From NCBI GenBank assembly GCA_034401795.1, contig CM067369.1:189802630-189866629 (forward strand): 64,000 bases of DNA, given 5' to 3'. A program made the translations under genes and the position numbers. This document shows positions 1 to 64,000 of the stretch, piece after piece; the first letter of the stretch is position 1, and each line of letters begins with the position of its first letter. The stretch is from Chaetoderma sp. LZ-2023a (Eukaryota; Mollusca; Caudofoveata; Chaetodermatida; Chaetodermatidae). Below the pieces are notes generated by a model that did no database searches, was not told the origin of the DNA, and saw only the letters and a program-made list of their open reading frames with translations.

Positions 1-199
1 CAAAACAAGGCATCTCCCTATGACTACATTGCCAGAAATATTTGAGAATTCCAGCAAACAGGGTGAATCCCTTTGAATATCAACATTGACAGCCTAAACG
101 AAGGGAGCGAAGCATTGGTAAATCATCAGATGGTTTATAGCAAGACTTGTTACACAAACTTCTCAACTGGTAAGGTTCAGAGAGCCAAGAGAAAGTAGT

Positions 200-3100
200 A
201 GACCAGCAAAAATGTCACCGCGCTAAGTTCCAAAAGAGACAAGGTCTAGTTTTTCCTCAGCACCTTCAACATCTCAAGCTCACGTTACGATATGTTTCTT
301 CTGTGATGAACCTGCTGACAGTGCAAATTTGCACAGGGCTAGATCAAAACAGTTAGATACGCATGTTAAACATTGTGCAACAAGATTACATGGCAGCAAA
401 TTATTATCAAAGCGTGTAATGTCTGACGTTCATGCACTAGGTGCCCAATGCCATAAAAATGTCTTGTTGCTCTTTACAATCGCATGCGTCAATGTTCTAA
501 TATAGGTGAGTGAGAATGAAACGCCACCAATCTCTGCTGAGGCTGAGACTTTTGCTGAGCTTGTCTCGTTCATTGATGAATCGACAGCTGATGGGAATAG
601 AGCCCCTGTTTTCAGATTGTCAGATTTAGCAAAGGTAAAGGACTGGAACAACTTGAGGCCGAGGTTCCCAAAAAGATAAATCCTTCTGAAAGAAAGACTC
701 CTAGATATACTGCCCGGTCTGAGGGCTCAAATGCAAGGTAGAGATGTACTTCTTGCACATAAAATGAGTGTAGGAGATGCATTGCAGTTTACTTGTCAGT
801 AAGTTTCAGATTCAGATGCAATGATCTTGGCAATATCAGCACAGATACAGTCGGAAAGATATCTTCTTAAAACAGAAGGAGTTTGGTGGTTTGCTTTCCA
901 AAGACTGTCAAACGAAAGCTGTCCCCAATTCTCTGGTCTTGGTAAGGGTGACTCTTGAAGGAGCAAGTATTATGCAGGAAAACGACAATGAGGGAAGAGG
1001 ACGTAGTTGTTCAGCCAGTTTAATATCTCAGTTGCTAATCTTTAACAGTGTGAAGAAAGCCAATTCAAATGCAGAAAACGCCCTGCACAATGTAGACCAA
1101 GAAACACGAGCTGCTGCATATCTTAACATGATTATTCATGTAGTAACGCGGAAGAAGAAACTAGACACAAAATTACATGCCCTAGGATTATCCATCTCGT
1201 ATGAGATACTGTAGGTGGTAGCTACAAAGAACAAGGTGTAGTTTGTCCACCAAGCCTGAAGAAATATATATTTGCCACAACCGCAGTATATAATCTGGAT
1301 CACAATCTATTATCAGCAACTCCAAAAGACTCGTTCCATGGTACTGCAGTTTCTCTCACTAACCATCTAACTCAGTTATGTTCAGGCATCGAACATGATG
1401 TGATCAGCTCTGTATATTCCACTTGCATGTAAAAGACTGTTGGGACTCTCCAACATAACCATGCTATAGTTCCACCTGCTGTAATCTCATCACATGACAT
1501 AAGTGTGCCACAGATAGATGGTCCCGTTCAACCTGACGGACTGCATTTTGATTAGGCAGACAACACTGAGCGACAGTGGCTTGAGAGAGTTATTGAGCTG
1601 CTGGACAAAGATAGCCCCACCCGGGATGACTTTCTGTCATGGGACCCATTCATGCCATCTTAGAAATGCAAACATAGCTCTGATGCCACTATTTTATTAG
1701 AATACTCACACCTTCGTCATGATAAAATACTCGATGCTTATCGTTAATGATGCCATTCAACATCTCAATTATGGTCAAGTTCCCATGCTCCTCCTCGACA
1801 AACTATTGTACACATTGTAACTGGATAAGCATTCCTGGTCAAGATAAGTTTGTGCTTATGGGAGATTTGCATACAGGGATGGTTGGCATTATAAGGCCAG
1901 GTAGAGAAGACGGTCTCATCAATGCATTACATGTGAAGAGCACACGGTATGCCATCATGTAACACTTACAGCCCTACACGTTCTTCGTCAGAACGCCTTC
2001 AACAAGTATCTAGAATCAGTTGACCTCGACAATGCGCAAGACTATGATACATGGAAACATACCAAAGAGACAAATATCCCTCAATTTATGTATTGGAGTA
2101 TAACAATGGACCTACAAGTACGCCAGAACGACTTTGTACAGTGACCGCGTGAAGGAAATTTTGATCCGTACGTGGACACATTGGATAAACTTATCCCTTG
2201 ATGTTTTGCACTAGACCATGTACACTATGCACGTTGGTTGCCAATCCATGTGAGAGAAATGGTAGGTCTCAAAGTGTCACATCCATCAGTCTATGAGGAA
2301 TTCCAGAGAGGGAACTTTGTTGTTCAGTGGTCAACAAGTACCCTCTCACTGGCCTCGATCAGTCACATGGGCAATCAAATACGTATGTCAAGGTGTACGG
2401 AGGTGCTGTCGGCTTGATGGAAAACCATGCTGCCGTGAGAAGGTGGATGTTAGCAGGTCCTGAAGTGTCTCGTGTAGCATTTGAAATTTGAACAGACAAT
2501 GGGTACTGAATGTTTCTGAAGTAAGCATCATGAACAAGTTACCCATATTCAAGAATCGTTTGCCAAAGATGTCAAAGCTTTTGTCCAAGATCTGGAGAAC
2601 CCATTTCTTGAGTGCAATTCTGACCTTCTCACTTTAGACACTAATAATATCATGGCATGGATGAGAGAGTTGTTTCAACAGTTAGAACAGTCCATGGCCC
2701 ATGTTCCCGAGGCCATTGTTAGGATAGCGATATCGTTACTCCAATAGCGTAACATGAGTGTAATGATATAGCTATCCTAACGATAGCTTCGGAAACATGG
2801 GTCCATGCCCTTGGACGAAAACCGTACCAGCAGTTTGTCAATGAGCGCATCAGATGTGTTGACTGCTCTCCGATCTCAGATACACTCACCAAGAATAATT
2901 TACCACTGTTTGCTCAATTTAACAGAAAAACTGTATCAAAGGCCCAAATAAGCTCACTAAAGCGAGACTGTCGCCTGTTCGCGAGGCTTTGCATATCATG
3001 ACAGCTACGGGATGGCGACCTCGAACAGTTTTTTAGCATGAACCCAAGCCAGAACGGCCATTACTGTCTTGCCAATAAAAACTAAGGCACGGGTCAAAGT

Positions 3101-4118
3101 CTAATCTTCTACCGTGCTTAGAAACTATGTGCGGCGAGGTTTTTAGTGAAGACCAAACACGCGAGACAGTCCGAATACTTGATGATGCTGTTATGATTAA
3201 CGTGTTGAAGCCAGCAACAGTTCGTACTTTTAATGAATTTGCTGAAACCATTTTGATCCCATACACCATGTTTCAATTTGAAAATGTTCAAAGATTGGAT
3301 GTTGTTTGTGATCAGTATGTAGAAAATTGTCTAAAGGAACAAACGCGGGAATCTCGTGGCACAGTGTTGAGAAGACGTGCCTCAGGAAAGACAACAATCC
3401 CCCAAAACTGGCCAGCGTTCTTAAGAAATTGTCAACATGCTTCCGGTCACAAGCTTTCTGCAATAGATGCAGGTGAAAATGAATTGTTTACTACGTATCT
3501 TGATGTATTGACGGCACATAAGTGTGACAAAGAGTTAACTGCATCCATGCACCCCTGTAACCAAGAGGAGGAGAACGCTAGAATGAGACTCATTATGCTA
3601 GAAATGGCCATATGAAACTGCTTCTTAGAACTGTTGACACTGATGTGGTGGTCCTCGCAGTGCTCAGGATATGCAGGTTTCTGAAATCTGGGTGGCATTT
3701 GGACGTGGCAAACATTATCGATGTATCCCTGCACCTGCAATTTCATCAAACCTCGGGCACAAAAAAGCAGCATCATTGCTTTTTTCATGCATTCCCAGGA
3801 TGTGACACCACATCGTCGTTTGCCGGACGATGAAAATGAACAGCCTGTGATGTATGGACTGTATTTCCAGAGATTTTGCAAAGTTTCTTATCTCTATCCG
3901 GAAGCCCAGTAGCGATTGATGACGAAATTGTACATTGTCTTGAACACTACGTTGTCTTACTGTATTCAAAGACGTATTCTCCTACTCATGTTAATGAAGC
4001 CAGGAAACTTATGTTTGCTTCAGGGATCCGAGTACTGGAGAACATTCCATCAACACAAGGATCATTGACGCAGCACATGTCACAGATGCATTTTGCCCAT
4101 CAGGTGCAATATTCTTAA
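200..4118 (+). pseudogene. Decayed copy 1 of an invertebrate 'EADTR / DTDV / GCDT' multicopy gene family
   Basis: This is an intronless, much-broken gene whose pieces follow each other in family order over three frames. A CFFC zinc-finger-like start (near 292) leads to a FAELVSFI segment (about 550). Next come an LEGASIM...ISQLLIFN segment (950-1050), DSFHGT (about 1330), a GDLHTGM segment (about 1865), HYARWLP (about 2225), GGAVGL..NHAA..RRWM..GPEVSR (2400-2475) and a long open piece at 3127-3615. The C-terminal part has VDTDVVVLAVL (about 3630), FHAFPGCDTTSSFAGR (about 3785) and a final segment, HYVVLLYS (about 3945). I recognise this order from many cnidarian, mollusc and arthropod database proteins. 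Its biochemical role is not established to my knowledge. The acidic repeat spacing recalls PIN/FEN-like nucleases, but that is inference. The EADTR motif has decayed to EENAR (about 3575). Many stops, frameshifts and a palindromic insertion show it is dead. Start and end are approximate. Confidence 0.8.
2693..2808. repeat. Small palindromic insertion (foldback) inside the decayed gene
   Basis: The arms CCCATGTTCCCGAGGCC (2698) and GCTTCGGAAACATGGG (ending 2801) are inverted copies. They extend inward through TTGTTAGGATAGCGATATC and GATATAGCTATCCTAACGA. The hairpin interrupts the host gene between the end of one family segment and the start of the next (ALGRKPYQQFVNERI, about 2812), so it looks like a non-autonomous foldback insertion. 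Confidence 0.7.
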
Positions 4119-4129
4119 ATGCCTTGAAG

Positions 4130-5110
4130 AACATGAGTTAATGCCCTTGTTTCAAGTCGTGGTCTTTTCAAATGTATAGTGCGAGTAGACATTGCCTGAA
4201 GGAGCTTCCAAACCCCTAAATTTCGTTTTAATTCATCAACAATTCATGAAACAAATCTATTTCCAGCATAGAGTTCAATACCTAAAATGCATTAAGGACC
4301 CAAAGTTATGGCCCTTGTTTAAATGTGCGGACACTTCATATTCATAACCCAAATAGATGTAGCCTAACGGAAGATATCTGCCAAATTTCGGTTTAACCCT
4401 TTAACATTTATATCAGCCAAAACGGCTTCCCCAGTGGTCTGGAGAAATGCCCATTTACAGACCAAGAGAAGACTATTTTTGAAAATTTGCCACTGGAATG
4501 ACTGGCTCGATAACCGAGTCAGTCATTCCAGTGGTAAATTTTCAAATATATTTTTCTCTTGGTCTGCAACTGGACATTTTCTATGAGAAAATTTTAATTT
4601 TCTTGAACAAATTCAAGGGTTAAAGCGTTAATACATTGATAAATGAAGAATGGCTAAAATAGATATTTCATAAAGGAGCATATCTGCCAAGCTTCGTTTC
4701 TGTCTAAGAAAAACTCTTGAAACTACAGCCCAAATATTCTACTATTAGTCCCAATAGGAATATTGTATTATTCATAAGATAGGCCAGCCTGACGTGGTTT
4801 TTAAATGGCATATAAGTACACACCGACCAAGTTAGAAGGCAATAGCTCAAAGAATTATGAAACATGCTACCGATGTATTATCTTTCCCCCATTGGGCCTC
4901 ATACTGCAGAAAATTTGCACAGGTGATAACTCTGCTGTTTTTTCTCAAATCAGCGTTATTTTCATAATGGATCAATTAAATCACAGACATTTTTTAGCCA
5001 TGTTTGATCTAAATTGGTCGAGAAATAGTAAAATCTGTCAGCATTGGCATATAGACAGACAGACGTACGGACGGGCAGACGGGCGGGAGGGCGGGCGGTC
5101 ACATTAGACA
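4130..5110. repeat. Interspersed non-coding repeat ending in a GACG-rich tail
   Basis: No reading frame is supported here. The text 'tatggcccttgtttaa' and the tail AGACAGACAGACGTACGGACG...GGGCGGGAGGGCGGGCGG (about 5053-5100) resemble abundant molluscan interspersed repeats. It is interrupted at 4391-4626 by a foldback element, with repeat-like sequence on both sides. Boundaries are approximate. Confidence 0.45.
4391..4626. repeat. Foldback/MITE-like element, near-perfect 235-bp palindrome
   Basis: The ends are TTTAACCCTTTAACATT (4391) and CAAGGGTTAAAGCG (to about 4626), which are inverted copies. The inner arms (4458-4510 and 4512-4566) pair through AGACCAAGAGAAGACTAT and ATTTTTCTCTTGGTCT around a very short loop. 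A one-armed relative lies at about 21808-21935 in intron 2 of the secreted-protein gene. Confidence 0.75.
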
Positions 5111-5139
5111 TAGATGCTATGCATACCAATATAGATGTT

Positions 5140-6735
5140 GATGCTTGAGTCAATGCTATAACTAATGCTTTCGTCAAATTTCCAGATCCAGATTTACCAG
5201 ATAGGGAAATTCTAAAATTATTAGCGCTGAGTCTTAAACTAAACGATTTCCAATTTAATTGTGAAAATTACCTTCAAATCTGTGGATGAACAATGGGTAA
5301 ACCATTCAGCCCAAATTTCACCACGATTTATGTTGCGGAGTGGGAAGAGGATGCGCTGAAGAAATCAACCACAAAGCCTCTTCTCTGCCTCAGATAATCT
5401 AGATGACATCTTCATAATTTGGCAACATTCAGAAGAAGAATTTTGAGATTTTTTTCGCATTTTAAATAACAAAGAGTCAAACATCAAACTAAAAGCTACT
5501 ATTAGATGTCACAATCTCTAAGAGTCCTCATTTTGAATCCTCTGGAAAATTAGAATATAACGTATTCTTTCAGGCAACAGGTTCAAGAACCATACACATA
5601 CCTCCACACACATTTAAAGGTCTGAGCAAATTGCAAATCATAAGATTCTTTAGAAAGTCTAGCAACAGGCAAAATCTGAATGATACATGCTGTATTCTGT
5701 TTGATGCTTGAAAATCACGCGGCTATTCTGCCCGTTTTCTTCGAAAAATTAAAGCAGATATCATAAATTCGCTTGAAAATCTAAAACTACGTAGCGGACA
5801 CGAGATTGAAACTTTTTCAAATTAAACACAACAAACAAGTCATGTGCGATGGGTCAGCTTTTAAATGCGACAAAAACGATGCAAAGTAAACAACTATATT
5901 ATAAACCACAAAGATTACTGAGTTTTCAAACAAAAAATGAATATCATATCGGGAAAAATTGGATCAATTGTGCCCTTTGCCAGAAAGAATATGTTGGTGA
6001 AAAAAATGCATTGGGAGCGCGTGCTAGAGGCCATATTTCTGATATTAAGTAGATACACCAATTCACCTTTCCAGAGTATCCATCCATCAACTGGCCTCGT
6101 ATGACGTCATAATCAGCTCACGGCGTGTATGATGATGTCACAATCATCACGTCGCAAAAGGTTCCATATAGACCATCAGCAAATCTCAAATAGTCCGACA
6201 CGTTGTATGAATTGCATGTCTTTGTAATTCTTTACTATCTAATAAACGTGTTGTTGAATATTTTGAAACTAATTTGTTTGATTGGGCGCTGTTGTTGCCT
6301 TAGGCAGCAACAGCACCCAGTCAAATTGGTTTCAAAATATTCAACAGCTCACCTGTGGGGTTTTTGGAAGTTGATAGTCAGGGTGTTCAGAGATCGATCG
6401 ATCCCAACACGAGCGAGGTGTGGGTGGAGCTTAGCTAAAGATGGGCGGGGCATAATTAAAACGGGAAAGGTCAATTGCTCAACATTTCCAAATTCCTGAT
6501 CATTCCGTTGAGCATCTTTTAGCGCAAATTCCAATTTTAGATAGTAAAGAAAAAACCAGTTTGCTTCGCAAAATACGAGAAGGCCATTGGAGTAGAACAC
6601 TCAAAACAAAAGCACCATTTGGAATGAATATAGATTTAGGAATATCACAAAATAACAAAATTATCCCATTTCAGCTCATATACAGTAGACGTAATGTTTA
6701 ATTAGCGAACACCATGAAAGCTGAATACTTACAGT
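5140..6735 (+). pseudogene. Penelope-like retroelement remnant (RT C-terminus plus GIY-YIG-like region)
   Basis: Segments in three frames follow Penelope-like order. NDFQFNCENYLQI.G (about 5245) leads to TMGKPFSPNFTTIYVAEWE (about 5290), and LDDIFIIW (about 5400) marks the RT catalytic loop. Then come SPHFESSGKLEYNVFFQ (about 5522), a RGYSARFLRKIKADI segment (about 5718), WINCALCQKEYVGE (about 5960, GIY-YIG-like) and a C-terminal piece (APFGMNIDLGISQ, about 6612). Stops and frameshifts are frequent and the first part of the RT is absent. A palindromic-core repeat (about 6097-6470) splits the endonuclease segment from the C-terminus. Family assignment is from motif recall. Confidence 0.75.
6097..6470 (-). 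repeat. Palindromic-core interspersed repeat, copy 1
   Basis: The core (6253-6345) is a long inverted repeat with arms GTTGAATATTTTGAAACTAA and TTGGTTTCAAAATATTCAAC, plus inner GCTGTTGTTGCC / GGCAGCAACAGC. One flank carries GACGTCA-like motifs (about 6105-6160) and 'tccgacacgttgta'. The other carries 'gatcgatcgatcccaacacg' and a GGGCGGGGC block. The same layout recurs at about 22.3, 22.7 and 42.9 kb. Here it sits inside the Penelope-like remnant. Confidence 0.75.
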
Positions 6736-6962
6736 TGCAATCTAAATTAGAGGAACCAATCAAAGCACGACCAGTAATAGCTTACAACAAAAATCCAAAC
6801 CCGAAAGATTTGCAAGTAAGATCAAAGTTAGACCGCATAGTTCCTGATAACAATAACAAGGTTTCATCACTCCCTACCTATTCTTAAATAAAGTAAATCC
6901 TAACCAAATTCAATGGTGGGGCAACTTGACATCATATCCGTAGGATATCTTTTAATTTTGTA

Positions 6963-7284
<322 letters not shown>

Positions 7285-8010
7285 AATTCAATCATTCATT
7301 CATTCGTTTATCCACTCATGTATTCACTCATCCTGTCACCTGTCCTTGATCTCTATTGGTTTACTGGTCTGTCCCTCCCAGACATCAATTGATTGTCGCT
7401 GTGGGTGGACTGATGGATTGATGGATGTATTACTAATTGGGCGACCGGGTGGGTGCTTTGTAAAGGTGCAAACCACCTCTCCTCCGCATTCACCTGTCTT
7501 AATGACTATTTTATTCTTATTTTCTCCAAAACCACACCAACTCATTGCAAAGAAGCAATTAGCACTTTGCAATGACTGAATGAATAAATTAAAATAAATT
7601 CGGGAAAGACTTTGCAGTTTTCATCCGTTTGCCTATTTATTTATTTATTCAGTCATCTGACCACCTACCTGGTGTCAGTCTATCAGTTTACAAATCTTTC
7701 CTCCCCTTAATCAAGTATTTGTATGTGTGGATGGCAGGATGGACTGATGGATGGATTAATATGGCGGTGGCTTGGCGGTTGAATAAGTTCATTGGTTTGG
7801 GCATATACGTTTACAAAACTCAAACCACATGTGTCTTACAACCACCTCCCCTCAGAAAGAATCTCACTAGACCAACCTCATTGAGTCACGGTCATCCTAT
7901 TCCAGAAAGTTCTGCTCAAAACTATTTGTTTATTCCTATTTCTGAACAAATGGCTACACCAACTTATTACAGAAGTATTGAACGCTTTGTAATGACTGAG
8001 TGAATCGATT
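7285..8010. repeat. Two diverged tandem copies of a ~350-bp unit
   Basis: Unit 1 (about 7285-7600) and unit 2 (about 7630-8010) share GGTTTACTGGTC/AGTTTACAAATC, TGGACTGATGGAT, CAAACCACCT and the ending TTTG(C/T)AATGACTGA(A/G)TGAAT. Between them GACTGAATGAATAAAT (about 7573) faces ATTTATTTATTCAGTC (about 7638) as an inverted repeat, which suggests short inverted ends on each unit. Confidence 0.6.
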
Positions 8011-8159
8011 TGCCAGGAGATAGAGCTGTATAACTTTTCAGAATTTGTTTTGATAATCTTTATTCAGGAGACCTGTCCCTTTCAATACTCAAACAACAAG
8101 AAAATTACTCTCAACCGCTGTGATTAAACGCTGTGATTAAACGTAGCTCAGCCGGACAT

Positions 8160-8310
8160 GGGGTAATTGCAATTTGTAATTGTAATTGGCAGTAATTTAA
8201 TTACATTTATCAAGTAATTGATTGTAATTGTAATTGAGTTGCTAAAAACGTAATTGGAATTGAATTGTAATCAATTACAGTTGAAAACTGTGTAATTAGT
8301 AATTTCAATT
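8160..8310. repeat. TAATTG-rich low-complexity tract
   Basis: Degenerate repeats of TAATTG / CAATTA on both strands with no coding frame. Sequence from 8310 to 8500 is AT-rich with nothing recognisable. Confidence 0.7.
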
Positions 8311-8499
8311 ATTTTCTCAATAATATACAAAAATTGCGTGTATCTTTCATCACTATAAATTAATCTTTTCTTAATTCTTCACAGCAACCACAATGCATTA
8401 AGAAAGTATAACAAATCGTATTATTAAACAAGATATTTGAGAAAATGTATGTGCCTTTTCATATTTTCTGTCAGGTAGAAGTAACATTAATTTGAGTGA

Positions 8500-8720
8500 A
8501 GCTGTTGTTGCATTTCTGCTCCAGTCAAATTAGTTTCAAAATATTAAACTTAAATATTTGTGAAAAAATGTATGTGTGATTTTTTTATATGTTCTCTGAG
8601 GTCAAATGCATATAAGTATTGACAGTAATTTGACTGCAAGTATTTACTGCCTTACTCTATTATTTCTTTATGCAGCAACTATTTCCAGTCAAATTGGTTT
8701 CGAAATATTAAATAGGATAT
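8500..8720. repeat. Two half-cores of the palindromic-core repeat
   Basis: 'ccagtcaaattagtttcaaa' (about 8521) and 'ccagtcaaattggtttcgaa' (about 8687) each match one arm of the palindromic core, preceded by a GCTGTTGTTGCA-like or GCAGCAAC stretch. Sequence 8720-8985 has nothing further that I recognise. Confidence 0.5.
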
Positions 8721-8987
8721 TTGTTAAAATGCATATGCTTTTTCATATTTGCGCTTACAAGTTCAAACAGTTAAGTAAACCTTTATTTTATTATGACTCC
8801 CATTTTGCATACAAGTACATACAAATATGGAAACAACGGTCAAGAATGCTATTGAAATGTGAACATAATTTTGCTGGAAATCAAAGGTACCTTAGACAGC
8901 AATAGCTTTCAGTAAAATTGCTATCAAAATAGTCAGCCAAAATTTTCAGAGATTTCATTAAAATGTTTAATTCCTAAATGACAACAA

Positions 8988-9570
8988 CAGGCACAAGGGG
9001 CCTGTATTGCTCACCTGGAATTACTCACCACTGGCAAAGCCAAACAAAAAGAGATGATCACTGGAAGAATCTACTAATCTAGTTTCTGTGAAGAAGGTTT
9101 AGCCAAGTTTTATTAAAATTGGCCCAGTGGTTAATATTAAATTAGTCATTTAAATGATTTACTCAGAAAATCCAAGATGGCTGTTAATAATACTAAATTT
9201 TAATAGATACATGGGGGGGGGGCCATGTTTTTTGACTGGTTAACTTAACTTGAACAAACTTTAATGGCCATTAATCTCAAATCATATCTCTCAAATTTCG
9301 GCCTGCTTCCTTCAGCAGTTCTGGAGAAGAAGTCATTTTCGGGGAAATTAGATTATCTAAGATGGCCGCCGAACCATTTGGCCAATCAAGTCCTCTTGAA
9401 CAAACTTGGCTTACCTCTTTCCCTAGATGATGTTTCGTGAGTTTTGAATCGATTCCCCAAGCGGTTTTGGAGAAGAAGATTTTTAAAGACGTTTCCTAAA
9501 TTCAAACAAAATCCAAGATTGACTTCATTTGAACAAACTTGGATCCCTATGATTTTCAGCAGCATTTGAT
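8988..9570 (+). repeat. 'GCTCACCTGG' interspersed repeat, copy 1 (truncated)
   Basis: It begins with 'ggggcctgtattgctcacct' and continues with 'gaacaaactttaatggcc', 'tccaagatgg' and 'gaacaaacttggatccctat'. The same order and wording occur in the longer copy at 59945-61176. This copy lacks the closing CCAGGTGAGCTAA end. Sequence 9570-9940 shows nothing more. Confidence 0.7.
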
Positions 9571-9939
9571 CTAATAACTGAGCAAATAGCCCTTATTGGT
9601 ATTGTCACACCTTAATCACCTGACACGAACCGGCATACTAACCTATGTTACAGTTAGATAAGCTCAATATAATTAAGCAATCACACCTTTTGTATTAGAT
9701 GTTTGACTTCAGTACCACCCAAAGCACCACATTAATCTAAGGCAGGTCTTCAGGTTTGGTTTGATTTTTTGTGGAGAGACTGAATTAATAATTAATCAGC
9801 AGTCACAATTGCAATAATTCTCCTATAAATATGTAGAAATTATCAGCTGACATTAGACCAGTTTTCTCACTGCCGGACGAAGACCATTACGTAGAAAGCG
9901 CTCCAGCAATTGACTATGTATGCTTTAATACGGTTTCCG

Positions 9940-9941
9940 AG

Positions 9942-9974
<33 letters not shown>

Positions 9975-10016
9975 ATTAGTATTGTTATTATTACTATTAT
10001 TATTATTATTATTCCG
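9940..10016. repeat. (ATT)n microsatellite
   Basis: Nearly pure TTA/ATT trinucleotide of about 75 bp, immediately before the first 1.3-kb repeat unit. Confidence 0.9.
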
Positions 10017-11336
10017 CCAGCCATTTCAAAATTCTTCTCCTCCGGAACCAGCAAGTAAATTAAGCCAAAACTCAGGCCATATGGCTCAAACAACCACCTG
10101 AGTCAAAATGGCTAATAAGGATATGATTGGATCAATGCCTTGGCGGCCATCTTGATGACATCATAACTCACAAAATATTCTTCTCCTCCGGAACTTCTGA
10201 AGCAATCTAGCTGAAATTTGGGGAATATAATTAAACAAAGTGAGTAAGTGAAAATAGCTCGTAAGGACTTGATAGTTAAAACAACATGGCCCCCATGGAC
10301 CAATCAAATTGGGTATTTGGGCAGCCATTTTCAACTTTTTTATTTGATGGATTTTGATGGCAAAAATTGCTATACTTATAGGATCTAAATCCGAATATTC
10401 CATTTTTCACAATGGCTGATGATTGGTTTGGCAGCCATCCTTGATTATTCTTCCATTTTTCTGCTGAGTGGCTCTCCCGAACCAACGAGTCGAGAGCAAC
10501 CAAACTGGTTCCATATTTGTAGATTGACGTTAAGTAGAGTTTCCGAGAAGATGAGCAAGATTTATCAGTAAATAGCCGAAATATTTAGATTATAATTTTT
10601 CTCTTTATTATGTAGTAGCAAACAGTTTGCTAGAGGCTCTAATAAAATGATTTAATGTGACATTTAATTGTCACTTACATATCTGTTTACCACAGGGTAA
10701 TACACCGGATTTGTTACTGCCAATGCTCTAGGCAAACTGATTAATGTGACAGATGTTGGATTGGCATTTAATATCTGCTGACCGTAGTGGCTGATTAACC
10801 ATTGACTTAAGAATAGCAAAGAAATACTGCAGTTGTGGTAAATCCTAAGTATTTGCACTGAATATTATAGAAACCAATTTGTATAAATTTTATTCCTGCC
10901 TATTATCCTGTCGACTGGTGAATTATTAGATTTCTGTTAATCCTTATACTGCGAAATGGTAGCTTTTTTTTTTTTTTCCATTGATTCAGGTCTAATTTGC
11001 CAGTGTCTCTTATTCATTTGGGAAAGCTAGAATGGTCATTCACTGCAATCATTTTACTTGTGAATGGTTAATCACAGAATAAACATGATTACTGCTGAAT
11101 GGGCAATCATCTTACAGATCTTAATGATAGGATTTGTGTCTGTGTATAGATCTTCTCCAAAGTCACCTAGCTGATTAATCCAAAAGACAAGAAACGTTAT
11201 CTAGATACCCTCGAAAACCGGAATTTCATGAGAGAACTGGATTGAACATGAAGTACAAGAAAACGGGTCTAGTCCGAGTGCAGGGACTCTTGGAAGTCGT
11301 ATATCTGTTCATTGAACAGATCTAGTTATTATTTTT
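10017..11336 (+). repeat. ~1.3-kb interspersed repeat, unit 1
   Basis: The head contains 'ttcttctcctccggaac', 'ccatcttgatgacatcataa', 'catggaccaatcaaatt' and 'tttttatttgatggattttg'. The middle has 'tctgtttaccacagggtaat', and the tail has 'ggattgaacatgaagtacaa' and 'gaacagatctagttatt'. The same order recurs at 12125-13440. The small frames in it (for example 10112-10503, -) are not conserved and are not called genes. Confidence 0.75.
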
Positions 11337-11339
11337 AAC

Positions 11340-11790
11340 CTTCAACCAGATTTGACAGAATGTCAAAATTCTTCTTCTCCGAAATCAGCAAGTCAATTGA
11401 CCCAAAACTCAGGATCTATGGTCTAGATCAGGACTGGGATCAAAAATGCTATAGAGAACAGAATTGGCGCCCATCTTGATGACATCATAAATCATAAAAT
11501 AATCTTCTCCTCCGGAACTTATGAAGCGATCTGGCTGAACTTCAGGGAATATAATTAGTTAATGCGGGCGAGTGAAAATACTTTGCTGGAACTTGATATC
11601 TAAAGCAACATGGACCAATCAAATTTGAGCATTAGGGCGTCCACTTTGAACCTTTTTATTTGATGGATTTTGATGTCGAAAATATCTTTGTATATGTTCT
11701 TTTACGTCCGAAACTCAAATCTGGCACTTTCGACTATGTTCGATGAATGGTTTGGCGGCTATGTTGATGACGTCATATAGAATTAACGTA
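11340..11790 (+). repeat. Head fragment of the ~1.3-kb repeat
   Basis: Repeats only the head block ('ttcttcttctccgaaatcag', 'cccatcttgatgacatcata', 'catggaccaatcaaattt', 'tttttatttgatggattttg'), starting directly where unit 1 ends. Sequence 11790-12125 shows nothing recognised. Confidence 0.65.
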
Positions 11791-12124
11791 TCTGCTACTG
11801 TGTATCGACCTAGGAGTCAATGATCAATGCTACCATTTAGCGACTCATTTAGATTTCTTTTTCTTTTTTGCTTCCAAAATGTTTTCTGTTCAGGTTCAAA
11901 TTTAGAACATGCTTAGCCATCACGATTCTAAGCAGATTTGTCTATGAAAGTCATAATGAACCTTTCCCTTTTTAAAATTTAACTGCAGATACTCGGCTTA
12001 TTTGGAGTTACATCTAAAGAATCATAGGACACGATTGCATGGCTCTTCGGCGCCTCCATTCTGAACTCTGTGGAATCAAAATCCGTCTCTCCATTTTCAA
12101 GATATTTAGATTGACGTAAGACCA

Positions 12125-13440
12125 ATCATTAGGCTTCCAAGAGCAAAGCTCTGTAAGGCTAGAGTGATTGTTCTGTTTATTAGGCTTCCAAGAGCGAAGC
12201 TCTGGAAGACTAGAGTGATTGTTCCGTCAGCCACGAAACCAGCATGCAAATTGAACCAAACCTCAGAATGTAAGGTTGAGATCAACACCTGCATCAAAAT
12301 AGCTAAACAGAGCCTGATTGGCTCAGCGGATTGGCGGTCATCTTGATGATGTCGTAAATCACAAAATAATCTTAACATGTGGAACTTCTGAAGTGATCTA
12401 GCTGAAATTTGGGGAATATAATTAGTCAATGTGTGAGAGTGAAAATTGCTCGTAGAAACTTGATATCTAAAGTAACATGGCCGCCATGGACCAATCAATT
12501 TTGAGCATTTGGGCAGCCATTTTGAACCTTTTTATTTGATGGATTTTGATATGTAAAAATGGCCGATGATTGGTTAGGTTCCCCCGAACCACCACGAGAA
12601 GAGCACCCAAACTGGTGAAATTTTACCGGATTTAGGCTCCACAGAGGGTCTAGAAAATGAACCAGATCCAGCAGCAAACAGCCAACATATTTAGATCTTC
12701 CTTTTCCTCTTTATTAGGTAGCAGCAAACAATTTGGTAGAGGCTCTAATAAAAATGATTATTGTGACATTTAATTGTAATTTCATATCTGTTTACCACAG
12801 GGTAATAAACTGCGGTAATAAACTGCACTGTAAATGCTCTAGGAAATCTGAGTAATGTGATAGGGATTTAATTGTCATTTAATATCAGTCAACCATTTTG
12901 GGCCGATTAACCCATGAACTTATGAATGCCAACATAAAGCTTGTGCTTATTGCAGTTACTAAGGATACCCGCTGAATATCTTTCAAAACAATTTGACTGG
13001 AAATTGTTCCTGCCTATTAACCCTTCTACCGGTGAAATATTTGATTTGTATTAACCCTTGTACTACAGAATGATAATTTTTTCATCGATATTGTACTAAT
13101 TTTCCTGTGTCTATTAATATATTCGGAAGATAAAATTGTCACACGCTTCTTGACCCTTTTACTGCTGAATGGCCAATCACTAATTAACCCGTTTACTGCT
13201 GAACAACCAATCATCTATCTGATCTTGTGGCCAGTTTTGTGTCTGTATATCTCTTCTCCAAAACCACCTAGGCGATTGATCCAAAAGACAAGAAATATTA
13301 TCTAAAGCAGTTCTAGAAAAACGAAATTTCACCACATAACTGGATTGAACATGAAGTACAAGAAAACAGGGTCTAGTTCGAGTGCCGGTACTGTTGGAAG
13401 CCATATTTCTGTTTGTTGGAACAGATCTAGTTATGTATAT
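12125..13440 (+). repeat. ~1.3-kb interspersed repeat, unit 2
   Basis: Same head, middle and tail blocks as unit 1, well diverged by point changes and small indels. At its start a ~52-bp segment 'taggcttccaagagc(a/g)aagc' is tandemly doubled (12129 and 12181). Each doubled piece can fold as CTTCCAAGAGC/GCTCTGGAAG. Confidence 0.75.
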
Positions 13441-13599
13441 AATTATATATAATAATAATAATCTTGTATTAAATGTTCTTATTTTTCAGTTTCTAAATCG
13501 TTTCAACATATATAGCTCTAGCTAGTATTTGGTGTTGGGGTTTTATTTGTGGATAATTTGACATAAATCTGTAGAAATTTGATCAAGTAGTAATTATAT

Positions 13600-13775
13600 A
13601 AGGAGGGTGTTGAGACCACCTCCACCCCTTCCCCTTCTACACCCTCTATCATATAACTACTGTGGTACCACACCATATGAAACACACACATCGAGACCAC
13701 ACCCTATAGATCGCACACCTCTGGTTCACACACCTCTGGACACACCTATAGACCACACGCCTATGGATCACGCCC
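13600..13775. repeat. Degenerate CACACC-rich minisatellite
   Basis: Loose repeats of 'accacacc-tatagatc', 'gcacacctctgg' and 'acacacctctggacac' run across 13670-13775. No supported coding frame. Confidence 0.5.
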
Positions 13776-14186
13776 CTGGCCCATGCTAATGGGCTACATG
13801 ACTGATCCCGGCCTAACCCAAATGCCGGGACCCACTGAACCCACCCATCAACTCAAACTGGTCCAGTTAAAGATAAGCATCCATAACGATATACCAACCA
13901 CACATTACATGGTCTAAACATTCAGAGACAAATCTGATCAACTTTGTGTACCATGGGTTACCACGAAGAACTATGGAGTTATATGCATGGTATAGGCTGT
14001 GCGGCATGACGGGAAAAGGTATCGGGATCATTACATGACCTGGGCGACTATGCAAATAGATCGCTTGAGTCCTGGAGAAGTTCTCCAGACCTAACATTCC
14101 CAATAGTTACTCGGCCGAAAACCACCAACAATACATGAGCTAGGGGTCAGAAACTATCTGTTGACAACAATGGGAATGACACAACT

Positions 14187-14478
14187 ATGGCAGTATTTAG
14201 ATCATCTGCTAACGATCTACTTTTTGATGTGGATGACCCTATCGAGTTAGAACAAGAATATCTAGATCAGAATGCTCAAACAAACATGTAGTCACAACCG
14301 TTGTCACATCAACATGAAGGGATACAGGCCCTTCGAACTGCCTTGGCAATACTCGCTTCCCAGAATGCTAAAGTGCCTACCATATGCACCAAGGCAGACT
14401 CTGGTATGTTCACATGTGACACAGAGGATCTGGTGCTGTCTCGGCTGCAGACAACCCCGCCCACCCTCTCCATACCAT
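14187..14478 (+). pseudogene. Unrecognised coding-like remnant with one internal stop
   Basis: One frame reads MAVFRSSANDLLFDVDDPIE and continues through an acidic stretch to a stop at 14287. The same frame then continues (HQHEGIQALRTALAILASQN and on) to a stop at 14476-14478. The biased acidic composition and a ~97-codon frame with one stop look like a degenerate gene, perhaps of a retroelement, but I do not recognise it. Sequence 13790-14187 and 14480-14680 holds nothing I can name. Confidence 0.3.
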
Positions 14479-14679
14479 AGAAGTGGCAGGCAGACTCTAT
14501 CTCCTCCCGTGGGTGAAAGCGGCAGTAGATATTTTTCCGTAAATAATCGCATTAGGGATTGTACTGAGGTTCATCTCGGAAGTGGGCCCATTTGGCGTCC
14601 ATTATTATGGCAGTCTCCGTGCTCAGCAACGGTGAAGCCACGGCCAGGAGTGACATGAATGACATGAACGCCAGCATGG

Positions 14680-15169
14680 TTATATATGGAGAGTTAAGCT
14701 GAACATGGCGAACCCATCACAATATATCTGTGTCAGATCGAGCCCTGTGCCTGCCTCAATGCCAATCTTCATCCCATCAGGGGTGGGTCTTAACCGCTTC
14801 ACTTTACCACCAGCTAGAAGCCGCGGTTCTATCACAATATGGATTGTCTTCTGACTGGTGAGCCAGACATGCGCGAACAGCTTAACTGAGGTCCTTCGCC
14901 TTCGAGGAGTGTGACACACCATCTATCTGCAGGATGCCCTCATGAATATTGATAGCTTCCTCTGGTCCATCAAAATGGCGATGAAGCAAGAACATTCCTC
15001 TAGTGACCATATGACCAACCACAACTAGGGTTGTGTCACCCTGTCCTATATAGGTTAGGAAAGATGACCCACGGTTATAAAGCTTCCCGACCATGCCATC
15101 CTTTTTCACAACAGTAGAGAGTGGAGTAACTTTAAGGTCAATAACTGTCAGAAGCCTATATAGCGGCAA
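14680..15169 (-). other. Unidentified minus-strand open frames
   Basis: Frames at 14882-15169 (95 codons, containing TYIGQGDTTLVVVGHMVTRG) and 14680-14922 (80 codons, containing HIVIEPRLLAGGKVKRLRPT) overlap in different frames. Their composition is protein-like and not low-complexity. I recognise no domain, and no splice sites clearly join them. They may be pieces of one decayed gene or chance. Confidence 0.2.
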
Positions 15170-15249
15170 CCTATATCTGGTTTATTAACCCCATAATAAT
15201 ATTAAGGATAACATAATGTTCTTCCTCATCATTGTTACCGTGGGGTGAC

Positions 15250-15800
15250 TTCCTAGCCGTTTGCACACACACGGTGAGAGTACATCCACCCTTCCCTTGC
15301 ATTTTTATAGTCAGCTTCCCACCAGTTGCCATCTCACAAGGCGCCATGGTGTGGTAGCATCAGAAATTTCCTTTCAGACAACTGGGAAGGATGCAATCAT
15401 CCTTGGCACTAAGGTGGTATTGGCTCCCCATTTCTTCCCCCGCATCGCTATGGTCAGTCGTCTCTCTCTCTCTCTCCCCCTCTCTCTCTCTCTCTCTCTC
15501 TCTCTCGGCCGTTTTCGATGCGAAGCACGGTGCTGTACCATCGTATATTTTCTCACAAGGAAATGGTAAGTATACAATCATCCTTGTTACTGTAGTGGAA
15601 TGTGATCTCAATTTTTTTCCTGCATATTGTTGCAGGACGGATTTTTCTCTCTCCTATCTTCTCTCTTCCTCCATTACGGCGTTGTAGGCATTTTTCCTGT
15701 GACGGAGGCCCACGCGAGTTACCTTCCTCTCGCAAACCAATAATTTTTGGCCGGCCTGAGGCAGATATAGTTTATATTAAACCAACTGACATTGTCCTGC
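15250..15800 (+). repeat. Composite repeat family, copy 1
   Basis: The end block 'cctgtgacggaggcccacgc', 'ttaccttcctctcgc' and 'tatagtttatattaaacc' (15685-15785) matches 45290-45440 (+) and the reverse complement of 47100-47225. An internal ~70-bp segment containing 'caatcatccttg' is tandemly doubled (15390 and 15573), separated by a CT microsatellite. The SINE-like block that follows in the other two copies is missing here. A poly-C run follows at 15837-15849. Confidence 0.55.
15463..15506. repeat. (CT)n microsatellite
   Basis: About 44 bp of TCTC/CTCC dinucleotide. It explains the Arg-Glu-Arg and Ser-Leu repeat frames around it. Confidence 0.9.
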
Positions 15801-16088
15801 TCGGACTGTCCAAACACCCCCCTCCCCCACCATAACCCCCCCCCCCCCACAGGGATACCTTTCTCGATACCATCTATATATGACTAGATCGGTTAGGTAC
15901 CGCTGGCGAGACACAAAACTAACACACCACATTTTCTGTTTTTACATACACCGTTTAAGTAACAAGCAAACAACAAAAGACCGTTTGTTAGTTTTAAAGC
16001 AAGAAAGGTAAATTTGTGTGCTAGCACAGTTCTTTCCACCATGGAGATGACGGCTAGACACACCGGGGACACGAACAGCCGAGATTAT

Positions 16089-16144
16089 ATAAGATAAGAT
16101 AAGATAAGATAAGATTAATTTGCAGAACGCAGGCTAAAAAGCCT
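16089..16144 (-). repeat. LINE 3' terminus: stem-loop and (TCTTA)n tail
   Basis: AGGCTAAAAAGCCT (16131-16144) is a short perfect hairpin just before about five AAGAT units (TCTTA on the element strand, 16089-16115). Such 3' hairpin plus short tandem tails is how CR1/L2-type LINEs end, so this fixes the element's 3' boundary. Confidence 0.75.
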
Positions 16145-16169
16145 CTATGTTCCGTTTTGTGTTAGGCAG

Positions 16170-17945
16170 CTATAGAGTTAGGCTGCTATGATAGTTAAAT
16201 CTTAGTTCTTGGTTTGCCCAGTATGTGTCTAATCTATTCTTGAAGATGTTTAAATTTTTCGATGTTACAATTTGATCAGATAGTGAATTCCAGGCATCGA
16301 TTATTCTATTGGTAAAGTAATGTTTTCTGAAATCATGTGAAAAGCGATGCTTCTTTAGTTTATATGTGTGTCCTCTTGCTATTGAATTGTTTAATGTGAA
16401 AAGATGTTTTGTTAGATGTGTGTCGTAATAACCATGTATGATTTTATATAATTCAATCATATCTCCCCGGTGTCGTCTGTATTTTAGAGTTGGAAGATTT
16501 AGTCTCTTTAGCCTGTCAGGGTAGCATAGTCCCTTCAATGACGGAATCTGTCTGGTTGCCCTCCTTTTAACATTTTCGATAGTATTGATATCTTTTTCTT
16601 TGTATGGGCACCAGACACTGTTAGCATATTCAAGGTGAGGGCGTACTAATGCTTTGTACAGCAAGGTGAAATTGTCATTATTTAGGTATGTGTAGGTTCT
16701 GCGAATTATTCCCATTATCCTGTTGGCTTTATTTACCTGTTCCTGTATATGTTTTCGAAAGTTAAGTTGTCTGTCTATAAATATGCCTAGATCTTTTTCA
16801 AACTCAACAGATTTAAGTGGTATTGGGAGACCATCCTCTCAGTGTAGGTGATAGGATCTGTTTTCACCGTTTTGTTTGCTTTTTATTTCCAGAACTCTAC
16901 ATTTGTTTGGATGGAATTTTAGTAGCCATGTAGAAGCCCAGTCGGTCATGGAGTCAAGATCATCCTGTATTATTTTACTGTCTGTTTTGTCATGGATTTC
17001 TTTATAAATCTGTGTGTCATCTGCGAATAAGTAGATTTTAGAACTGACATTATCCGGTAGGTCATTTATATATATATAACAAACAGGATAGGGCCTATCA
17101 CACTACCCTGTGGTACCCCCACTGGATATATCTTGCCATGCAGAAAATTTGTTATTAATCCGGACTCTTTGTTTACGATTTTTTAAGAATTCCGTTATCC
17201 ATTGTCACATTGTATCACTAAATCCATATGCCTTCAATTAGATCACGAGTCGTTCATGTGGGACCCTATCGAATGCCTTCATTAGGTCCATAAATACTAC
17301 GTTTACTTCACTATTGTTGTCCAATATTTTTGTCCAGTGGTCTAAAACATTTAATAATTGCAGTGTTGTTAACATCCCGGAAATAAAACCAAATTGTTTA
17401 TTAGTGAGTAGATCATTCGACGTTATGTGCTTTAATATCTTATCCCGAATGAGCTTTTCCATGAGTTTGCAAACTACACTTGTAAGGCTTATTGGTTTGT
17501 AGTTGCCTGGGTCCTTTTTATCCCCCTTTTTAAAAATTGGTATAACGTTTGCAAGTTTCTAATGGGTAGGTACACATCCTGAGATAAATGATTTGTTGAA
17601 TATGATGTTAAGTGGTTTATGTAGTACTTCTCTTAATTCATATATAAGGCGAGGATGTACCTCATCAGGTCCAGGTGATTTAGAAATGTTTATTGATTCC
17701 ATAATTTTAAGTGTTTCGCTGAGGCTGAAGGTAGTGTCACTAGAGAGAGTTGTGTAGTTTCGCCTAGTAAGGTGTGGAAGCGTATTAGTATCTTCATCAA
17801 TGAAAACAGTAGTATAGAAATTTGCTAATACATCCGCCTTGTCAATATCATTTTGTACTTTCAGGACTGTACCATTTGCTTCAACCTCAAGTTCAGGTAT
17901 TCTGGAGGTGAGTTTTCGTGTACGGTTGACATGATACCAAAACAT
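16170..17945 (-). pseudogene. CR1-like ORF2, reverse transcriptase part
   Basis: The RT blocks appear in order: KSPGPDEVHPRLI (about 17675), IPIFKKGDKKDPGNYKPISL (about 17520), NKQFGFISG (about 17390), FMDLMKAFDRVPH (about 17270), then YLFADDTQIYKEI with the catalytic Asp pair (about 17010). The C-terminal thumb reads LYKALVRPHLEY. Stops or frameshifts occur around 17560, 17238, 17100 and 16840. The FADD active-site residues are intact. The last 181 codons (16170-16715) are open to the natural stop. Confidence 0.85.
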
Positions 17946-18026
17946 TTTAGGATTCCTTTTTACACTTCTGGCTATTTCTTTTTCTTTTTCTCGTTTAGCA
18001 TTTCTTGTGAGTGTCTTAAGTTTGTT

Positions 18027-19340
18027 TCACTGGTGTGTATATTTAAGCCTGTCTTCGTCTGTTCTGGTTTTCATATAGTTCGTCCAACCTCTATTTTTAG
18101 CTTTTATTAGTTTAAGAATTTCTGATGTGATAGCTGCTTTCTTTCCCTTGTTATGTGGCTTGTATCTGGGGATATGCGCTATTTCTGCTAACTTTAGTTT
18201 GTTAGAAAAAGTGGAATACATGTCTTCAACATCTTTACCTTCTAATATTTTATCCCAGTCGAGATTTAGTTCATGTTTCATTGCCCCATAGTTCCCTTTG
18301 TCGTAGTTTAATTTTTCTATTTCAGTTGTCACTGTCTCATTTGCACATTGGAGATTACATGTGATCACAACGTGGTCACTGCTTCCCAGAGGGCTATCGT
18401 ATGCAATATCTGACACAAGATTTTCATCGTTGCAGAGAATTAGATCCAGTGTATGTGGGGTGTCAGTGCCTCTAACTCTAGTGGGGTTATCGATTTTTTG
18501 AAAAAGGAAACAATCTCTTATACATTCTAGGAATCCTTCAGTACTATCTGATCCTGTCCAGGAGTCCCATTGGATGTTTGGAAAATTGAAATCTCCACAA
18601 ATGAAAATGTGTGTGTATTGCTTTGAGTTATTTGTTACTTGGCGCAGGAGGTTGTTCATTAGGTTTATATTGTTCTCGTCATCAGTGGAGCTTCTGTATA
18701 TAACACCAACTAGTAAAGTTTCATTATTTTTTAGGCGTATTTTAATAAAACAATGTTCCTTAAAATTACTTTGCACATTGATTTCATCCGAATGTAGTTC
18801 CTGTTTCACAAGTATCATAACACCTCTTCCGGTTTGTTCACAGAAGTTGTTTGGGAAAGTATCGTATCCTGCGATGGACATTTCTTCTTTAGTAGGGAGA
18901 AATCGGAAATTTTTAGGAAATATCTCTGTTATCATTATAATGTCTGGTGTTTTTTTCATGGCCAAAAGCCTTGCTTTGAATTCAGGTAATTTATTAGAGA
19001 GACTATCTGCATTGGTGTACATGCATTTCAAGTGTAGCTCAGATCTCTCATGTTCTGATAGCTGAGATTGTGTGGATTTACAATATGTTCTAGGTTCTGC
19101 TTGTTTCCTTAGAGTTTTCAATTTCTTACTTTGTAATACCTGTGTGCTTTCTTTTCTGTTTGATGGCGAGATAGCTGTTGATATTGTATCATGTATATAT
19201 TTGTTAGTATCCATTGCTTGTGGAACTGTACATTCATCAACCAAATTGTGGTATCTGTTATATAGATGTATAGGCTTGGTTATTTCTGCATTTGGTAAAT
19301 ATTTATACAGTATATTGCCTTTTTTTCTTATGCATTTATT
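18027..19340 (-). pseudogene. CR1-like ORF2, endonuclease part
   Basis: This frame is open for over 400 codons. Near 19000 it reads MYTNADSLSNKLPEF, followed by PDIIMITEIFP (the catalytic-Glu region), GVIYRSSTDD, HIFICGDFNFPNIQWD (the GDFN motif, about 18580) and SSDHVVIT (the SDH motif, about 18370). These are the ordered catalytic blocks of LINE-type APE endonucleases, which nick the target DNA. The frame stays open upstream of the first Met to about 19340. It ends in a stop at 18027, after which the RT resumes in another frame, so the polyprotein is broken between endonuclease and RT. Confidence 0.85.
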
Positions 19341-19379
19341 CCTAAAAAAGGATGAGGGATTGCATTTCTACAGGTAGTG

Positions 19380-19650
19380 TTGGCTTGAAGGGATATGGTG
19401 GTGTTCAATTTTCGCAGCAATGGCTGCACGAGCCCACTGGAATCTGAACGTTCCACCGGCTCTGGAGTTCGGTTTTTGTGGACACCAGAGATGCGCGGAA
19501 CCCGCTCCCCAACCCCAAGGCTGACTGACCAGCAGCAGTGACTGTGGCAGCAGCACCGCCCAACAGCAGTAGCGCCGGAGCCATGCGCCCCCCCCCCGGT
19601 GGCTACAGAAGGTTATAGGTCTCCCCTTCCATCTCACCGCAGACCCGCTC
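19380..19650 (+). repeat. SINE-like repeat, copy 1
   Basis: The block 'gttcaattttcgcagcaatg', 'gagcccactggaatctgaac' and 'gttccaccggctctggagtt' matches 45590-45790 (+) and, reverse-complemented, 46680-46900. A GGTTCAA-like box in copy 2 hints at an RNA polymerase III promoter, but no clear A box is seen. Sequence 19650-20210 shows nothing I can name. Confidence 0.5.
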
Positions 19651-20210
19651 CCCACCCCACACACAAACGTAAATATGTGAAAATCAAGTCATCTGAAAAG
19701 CCATTTTGGGTAGTTTACGTGAAAATTTCATCAGACATTTTATAATATAACACATAGTATAATTTTCGAATCTGAGTAGCGTCTTGTTTTCTCTCTCGCA
19801 TAGCAAAAAAGGCTACGAAAGATGGGATATGGATGACTCATAGTGATAGATGGCTTCCACATGTCGCAAGCTTTCATTTGATGTGCATATTGATATGGCT
19901 AGTGATAAAACATTAAGACTACCTCACGGACGAAAAATGTGGGCGTGGCACATTATAACGCGAAGCATTAAAAATCCATTTTTCTCAAAACGCACAAGTG
20001 TGCCAAAGTGACACCCGGTGGACTTGTGATGAGCACACACCAGCGATTCAGAAACAACAATCAAACATTGTAGATACGCCAAAGCAATTTTCTGTGAAGA
20101 ATCGTCCAGACTATTATCAGCATGTGCATAATTTTATAGAATGGAATGTGTTAGAACTCGAAAATCGAAATGCCGAATTCGAACCGCATTTATAATTAAA
20201 TAAATATCAT

Positions 20211-20277
20211 GTTGAATATTTTGAAACTAATTTTACTGGGAGCAGTTGCAGCTAAAATTATTTTCAAAATAGTCAAC
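20211..20277. repeat. Palindromic-core repeat, core fragment
   Basis: GTTGAATATTTTGAAACTAA and ATTTTCAAAATAGTCAAC form the inverted arms, with 'gagcagttgcagct' between them. It lies about 220 bp upstream of the TATA box of the secreted-protein gene. Confidence 0.65.
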
Positions 20278-20493
20278 ACTTACAGCTTCCAAATAGTGTA
20301 TGGAAATTCAGATTCTGGTAATTCAGGGTTCAACTTCAGATCGCGTGTACCATAATACATACCATCGTAAAAGGTAACAATATTGATTGAATGATCTATA
20401 TGTTGTGCCTACACTTCCTGGTGAGGATTGGCTTCTATTGTTTCCATAGAATATGTTGGAGTATGGAATAAACAATGCTGTAAACTGTTCACC

Positions 20494-20501
20494 TATATAA
20501 G
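20494..20501 (+). promoter_or_regulatory. TATA box of the secreted cysteine-rich protein gene
   Basis: TATATAAG lies 85 bp upstream of the ATG at 20579. A start site 25-30 bp downstream would fall near 20525, giving a 5' UTR of about 55 nt. The spacing fits a TATA-driven, tissue-specific RNA polymerase II gene. Confidence 0.65.
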
Positions 20502-20578
20502 TACGAATCATCGCAGAAACTCCGCAGATTACACTTCATAATTTTAGGACAAAGATCTGGTGAAATACCCATACAAGG

Positions 20579-20738
20579 ATGATGAAGGCTGGTCTCATTC
20601 TATCAATAGCTGTGTGTCTTGTCGTACAAAGTCAGTGCTTTTGTTTCTTCGGAGGATATGGCGGATTCGGGGGATTCGGTAATCCACTTTTTGGCACTGT
20701 ACTTGGTACTGTAGCTGGCAATCGCTTTGGTGGACAGT
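20579..20738 (+). other. Exon 1: signal peptide and Gly-rich segment
   Basis: Two adjacent ATGs open the frame (20579 and 20582), and the first is used here. The exon ends ...GGACAGT followed by GTAAGT, leaving one base of a split codon. An [11 protein letters not shown] stretch follows the signal peptide. Confidence 0.85.
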
Positions 20739-20898
20739 GTAAGTATACGTATATGTACGGCATACTTGACAAGCTGAGTGCGTGTGTGCATACACTAGCG
20801 CACGTGTCTGTCTGTGTGTATGCGTGTGCGTGCGTGTGTGCGTGCGTGTGTGCGCGCGTGTATGCGCGTGTGCGTGCGTACGCGTACATGTGTGTGTG

Positions 20899-20962
<64 letters not shown>

Positions 20963-23216
20963 TGTGTGTGTGTGTACTTGCGGCCGCATGTGTGTACGTG
21001 TGCGTGCACGTTGCTATATATGTGTGTGTGTCTCTTGGCCGCGTTTGCACATATGTGCGTGCGTACGCTTTTGACTTTTCATGTTCAAAGGATTAATTTA
21101 TGCACTGAACGGAGCTCATCTACCACTCAAGTATATGACGTCATTATCAATTACATCACCGGTGAGCTGACGTCACAGTCATTATGACGCAAAACTCCTT
21201 AATGAACATTTCAAAGTGCGTCAGCAAGATACGAATTGAATGTCTTTAATGGATTTACAATTTAATAAACATTCTGTTGAGTATGTTGAAACTAATTTGA
21301 CTGGGGGTCCCTGACTGTTCAGTGGCAACTATTAACTATCCCCTTGAACAGTCGCTTAGAGCATATCCTTGAGATGAAATCTTAAAGTTAATTGATATCA
21401 TTAATCTGCTCGTATACCACCACACCAGTGGTTCCTAAGATGTGTTCTTGTTTTTGCAGTTGTCCTTCAATGCCCTGTAAATACCTTCTGTCAGTTTGCG
21501 TGTACCACGTTTGCAGGACTAACCGGCGTGTTCCAATGCCCTCTTACCACCGGCGCAGCAGCGGGAGTAGCGGTACAAATTGGAATTTGCTGTCCAGCCG
21601 TAGCCGCGGCCGGCGCGGTTGCAGTTGCTAATCAATGCGTAGCGCCGAACGTATGTCTTCCTGTATGCGCTGCGGGGAATGCACAAGTCGCGGGTGTGTG
21701 CGCGGCTGGAACGATTTGCTGTACCAACAACGTCGTAGCGCCTCTTGCTGGAGCCGCAGGTAAATTCATGGTTAACCCCGTATCTCCATTAGACAGAACT
21801 GGGAAGTTGAACCCTTTAACACTCAAGCCTGCCAAAAAACGGCTTCCACAGTGGTCTTGAGAGTACATTGAAGTACATTGGCAGACCAAGAGAAGACTAT
21901 TTTTAGAAAGTGCCAGCGTGCCGGGGTTAGGAATTATATGCAAATAATGGGACTCCGACGCAGTAGTCCCCTACACTGGTACCGTTCCCGCGCAATGTCT
22001 GATAAGAGTTTTCAGTCGTTTTACCAAATAAAATACTACTGTTGGAACAATAGACAAATTTAACATATTAACGGAATATTGGTTTGTTAAAATATTGAGT
22101 TTGATTTCAAAACTATTGATGGTAGTCGAAATTGTGGCGTTGTCAGATTATTGGCATAATCAGCTCTGTAATGCACACACGTTAACATTTTTTTTTACAA
22201 TGATGAGCTTTATTGTATTTAATAATGGGATCTGGCATTTCAACGTCAAATTGTCCACGCAGTAAGCAATGTATGAATCCAGTGTTAGCTATGTCCCGCC
22301 CATTCCTAGCTATACTCCGCCCATGCTTTGTCCGTGTTGGGATCGATCGAACCCTGAACACCCCGAATCACAATCCTGAATCTCAATTTTCAGACAACTA
22401 TAGGCCTACAGGTAAGCTGTTGAATATTTTGAAACTAATTTAACTGATAACTGTTGCTTTCTATGGAGCAACTTCGCCCGCCCTGTCATATTAGTTTCAA
22501 AATATTCAACATAATGTTTATTATACAGTAAAGAAATATAATTCGGACTATTAAACGTTTATGATGGACGTGTATATGCCATTCATGATGTGTTTGATTG
22601 TGACATCAAAATACATGTGACAAAATTGATTATGATGCCATATACTTGACTGACAGACTGGATTCCTTTATTATATTTTACTACAAGTATCTCATTACAA
22701 TGGATGGACCTTTCTATTTTAGCTATGCTTCGCTCATCTCTACGTAAGCTCCGCCCACACCTCTGGACTCCCTGACTATCAATTTCCAGAAAAATATACA
22801 GGTAAGCTGTTGCATATTTTGAAACTAATTTGACTGGGTGCTGTTGCCGCCATCATGTTTATTAAATAGTAAAGACATACAATTTGTACAACGTGCCGGA
22901 CTATTAAGAGTTAAAGACGAGCGGTATATAATAATTTATGACGTCATCCTACACGCCGCTTAGCTGATTAAGACGTCATATGACGTCATTACTCTGGCAA
23001 GGTCCATTATATAATGCCTATATTGTTTTCTTCGTGGCAGCCTGTGCGGCGCTTACTGTTTCACCTCTTCCAGCTGGTGTCGGTGCAGTCGGCGCTACAC
23101 TTGCACCTAACCGACAAGGTGTCTGCATTGTGGGAGCGCCACCTTCAGGGACCGTGTGTAACTCTTTTATCCCAACTGCAACATGTGTACCGCCAGGAGG
23201 TTGTTGCCTTAACTAG
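20579..23216 (+). CDS. Secreted Gly/Ala-rich, cysteine-modular protein (three exons, lustrin-like spacing)
   Basis: The spliced CDS is 20579-20738, 21460-21759 and 23041-23216, that is 160+300+176 = 636 nt or 211 aa plus stop. Both introns begin GTAAGT or GTAAAT, end CAG, and are phase 1. The first residues ([20 protein letters not shown]) form a classic signal peptide. A short [11 protein letters not shown] glycine stretch follows. Exon 2 encodes two modules with cysteines spaced C-x5-C-x3-C-x11-C-x16-CC and C-x5-C-x3-C-x10-C-x5-CC. Exon 3 ends with C-x8-C-x5-CC followed by LN and the stop. The spacers are rich in Ala, Gly and Val. The repeated terminal CC resembles lustrin-type cysteine-rich domains of mollusc shell-matrix and other secreted proteins, so an extracellular structural or protease-inhibitor-like role is inferred. 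No intact transposon domain is present, and splice phases, signal peptide and TATA box agree. This is the only gene in the window that looks functional. I know no named homologue. Confidence 0.85.
20820..20975. repeat. (TGCG)n/(TGTG)n microsatellite in intron 1
   Basis: Degenerate GTGTGCG repeats (20805-20895) turn into pure TGCG (20899-20963). The repeat lies wholly inside intron 1 and accounts for the long Cys-Val-Arg and His-Thr frames here. Confidence 0.9.
21135..21312 (-). repeat. Palindromic-core repeat, copy 3 (half element, intron 1)
   Basis: A GACGTCA-rich flank ('tgacgtcattatcaattaca', 'gctgacgtcacagtcattat') is followed by 'tttaataaacattctgttga' and 'tgaaactaatttgactgggg'. Only one arm of the core is present. 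Confidence 0.65.
21460..21759 (+). other. Exon 2: two cysteine modules
   Basis: Preceded by a polypyrimidine tract and CAG (tcttgtttttgcag), followed by GTAAAT. Exactly 300 nt with no stop in the phase set by exon 1. It encodes ICC and ICC module ends (GICCPA and TICCTN). Confidence 0.85.
21808..21935 (+). repeat. One-armed relative of the 4.4-kb foldback element (intron 2)
   Basis: 'gttgaaccctttaacactca', 'cggcttccacagtggtct' and 'gaccaagagaagactatttt' match the left arm of 4391-4510. The second arm is absent. Confidence 0.65.
22290..22640 (+). repeat. Palindromic-core repeat, copy 4 (full, intron 2)
   Basis: The left flank has 'gtccgtgttgggatcgatcg'. The core is 22419-22510 (GTTGAATATTTTGAAACTAA / TTAGTTTCAAAATATTCAAC). 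The right flank has 'tttattatacagtaaagaaa', 'ggactattaa' and 'gattgtgacatca'. A CAGGTAAG splice-donor-like site lies directly before the core (22408-22416). Confidence 0.75.
22715..22990 (+). repeat. Palindromic-core repeat, copy 5 (one core arm, intron 2)
   Basis: Shares 'gtaagctccgcccacacctc', 'caatttccagaaaaatatac', CAGGTAAG and 'tattttgaaactaatttgac'. It then jumps to the right flank ('tttattaaatagtaaagaca', 'gtgccggactattaa', 'tgacgtcatatgacgtcatt'). It ends about 50 bp before exon 3. Confidence 0.7.
23041..23216 (+). other. Exon 3: last cysteine module and stop
   Basis: Follows 'ttgttttcttcgtggcag'. The phase-1 join makes an Ala codon, and the frame stays open to TAG at 23214-23216. 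The end reads [12 protein letters not shown]. No canonical AATAAA is seen before the LINE array begins, so the 3' UTR end is not fixed. Confidence 0.85.
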
Positions 23217-23357
23217 GCTAACGGTTCAAACTGTGTGTAATTGTTTTCGTATATAAAGTGCTTATTATTGTGATTATTACTAAATGTTACGTGAAACCCA
23301 CTGACTTTGCTAGAATGGCTGCTGCAGCAGCACTACCCATTGTATTTGCTAGAATGG

Positions 23358-23371
23358 CTGCTGTTGCTGCA

Positions 23372-23416
<45 letters not shown>

Positions 23417-23430
23417 ACTACTACTACTAC
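23358..23430. repeat. GCT/ACT trinucleotide array at the 3' end of LINE copy A
   Basis: (GCT)n runs to about 23415, then (ACT)n to 23430, directly abutting the LINE 3' UTR. The flank 'tgctagaatggctgctg' occurs twice just before it and again at 40648 inside the array upstream of LINE copy C. Confidence 0.9.
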
Positions 23431-23445
23431 CTTTTTTGTTGAAAA

Positions 23446-23466
23446 TCCGACGCTGACGCAGTCGGA
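23446..23466 (-). other. Conserved 3'-UTR stem-loop of the LINE family
   Basis: TCCGAC and GTCGGA pair around a 9-nt loop. The same 21 nt are identical in copy C (32130-32150). Further small hairpins (GGAGGAACTCC, CCTTTAAAAAGG) follow. Such 3' stem-loops are candidate RT recognition signals (inference). Confidence 0.65.
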
Positions 23467-24166
23467 CAAACTTTACGGAGGAACTCCTTTAAAAAGGCTT
23501 GCAAACCCCCAGAAAAAAATGGTGAACTAGTAAGCCTGATTAATATTACACCAAAACAAAAAATAAATAACATATCTAACTAACGAACATTAATACAATC
23601 TATAAATACATACAGTTTAAACAGTATAGATACAAAACAATAAGCTGATAAAGATCTGATAGCAAAACAAAACTTAACAAAGGCATTACTATTCAATCCA
23701 GATTTGGTAGTAGGCCCATATGGCGAGTGCACCTGTCCAACAATTGAAAAGTGACTCGTCAATCAATGACAAAGGAGTCAATCATTGGAGACAGTGGGCT
23801 GATTCTTTAAAAATCAGCAGCCGTAGTAGCATTTGGGTACTATAACACATGTAGTCGGCAGGAAAATTACATAAACATAGATGGCGCTCTTGTTTACATT
23901 TTCGATTTACTTTATTGTAAGGTTTTGTAAATTACCCGGGAAAAAATAACACTATAAAACCCTGTGCAAGTTTCTGAAATTACCCAGGACTATTTTATAA
24001 TTCAATGGCAACTTACTTTATCGATTGATTATTAAATTACCTCCAGTCTGGTTATTTGTTAACATGAAGTATTAAACATAACAATATCAAAATGCAGACT
24101 AAAATGAATTACAAGACACAGATTAATTAAAAGACATAGATAAAACAGTTGTAGTAATTGAATTAT

Positions 24167-27100
24167 TTACGATAGTGCAGGCTCCTTTATTTTTACAGTT
24201 CCCAACTTTATTGAAACTATGTTTGTTTTGCACCATATGTCCTTGAATACTTTTTCTTTACTGTGCTGTTTTAATCTAAAATATTCGCAAGGAATATGAT
24301 TCAGCAGCAATGAACGAAATATTGCCTTTATTGCTCTATTGTGATTGTCCATAGGTGGATTTTTCGTCTGCGCACACAGGCGTTTCCAAATGGACCAAAC
24401 ACCCATGGTTAGCATTGTTATTAAAATAGTCTTATCAGACTTTGCAATATTTACACCACTTGATCCAAATTTTCTAAAATAAGACTACATATGTTTCTAG
24501 AACAATGGGCTTAGCTCCCAATTGTGCCAAGATTTGGCTGATATTCTCCCAAAATTGTGACGATATTGGACATTTTGCAAATAAATGCTCGATTGTTTCC
24601 TCGTCTGTTTGACATGAGTAACACCTATCAGAAGTCGTTATATTGCACTTGTATGTCAAGTGTCCTACCCATAGCCATCGATGTAGCAATCACCACAATA
24701 AATCACGAGCCATATTTGGTATGTATGGAGAATGTAAGATTTGCCATACATTTTTCCAACTGGATGGTATATAGCTTGAGTCATCCCATCTCTTAATTGC
24801 TATGGGAGGTGGTACTTGTTTTCGTCTCATAACGTGGTACCATTCCTTGGATCTCATTTCGTATTTTAACATCTCATCATCAAGAACTAGTGCAGGTCAC
24901 GGAGTCAAACTATTATGATTTACATTTGGCAGACGAAACCATTCAATTGGTAGAGCATGTTTTATTTTATTTAGTAACCGCTGGACATCTATATGCCTCA
25001 TATGCATTTTTCTAGCTACTTCTTGCATTGAAATCCATCTACGTGTTTGGGGGTGTATCATATCAGACAGACGTTGAATGCCATATTTTGCAAAGGACAG
25101 TAGATAAAGTACTGCATTGTTATAACATATATTACTATTGCCCCACAATTGTTGTTCTAGTATTTCCTTCCAGCATGTAGGTGGAGGCATGAATCTGTCA
25201 AATATTTCTAACTCCTTAACTTGGTCTTTAAACACATCTGGTATCATTTGGCTATTCGGAGGTGGCTTCTTTGAGGTAAAAACACTCCGCCAGAAATGGT
25301 TCTACAATTCTCTCCACGAGAGCTTGTGAAACACATGCTCACGTCGGATCTGATGTAATAGGATCATTCAAAGATCTTAGCCTTAAAGAAACACATTTCA
25401 CTTTAATATCAATTAAATCAAGTCCTCCTTCTAACTTAGCATTATTGAGAACACGATGGGAAACTAAATGATTCTTTTTTCCCATATGAATGACAATATC
25501 AACTCCTTAACCTCCTTTTTACATGTTCTGGCATGTGTATAACAGATGCTGTATACCGTAGCCCAGATAATACCAAGTTGTTGACAACAAACACTCTACC
25601 AAAAATTGAAAGACGACGACGTTTCCAATTTGCTAATATTCTGTTAAGCTTTGATACACGGTCATCCCAATTTTGTGTTGTATTCGGTTTCCTGCTAAAA
25701 TAGATGCCTAAAGTCTTAATGGTATCATTAGACCAACTGATTTCAAGTGGCTGGTCATTCCGCTCTTTCCATGGCCCAAAAATAATCCTTTGGATTTTCC
25801 TTTATTGATTTTCAAACCAGACGCATTTTGGAACTTTTCTAGTACTTGGTTTAAAATTGTAAAATCATTGATTGAACTAGCAAACACAGTTGTGTCATTA
25901 GCATATTGTGACAACTTAAGTGGTCTTGCTATGCCACGAATACATATGCCCTGAAAGTTATTATTTTGCCTCAATTCTATGCCAAGGGATTCCATCACAA
26001 TAACAAATAATAATGGCGATAGGGACCAGCCCTGTCTAACACCACGTTCTAAGACAATTTCTCTGGATAATTGATTGTCCACTAAATAGCTACTCTTGAT
26101 ATCCGTATATAAAATCTTAACCCATTTAATAAAGTTTGTGCCTAACCCAAACGATTGCAAAGAATTAAAAAGAAAATCCCATTCTACATGGTCAAATGCC
26201 TTTTCGTTGTCCAAGGCAATCAAAGCTATCCTTCTCAAGCAATTGTATAAGGTCTCTTATTAACATGGTATTGGTTAAAATTGTCCTCCTAGGCACAGCA
26301 AATGTCTGCTTTGGTAAAATTCAACTGGAAGGCCATCACACCCATGTGATTTTTCTAGTTTCATACCTTTAAGAGATTTAGTTAAATCTTCTAGTGTTAA
26401 GGGTTGATCACAGAATTCACTGCCTGTGTCTGACACCTTTTTGTCTATATTTGCTAGCAAATCCAATTTTACATCTTCATCAATTCCCTCTGACTTGTAC
26501 AATGACTCATAGTAATTGCAAACAATAGTACTCATTTCATTGTTGGTAAAGACGGTTGAACCATCCAGCATGTTTATTGAGCACATCACCTTATCTATTG
26601 CCCGTGCTTTTTCTAATGCGCAAAAATATTGGGTTCCCGTTTCCCCTTCTGCATGCATCTGGTCTCTTACTCTAATTGTTGCACCCTCAAACTCATATTG
26701 TTCTATATCTCTTATTTTACTTTTAATTTTAACCAGTAATTCATACCAATTATCTTCACCATTATTTACTTTAGCATTAATTTTCATCAGTGATCGATGA
26801 AGTGTTTTCTTGCATTTGCGTATTTCCCACGCTTTTCTAACTTTCTGGAAACATACTTTAAATCCAGTTTTACATCCTCCCACCAATGCAGTGATGTTAA
26901 CTAGTGCTGTTGCAGACATCTCATTAAAAAAATTACGACGTTGTTGATGAGATGCATGTGCATATATACACAGCAACGTGAAATGTGTTTGTTGTATATC
27001 TATTGACTTTCACCCAGCGAGCTTTTGCATCTGATACTGAAGAGATTATATTTACATAGCCTGAACAGCGAGGGAGTATAAGAATTGCTACGCCAGGACT

Positions 27101-27291
27101 ATTATCTTGAGATAACGAAGAGAATATTCTGGATCCAGAAATCATTTCTAAATTATCGTATAATTCTGACCTCTGAAACTTTGTTTCCTGTATCAAAGCA
27201 ATGCCAATCTGTTCATTTTTAGAGTCTCTAGTAAGTGACGCTGATTTATGTCACTATTTAAACCTCTACAATTGAGTGTACAAATTAGCAT
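24167..27291 (-). pseudogene. LINE copy A ORF2 (endonuclease-RT), defective
   Basis: It starts at ATG 27291 with ICTLNCRGLN. The endonuclease then jumps from a YAHASHQQRRNFFNE segment to the inter-domain linker, losing the GDFN and SDH blocks. The RT starts after GCDGLPVEFYQ but loses the finger region, and resumes at TFAVPRR. ALDNEKAFDHVEWDF, RGVRQGWSLSPLLF and YANDTT follow, so the catalytic YADD has become YAND. C-terminal segments (24474-25247) include LWVGHLTYKC with a C-x2-C...H-x5-C zinc-finger pattern. Several stops and frameshifts. Confidence 0.8.
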
Positions 27292-27339
27292 AAAAAGTAA
27301 TAAAATGATGTGTTAAGCTAACTAGATTTTGGGTTTTTT

Positions 27340-28719
27340 CTACCCTCTCTTAGACCATTTACCTATTTTCCTCTCAAACTTTGTACTCCTTAGTTCAACT
27401 TTTTTCAAGTGCTTATATTTTAATATATCTGAATCATGACGCAGACGCCTATATTTAACCCCTTTTGCCATCACACATGGAACTAAACCCTCTCCTGCCT
27501 CTGACCTATACATGACCATTTCATCAGGTGATTCAGAACTCTGTGTTTGAATGGATATACCAGATTCAGCCACTGACATAGTATCGTCTTCTATATCACT
27601 TTCCTCTATTTCTGATTCAGAACTGTCTCCATCTTTTTGTCCACTCAATCGATCCGAGACACCAATTACTTTCTCTATATTATTTAAATCGTCTAGATTG
27701 AGTGTACCCAGTGGAAAATCAGAGTTAGTTTCAGTATCTTGCGACATGAATTTTACTTGTCCTAAATTAAAACTTTCTTCCAGAGGGTATTCATCAGTAT
27801 CTTCAACTTGTGTGGAATTAGCGTCTCTGACATCAGACTTGGATTGACTTGTTACTGGAGTAAGACTTAGCCTTTCATCTAGAACCTCTATTTCATCGCC
27901 TGCAACTACAGCGATAGGATTCTTAGTGTTTTCACAATGCTTTTCATTAACATGGACTTCAGCTACAATCTCAGCAACTACCAGTTCTATGACATTTTCT
28001 TTAGAAACATGCTTCTCATTAACATGGACTTCAGCTACAATCTCAGCAACTACCGGATCTATGACATTTTCTTTAGACACAACTTGTTCTCCACTTTTAT
28101 CAGCACTCTTTTTGACAGATTTGTTCTGTGGACATCACCACTTAAAATGATCAGATTACCCACACACTAGACATTTGTTTTTGTTAGGGCAATCTGTTGC
28201 AAGATGTTCTGTGCTTAAGCAGATTCTCCACTCTTTGATTTGCCCCCTATACCACAATGGCAAGATAAGTCGACCATCTATGGGGACTTTACTTGGGAGA
28301 GGGTGTTCTACCTTTTTGAACCAAATTCTCCTGATGCCATTTTCTAAGGTTCAATCAAATGAATAGGTTTCGTGTTCTACCTTTTCTACTTTGCTATACT
28401 TGATCAATTCATTGATAACACATTCATCTGGGATCTCTAACGGAACCTTCATCTTAACTAATAAACGATCAGATTCTATTTCTTCCACATTATACACATC
28501 GCCCTTCACGACAAGGACCTAGTCGAGCAACTTTTCCATCACACTTTCATTAACCACAGTGACATTCCATACAGATTTGGAAACGTTAATGAGACCTTGA
28601 CGGGCCTGTGGGCCTGCCCCAACTACGTCCTTCAACCCATGATACACCTCAATTGCCGAAACACCCCAAGCCTTTGTTGTGATATTAAGACTCAGGGCAC
28701 ACTTATAGGAGGTTGCCAT
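27340..28719 (-). pseudogene. LINE copy A ORF1 (nucleic-acid-binding, zinc knuckle), defective
   Basis: It begins MATSYKCALSLNITTK at 28719 and breaks at 28519. It continues in another frame with WYRGQIKEWRICLSTEHLAT and a damaged CCHC knuckle (CLVCG, stop, DHFKW, stop, CPQNK, about 28140-28190). A 246-codon acidic C-terminal frame (27340-28080) is open. Within it a ~75-bp stretch encoding VAEIVAEVHVNEKH is exactly doubled (27937-28080). Confidence 0.8.
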
Positions 28720-29095
28720 GGTGTTTTATAAAAAGAGGAAACCCATACTACTACAATATATAATACAAAAAAATAACACCAAGACGTCGGGGAAAGAGCT
28801 AAACACTAAATAAATAGTGTCCCCTTTTGAAACCCTGACGCCTGCCAACAAATATAGGAATAGATAGTACAGTCGTATATTTGTTAGTTTGAACCACTTA
28901 TTAAGTGGTTCACTAGCACCTAACGATTAAAGTAAACTAACAAATATATGAATAGATAGTACAGTCATATATTTGTTAGTCTGTTCGAGTTGACAGGGGA
29001 CAGCCAACTGACTATAAAGATTTATATAATTAAAGAACTAGGATTACGCTTACAAATGACAAAGGAATTAAATCTACACACTCAGGCGATCTTGT
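28720..29095 (-). promoter_or_regulatory. LINE copy A 5' UTR with repeated palindromes
   Basis: GAACCACTTATTAAGTGGTTC (28891-28911) is a perfect hairpin. On each side lies a ~45-bp copy of 'acaaatata-gaatagatag-tacagtc-tatatttgt' (28847-28890 and 28936-28980), itself palindromic at its ends. Copy C keeps the hairpin with a changed loop (40100-40120), so the stem is conserved while the loop varies. A role in promoter or RNA folding is inferred. Confidence 0.6.
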
Positions 29096-29182
<87 letters not shown>

Positions 29183-29280
29183 TAATACTACAATTACCAC
29201 TTGCACTACTACTACTACTACTACTGTTGCTGCTGCTCATGCTGCTGCTGCTGCTCCTACTACACTACTACTACTACTAC
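29096..29280. repeat. ACT/GCT trinucleotide array between LINE copies A and B
   Basis: Pure (ACT)n to about 29175, then mixed CCA/ACT/GCT, then a poly-T stretch at 29281. It touches the truncated 5' end of copy A on one side and the 3' end of copy B on the other. Confidence 0.95.
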
Positions 29281-31980
29281 TTTTTTTCTTTTTTTTTGGG
29301 TAGCACGATCAATGGATTGTGTGGAAATCCATAGTACCCAAAGATATACTGACTGAAAAGAACAGTAAACATAGGATAAATCAAGAGAGCAAACGATTAT
29401 ATCAGTCATCTGTATAAATAAACAATAAATATATGATGGTCAAACGATTAATCTAAAAATTCAAAACAGCTAGATTTTTCCCTTTAAAAATTCCAAGCTA
29501 CTAGCTCAATAACATTCCATTAAAATTATAAAAGCTCACGCGAGCATAGGCTGAGAAATAAACTCAGCAATCGGACGTATTTAAGACACACAGTCAATCG
29601 GGAACAAACTAATCAATAATCAACGCCCCGCCGGATAATCTATAAAATGTAAACACTAAGATATTATACTGAGCGCAGTGAAGGGACAATGCAACCTACA
29701 TAGCTGAAGAGGGTTGAAACTTAACAAATGATTTATAACATTACAATTTACTTTGAAATAGAGATTCCGTAATTATCACGGCATAAAGACAATTATGTGT
29801 ATACAGGCTAAGTATTTGCAATATATTGTAGGGAACAGCTTAGATTGAATGTTAAATTAATTTTAGTCGAATGCAATTTACTTTGTGATTCAGATTCTAA
29901 AATTACCCCGGAACAAACATTAGTAATAAAAACATTGGAATATAAATCAACTATTTATTTAACTGTCAAATACAATATGGCTTAACCTGTTAAAGTGACC
30001 ACCTGACTTTTGGTACACATTTTAACCCTTTCAGAGCAAACGCTCCAAGATTTTTTGGTTACATTCATAATGTGATTAGCTGTGAGTATTGGAGCATATG
30101 CGTTTGCTGCAGCCATTGCTACGTGAAGCAGATGTCGTTGCTTCACACAGCAACCTACCAAACACACGCACCGAAATCCACTGATACTGCATATGTATAA
30201 TCAAATAATAATTCCAGCCAATATAATTATAAGGGTTACAAACAGGATTGTGGTTCAAAGTTAACCAACGAATGCCACCCACATATTAATACACAAGACA
30301 CATATTAAAAATGTTGCTACAATAATAAAAAAAACTATTAACACATATGTGAATTAAAATAAACCAGAATGCGCCAAAACATAGGTCTTACTAGTCAAGG
30401 CGTTTTTTTAATGACAAGATTCTCATTTACAAGACATACTAGGTCGCCTCTGCACCATATATTTCTAAAGGTTTCTAACTTCCGACTGTTTATATATTTA
30501 CAAAATTCCCCTCTTATGTTATGCGACAGCAATCCATCAAATAACGCCTTCAATGTCTTCAAATGATCCAAGGTAGGGCAAATGTTACTATCATATATAA
30601 CTGAACAGCAGTGCTTCCAAATACCCCAAAGACCAATGCTTAAGCAGCATATGGTGATTGTCTTATCATTCTTCAACATGCCATTTCCTAATTCACGAAA
30701 CAGAATTGTGCGAGTGGTTAGATCGGTTCTAGGCACACAGAGATGTGATAAGGTTTTCTCTACATACAGCCATACAGCCTATTACAGGACAATCAGTGAA
30801 CAGACGCATTCACGTTTCTTCCGAATTTGTGCAAAATACACAGTTGTTCTCATTCTCGGTACACATGTTTGCCTTACTCATAAGGTGTTTTACCCAAAGT
30901 CTCCGGTGAATTAATCGCCAGATTAAATCTTTTGCCTGGTTCAGTATATTTGGCAAATGTACGTGCTTCCATACCAATTACCAATCTGTAATATGGAATC
31001 AATACCGCTCCCATGACACTATACATTTAGGCTAAGCAGGGATTGTCTCAGCAATGAATACCATTTCTTAGCCATCATGCGACAAGAAAATTATTTATCA
31101 TTGTACATTAGTTTCAAAGTAGATTCATCATTGGTGATTTGCCCGTTAGGCAAAGTGAGGCATTCTATTGGTACAGCTCGGTATAGCTGGATCAATAATC
31201 GCATGGTGTCTGTTGGACGTAGCTGAGTAATGTGTGCAATTTCAGCTAAGGATTTCAATTTCCTGGACCTATGGTTGATAATGTCGCCAATGTATCCAAT
31301 GCCTTTCTGAGCCATAGAGGGGAAATACAACACTTTATTTTCACGACATATATCACTATTGCCCCCACAGGCTTATCAGTAAAACATCCTCCAAACATTG
31401 CGCTGGATTTTCTATTTTAATGAAAGCACCAAGAGCATATTTCAGCTCCAAAGCACCCTAGGTAAACGTGTATAATTGGGTGGCGGACTGGTTGCACAAA
31501 AGAGACATTTTGCAGGCAATGGCATTATGAAACGTTCGATTAATGCCCTTGATACATTTTTCCATTGGACGTCAGAATAAAGTAGCATATTTAAGAATTT
31601 GGAACGTAATGATAGACATTTTGTCCTAACATGGACAAGGTTAAGGCCACCCTGACGAAATTCATTCCTGCACACATCTTGTGAAACTAGACACGTTTTG
31701 CCTTCCCACATAAATCCTAGGATAGGTTTATTAATTTCAGTCTCAATATGTTGAGGAGACCAATTAAATGGCGGAAACCGCCAGCTAAGAGGAGTGCCTT
31801 AAGAAAATGAAGACACAGAATCCGCTTCAACCAAGACAAGAATTTACAAATTAAACATAAAGTTTGAACTGAAATACTAATACGAAATATGTGTACAAAA
31901 TTTATCTACAAAATCGCGCTAGAAACTAGCAAATTCGGGCAGTAATTGCAGAGCTAAATAAACCCGTGCATTTACTTCGA
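29281..31980 (-). mobile_element. Tx1/L1-like LINE, copy B (large internal deletion)
   Basis: The 3' UTR (29281-30390) and RT C-terminus (30395-31740) are joined directly to the family 5'-terminal segment (31760-31980), which is near-identical to 40380-40590. ORF1, endonuclease and most of the RT are missing. The join lies near GGTC(T/G)CCTC, shared by both sides. The 3' end lacks the GACGCTGACGC hairpin of A and C and instead has a different stem (GGATT...AATCC, about 29310-29335), so it is a separate subfamily. Confidence 0.75.
30395..31740 (-). pseudogene. LINE copy B ORF2 C-terminal fragment
   Basis: Frames 31442-31711 (MWEGKTCLVSQDV...RQGGLNLVHVRTK), 31091-31333 and 30395-30736 (GLWGIWKHCC...FRNIWCRGDLV) match the matching parts of copies A and C. 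They are broken by stops between the pieces, and no catalytic RT block remains. Confidence 0.75.
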
Positions 31981-31982
31981 CG

Positions 31983-32050
<68 letters not shown>

Positions 32051-32112
32051 AACTACCACTGCTGCTGCTGCTGCTGCTGCTCATGCTGCTGCTGCTACTG
32101 CTACTACTACCA
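31981..32112. repeat. ACT/GCT trinucleotide array between LINE copies B and C
   Basis: (ACT)n with a (GCT)n segment at about 32060-32100. It separates the 5'-terminal sequence of copy B from the 3' UTR of copy C. Confidence 0.95.
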
Positions 32113-32129
32113 CCACTCTTTTTTTTAAA

Positions 32130-32150
32130 TCCGACGCTGACGCAGTCGGA
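32130..32150 (-). other. Conserved 3'-UTR stem-loop, copy C
   Basis: Identical to 23446-23466 in copy A (TCCGAC stem GTCGGA). It lies about 20 bp from the trinucleotide array and is followed by GGAGGAACTCC and CCTTTATAAAAGG hairpins. Confidence 0.65.
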
Positions 32151-32389
32151 CACCTCACGGAGGAACTCCTTTATAAAAGGCGTGCAAACCCCCATAAAAA
32201 ATCGGGTGAAATAGCAGGCTTTATTAATAGTATATGAATAACAATACAAACTTAAGATATCAAAACAGTGCAAGCTAAAATACTCTATTACCATATACCG
32301 CACCCATGGCATAACTACATAGAAAAAACAACTTAATAAAGAGCTGATAACATAATATAATTCAACAAAGCCATTACTATTTGCACACC

Positions 32390-32680
32390 GTGTAATAGTA
32401 GGCCCAAATGGCGAACATAGTTACCCAATAAGTGGTAAAGCGACTCATCAATAATTAGTAGTAAGTTACTGCTACTCATTGACGCCATTGAGCCGATTCA
32501 TGACCGGCAGGCTAAGTAGATCATATATAGTTTAACGTAGCCCACCATATAGTATTGTCCCAAATGGCGAGTGCAGCTCGCCAACTAGTGGCGAGGTGAT
32601 TCGTCAATAAGTAACAAAAGGTCACTCATTGACGCCAGTTGGCCGATTCTCAAATACCGAGCAGGCGTAGTAGCCTTTGT
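32390..32680 (-). repeat. Tandemly doubled 3'-UTR segment of LINE copy C
   Basis: Two ~135-bp units, each with 'cccaaatggcga', 'actcattgacgcca' and 'gccgattc' (about 32400-32510 and 32545-32680). Copy A has only one unit (23705-23830). Confidence 0.6.
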
Positions 32681-35600
32681 CGTAAAATGCACAAAGCAAA
32701 AGTATACAAACTATGACTACATTGATGGCGCTCTGGGTTCACATTTTAAATTTACTTCACTGTAAGTTTTTGTAAATTACCCTGGAACAAATACACCTAC
32801 AGAAACATTTACAACAGGATGTTAACTGTATATGTGTAAGATGTCATACTCTGTTAACCTAATGAACTCGAAAGTCGGATCAGCTCCAGAATATTGACAC
32901 AATGCTCAATTGATATTTAAATATACCGATTCCCAAGGTTACGTTATTCGTCAAAATTATCATCTCCTAAGACATTAAAATTTTAAAATTAACTCAATTA
33001 AATAAAATAAAATACTATATATCAATATACAACAAGCAGCGAGTGTGCTAGCTTATACAAATTCTGCTTCTGCTATTTTTTAGATATCCATGTTAAATTG
33101 ATACTAGGCCAGTTTTGCACCATATATCTTTAAATCTACTTTCTTTTCCATGTTCCACTAGCCTGTAAAATTCGCAATGAATGCAGTTTATCAACAATTA
33201 TCGAAATATAGCTTGTATTGCTCTTTGGTGGTTGTTTCCTGTTTTATTTCTGGCCTAACACCGATGCTTCCAAATGGCCCACACTCCTACAGATAACAGA
33301 GTTACAAACAACTCTTTCTCCTTGCTATTAATGATTCGTCCGATAGTTGAGCAATCTTTGAACATAATTGTTTCAGCCATTAATTTCACATATTTGATTC
33401 CAAATTTAGCAAGGAGCATATTGATATATACCCAAAAGCCTGTAGCTATACAACACTGTGTAAACAGATGGTCTATTGTTTCCTCCTCGGTATTACATAA
33501 TAAACACCGGTCTGTACTTGTTATTTTGCACATATGTCAGATGGCCGACCCATAGCCTTTGATGGAGTAATCGCCATGCCAGGTCCCGTGCGTTTGCTAG
33601 TAAACAAGGTAGATGTATTCTTTTCCACGCATATCTCCAGTTCTTTGGCGTGCATCCTAAAGTGTTCCAATGCCTTACTGCAACAGGAGTCTGGCTCCGA
33701 CTTTGCATTAGCATTCCATACCAGGCTCTAGATGCCATGTTGTATTTTATATGCTCTGACTTAAATACTAATGTTGGTTGCAACAAATCTCTGTTGGCAC
33801 GTGCTTTCGGCAATTTGAACCATTCACCAGGTATTGCATTCTTTATTCTAAGAAATAAGCGTTGGGCATCAATATGCCTCATTGATGTTGCTCTTGCTAC
33901 ATCCTGCATCGCAATCCATTTGTGAGATTTTGGATTAACTAAATCACGTAAATATTGAATGCCATTTTTGGCCATAGAGGGCAAATATAATACAGCATCA
34001 TTATCACGAATCAACTCGTTGCCCCAAAGACGTTGCTCTAAGGCATCTTCCCAACAACTGGGTTGTGGCATTGATCGTGTAAATATCTTTAAAGCTTCGA
34101 GCTGTTCTTTATATACATGTGGTATCTTCTGATGGTTAGGTGGCAGTTTATTGCACAAAAATAAACATTCTACTGGAAATGGATCTACGTACCTTTATAG
34201 AAGTGTCCTTGCAACAGTTGACCAAGATGAGTTTGAAGTGAGTAACTTATTCAAGAATTTCAGTTTTAGCGAAGCACACTTTGCTAAAACATTAACCAAA
34301 TCCAGACCTCCATCATGCTTTTCATTGGTGAGGATTGACTGCGATACTAAATGGGCTTTGTCCTCCCATAAGAAGGACAAAAGTAACGTGTTGATCTTTG
34401 ACTCTACTGATTTGGGCATATGAACTACAGAAGCGGTATACCACAGTCCGGATAAAATTAAATTATTAAGGACAAATGTCCTGCCACATACAGTTAGGCG
34501 AAGTCGTTTCCAATTTACTAATGCACACTTTAGCTTGGATAGCCTTTCTTCCCAGTTTATTATTACATCCTGTTCTCTACTAAAGTAAATACCCAAAATC
34601 TTTATGACATGATCTGACCAGTTAATATCCATAACATTGTCAGCTCTGTCCTTCCAAGCGCCCAAAAATAATCCCTTAGATTTGTCTCTATTGACTTTAA
34701 TCCCTGATGCCTTTTGAAAATCTGATAATACTCCATTTAAAATTCTAAAATCTGAATTTTCTCCTGCAAACACCGTCGTATCATCTGCATATTGAGACAC
34801 CTTTAGTGGCCTTTCTACGCCACGTATACATATTCCTTGAAAATCATTACGTTGCCTCAATGTGGCCCCCAACGATTCCATAGCTATGACGAATAAAAGC
34901 GGTGAAAATGAGTAACCCTGTCTGAAATCTGGTTCCAACACTACAGGTTCAGATAGATGATTATCTACTAAATAGCAATGTGTTATATCAGTATATAAAA
35001 TATTGACCCATTTAGTAAATCTGGAACCAAAGCCAATATGGTCTAAAGACTTAAACAAGAAATCCCATTCAAGTCTGTCAAACGCCTTCTCGTTGTCAAG
35101 TGCTATTATTGCTGCTGGGATGCAATCCTGTTCAACTAATTGAATAAGGTCTCGTATAAGCAATGTGTTGTTTAATATCGTTCTTCCTGGTACAGAGCAC
35201 GTTTGATCATCATCAATTACTTCGCCTAGGACTGCGCCAAGTTTTAATGTTAGTGCCCAAGTAATAATCTTATAGTCTACACAGAGTAGAGAGATTGGTC
35301 TATAATTCTGTATTTTATTTCTGTCACCCCTCTTGTATATAAGCCGAACATATGCTTGGGCCATCGATGGAGGGATGCTTAAAAATGCTAGCTGCTATTT
35401 CTTCTAATATTGGACCAAATATGTGCCAGAATGTTTGATAAAATTCGACTGGAAGTCCGTCGCAACCAAGAGACTTTTCTAACTTCATACCTTTGAGGGA
35501 TTTTGTCAAATCATCAATTGTTAGTGAGTGGTCACAACTTTCGCGACATGCATCTGGAAGTCTTTGCGTTATATTAGCTAAAATATCTCTAGTTGCAGCT

Positions 35601-36250
35601 ACATCACTTCCCTCAGATTTATACAATGATTTGTAAAATTTGGATACTGTTTCCATCATCTCTGCATTTGCGGACACTGATACACCATTATTAGTCTTCA
35701 GTGAGCGCATTAATTTCTCTATACCTCTTGCTTTTTCCAAGTTACAAAAGTAACGTGTAGGCTTTTCACCCTCGGTGTGCATTTGTGCTCTTGACCTTAT
35801 TTTGGCCCCGTCAAATTGATATTGCTCTATTTCATTTAGTCTACCTTTTAATTTAACTAATAATTCGTAATAATTATATTCTCCCTCATTAATTTTCTTA
35901 TTAATTTTACACACCGACCGCTGAAGCGCCTTTTTACGCTTTCGCATTCCTCGTGCTTTCCTGATGGAATACTGCCTTGAAATATGTTTCAGGTCGGATT
36001 TAACATCCTCCCACCAGTCTGTTATACATTCATACAAACTTCTCTTTTCATCCCAATGCCTCCAACAACTTTCTATACATTTGCGATAGCAACTATCTCA
36101 TAACAACGCTACATCGAGTTTCCAAAATCCATCTCCTCGTTTGATCCAGTCAGCATTGTCTAATGTGATGGAAAACATATTGTGATCAGAGAAAGTTACT
36201 GGTTTTATGTTAGTTTTACACATGTAACCTTTCAATGATCGTTCTACATA

Positions 36251-37910
36251 TACACCTGTGCAAAAGTTAAGCACCACCCTATTTTTACGCACATGCGAGG
36301 GTATATTCATGTGCTATGAAGAAAGCAATAGCATAAACATTTATGTACCCATCCATCTTAGTGCAAGAGGTAATAATGCAACTAGAGGAATGCTGATTAT
36401 GATGGTGGGGAAACACTGTATGTTTTTGTTTGAACTTGAAAACGAGGCCTGAATATGGTTACGTTGACACAACTGACAACTATTGCCTTACAGTTGACAC
36501 ACGTGGCTAGATTGTCATTAATGGTGTCTGAAAACGAAGTTTAACATCTGTGCACGAGTTTGAGACTGTCATTATTAATACCGGGTATATCCACCTTGTG
36601 CCTGGATGACGGCCTGGACACGACCTCTCATGCTGGTCACCAACCGACTGATACGCCATTGTGGTATTCGTTGCCATTCAAGATGGAGTGCGTCTGTTAA
36701 TTCCTGTAGGTTCTGCACAGGAGGATCCCTCCTTCTCACCATGTTTCCCAGAATGTCCCAGATATGCTCAATAGGGTTCATGTCAGGGCTCCTTGCTGGC
36801 CATGGTAGGGTTTCGATGGCATTCTGGCGGAGGTATTCATGCACAGCTCTAGCACGATGTGGTCGGGCGTTGTCATCCATGAATATAGGGTGGGTTCCAG
36901 GTGCATGATTTACAAAATGAGGGACCACAACTCTATCCAGTATGGAATCTTGATATCTTTGTCCATTTAGTGTTCCAGGTACAGTCAACAAATCCAGCTT
37001 ACAATCAAATGAGATGCACCCCCATATCATAACGGAACCTCCACCAAATGGAACTTCTTCCATGATGTTACGTTGGTCGTACGCCGTGCGTCTGGACCTC
37101 CATACACGAGTTCGACCATCTGTGGCATGAAGCAGGAACCGACTTTCATCGGACCAGTGTACCCGTCTCCAGGATCTCATGTTCCAGTGTCTTCTTTCGT
37201 TGCACCACCTCAGACGCTCCTCTTTGTGGTGTGCAGTGAGGAGAGGACGTCTGACAGGTCTCCTAGCTTTCATGCCAGCAGCATACAGTCTCCTTTTGAC
37301 GGTAGACATTGACACTCTATTGCGCGTTTCCCATTGCTGGCTGAGCACTCTGCTGTTGGTGAATGGAGACCTCCTAACAAGGCGTACTAGGGCTCGATCA
37401 TCACGGGCAGTAGTCTTCTTCGGTCTTCCAGATCTAGGCCTGTCCTTCACCTCGTTAGTTTGCCCATGTTTTGCAATCAAACGACTGATTACAGTATGGT
37501 TAATGTTCAGCTGTCTGCCAATCTCTCTGCATGACATACCAGTGGTATGCATGCCTATGATTTGCCATTTCACACAATCACTTAACCTTCGTCTTGCCAT
37601 AGCGGTTCATAATCAAGAGCTAATTCTCTCTGTACAAATAAACCACGGTCATGAACACAAAATTCCTAATCTTGTCGCCTAAATCTGTATGTAATGTTCT
37701 ACACCTCAAACTGGACTTTTACATAACTGAACACGTGTGCTGTTTCCCGCCACGCACGGACATCAAGCGGCGTGAAGTCATGCATGCATGTGCATTTCGT
37801 ACTTGGAATTATGTCATCTAACGCGGGTACAAAAAGTATGGCAGCCTAGTTGTACCATCATGTTTCTACGTTCTATTGTTTTGCTGGTGCTTAACTTTTG
37901 CACAGGTGTA
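36251..37910 (-). mobile_element. Tc1-like DNA transposon, copy 1 (complete, inserted in LINE copy C)
   Basis: A 1660-bp element with identical terminal inverted repeats of about 26 bp starting TACACCTGTGCAAAAG, flanked by TA on both sides (36249-36250 and 37911-37912). Removing it with one TA joins the LINE endonuclease frame exactly (RLDRIY to VERSL). It contains one intact transposase. It is nearly identical to the copy at 51305-52960, so the family was recently active. Confidence 0.95.
36575..37600 (-). CDS. Tc1-like transposase, intact (341 aa)
   Basis: It cuts and pastes the element by binding its terminal repeats and cleaving DNA with a DDE active site in the nucleus. The N-terminus carries a paired-like helix-turn-helix (MARRRLSDCVKWQIIGMH and CREIGRQLNINHTVISRLI, residues ~1-45), then a GRPKKT AT-hook-like linker (~60) and a second helix-turn-helix (~65-115). 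Catalytic residues sit in VHWSDESRF (~150), IFMDDNARPH (~240) and SPDMNPIEHIWDIL (~276), with 34 residues between the second Asp and the Glu, so DD34E. The length is normal for Tc1 transposases. ATG at 37600 and stop at 36575 lie well inside the element. It looks able to encode an active enzyme, although expression is not shown. Confidence 0.93.
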   Translation of the reverse strand: MARRRLSDCVKWQIIGMHTTGMSCREIGRQLNINHTVISRLIAKHGQTNEVKDRPRSGRPKKTTARDDRALVRLVRRSPFTNSRVLSQQWETRNRVSMSTVKRRLYAAGMKARRPVRRPLLTAHHKEERLRWCNERRHWNMRSWRRVHWSDESRFLLHATDGRTRVWRSRRTAYDQRNIMEEVPFGGGSVMIWGCISFDCKLDLLTVPGTLNGQRYQDSILDRVVVPHFVNHAPGTHPIFMDDNARPHRARAVHEYLRQNAIETLPWPARSPDMNPIEHIWDILGNMVRRRDPPVQNLQELTDALHLEWQRIPQWRISRLVTSMRGRVQAVIQAQGGYTRY

Positions 37911-38566
37911 TAGATCCTGTCCAGTCTGGATGCTTTCTTTCCATCGGTTGAAAACCAAATAAAGACCCTGCCCTCTGGTTTTTCAGTCCGGTAAGTGTCT
38001 AACAAGCTTTTATATTCACAGATGTGTTTCAAAATATTATGAAATGTGTCACTAAAATTAGACCTAGTGTTTCTGTCTTTAACTTCATCTAATATGCAAT
38101 TAAAGTCACCGACCATAATTAGGTTTTCAGGCGTTCTGTCTTGAATTATTGTGGAAACATCATTTAGAAAATCACGACGCAATTGATGAGAGGTCGGCGC
38201 ATAAAGACACATCAAATTTAAACTTGTGTTTAGTACATCAATTGATACAGAAATCCATCGTCCATTTGTATCTGATGACGACGATATAACATCAACATAG
38301 TTGAGACAGCGGGGCAGGATAAGAATGGCCGCTCCCGCGCTATTATCTTGTGATAAAGAATAAAAAATCTGACCTTTTGAAATATCTTTGAGAGATTTAT
38401 ACACTTCAATTTTTTAGAATTTTGGTCTCTGGTAGAAAAGCAATATCAACTCTCTCATTTGCTGATTCTTCAAGCAAGCGGCGTTGCTTGAATTCGGTAT
38501 TTAATTCTCTGCAATTGATGGTGCAGATAATCATAATTTGTAAAATGATGTTTACAACCGCCATCA

Positions 38567-39928
38567 TTAGATTAACTTGATCTGGCTTTTTTTCGCTCGT
38601 TTCTTAGACCATTTGCCTAATTTTCCTGTAAATTCTATGTTTCCTAGTTCTACCACAGACAAATATTCGTATTTGGATATATCAGAATCATGGCGCAGTA
38701 GACGATATTTCACGCCTCTCGCCGTTACATATGGCACTAACACTTCACCCACTTCTGATCGGTACATTACCATTTCATCTTTCATCTGTGAACTCTGTGT
38801 TTGAATGGACACATCTGATTCTGCAACTGACATTGTATCATCATCCATATCAATTACTTCAATCTCAGATTCTGAGCTATTGTCATCTCAATGACGCTTA
38901 TTGCTACTTGAGTTACATTTGGCAGGAGCGTCATTTACCATATCTTCAAGCTGACTTAAATCAAGTGGGTTTAGCGAAAAATCGACTGAATTTTCCGTCT
39001 TCTGAGTCATAAACTTATCCTGTCCTAATTTTAATTCATCTTCTAAGGAATTGTAAACTGGCTCTTCTGTAAGATCATCATTTTCCTGCCTGTCTTTTAC
39101 AGCCACGTTTGGCTCCACTGCATTTTGACTATTTTCTTGACTTAAAGTTATATCCTCCTCTAATACTTGAATTTCATCAACTGTAGTTACTTTAACAGGA
39201 TTTCATGATTTGTTTGTGTCATTTTCAGTGGCATGAACCACAACAACAGCTTCCGTAGTCATTACTTCAGAAGCATTTGACTCAGTTGCATCCTTTAATG
39301 GGCGATTATCTCCTGATACTGAGGGCTTGTTTTGATTTTCTGGACAGCGCCATTTAAAATGGTCAACTGAACCACAGAGCAAACATTTGTTTCGATTGGG
39401 ACAATCTGTTGCCAAATGGTCAGTACTTAGGCAGATCCGGCACTCTTTAATTTGCCCTCTATACCATAAGGGCAGGACAAAGCTGCCATCAAGCGTCAAT
39501 CTGCTTGGTAAAGGCCTATCCACTTTATCAAACCATATGCGTCCTACACCGTTTTCTAGCGTTCTGTCAAAGGGATACGTTTCCCGTTCAGTCTTTTGCA
39601 CTTTGCCATACTTCTTGAGTTCATTCACGATTCTGTCATCTGAAATTTCTAGTGGAACTTTCATCTTCACTAGCACCCTATCTGACTCGATTTCCTCTAC
39701 GTTGCAAACTTCGCCTTTTACAATAAGAACATCTCCTAGAAGCTTTTCCTTGACCCCCTCATTTGACACTGTTACATTCCATACAGTTTTAGAAACATTG
39801 ATAAGCCTCTGCAAAGCAGCAGGTCCCGCGCCAATGACATCCTTTAACCCATGATACACGTCGATAGCCGTGCCAACCCACCCCGTAGTTGTTATCTTAA
39901 GGCTTAGGGTACGCTTATAGGTTGCCAT
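38567..39928 (-). pseudogene. LINE copy C ORF1 (zinc-knuckle nucleic-acid-binding protein)
   Basis: The first 241 codons (39203-39928) are open: MATYKRTLSLKITT...VYHGLKDVIGAGP...WNVTV, then two knuckles, CRICLSTDHLATDC and CLLCGSVDHFKWRC (C-x2-C-x3-H-x4-C-like spacing; about 39350-39460). A stop at 39203 separates this from an acidic tail (38888-39118 and 38567-38848) matching the copy A ORF1 C-terminus. ORF1 proteins of this type bind LINE RNA. The ATG is conserved with copy A in 'ttgccatggtgttttata'. Confidence 0.85.
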
Positions 39929-40577
39929 GGTGTTTTATAGAAAGAGGAAACCCATACTACTACAATATATAATACAAAAAAATAACACCAGGACGTCGGG
40001 GAAAGAGCTAAACACTAAATAAATAGCGTCCCTTTTTGAAACCCTGACGTCTACCAACAAATATACAAATAGAGAGTACAGTCTTATATTTGTTAGTTTG
40101 AACCACTTTCTAAGTGGTTCACTAACACCTAACCGATTAAAGTGGTTTCCTAATGCATACTAACATATTACAGACATATATTTGTTAGTCTGTTCGAGTT
40201 TACCGGGGACAGCCAACTGACTATAAAGATTTATATAATCAAAGTACTAGGCTTGGGCTTACAAATGACAAAGGAATTAAATCCACTCACTCAAGCGATC
40301 TTGCCAAATACAATGCGCTAGCCAACGACCTATAGAAATAGCATACTGGCGCGGGGAGAAAAGTATTGCATTGACCACAGTAAGAGGCGACCTATTAAAT
40401 GGCTGAAACCGCCAGCTAAGAGGAGTGCCTTTAGAAAATGGAGACACAAAATGCGCGCCAACCAAGGAAAGAATTTACAAATTAAACATAAAGTTTGAAA
40501 GGAAATACTAATACGAAATATATGTATAAAATTTAATTACAAAATCGCGCTAGAAACTAGCAAATTCAGGCAGCAAT

Positions 40578-40580
<3 letters not shown>
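39929..40580 (-). promoter_or_regulatory. LINE copy C 5' UTR
   Basis: Carries the family hairpin GAACCACTTTCTAAGTGGTTC (40100-40120) and one palindromic 'acaaatata...tatatttgt' unit (about 40053-40096). The distal part (40380-40580) matches copy B 31760-31980. The end 'gctagaaactagcaaattca' abuts the ACT array. Confidence 0.65.
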
Positions 40581-40636
<56 letters not shown>

Positions 40637-40682
40637 GTCATTGTACTTGCTAGAATGGCTGCTGCTACTGCTACTACCACTT

Positions 40683-40753
<71 letters not shown>

Positions 40754-40775
40754 GCTGCTGTTACTACTACTACTG

Positions 40776-40831
<56 letters not shown>

Positions 40832-40846
40832 GCCACTACCACTGCC

Positions 40847-40884
<38 letters not shown>

Positions 40885-40937
40885 CACTGCCACTACCACA
40901 ACCACCACCACAACCACTACTACTACTACTACTACTA
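40581..40937. repeat. Long ACT-rich trinucleotide array upstream of LINE copy C
   Basis: About 350 bp of ACT/GCT/CCA triplets, interrupted at 40637-40665 by 'cattgtacttgctagaatgg', which also flanks the array at 23330-23360. Probably the 3' tail of a further, lost LINE copy or the original target microsatellite. Poly-Leu, Thr, Ser and Val frames here are artefacts. Confidence 0.95.
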
Positions 40938-40955
40938 GAATATACCTCTGGTAAA

Positions 40956-41068
40956 CCGCTCTTTGATAGGTTGTTAGCAATCACGTGACACTCCTTATAA
41001 AGACATGAGCCACGCATACCCATATAAGGAGTGCCAAGTGTGATGGCCATCACGCTATCAAAAAGCGG
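40956..41068. repeat. Foldback palindrome
   Basis: The arms CCGCTCTTTGATAGG...ACACTCCTTATA and TATAAGGAGTG...CTATCAAAAAGCGG pair over about 44 bp with a ~23-nt loop. It sits directly beside the trinucleotide array. Sequence 41070-41330 holds nothing recognised. Confidence 0.7.
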
Positions 41069-41329
41069 GCTACAAGAGGTCATTTTTTCAGTATTAATGG
41101 TCATATATTACTTCACCTCTTCCTTAGCTTATTACTCTTCCCACTCTAAGTAGGATAGTGTGATAAGTCATAAGAGGATGGTGGTGGAAGATCAATTAAG
41201 ACACGTCTTGTTATATCCAGTAGCGACTTGGTAAAGTTAGTACTGAAATAGTCGATGTGAACTCCTTGGTTGTCTGTGAGCAAGGGATGCTGGAGATAAC
41301 ATGTGGAGGCATAACAGTCAATCATTTTT

Positions 41330-41645
41330 CATGCTTGTTTCTGATTGGCAGCTCGGACTGCTCGGTCGATGGCAACATGCAAATAAGCTGGCTTCTGATT
41401 GCTGCTCGGTAGGCCGTCATTCTGATTGGCTGCTCGGTAGACACTAAATTCCAAATGCTGGCTTCTGATTGGCTGCTCGGTGGACGAAAATATGGAAGTG
41501 AGTTGCTCGGTAGATGGCAATATGGATATGAATTGCTCGGTAGATGGCAATATGGAAATGAGTTGCTCGGTAGATAGCAATATGGAAATGGGTTGCTCGG
41601 TAGATGACAATATGGAAATGAGTTGCTCAGTAGGCCACCATTATG
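41330..41645. repeat. 30-bp minisatellite with 'TTGCTCGGTAGATGG'
   Basis: At 41490-41640 about five units of 30 bp ('caatatggaaatgagttgct' plus 'cggtagatgg') repeat. A looser version with 'ttctgattgg-ctgctcggt' fills 41340-41480. The period is a multiple of 3, so frames on both strands stay open without being genes. Confidence 0.85.
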
Positions 41646-41709
41646 ATTTGCTGGATCAATAGGCGCCATATGTTAAATCTAAACATAGATTTGGGCTTTT
41701 TCCAATATT

Positions 41710-41870
41710 TTTGGCGGTCTGTCAGAATGATCGATTGTTTCCCGACCTTTTACACATGTGTTTGCATTTTGACACTGTCAGAATGATTGGTTGTTTCCCG
41801 CTCTTTTCTCGTGTTTTGCATTTTGGTGCCATTATGGTTGATGATTGTTTCTCACTGCACGTCCTCCATA
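41710..41870 (-). repeat. ~60-bp minisatellite, array 1 (shared with 58.4 kb)
   Basis: About 2.5 units of 'ctgtcagaatgattggttgt', 'ttcccgctcttttctcgtgt' and 'tttgcattttggtgcc'. The reverse complement of this unit is the repeat at 58330-58590. Sequence 41870-42330 shows nothing recognised. Confidence 0.75.
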
Positions 41871-42332
41871 ACAGATTTCAAAAAGCAGAAATTTGTCGAC
41901 ATGTTACTTCATGTTCTTATTTACAAGAAATATCGTAGTTGTGACACTTCCCTTTAATATTAACCAAATTACATAAGCGTACATAACCATCCATATACCA
42001 TAATATGAAGACTTGAAATAATGTTTACAACTCTCAAGTTTGTAAACACACCTATCCAGTTTTCTCCGCCTCGCTTGGTAAATTTTCCAATAATTGTAAA
42101 GTATGAAATATTTTCGCACAAAGCTGTTTCCAGTACTTGTAGAAAACCTTAGTTTCCTGACCCTTAACTGATACACGTTCATGTCAGAAAAATTAGTTAT
42201 TTATAAATCATAGACCGTGGGTGTGTGGGGGAAATATCCTTCTTCTTATAGGAAACTTAATTTTTATAGTTTGTTATAGATTTGTTGTAGGGTGAACTTT
42301 CCCGCACAAACAGTAATAAGAAGCCGAATTCT

Positions 42333-42533
42333 ATGCAACTGTCTGTGATGGACGTTACATATTGTTCTCATTTCTTTACAATGAGAGAGCTAAATAGATA
42401 TCTGGAGCGAGTTTGTTCTCGTCTTCCAAAAATTAAAAATGAATATGAACTTTGCAAAGTCTATGAAGGTATTATTTGGGGGCTGTTCATAGAATCAGGC
42501 ATAACTACGGGTCGGATTATTGCTTGTTTATAA
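42333..42533 (+). other. Unidentified short open frame (66 codons)
   Basis: Starts MQLSVMDVTYCSHFFTMREL and has balanced composition, lying in otherwise non-repetitive sequence. I recognise no domain and no neighbouring splice partner is certain. Could be an exon or chance. Confidence 0.15.
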
Positions 42534-42593
42534 GTCTGTAGGATTATTTTGAAACGATTCAGCGTTGATGTCTCTATGATAAACATGTTTCAG

Positions 42594-42715
42594 ATGAGCT
42601 AACAGTACACACAGTTACACCCACAACATATTTGCCTACAACAGATTTACCTACAGTAGATTTGCCCACACCGGATTTGCCTACAACAAATTTGCCTGCA
42701 CCAGATTCTCCCTGA
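42594..42715 (+). other. Possible terminal exon with (LPTxD)n pentapeptide repeats
   Basis: After 'aaacatgtttcag' a frame stays open to TGA at 42713. It encodes TTYLPTTDLPTVD and then LPTPD, LPTTN and LPAPD, that is six or so repeats of a 15-bp unit. The repeat keeps Leu-Pro and an acidic or Asn end while the middle varies, which is how secreted Thr/Pro-rich (mucin-like) repeats look. No upstream exon was found, so it may be only a 15-bp minisatellite. Confidence 0.25.
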
Positions 42716-42919
42716 ACAGTTTTACCTACACACTAATTTGGTCACGAAAGCTGACAACTAAGATTTTGAAAATACGTGAAATCAGCTTTCTACAACATTC
42801 AATGTCAGAATGTATATTAATTTGTGTACACCACGATTAAAATATATGGTGTTGGTGATAGAAATATGGAAACCGGGTTTTAACTTATCGATTACTGCAA
42901 ATTTTGGAAGTTATGATAT

Positions 42920-43258
42920 AATGGCCCTTTCCGGTTTTAGCTATGCCCCGCCCATCTCTAGCTAAGCTCCACCCATACCTCGCTCGTGCTGGGATCTATT
43001 GATCTCTGAACACTCTGCCTATCAATTTCCAAAAAACTACACAGGTAAGCTGTTAAATATTTTGAAACTAATTTGGCTGGGTGCGGTTGATACCAAAGGC
43101 AGGAATAGCGCGCAGTCATATTAGTTTCAAAATGTTCAACAGCATGTTTATTAAATAGGAAAGAATTGCAAAGCCATACAATTCATACGTGTCGGACTAT
43201 AGGAGATTTGATGACGGTCTATATGGAACCCTTTGTGATGCAATGATTGTGACGTTGT
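42920..43258 (+). repeat. Palindromic-core repeat, copy 6 (full)
   Basis: The left flank has 'agctatgccccgcccatctc', 'ctcgctcgtgctgggatc', 'caatttccaaaaaactacac' and CAGGTAAG. The core is 43052-43140. The right flank has 'tttattaaataggaaagaat', 'acgtgtcggactata' and 'gattgtgacgtt'. It abuts the ~1.45-kb LTR-like repeat. Confidence 0.75.
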
Positions 43259-44773
43259 AATAGTATAGTTACTTGAGTACCTACGTCACCAGTTCCAGCT
43301 GCACGCTGATTGGCTAATCCTCGCCCTCTGACTGGCTGTAGCGTCCTGCCTCTGACGTCGCGAGTAGTATAAAATGAGCCAAAAAACGAGAATCGAGCGC
43401 ACTTCGGCGTGGAAGCCGACACAGTCATCAAGACTGCTGGACCAGCGCAGTGCAATGCGTGGGAGAACTGCTAACTGACTGTGGCACAGCAGTGCCATTC
43501 GGAATTGAGATCTCCTGCGCCGGTGAGCAGTCTTGGACATCCGCATCAAGTTTTTGTAAGCTCCCAGACGGCCATCCGGGGGGCAAAATAAATTAATACA
43601 AGAACTCCCGTTTCCGAACTTTCACAGAGCAGTTTCCTGTGGATGGGCCCTGCGGGCCCGATGTAATCCTACAGGATGTAGAGGTGAGGTGATTCTTGGT
43701 GGATAGCTCACCAGATCTTCCGTATCACGCTGAAAAGTGGTATCAAACTTCCACGCAGCATGTTGCGTGTGTTAATTAACTTTTAGACCACAATCCGGTG
43801 GGACTCTGCTATGCGACGTATCCTGCACCGTGTACCCAGTTTAATGTGCATGCATATTTAATTACAATTATAGCCCTTCATGTTAATGGGCAACTTTCAA
43901 ACTACCGTCGCTGGACAGAAAATTTATAACAAACTGTGTAAATTATGTATCAGTTATTCTGACAGTCTAGTGGACATCTTCCTCTAACTGTTATTCTTCA
44001 CCGTCTTGAGAGTGAGCCGCATCAACAGTCTGCTTGCGGAAATCTTCCCTGAATTCAGGATCGTGCCATCTCGTGCTACTCAACTGTAGCATATCAATTT
44101 CCATGATTTATGAACTCTTACTGTACCGATGACCAATAGGTACTCAAGTAACTATACTATTGTGCATTTCATTATTTCCGTAAAAGGTACTGATGACAAA
44201 TATGTACCTGCCCGGTCTTTCGGACCGCATTTTTTGACTTTCTGTTTCTTAGTGTATATATTATCATTATGTCCGTGTGCTTACAACTAACAAGCATGGT
44301 ACGGTCTTAGGACCTGATATACAGTCAGCATCATATTAGTTAGTTATGTATATGGCAATTAGCCATCCTAGTTATTATGTTTTGTTTATATGAAATCTCT
44401 AGGACGCAGTACGCTATGTAATACTATACAGCAACATTATATCTGCATCACTATATTACCCCAGCATCAATTTTACACCGAGGTCACTGATCATGCTCAC
44501 CATACTCGAGCCTGACATGTGGCCGACTAAACCTGGCTATTCTAGCTCGATAGGATAGGTTTAAAGTAGTTAGGGGCAATCTCTCCGTAAGAGACACATT
44601 ATGTACGCCTCTTTTCCGACTGTAGTGGCTATGCAACACCACACACTGGCTAGATTGTAAAATTGGCCAATTACCATGGGGCCTCTTATTAATATCGAGT
44701 GATTGTCTCTTTCTGCACTCCTCCAGCCTCATAGCTTAATAATTGTCTGCCTCCCAATCGACACGTTGGCAGG
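43259..44773 (+). repeat. ~1.45-kb LTR-like repeat, copy 1
   Basis: Homologous in opposite orientation to 49085-50600. Shared blocks include 'gctgaaaa-gtggt' (43729), 'ggtactgatgac' near 44185, and 'ctaaacctggctattctagc' (44527). Also shared are 'gtctctttctgcactcctcc' (about 44705) and CACGTTGG at the end. Near the start lie a CCAAT box (ATTGG, 43309) and a TATA box (43368). A promoter at one end of a long non-coding repeat fits a retrotransposon LTR, but no terminal TG..CA or target duplication can be confirmed. Confidence 0.55.
43368..43374 (+). promoter_or_regulatory. TATA box of LTR-like repeat copy 1
   Basis: TATAAAA, 55-60 bp downstream of an inverted CCAAT box (ATTGG 43309-43313) with GACGTC just upstream. 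Both boxes are kept at the same spacing in the other copy (50469-50514). Confidence 0.55.
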
Positions 44774-45289
44774 ATTTGACTCTGGGAAACTATTGGGTTT
44801 CTGAGCGGTGATAACTAGTGTTGATTTACATACACTCCCACCCCACCCCTGTATCTTCGGATACTAGTTAGTTTAGATTCCCCCGGCAATGTAGGAAGCA
44901 GATCTCCATCCATCTCATTGTAGTGACTGGGTGAGGTCTTAGAACCCACAACACCCTTACGGGAAGGTCACTGGCGATGGATATCTGTCTCTTACTCCCC
45001 AGCAAAAATGATATTGCGCTTTCTAAATCGCTTATGTGAACTGTGGATTGTCCTAGTGATGTTATATGTGGTTATGGTGCAATGGTGACTGGATCGTCAT
45101 ATGATTCGGAAGCTACTGCTCTGTAACATGTATGCATGCTGTCTTTCTGAGGAAGATGCTTTGCAGGGCGACCTTCGGGAAGCTGGGCATCTTCGCCAGT
45201 TAGATGTGTGTAAAAAAAAAAGATAGGTAGGAATCCCTGCCATTTGCGGGCAAAGCTTGGAGGCGTATCTAATAATTAAATGGTAGGTT

Positions 45290-45800
45290 AGAAGGTTTGT
45301 TTGAACAAAAGAGTGCCCCTTTTTGCCAGCTCTTTTCCTCCACTTTGGAGTTGAAGCCCTTTTCCTGTGACGGAGGCAAGCGCGAGGCACTTTCCTGTCG
45401 TAACAATAATATTTTGTGTGTGTTAGGGATATAATTGGTTTATATTAAAGTAGAAAGGACACCAAGTATGTACTGTATTATTTTGCTCATTTACTATCAG
45501 ATGAGTAGCATTGCTTGTATAGTAGTATTACTTTTCCTAATTATATCATCATGTCCAGACTTTTAAATTAGTTAATGGGCCGACATAACGGTGACACAGT
45601 TGGGACGAGACTGTGAGGTTCAATCTCGGCGGCAATGGTCGCATGGCCCGACTGGAACGTGATCGTTCCACCAGCTCTAGAGCCCGGTCTTTGTACCTTC
45701 CGGAGTTGCGATACAGGATTCGCAACCCCGAAAACCGTAGGTAACCAGCCCTCCTGTACATGCGGTGCAACTGAGTGGGGCAACATGATGGACCAGCGCG
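45290..45800 (+). repeat. Composite repeat family, copy 2, with SINE-like block
   Basis: 45290-45440 matches 15640-15785 ('ttcctgtgacggaggc', 'ggtttatattaaa'). 45570-45790 matches the SINE-like block at 19380 and 46900 ('ggttcaatctcggcggcaat', 'gcatggcccgactggaacgt', 'tgtacatgcggtgcaactga'). A GGTTCAATCTC box resembles a polymerase III B box. Sequence 44775-45290 shows nothing else. Confidence 0.55.
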
Positions 45801-46126
45801 TACCCCCGCGAGCTACAGAAGCGGCAGAGGATGAGATGAATGCATTAGACAGGGAGTCTGATTATATGCACAGGATTAAACCTGTAATATTTCCATCGCA
45901 TTCGGGAAACTCGTCAATTTGTAATGATTCAGTGACAGATTATGTGAATGATTTCACAGCTGGTAATAACATTCCACATACTTTACCACCACTGGATGGC
46001 ATATTACCATCTGTTTCTTGGAACTTACAATCAGGAGAAATTCAAATACTTGAATCGTTTTATACTTCTGCCATGGAATCTTCCAGTCTGATTAAAGATT
46101 TTTTATCCAGCAAAATAATTAACTAG
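45800..46126 (+). other. Unidentified open frame, acidic
   Basis: The frame is continuous with the SINE-like block upstream, then runs about 108 codons through repeat-free sequence (MNALDRESDYMHRIKP to SSLIKDFLSSKIIN) before a stop. Composition is protein-like. I recognise no domain. Could be a degenerate gene fragment. Confidence 0.25.
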
Positions 46127-46139
46127 ATTGATCGGTCAA

Positions 46140-46665
46140 TGACGCATCATCACAAATCCCCACATTCACCACTTTGAACCTTTGATTCCTCCACAACCAA
46201 CCCCTAGTGGAGAAGCCAACTGTAAATGTCCTTTTGCACTCCACAATCATATGGGTAACTCACAATCCAAATTTGGTTGAATTTTGTCAAACAGTGTCAA
46301 AGGAGCTGTATTACAATCAATTTCATGACCTTCTGAGCCCATCAGCACCTTCTGTGGCGGGGCCAAATGTAAATGTGCTCACACACTAAATTTGGTTGAA
46401 TTCCGTCTAATGGAGGAGTTGTATTACAATCAATTTGTTGGCCCTTTGGCCCCCATCCTCCACCCACCACTGAGGTGGGACCAAATGTAAATGTGCTCAT
46501 GTACACCATATTGATATGGGTAACTCACATACCAAATTTGGTTGAATTATGTTCAACTGTTTCGGTGGAGATATGTTACAATCAATTTCCGTAGGTTAAG
46601 ATTTGACCTTTTGACCCATACCCACCCCCTGATGACGGGGCCAAATGTAAATAGTGTAGCCTCCG
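46140..46665. repeat. Tandem repeat, three or more units of ~120-145 bp
   Basis: 'aaatttggttgaatt' recurs at about 46269, 46388 and 46533, each followed by 'ttacaatcaattt', a CCCATC/CACC-rich stretch and 'ggccaaatgtaaatgtgctc'. No coding frame. Confidence 0.8.
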
Positions 46666-46679
46666 AGGGGACACACTAG

Positions 46680-47225
46680 TTCGCGACTCCCTCATATTCC
46701 ACGGCACCGCAGGTACACAGTGCATTGGGGTGAGGGTGCTGGTTAGCTACTCTCGGGGTGACAGCGGGATTCGCGCCTCTCCGTATATAGACCGACTTTG
46801 AGTCAGTAGAATGGTTACATTCCAGTTGGGCCATGTGACCATTGTTGTGGATGGTGAACCACACCATCTCATCCCAGCTGTTGGTGTCACCGGTATGACG
46901 ATCCAATATGGTAAAATCTAGAGGAGACATGAAAATATTAGAACGAAACAATTGTACTCGATTTACGTCTAATTTAACCTGATCCTCACCAGAGGTACCT
47001 CACAGATCTCTGATCTGTATATTCCGTGAGATATCCCCGCAAAGGAGAGTCCTAACGGGATCACTTTAGTAAACTTAATATAAGCTATATAATCTCAGGA
47101 CGGCCAAGCGTTTTGGCCACGAGAGAAAAGTGCCTCACATGGGCTTTCATGACAGGAAAATGTCTACAACGCCGAAGCGGAGGAGGAGGAGAGATGGGAA
47201 AAAGTGCCATTCTCCCCTTCAAACT
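46680..47225 (-). repeat. Composite repeat family, copy 3, with SINE-like block
   Basis: Reverse-complemented, it reads 'cggcgttgtagacattttcc', 'cacttttctctcg' and 'gcttatattaag' (47225-47090), then 'cataccggtgacacc', 'gatgagatggtgtggttcac' and 'tgtgtacctgcggtgcc' (46900-46690). This is the same order as 45290-45800. The 91-codon frame inside is part of the repeat. Confidence 0.55.
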
Positions 47226-47423
47226 ATGCTAAAAATTAAAAAGTGAGTTTATCTAGTGTAGCTAAAAGTATTGGGATGCACACAGGTTTATATGAAGGTG
47301 GGGAGGATGATTTCCGTAGAATTCAACACCATCACCATATGTGAGTTAAAGATATTATTTTACAGTTGACGCTTTATTTATGCGGGCGTTCTTACTAGAG
47401 CCTACTCTAACGGTTATTGTTTA

Positions 47424-47846
47424 ATGCCACACATGTCTAGTTTTAGCCGCAAGTGGCTATGTGTTTTCCTATCTTTAACATATAGGGCTGCCTGGCGAGA
47501 ATGCTCGGTATCCGTTATAGTCACTAGCATGGAGCAGCCCCGCCCCTCAGACCGACAGCGTGCAAACATGACAACATGTCACCTGGTGGCAGTTTCAGAA
47601 TCAAATAACGATCCTGTCACATACCGCACCATGATCACAAATAACAACACAGGGACAAATCACATTACATATGCATTTAAAAAGCATGTATCTATTGATG
47701 GCGCTGAGAGAGACAGATATCCAACTATGGTGACATTGTGGGCTCCAAGGCCGCATCCAGTGATCGTAGAGTTAAATGGCGATCTATGGCGGGCTATCCG
47801 TCACCTATTCAATTTCAATTCAATTCAAATATTTTTTAGTTTATAG
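47424..47846 (+). other. Unidentified open frame (140 codons)
   Basis: The section HLVAVSESNNDPVTYRTMIT to MVTLWAPRPHPVIVELNGDL looks protein-like and free of simple repeats. I recognise no family. Its end runs toward the 356-bp palindrome. It may be a degenerate gene or an exon. Confidence 0.25.
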
Positions 47847-47860
47847 TAGCATTTCACATT

Positions 47861-48216
47861 TATATTACGAAGGACAGGTAGTCCATCAAAGGGAAAGCCA
47901 ATGTGGTGATGGACCCCTAACATATATTAGACAAAGAGACATTACAACATTAAATTACTGTACATATTACAAATAACAGCATTACAACACTACACGTAAC
48001 GCACACAAAACATAATTAAGTTACTAGTAGTTAATTATAATAATATAAGATATATATTAATTATGTTTTTGTGTGCGTTACGTGTAGTGTTGTAATGTTG
48101 TTATTTGTAATATGTACAGTAATTTAATGTTTTAATGTCTCTTTGTCTAAGATATGTTAGGGGTCCATCACCACATAGGCTTTGCCTTTGATGGACTACC
48201 TGTCCTTCGTAATATA
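47861..48216. repeat. 356-bp palindrome (foldback element)
   Basis: The outer arms TATATTACGAAGGACAGGTA and TACCTGTCCTTCGTAATATA match. Pairing continues through 'aacgcacacaaaacataatt' (47998) and 'taattatgtttttgtgtgcg' (48058), leaving a ~39-nt AT-rich loop. Arms are about 150-158 bp with few mismatches, so it is a young foldback/MITE or a hairpin-RNA source. Sequence 48220-48900 holds nothing but a half-core of the palindromic-core repeat at 48622. Confidence 0.9.
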
Positions 48217-48994
48217 AAATATATATATCATTTTTTTTCCACTTGCTCCCACAGTACATATGCATTATTTTAACATTTTTAACATTTAATGCTAGAAGAT
48301 CTGCAGTTTTAAGTTGCTAGAGGTAATGGAGAGGGGTTGGGGAGGTGGGGGTGTCATTCATCGATTTTAAAGACAGTAATCCAGTATGTGATGTATTATT
48401 GATAAAAAATATAGTATATGCTGAGCCATAATGTATGATGAGCCATGGTGTTAGTGATGATCTTCCTAAAATTAATGAGATTGGTAAATCCATCAGGCTT
48501 CCACAGCCATACTCCCTCCTCATGTGGTCTTCTAAAGGGGTCTACCTATAGCTGATTAACCCTTTCCCTGATGACTATCCTATATCTCGATTAAGTCCAA
48601 AGGCAACACTTTATGAAAACTGTTGAATATTTTGAAATTACTCCGACTGGAAGCTGACAGACGAACAATACAAACCGTAAATTACATGTTTCGAAGGATC
48701 CAACTATTGCACATTACAAAATAAATATATAAATAATAGATGACTTTGGTTACTATAAAAATACACAGACATACATCCTTCCATTTACATCCACAGTAGT
48801 ATTATGAAGCTAACAATATGATTCCAGTCAGACCAAATTCAAAACACCCAACAGAACTAGATGTGTATCATAAGCAATGAACTTTGTCAAGGACTCATCA
48901 GTGAAAGGGTTAGTAGGCTTCTATAATAATTGGCTTGAGGTTCTTTTTGTATGATTTTTTGGTGATAATCTGTGTGCGGATGTCTGATACTGTG

Positions 48995-49082
48995 TGAGTG
49001 TGTGTGTGTGTGTGTGGATCTGTGTGGTGTGGTGTGGGCAGGGGGAGGGGTGGTGGGGGCGGGTGTGTGGGGTGGGGGGGAT
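48995..49082. repeat. (GT)n followed by a G-rich tract
   Basis: GTGTGTGTG turns into GGGCAGGGGGAGGGGTGGTGGGGGCGGG, ending in GGGGTGGGGGGG. Four or more G-runs within about 60 nt could form a G-quadruplex on the plus strand. Confidence 0.7.
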
Positions 49083-49084
49083 GC

Positions 49085-50600
49085 GCTCATCGACCAACGT
49101 GGCGGAGGGAGTCCAAACAATTAATAGGCCCTGAAGCCAGAGGAGCGCAGAAAGAGACAACTACATATCCTACTAATTTAGGCGGCCCTAAGGTTAATGG
49201 CCAATTTATACAAACTTGTCGGTGCGCGGAGTATAACTTATCATCAGCTCCCGGAAAAGAGGCTTACACAAATGTCTCCTAAAGAGTAGTTGTTCCTAAC
49301 TACTATTAAACCTTTCATATCGAGCTAAAATAGCCAGGTTTAGTTGGTCGCATGTCAGGTTCACTGAACATGAACAGCGACTTCAGTGAAAAATTGATGC
49401 TGTGCGGGGAACAAGGTGGTGTGTTTGTTGTTGCTATACAGTGTAACCTAAGAGAAGTGCGGCCCAAGTTTTTATACAAATAAACAAAGCATTTAACTTG
49501 GATTGCTACTGCCATAATACGAACTACTACAGTACAGTAAAACATGAGGTCACAAGACCTTGCGGTGCCTAATAGTCATCGGCAAACAACTGAAAATAGA
49601 TTTATACAATTAAATAGATAAGCTGTACAAAATAAGGTCTCACACGACCTTGCGGTACATACCTACATGTATCGGTATATAACATATAAATGTTACTATG
49701 AAAAGGTTACAGAGTACCTATCAGTCATCGGTACAAAAATAGTCCTATAATCACTGTAGTTGAAGCGTCACATCTCTGAGGCGCGAGATGGCACGATTCT
49801 GAGTTGCTGCTAAAGAATGTCCGCAGACAAACTGACTGATGCGGGTCATCCTCATAAACAGTGAAGATGAACTTTTCGGATGGCTAGTAGATAGTCATGT
49901 ACGAACACACATATAGAATTATGTGGATGTGTATAATTTCTGTATTTCTGCGGATTGAAGATGCCCCATAATACTGTTAAGGGCTACGATGGAAAGTTAT
50001 GTTAATACAATAGCATCTTTGTGGATTCACAAGACGAGATGCACTGCATAGCTCTTGCGGTGCATCAAGCAATGTCCCAATATGGACTGCGGTCAAAATG
50101 TTAATGAAAAACATGATATATGTGCAGTTTGGTTCACCACTTTTTCAGCATGGCTCGGCAGATCCGGCGAGATATCCGTAAACACCACCGTCCTACATAC
50201 TAATTTTGTGGTCTTACATTGCGGCCAAAAGGCCCATCCGCACTGGAGGTCCCTCTAGACTTTTAGCATCGGGGAACCTTTTAATTTCATTATTTTTACC
50301 CCCCCCCCCACCCTTTGATCAGCCGGGCGCTTAAAAAAACTTGTATTGCGGATGCGGTCGGTGTGCTCCAGGTGCTAACAGTAAGTGGTTGGCACATGAC
50401 TCATTCTGTTCTGAACGTCACACCACCTGGGTCTCTCTACCCGTATGACGGTTTCTGATTTCGCTGCACCTTTTATACTAAATAGTGACGTCACAACTGC
50501 ACGTCTCAACCAATCAACGCGCACGTCATGACGACGTATGGTTAGCGACCACATGACTTGCTGTCCTCACCCATTACCAAGTACACACGCTCATATGACG
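49085..50600 (-). repeat. ~1.45-kb LTR-like repeat, copy 2 (inverted)
   Basis: Reverse-complemented, its blocks run in the same order as copy 1: CCAAT box (50510-50514), TATA (AGTATAAAAGG, 50469-50479), 'ggatctgccgagccatgctg', 'gtaccgatgactgataggta', 'ctaaacctggctattttagc', 'gtctctttctgcgctcctct', CACGTTGG. Divergence is high. Sequence 50600-51265 beyond it shows nothing recognised. Confidence 0.55.
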
Positions 50601-51267
50601 TTATTTGGGAACTATTTTGAACGGGAGCAACGTGGATATCTCAGCTATTTCTGGACTGATTTTAAATCTGTAAAATGATTCGGAATCCTCATTTCATTCT
50701 GGTAATAATAATTACCAAGAACGACGAGGAGGGTCTATTATTAAAGAATTACGAATACAGACCCGGAGTATTCAGAAGATGCCATTCTTTCCACACGATG
50801 ACGCCCGCACATGCGCGCTAGGCGATCTCTCAGACTCATTCTGAGCCTCTCTCATATGGCTTTATATACACTTATCGTCCTACCCAGGGCGGCGTGCTCG
50901 GCACCTGGGCCAAAAGATACTGCATCGCTGATTGATGGCCACAGGGCGTACGCTAGGCGAGTATTATAGACTTCTCCAGTAGGCTCATAGCCGAGAGGTT
51001 GTAGTGACGCGAGAGACGCGTAGTTTATCAAAGAAATGCACATAGGGGTGCAGAAGAGTTTGAGAGGGTGGCATACTTTTCATTTTGATTTTTGGCCTGG
51101 TATTTATTTTTCCAGGCCTTTTCCTTTTTTGTATTTATGCGTGCTCTTTTTATTTGCTTACTACAAACATTAGGCTAAACATTACCTCCCGAGGACGTTC
51201 TCTTTGGTGACGGGTAACTATTTCCCAGACGAGAACGCCCAGGCCCCAACGTACCGTAATCATTCTA

Positions 51268-51269
51268 AA

Positions 51270-51304
<35 letters not shown>
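51268..51304. repeat. (AT)n microsatellite, Tc1 target
   Basis: About 36 bp of alternating TA directly against the left end of Tc1 copy 2. 'TATATAG' on the other side (52961) shows that the insertion split the microsatellite. Confidence 0.9.
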
Positions 51305-51309
<5 letters not shown>

Positions 51310-52960
51310 CTGTGCAAAAGTTAAGCACCAGCAAAAACAATAGAACGTAGAAACATGATGGTACAACTAGGCTGCCATACCATTTGTCCCCGCGTTAGCT
51401 GACATAATTCCAAGTACGAAATGCACATGCATGCATGACTTCACGCCGCTTGATGTCCGTGCGTGGCGGGAAACAGCACACGTGTTCAGTTATGTAAAAG
51501 TCCAGTTTGAGGTGTAGGACATTACATACAGATTTAGGCGACAAGATTAGGAATTTTGTGTTCATGACCGTGGTTTATTTGTACAGAGAGAATTAGCTTT
51601 TGATTGTGAACCGCTATGGCAAGACGAAGGTTAAGTGATCGTGTGAAATGGCAAATCATAGGCATGCATACCACTGGTATGTCATGCAGAGAGATTGGCA
51701 AACAGCTGAACATTAACCATACTGTAATCAGTCGTTTGATTGCAAAACATGGGCAAACTAACGAGGTGAACGACAGGCCTAGATCTGGAAGACCGAAGAA
51801 GACTACTGCCCGTGATGATCGAGCCCTACTACGCCTTGTTAGGAGATCTCCATTCACCAACAGCAGAGTGCTCAGCCAGCAATGGGAAACGCGCAATAGT
51901 GTCAATGTCTACCGTCAAAAGGCGACTGTATGCTGCTGGCATGAAAGCTAGGAGACCTGTCAGACGTCCTCTCCTTACTGCACACCACAAAGAGGAGCGT
52001 CTGAGGTGCAACGAAAGAAGACACTGGAACATGAGATCCTGGAGACGGGTACACTGGTCCGATGAAAGTCGGTTCCTGCTTCATGCCACAGATGGTCGAA
52101 CTCGTGTATGGAGGTCCAGACGCACGGCGTACGACCAACGTAACATCATGGAAGAAGTTCCATTTGGTGGAGGTTCCGTTATGATATGGGGGTGCATCTC
52201 ATTTGATTGTAAGCTGGATCTGTTGACTGTACCTGGAACACTAAATGGACAAAGATATAAAGATTCCATACTGGATAGAGTTGTGGTCCCTCATTTTGTA
52301 AATCATGCACCTGGAACCCACCCTATATTCATGGATGACAACGCCCGACCACATCGTGCTAGAGCTGTGCATGAATACCTCCGCCAGAATGCCATCGAAA
52401 CCCTACCATGGCCAGCAAGGAGCCCTGACATGAACCCTATTGAGCATATCTGGGACATTCTGGGAAACATGGTGAGGAGGAGGGATCCTCCTGTGCAGAA
52501 CCTACAGGAATTAACAGATGCACTCCATCTTGAATGGCAACGAATACCACAATGGCGTATCAGTCGGGTGGTGACCAGCATGAGACGTCGTGTCCAGGCC
52601 GTCCTCCAGGCACAAGGTGGATATACCCGGTATTAATAATGACAGTCTCAAACTCGTGCACAGATGTTAAACTTCGTTTTCAGACACCATTAATGACAAT
52701 CTAGCCACGTGTGTCAACTGTAAGGCAATAGTTGTCAGTTGTGTCAACGTAACCATATTCAGGCCTCGTTTTCAAGTTCAAACAAAAACATACAGTGTTT
52801 CCCCACCATCATAATCAGCATTCCTCTAGTTGCATTATTACCTCTTGCACTAAGATGGATGGGTACATAAATGTTTATGCTATTGCTTTCTTCATAGCAC
52901 ATGAATATACCCTCGCATGTGCGTAAAAATAGGGTGGTGCTTAACTTTTGCACAGGTGTA
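51305..52960 (+). mobile_element. Tc1-like DNA transposon, copy 2 (defective)
   Basis: 1656 bp, same terminal repeats (TACACCTGTGCAAAAG...) and TA flanks. Nearly identical to copy 1 but in opposite orientation. The 4-bp length difference is explained by a 2-bp deletion and a 3-bp deletion in the transposase and a 1-bp gain in the 5' flank. Confidence 0.95.
51616..52636 (+). pseudogene. Tc1-like transposase, frameshifted
   Basis: The first 111 codons (51616-51951) follow copy 1 up to ETRN, where AG is missing (about 51898) and the frame ends early. The rest (HTH end, DDE domain) is open in another frame to 52636. All catalytic motifs (VHWSDESRF, IFMDDNARPH, SPDMNPIEHIWDIL) are unchanged. One Trp codon is missing (EERLRCNERR against EERLRWCNERR). 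Only a few amino acids differ otherwise, so the break is recent. Confidence 0.93.
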
Positions 52961-53499
52961 TATATAGTGCGGCCCTTTAGAGAGGGTCTGCACGAGCGGT
53001 TCTCGCCACCTCTTGCATCCGTCTCAAGTATATTGAGAAGAAAATAAATAAGAAAAATAGCATATAGGTAATAATAAATTGAAATGTCAATCAGGCAGCC
53101 CCAGCAGTAGCTGGGACAGCATGATTTAATACATTTATATTCATTACGGTATGCTGTTTACTTACACCGCCGGTGGTGTGTTTACAATATAGGGATCAGC
53201 AATGATTGTTGATACACAGCTATGCGGTTAGCGTATCTGTGTAGAATGATCGTAGTCATTTTGGGGACAAGGTTTCGATTTTATTAAAATATATAATAAT
53301 AAGACAAGTATATCAAAATAAGATAACAACTGCTGGTGGTAATGATGACTGCAGTGGCGGTAGCTGGCGTCGTCACCGTTGTTCTCGCAATGGTGGTCGT
53401 TGTGCTGTCGGTGCGGATGGTACTGGTGGTGGTGGTGGTGTTGCTTGAACGTGCTGGTGCGGATGTGGTGGTGGTTCCCCTCTTCTTGGCAGCTTGAAT

Positions 53500-55480
53500 G
53501 AGTTTGCTCGTGGTAGTGTAAGGAACCTGCGGAATATTCATCTGATGCCGACTCGCTTCCTACCCATGTACGGTTTATCAGGAGACGTGTGTCCCTGGTG
53601 CTACCAGAACGGGTCTTACCGGAAGCCCATCAGGACCGTCGTCCATGCAGTTTCTTGGATGGCCCAGAACCCATCCATGCAGTTTCTTGGACGGCCCAGA
53701 ACCACCACCCCGGCTATCCTTATGGTAGCCAGAGCGTCCCGAGCCACCACCCTTCCTATCATCTTTATACAGCCTCTTACTAAAGGATTTGTATGAAGAC
53801 GATTGCCCAGGTCCCTGAGAAATGGATGCCTGATGGGCATGACAGCCAGATGGATGGAAGGGCAATCTTTGCCACTGTCATTGCTGCTCCTGTCGGTGCT
53901 GCTTATAGGACTGCTGCAGCCGAGTTATCTTCGTCGACTTCCATGACTTGCAACGACTTCTTGTTCAGCAACCATAGACGCAACTTTAGAGAGAGCTTGT
54001 CGTGAAGAGCCTCCGAATAAGCCCAGACCAATGAAGGGCACAGAAGACAGTGCAGCCCTCATCTCTGGTCCTGATTCTATGCAATCGAGAACTATTCTCC
54101 TCCGTTCTGCCAATGATCTGGTGATCATCCTGGCCAGGCAATCTTGGGACAAGCACATGGTGTCACGGATAACTCCGGGAGCAGCTTCTGGCACTTCGCT
54201 TCCTTCCGCTGCGCAGGTCAGCATCTCCTGCAGGACGGTACAGCCATGGGAGAGCAGCCATAGCCCATAGCATAAGCTCATTGAACGCATCTTTATTGGT
54301 CTGAGAAACCAATGCTCGAGAACGACCCTTCGATTTCCACTCCTTATCCCCTTAGGGGCCTTTGAGAGATTATACCCTGGCTGAACCAAATGGTACGCCA
54401 CGACTTTAACATGTCAGAAGTCTGAGTATCTAGTGGAAGGGTAGGCATGGCTGAAGAGCCACTTGACAGAGTGCTAGCCCCATGCTCTGACATCAGCTCC
54501 ATCGCCGGATCGCGCTGAGACTACTGGTCAGATGCCAACCCGAGACGGTCGGACATCCAGCCAAAGACCTGCAACCACTCAGCCTCCGTGCAGAACGAGG
54601 ACTCGTCCATCAAAGGATTACCGTTCTCGTCCTCCTCACTTTTGGATGAGGTCACAGATGATCCCTGCTGAGAACTACCGACCAAACTTCCAATTCTAAG
54701 CGCGTCCATAGCTCAGCTACTCGCGGCTCATGACTAGCGAATCACCAGACATGGAATCTCCACAATCCATTGGCTCCAGCAAGGGAGCCGTGATTACATC
54801 CGCTGATACAGCAGGACGGCCCATTCTGAGAGGAGTCGGCAATCCCGCATCTGCGATGCCGATGGGAGCCGTGAAAGACGGCCTGGACGGCAATCCGACC
54901 GACAAAATCTGGATGGAAAATGCCAGACGGAACATTGACATCTCCATCCGGCTGGCAAACCTGAACATATCCCGGAGCGAGCCATGGGAAAAGCCGGAAT
55001 CAGCCATCTGAGAAAGCTCTGGCATGCCAGAGTCTTCCATCAGATCTTCCTCCTCCGCCGTCGGCTCTTGAGCCGATGCGAGAGAAGGGGCGGGTGCTTG
55101 TTCGCGTGGTTGTCCTGCACCAGACTGCATCACCGGAACCGAGGACTGGAAAAACTCGAACATGGCCTTAAACTGGGCCGCCCAGACACCCAAGGCCGAG
55201 TCCATTCATTCATTCAGGCACTCCTCCAATCACTTCACGGACGCCTGATCCATCTTGGCCACCCTATCCTTCGTGATTCTCTCCACGCATGCATGACGAT
55301 CTTTATCAAACTCGGCCACCAACTCCAATGACCACTTAACACATACATCGCAAGGAGAGCCCACCTTGCACAGGCAACGCAATGATGTCCAGCAAACTTC
55401 CACTTCATGAAGCGATTACACCGGGAACATAAGGTATCTGGAGGGGCTTTGCTCTGCCCCTTGACCCTCTGTGAACACAG
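53500..55480 (-). pseudogene. Retroelement gag-like ORF1 remnant (possibly DIRS-like)
   Basis: The minus strand starts with a cysteine-rich segment LCSRCNRFMKWKFAGHHCVA (about 55430) and CDVCVKWSLELVAEFDKDRH (about 55350). A 162-codon frame (54717-55205), a short frame (54521-54709), a 158-codon frame with SRALAERRRIVLD-like and IESGPEMRAALS text (53925-54401) and a Ser/Gly/Lys-rich tail (53578-53865) follow. The early cysteine pairs and low-complexity basic tail resemble gag-type ORF1 of DIRS-like elements. No RT or recombinase follows. Thr-rich frames at 53284-53541 come from a GGT/GTG-rich stretch. The family call is tentative. Confidence 0.45.
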
Positions 55481-57840
55481 AATAAGAATTCAAACGCTGA
55501 ACATGAAGGCGAGCACTCGCATAAGTTCTTGATTGCAATCATTGATTAATAAAAAACATTAACTTTCTCTTAAATTAACGTTAATCAAGATTTAGGCAGA
55601 AAACTATTTGAAAGTTTTTAGTGAAAATTTTATAAACACGACACTGAGATTAACTAACGTTAAAACAACCAAGAAATTAAGACCGATCGCTACATACACC
55701 CTCGAAAATGAAGTGAGCGCTAAATAACTGGCTTAAAACTGAGTGCATAGATATGCCAAACCAAAACAAAATGCTAATCATGAGCGCCACCATCTTGGCT
55801 ATAGGCGCATCCATCTTGGAAGGAAATTAACCGAGTACCAGGATAAGATTAAAATGTTAACGGGTAATGGAGCGACTCCAACAATGGCTACCATTTTAAA
55901 ACAATGTGCTAATTTAAGGAAAATTCAAACAGTCATTAATTATGGCACGAATGTATAAATTCTAGATTGATACAACCTGCTCCTGCGACGATTTTCCTTT
56001 TCTTTTCATGAAGCCAGTGATAAAAAGTCCAACAAGGCACTCGAACTGCAAATTTTAAACATAAATTGAGCTGACAAAAATGTGACTGCAAAGTAGAGCC
56101 AAATAGACAAATCTGACTGTTCTGGGGAATTGACTTGGTACCTCGAGGCTATGGTAATTCCCGGACACAGTAGGCCTATGGACAGGACCATGGAGTTTTA
56201 ATTGTTTATTTCGATCTAGAATAGATAATACACATTATCATAATGGTACATCTGGTAAGTATTATTCGCAGTAGAAATTGCTGACGCGATCATCGGGACA
56301 CTAATTGCATTTTAATTTTCTCCAAACACTGGCAAAGTATCAGTTATTTATCTAGTATGCTAGTTATCCATAAGTAAGTGCTTTAACACAAGATACAAGA
56401 TTTACCTCGCCTGGTTACGGCTATCCTAGATCGTCCAGGGAGTATGCATGTTGATGACGTCGGTCGCTTGGCCAAAATGGCGCCTCTATCTACTGGTTAC
56501 GTTAGCAATTTAAATTGTCAATATCTTAAATTGTGCTCTTGGTCTCAATTTAATGTGGAGAATTAGTACTTTAAGCCAGCTGCACACAATCTCCCAGTGG
56601 AATATCCCTTTAAGGAAAGGACCAGGGAACTAACAAATGCTCTTGAATGATAGATTTAGATAATAGGGGCCTAATCAACCTATAGCAACATGTGAAAATA
56701 GAAATAAATCGGATTAATTTGAAAAAGCAAATAAATACCATTTATGTCACTCTGGCAGGAACCAATTAGTGATGCAGGTGGTGCTGTGCGGTCTGGTGTA
56801 TGCCGAGAGAATAAATAATAACCGTTACAGCCGGTCATATAATGTCAGTTACATTTACGCTAAACTGATTAGCCACTACTTCCTGCATGTAAAATACGGT
56901 CTAATCTTAAAACAATTTGACTGAAAGCCGTTGTTTCCAAAGACAGGATCTAAATTCAGTTACATGAATTTCTAAATATTTAGTAGGCATCATGTTGCGA
57001 CCTTGAAAACCAGTAGTGTATTTTGAAATGATTTTGACTGAAACACGTTACTTTCAAATATAATGTTTTCAAAAAGGATCACTAGTGAATAACAGTAGCG
57101 AGTTAATCGCTCTACATCGGTGCCTATAGAGAATAGTATTCATACTGCTTACGAAACTATATTCAGGTTTTCTTTTCTTATATTCGATTACTCGGTACAC
57201 ATGACAGTGTGAAGCACCAGCTACAACACTAATTGGTTCCAAGCTAAGCGCTACTAGATTTAGTAAATGTCTTTTCTCAAATAATCTTGATTCATTTCCA
57301 TTTATTCATTTCCATTTTTCCCGGTGGTAGTTTATTAAATATTGTATGAAATTACCAATAAACATCAATTGTTATTTCCCTTCCTTTAATAATTCACGTA
57401 AAAAAATGTAATCTATTGCCTTATGAGTTATTTTATCATAAAAAACTGTAGAGATTTGAAGTTCAGTTTCAGTTAAATAAATGTACATACCACTTTCAAT
57501 AACACAATGATCAAGTTCCCCATCTTGTTGAAAAAGGTTTAACGATTTTGACCCACTGTTTCTGTGTCATCATAAGTTTCGGGTAGAGTCAGTTAGTTGG
57601 TGGCACACCATTAATATAAATACTGATTCGGTCTTCATTACTGTTTGCTTGCTTAGGTAATGTTCTTATTAAGAGATGTTCCATATGCCTGTTTAACATT
57701 TCTTGAGCCATGTTTTTAATCTAATATAGCAAGCAATTCACTCACACTTTATTTAAATATAACCCAGGCTGTCTGTGAAGTAAATCCCGTGTCTTGAAGT
57801 TGTCTCAACAGATTGATCATTGGGTGTAGAAGCTAGAAAA
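55480..57840. other. Region without recognisable genes
   Basis: AT-rich sequence. I see only short half-core pieces of the palindromic-core repeat ('tttgactgaaagccgttgtt' at 56920, 'ttttgaaatgattttgactg' at 57030) and a short unconvincing frame at 55743-55958. No coding block, RNA gene or tandem repeat is supported. Confidence 0.5.
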
Positions 57841-58170
57841 ATCTACGTACATCGACACATTGATATTTCGATGAAATTGAAACTTTACAACTAGGCTCAA
57901 GTTCATATGTGTAAAATGTCTTTTCTCGTGCCTGTCGCACAATTTCTTCAAATACCGGTATCATTTCGCAAAACTTTCTGAAACAATCTGGATTGAAGTA
58001 GATACCACATTTTGTTAGGTATCCACCAATACTGCTAAATTTATGTATATCTACGACTGTTGCACCATGATTTTTTTACTCTAACATATCGACCACGAGC
58101 AAGATCTACAGGTACAGCACAACATAGAATATATGGCGTATTCACGGTTTCTTCACTATTTTCAAAACCG
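57840..58170 (-). pseudogene. Decayed PC4/Sub1-like single-stranded-DNA-binding domain
   Basis: In one minus frame (58075 to 57841) the text HGATVVDIHKFSSIGGYLTK, CGIYFNPDCF, RKFCEMIPVFEEIVRQ runs about 78 codons without a stop. This matches the core of PC4-type domains: VDIRKF, a turn, PTKKGI.L, then an amphipathic helix with MIP.I. Upstream, NTPYILCCAVPVDLARGRYV lies in another frame, split at a run of seven A's (about 58073). A stop follows near 57835. PC4 proteins bind single-stranded DNA and act in transcription. Similar stand-alone domains occur in many invertebrate repetitive gene families. Broken, no complete gene. Confidence 0.55.
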
Positions 58171-58329
58171 AAACTTATTAATTTTAATTGCCTCTTTTAA
58201 ACAACATCTTATTAACTCTAATTAAATTAAATTAAAAAGATTCACAAGTGATTGAAACAAAGATTTTCAGTTTTTAGTTTTCAAATTTTTTGTTTACCAA
58301 TCATAAATGTCGCCTACCGAACACCAATC

Positions 58330-58590
58330 AAAAGCCAGGACATTCAAATGACAACAAAATGTATACACAGCTGCAAGAAAGAGCGGGAAGCAATCAATCA
58401 TTCTGACAGGTCGCCAAAATGCAAACACAGATACAGAGCGTGAAACAATCAATCATTCTGACAGGGCACCAAAATGTAAACACAGCTGAAAAAAGAGCGG
58501 GAAACAATCAATCATTCTGACAGGGGGCCAAAATGCAAATACAGCTGTAAAAAGAGTGGGAAACAAATCATTCTATGACTGTCATAGAGG
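58330..58590 (+). repeat. ~60-bp minisatellite, array 2
   Basis: Four units of 'accaaaatg-aaacacagct', '-aaaaagagcgggaaacaat' and 'caatcattctgacaggg'. Its reverse complement is the array at 41710-41870. Confidence 0.85.
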
Positions 58591-58629
58591 TGCCAGATAT
58601 AGTTTGGTAATGCATTATAAAAAGCAATC

Positions 58630-58680
58630 ATACAGGTAAGTCGTTGAATATTTTGACACTTATTGTATAAACATGTCAGA
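58630..58680 (+). repeat. Palindromic-core repeat, half-core fragment
   Basis: 'acaggtaagtcgttgaatat' and 'tttgacacttattgtataaa' keep the splice-donor-like CAGGTAAG and one diverged arm. Confidence 0.5.
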
Positions 58681-58689
58681 AAATAGCGA

Positions 58690-59930
58690 TTTCTTCCTCG
58701 GACATAGATCAGTCATCCTATGAAGTTTCAAAGCAATCCGCTAAATGGGCATGGAGTTATTATCTGGAAATCAATTTTCAAGATGGGCCATATTGGATTT
58801 GGATCATCTACAATTTCAATATGTTTCTTCCTCAGACGTAGTCCCGTCATCTTATGAAGTTTCAAAGCGATCCACTAAACAGAAATGGTGTTATTGGTCA
58901 GAAATCAATTTTCAGGATGGCCGCCAGTGGCTGATGGCCATCTTGAACTTAGGATCATCATCAATTTCAATACTTTTCTCCTCCAGACCTAGTCCAACCA
59001 CTGTATGAAGTTTCAAAGCAATCCGATAAATGCAAATTGAGCTATCGTCCGGCTGGTGGCCATGTTGGATTTCAGATTAGCATCGATTTCGATGTTTCTT
59101 CTCCAGACTGAGTCCAACCACCATATGAAGTTTCAAAGTGATCCGATAAATGGTACCACTACTATCATCGGAAAACCAATTTTGAATATGGCCACCAGTG
59201 CTTGGCAGGTATTTGTATTTCAGATCGTCAATTTCGATAGCTTTCTTCCAGAGACCTATAGTTCAACCACCCTATGAAGTTTTAAAATGATCTACTAAAT
59301 GGTAACAGTGTTATCATCTGGAAACCAATTTTCAAGATAGCCGCCTGTGACTGGTGGCCAGCTTGTACTTTGGGTCATCATCAATTTTGATAGGTTTCTT
59401 GCACAGACCTAGTCCAACCATCTTATAAATTTTCAAAGTGATCAGAGAAACTGTAACAGTAACAGCTCTCATCCGGAAACCAATTTTCAAAATGGTCGTC
59501 AGTGGCTGGCACCCATCTTGGATGTCAGATCATCGTTAATTATGATAGGATTCTTCCACAGACCTAGTCCAACCACCCTATGAAGACTCAAATAAATCTG
59601 ATAAATAGTAATGGAGTTACTGTTAGGAAATCAATTTTCAAGATGGCCGCCTGTGGCTGGCCGCCATCTTGGACTTTGGGTTATCGTCAATTTTGATAGG
59701 TCTCTTCCATAGACCTAGTCTAATCAACCTATGGCAACAGAGTTTTCATCCGGAAACCAATATTCAAGATGGCCACCGATGTCTGGTGGCCATCTTGGAT
59801 TTTGGATCATCGTCGATTTCGAATGTTTCTTCCTCCGGCCTAGTCCAATCATCATATGAAGTTTCAAAGCAATCTGAGAAATGGTAGCGGGTCATTTAAT
59901 GTCATGATCCTAGATATCAAGTTTTACACT
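58690..59930 (+). repeat. Tandem array of about nine ~140-bp units
   Basis: 'tatgaagtttcaaagc(a/g)atc' recurs near 58718, 58855, 59008, 59126, 59274, 59426, 59580 and 59856. Between these lie 'ggaaaccaattttcaagatg', 'gccgcc-gtggctggtggcca', 'tcttgga' and 'cagacctagtccaacca'. Units differ by many point changes. Short frames here are repeat artefacts. Confidence 0.85.
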
Positions 59931-59944
59931 TGGAAATATTTTAA

Positions 59945-61176
59945 AACAAGAGGCCTAAGGGGCCTGTATCGCTCACCTGGATCATAGGCATTTCAACTAG
60001 AATGTTCATTAACAATAAGTAGAACTCTGAGTTGAGCAGACTTGTAACAAGAAAACAGAGGCCATGTTTCTTTATGTATTAACTTCTCTTGAACAAACTT
60101 TAATGGTCCTTAGTCATCAACATCATCTCCCAAATTTCGGGCCGATCACTTAAGCAGTTCTGGAGGTCGTTTTCTTGAAAACTAAGGCATCCAAGATGGC
60201 CACGGAACCATTTGACCAATCAAGTTCCTTTGAACAAACTTGGTTCAGCTCTTGCCATAGATCATATTTCATGGGGTTTGCATCAATCCCACAAGCGGTT
60301 TCGGAGATTTTTAAAGATGTTTCTAAAAATCGGCCAAAATCAAAGATGGCTGGCAGACCAATTGGCTTCGTTTGAACACACTTGAATCTCTATACTCTAT
60401 GGATGCTTCCTGCCAAATATAATTGAAATTGTCCCAGTTGTTCTCGAGAAGCCATTTTAAATTTCCCATTGCTTTAGTATGGGAGCTTATGACGGGAAAA
60501 TGATCCAAGATGGCCGCCAAACCATTTATCCGACCCTTTCGACAATTACAAATTTGACATCAGAATACCTAAAAAACACATAAAACCAATTTCGGCCTCA
60601 AAATCCATCAAATAAAAAAATCCAATATGGCCACCAACCACGCTATATTTTGATTGGCCCACAGTGGCCATGTTTTTTGATGTTTTAACTTCTCTTTAAC
60701 AAACTTTAATGGCCCTTCGTCCCTAATCATATCTGCCAAATTTTGATCTGATCCATTCAGCGGTTCTGGAGAAGTTGTTGTTTTCGCTAAAACTATGTCA
60801 ATCAAGATGGCCACCGAACCATCTGACCAATCAAGTTCCCTTGAACAAACTTGGTTCAGCTCTTGCCCTAGATCATATTTCATGAGTTTTGCATCAATCC
60901 CCCCAGCAGTTTCAGAGATTTTTAAAGACGTTTCCTAAAATCGGCCAAAATCCAAGATGGCCACTGGCCAAATTGGCCGATCAGCTTCGTTTGAACAAAG
61001 TTGGATCCTTATGCCCTAAGGATGCTTCCTACCAAATATAATTGAAATCGGCCCAGTGGTTCTTGAGAAGTCGTTTAAAGGAAAAGTTGACGGACGGTTG
61101 GACGGATTGATGACAGACACATGACAGACGGTCGCCACGGCATAATCTCACTTGGCCTTTCAGGCCAGGTGAGCTA
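59945..61176 (+). repeat. 'GCTCACCTGG' interspersed repeat, copy 2 (complete)
   Basis: Starts 'aggggcctgtatcgctcacc' and ends 'tttcaggccaggtgagctaa', so the ends (GCTCACCTGG / CCAGGTGAGC) are inverted. A ~560-bp internal block ('aacaaactttaatgg', 'ccaagatggcca', 'caaacttggttcagctct', 'ccaaatataattgaaa') occurs twice (about 60080-60430 and 60680-61055). A GACGGACGG tail lies just before the end. The copy at 8988 has one block. No open frame of note. Confidence 0.75.
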
Positions 61177-61596
61177 AAAACCATATTAGCATAGTCATGT
61201 ATCATATCAAATGAAAGATAATGATGAGAAACTGCCAAAAATACATATTATTATTGATTATATTGCTCGTACTAATCTATGGGACCAAATAAACAGATTT
61301 AAGACAATGTTATAATGCATTTTGCAATATCACTTTTATGAATGATGTTAAATATTAACATTTAAATGCCACATGATTACATGCGATTCGAATTACTTCA
61401 TTTAAAGACTAAACAATGGCATAAGAACTATATATAACCAAATAGATACTAAAACTCATTTAATGACACCATGTACGTAGAACATCTCAGCTGTATCAGA
61501 AACTTTGACAATGAATTACAATTAGTGATGAGCATCCTCCAATAAAATAGACCATAAACGTAGTAATTCACTTTGTATCTTTAGAAACAATAACAT

Positions 61597-64000
61597 TTAA
61601 ACAATACCACAATACCAGCTAATAAGTGTACACATTTTAACATTCTCATCATCGTCGTCATCAGGTCCAGGCATATTATGAGTATTTTCACAGCATTGGC
61701 TATTTTCATCACAAACACACATCTCTGTGCCTGTTAGACTGTCTTTTGCATGAACATAATCCTGTTCCACATTTGCTGGTCTCACAGACACATTTTACAA
61801 ACTCAGTTGCATTACGAGCACGCAGCAGATTGGAAACATTGAGTAGCAACATTCTATCCTTTTCTTACCGGCCATATTCTGCAGGCGGTGGACGGTTAGG
61901 ATTAGCTACAGAATAGTGCCACATCATAGCATGGTACTGTGCATGGACAATATGTTGCTTCAAGGCCTCTCGAGTAGGGTGAAGTTTCTCTGCTTCAGCC
62001 CGGTTTTTTTCTGAACAGATGACGTCTATGTTTGCTGACCTCTGTTATCTTTTCATGTGCTCAGATGGCCGTGGAATCTTCCCTACTTTGTCGAATGCAC
62101 CAAGGACATTGTTACTGTGTTACTGGACGTTTGCAATCTTTTCCAGCATGCTACCTTTCCATTCCCACATATTCTCCCAGTGTTATCGAGGCCGGTATAG
62201 GCATGAAAACCTGGAAGCCAGTCTTTGGCAAATAGCTTTGTAGACATGTTGCAAATTTACTAACTGTCCCCCCCCCAACGGTTGCATACATGTGTTGTTG
62301 TTGAGACTAGGGAATTTCTGCAGAGCTATGACAAATACGGCTGCATCAGGAGACATAATCGGCACCTCATGAGCATGCTGACCAACATGTATAGCATGAG
62401 GAATCGGCATAGTATCTGCTTCATCATTATTGTTGGATAGCTGCTTGATATCATGATGGTTCGATTTAGCACTACTTTTGTTGCCCACAACCAAGACAAT
62501 GGGATCATGCTTGAATTGGTCAAGTAATTTGTCAGCCGAATAGACAATAATACCATCTTTGTTTTTGCTGTTGGTGAGAAAGCGTTTGAGTGGCATCTTG
62601 ATTAGCACTGAATCTGAAATTCCATAGCTGCACCAATGTGTGGCCTCCTTTGGCGACGATTTCGTGTACCTTCTTTGAGCAAATACTCCATATCACATCG
62701 ATCAAATACTGTATGGACAATTTCATACTTCCTCGACTTCAAATCAATTAGATGTACATACTGCCTGGATATTTATGCACCTGACTTGATAGTCTGACCT
62801 GATATTTCCTGTACAACCGACACAGCATTAATCACAATGGCTCTAGTAATGACTTGTTCATCAACATATTGACTAGTCTTCTACCTTTGATGCCATTTTA
62901 CTTTAATCTGTAGAGGGAAAAGGAGAACGATCTGGTGAAAACAAAGATCATGAAAGGCATCAAGATTTGTATTCGTCAATCACTTCCAGTAGATCAATGT
63001 TTGTGTGCGATCGTGCAATGAGTAGCCGTCTTGCAAACAGATCTGTTTTCTTTTAGCTCAACCTCGCTTGTTCTCAGATTCACCGTAACAACTTGGATTC
63101 CATCAGTCAAGTTCAGCAGATTGCGTTTAGTCATTCTTTCCCAGAGATTAGGGGGACCTATGATGCATTCTTCTACAACATTACTATAGAGTTCCATTCC
63201 TCCATTCTCACTGCCCAATATATCATGTTCTATATTCACTGGTATTAGGGCCTTTGTATCAATGTTGATTAGATGATCATTCTCATCAGTAAAAGGGTTA
63301 CACTCAGCAACCACGGCTTCTGTATGTTTTGTTCATGTCACATAACTATGGCATCAGATAGCTCATGACGCTTTGTCCTGTGTTGTTGAGAAATATTTGC
63401 GATACTTTGTAGATCATCTGAGACAAATACACACTGGGGCGAGCAAGAAAAAAATGGGTAGTGCTGCAGGCTTCTGCATTATTCTGCCAAGCACACCTTT
63501 GACATTTATTATCTTATTAACTATGCTCCATATTATGGTCTAGTCATGTCTACCCAAATGACATCTCAACGATGTCAGTTTTAGGAAAGAAATGCCTGCA
63601 CATTCTGTCTAGGGTAGATGTAGTAGCCCATTTGCTTCCCAAGTTGCATAAATGAAAAGAAGTAGAATCATAACCATTTCCATATACCCATGCTTTAAAC
63701 AAGTGAGCAGGTTTTCATGAATTGTATGCAGCTGATATTGTAATTGGTTCTGCTTTCAAGTGTTCTTTTCATATATTTCCTTTGAGAATTTGACGTGTTA
63801 TCAAGGGCCCATATAGATTAGATTCAATCCAAGCCTCGTCAAGTCCACGGCACCCTATAGCTGAACCTACTGCCCTTAGCAGACAGTATGGAATTCACTA
63901 ATGTGAATAACCCACTGGTCATTGCAGTTTGACTCTAGCATGTCGGTTTTTTTATTTTCGAGAGAGCGTGATGTCCAAGGTAATTACCATTTTTCGACCT
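61597..64000 (-). pseudogene. Decayed copy 2 of the 'EADTR / DTDV' gene family, running off the window
   Basis: Read from the window end leftward, CNPFTDENDHLINIDTKA (about 63295) is followed by ERMTKRNLLNL (about 63135), ELKENRSV and RRLLIARSHTNIDLLEV (about 63050-62990). Next are QYVDEQVITRAI (about 62870), VFDR.DMEYLLKEGTR (about 62710) and a 141-codon frame (62183-62608) with NNNDEADTMPIPHA and SPDAAVFVIAL. The EADT motif is kept, while DTDV has become DAAV. The end has LHPTREALKQHIVHAQYHAM (about 61970), PPPAEYG, and a cysteine-rich tail (CVCETSKCGTGLCSC, then CVCDENSQCC after a frameshift near 61741) with a DDDDDE end. This tail is like the CXC-type tails of one subfamily. Many stops. 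The N-terminal half lies beyond 64000. Confidence 0.75.

Follow-up and report, generated by a model that had tools for sequence, protein, structure and literature searches.

A three-exon gene for a nearly charge-free, cysteine-rich and presumably secreted protein very probably exists in the 64,000-nucleotide stretch of Chaetoderma sp. DNA analysed here (hereafter the window), and a paralogue of the same architecture lies 34 kb upstream on chromosome 11 (C11). The kind of gene is ordinary, that of an orphan secreted cysteine-rich mollusc protein, since lineage-specific proteins of this sort are common in molluscs; what stands out is the near-absence of charge in the products of both copies. This property and the tandem copy go beyond the preliminary description of the locus. 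There are thus two open-frame genes whose product has a most unusual composition, and existing whole-body RNA reads (SRR26949954, PMC10810820) could test them. Judging from the gene, the composition and the conservation of the cysteines, the product could well be a disulfide-linked, hydrophobic structural secretion, a covering material of the cuticle, the sclerite coat or a gland secretion, a reading to which we give about an even chance.

The host is a worm-shaped mollusc of the deep sea that bears sclerites and has no shell. Chaetoderma sp. is a caudofoveate sampled at a South China Sea methane seep, and the genome report describes caudofoveates as lacking a foot (PMC10810820), so that the foot RNA-seq proposed in the preliminary description is inapplicable. 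In two other caudofoveates, an aragonite sclerite cover of 100 to 150 micrometre surrounds the body, as described in a study in whose main text the word 'protein' was not found (PMC11169368).

Gene structure and the second copy

When rebuilt from the window, the three exons, all on the forward strand, join as 160 + 300 + 176 bases into 636 nt that encode 211 aa and a stop codon. Exon 1 (20579-20738) contains the start codon, the signal-like peptide (approximately residues 1-20) and an FGG-rich segment, exon 2 (21460-21759) encodes cysteine groups 1 and 2, with six cysteines each and a CC end, and exon 3 (23041-23216) encodes group 3, likewise of six cysteines and ending in CC, followed by the stop codon. 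Both intron 1 (20739-21459), inside which there is a GTGC microsatellite (about 20826-20972), and intron 2 (21760-23040), which contains copies of a repeated inverted element, are phase 1 and GT-AG, with 5' ends GTAAGT and GTAAAT, respectively, and GCAG at both 3' ends. All coordinates of the complete three-exon gene claimed in the preliminary description proved exact, together with its GT-AG sites, matching phases and 211 codons plus stop. The TATA box that it placed 85 bp before the start was also found (TATATAA, 20494-20500, forward strand, 85 bp 5' of the ATG); the sequence CCTATATAAGTA is kept in the paralogue, and the TATA-like box is changed in a decayed upstream copy. Past the stop codon, sequence and alignment point to a candidate variant poly(A) signal, TATAAA (23252-23257, forward strand), with which AATAAA is aligned in the paralogue. 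Readthrough of intron 2 was considered as an alternative end and rejected: the frame of the window copy continues as far as 21860 without a stop, and splicing is preferred because the readthrough part shows no likeness to the paralogue. A bacterial promoter scan of positions 20400-20600, which is of a type not meaningful for an animal gene, returned nothing.

In the paralogue the exon lengths (160/300/176), exon boundaries and frame are identical to those of the window copy, and alignment of the two loci showed the TATA box and all splice boundaries to be identical as well. Nucleotide identity is 84% for exon 1 (160/160 bases aligned), 95% for exon 2 (300/300 bases aligned) and 95% across bases 3-176 of exon 3, and the joined exons of the paralogue encode 211 aa with 85% protein identity to the window product. 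Not a single gap run was detected in the 636 coding bases, versus five in intron 1 and twelve in intron 2 (total 17), the latter intron being 1281 nt long in the window copy and 459 nt in the paralogue. To judge from its sequence, the gene model is beyond chance, given a second locus with the same architecture and gapless exons. The possibility that the paralogue is an unpurged second haplotype was ruled out, since the divergence is far above the heterozygosity of 1.39% given for this genome (PMC10810820) and the two copies are located 34 kb apart on one chromosome.

Mismatches per site amount to 0.163 in exon 1, 0.053 in exon 2 and 0.051 in exon 3, and to 0.165 in intron 1 and 0.274 in intron 2. 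The exon-intron contrast is uneven, because exon 1 is as diverged as intron 1 (0.163 vs 0.165) and intron 1, in its 3' part, shows a mismatch of only 0.087 (32/366 aligned bases), equal to the dS of exons 2-3 (0.08-0.09). Gene conversion or uneven divergence may be behind part of this contrast, and the firmer evidence for a gene lies in a reading frame without breaks and in the retention of the splice sites rather than in the contrast itself. The dN/dS between the two copies was 0.66 by the NG86 method (exon 1, 0.87; exon 2, 0.46; exon 3, 0.49) and 0.54 by LWL85.

A cysteine-rich product almost without charge

Following the first residues MMKAG, the product has an N-terminal hydrophobic core whose maximum 11-residue Kyte-Doolittle mean is 3.32 in the window copy and 3.07 in the paralogue, which is signal-like and suggests a signal peptide of about 20 residues, with cleavage assumed after residue 20. 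In the window copy a 14-residue stretch follows the signal-like part, and the Gly/Phe segment comprises 11 residues. The mature part contains three six-cysteine groups, 18 residues in all, each group with the order C-C-C-C-CC and ending in CC, spaced as C-x5-C-x3-C-x11-C-x16-CC in group 1, C-x5-C-x3-C-x10-C-x5-CC in group 2 and C-x26-C-x10-C-x8-C-x5-CC in group 3. All 18 of these module cysteines are kept in the paralogue, while the cysteine residues C13, C20 and C22 are not; in simulations of neutral change the chance of no loss among the module cysteines was P 0.05-0.08, which is only suggestive. Local alignments among the three groups, calculated for signs of a common origin, scored below the shuffle mean (p 0.56, 0.89 and 0.81), so the groups appear alike in cysteine order only, and that they are repeats of one module is unproven. 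AlphaFold applied to the exon-2 part alone, without relatives, gave a mean pLDDT of 46.2, which is uninformative.

The 191-aa mature part consists of 17.8% A, 15.7% G, 12.6% V and 9.9% C, with a GRAVY of 0.97, and in both copies it is entirely devoid of D, E, H, K, M and W and has two Arg. Its D+E+K+R+H count is therefore 2, as compared with a minimum of 9 and a mean of 40 across 2395 stretches obtained by translating the window in six frames with stops dropped. The mature parts of the two copies differ at 22 places, none of which involves D, E, K or H; simulated neutral changes predict 3.2-3.6 gains of these residues and a probability of none of 0.015-0.024 (four settings). Arg is not excluded in the same way, as two of the 22 differences gain and two lose it.

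In line with the preliminary description, the product appears to be a cysteine-module protein that carries a signal, and no known domain was recognised in it; its N-terminus is hydrophobic, its frame is open and no profile matched. The profile HMM search proposed in that description for lustrin and WAP-type domains returned no Pfam family for the product (211 aa) up to E 10, a range in which the filters of HMMER discard most matches beyond about 0.1; NCBIfam and PHROGs likewise gave no family each. A single match was obtained among PDB sequences, at chance level (E 0.82). In viral contigs, 113 stretches fitted a pattern and none was confirmed, and a literature search for three GGF/GGY strings found no occurrence.

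Apparently decayed relatives and the surrounding DNA

A tblastn search with the 211-aa product across 213 kb surrounding the window identified further stretches similar to exon 1 (C11:189733016), exon 2 (C11:189741253 and C11:189761499) and exon 3 (C11:189764804). These upstream pieces look decayed: the exon-2-like ones are without an acceptor at the aligned place and show frame changes, and the exon-3-like one has its beginning replaced by a GGT microsatellite. That they could instead belong to a diverged gene with different exon ends is, from their sequence, not favoured over decay. The pieces lie within or beside recent tandem duplications, seen as matches of 2 to 10 kb with 96-99% identity; these duplications span C11:189735326-189764828 beside the gene cluster and carry a decayed exon-2 piece twice.

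Genome-wide protein searches yielded at least six matches for the window copy, at least eight for the paralogue and at least one for the decayed exon 3, counts that are lower bounds given that the window-copy query missed pieces found by the local search. Among the matches found, one is outside the cluster, on C16 (E 0.6), and it has stops inside. The genome searched comprises 2753 contigs and 2,438,752,110 bases and the published assembly is given as 5,340 sequences and 2.45 Gb (PMC10810820), so the smallest contigs may be absent from the former. The published genome annotation is stated to contain 23,675 genes.

The statement that the window is otherwise repeats was only broadly right. When Pfam was run on 10 of the 85 listed window ORFs besides the gene, three were clear transposon proteins and a fourth had a zinc knuckle just under the curated cut-off; the remaining six had no Pfam match (E 0.001), so that the rest of the window need not consist of repeats throughout. 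A Tc1-like transposase is encoded at 36575-37606 (reverse strand) by an uninterrupted 343-aa frame that has Pfam matches to DDE_3 and a Tc3-type HTH, and a second one, whose likeness was judged by eye, occupies two overlapping frames at 51610-52636 (forward strand). LINE-type endonuclease and reverse transcriptase frames (PF14529, PF00078) are located at 18027-19367 and 34195-35394, both on the reverse strand. Besides these, an inverted-repeat element with ends like GTTGAATATTTTGAAACTAATTT was found at 20211-20277, 22419-22510, 6253-6345 and 43052-43140; ends of this type match the window 12 times at up to three mismatches, versus a mean of 0.00 expected (100 shuffles). Copies or single ends of this element, which is probably a small, MITE-like DNA transposon, are present 5' of the gene and in both of its introns.

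Possible roles of the product

As a structural secretion, the protein would be exported via the secretory route, and its cysteines would pair inside each group to give units that are compact, hydrophobic and without charge. Packing of these units against one another may be made possible by the Gly/Phe segment and the Ala/Val/Gly spacers, and disulfides might then fix the packed units, yielding an extracellular material that is insoluble or keeps water out. Such a material would most likely belong to the cuticle, to the organic sclerite coat or to the secretion of a gland. Typical mineral-binding shell proteins are acidic, so the near charge-free mature part argues against a protein of that type and for a hydrophobic matrix or coat.

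Hydrophobic cysteine-rich secreted proteins are also used in defence, venom and egg coats. The signal-like N-terminus and the many cysteines would suit a defence or gland protein whose disulfide-rich modules have an antimicrobial, inhibitory or toxin-like action, and so would the tandem duplication and the fast-changing exon 1. However, typical antimicrobial peptides are cationic, unlike a mature part whose sole charged residues are two Arg and which lacks Lys and His, and neither the empty Pfam result nor the lone chance-level PDB match (E 0.82) points in this direction, which makes such a role unlikely. A reproductive role, as an egg-envelope, seminal or other secretion protein forming a disulfide-linked coat, would agree with the composition, which fits any insoluble extracellular coat, and with the presence of two copies that are most different in exon 1, but nothing indicates reproduction specifically, and we consider this quite improbable.

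Loss of expression would leave the window copy a recently silenced former gene, as might be supposed from the decayed pieces of the same family upstream, from its having just a variant poly(A) hexamer and from the moderate dN/dS of 0.66. Nevertheless, neither copy has acquired a stop, frameshift or splice-site change and the TATA box is retained, which renders silencing very unlikely. The preliminary description had proposed a divergent lustrin or WAP-type cysteine-rich shell protein, and the CC-ending groups of six cysteines in a mollusc host are what such a protein might show; the lack of a Pfam match at E up to 10 and a cysteine spacing unlike that of the lustrin-type domains of the same genome speak against it, and leave this proposal with very little probability.

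Comparison with known protein families

CC-ending cysteine modules are shared by the window product and the lustrin family (PF14625), which is also present in this mollusc: two places on C13 scored above the cut-off of the Lustrin_cystein profile (PF14625). These lustrin-type domains, at C13:116880864 and C13:116882040, are about 1.2 kb apart in what is a shell-less mollusc, and are identical over 31 residues, so that they provide in effect one comparison. The closeness to lustrin-type spacing suggested in the preliminary description was not borne out, since the domains of the same genome read C-x8-C-x5-C-x10-CC and the window groups differ from this. In full, the lustrin domains have the form C-x8-CPSGYEC-x10-CC with several charged residues, whereas the window product is without this motif and has other spacing. 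With the WAP four-disulfide core, window groups 2 and 3 share a C-x5-CC stretch. The WAP core has eight cysteines, with CC followed by C-x3-C-x3-C; in contrast, after CC, window groups 1 and 2 have 14 and 13 cysteine-free residues, respectively, and group 3 is at the chain end.

Abductin, shematrin and other Gly-rich mollusc structural proteins contain GGF/GGY-type repeats that resemble the 11-residue segment of the window product. Abductin and shematrin have long Gly-rich repeat domains, whereas the Gly/Phe stretch of the window product takes up 11 of 191 residues in a cysteine-rich chain, a distinction drawn from general features of these families.

Fungal hydrophobins have eight cysteines in the order C-CC-C-C-CC-C. 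The window product differs in having 18 cysteines arranged as three C-C-C-C-CC groups, no Pfam match and an animal host. As an analogy only, both are small, secreted, hydrophobic and cysteine-rich and have CC doublets, and assembly at a surface is possible for the window product. It is conceivable, if rather improbable, that the two genes represent an aplacophoran-specific family of nearly charge-free, disulfide-linked, hydrophobin-like building proteins forming a water-excluding organic layer that covers the cuticle or surrounds the sclerites of aragonite, which, if true, would represent an aculiferan route to armour without lustrin-type shell proteins.
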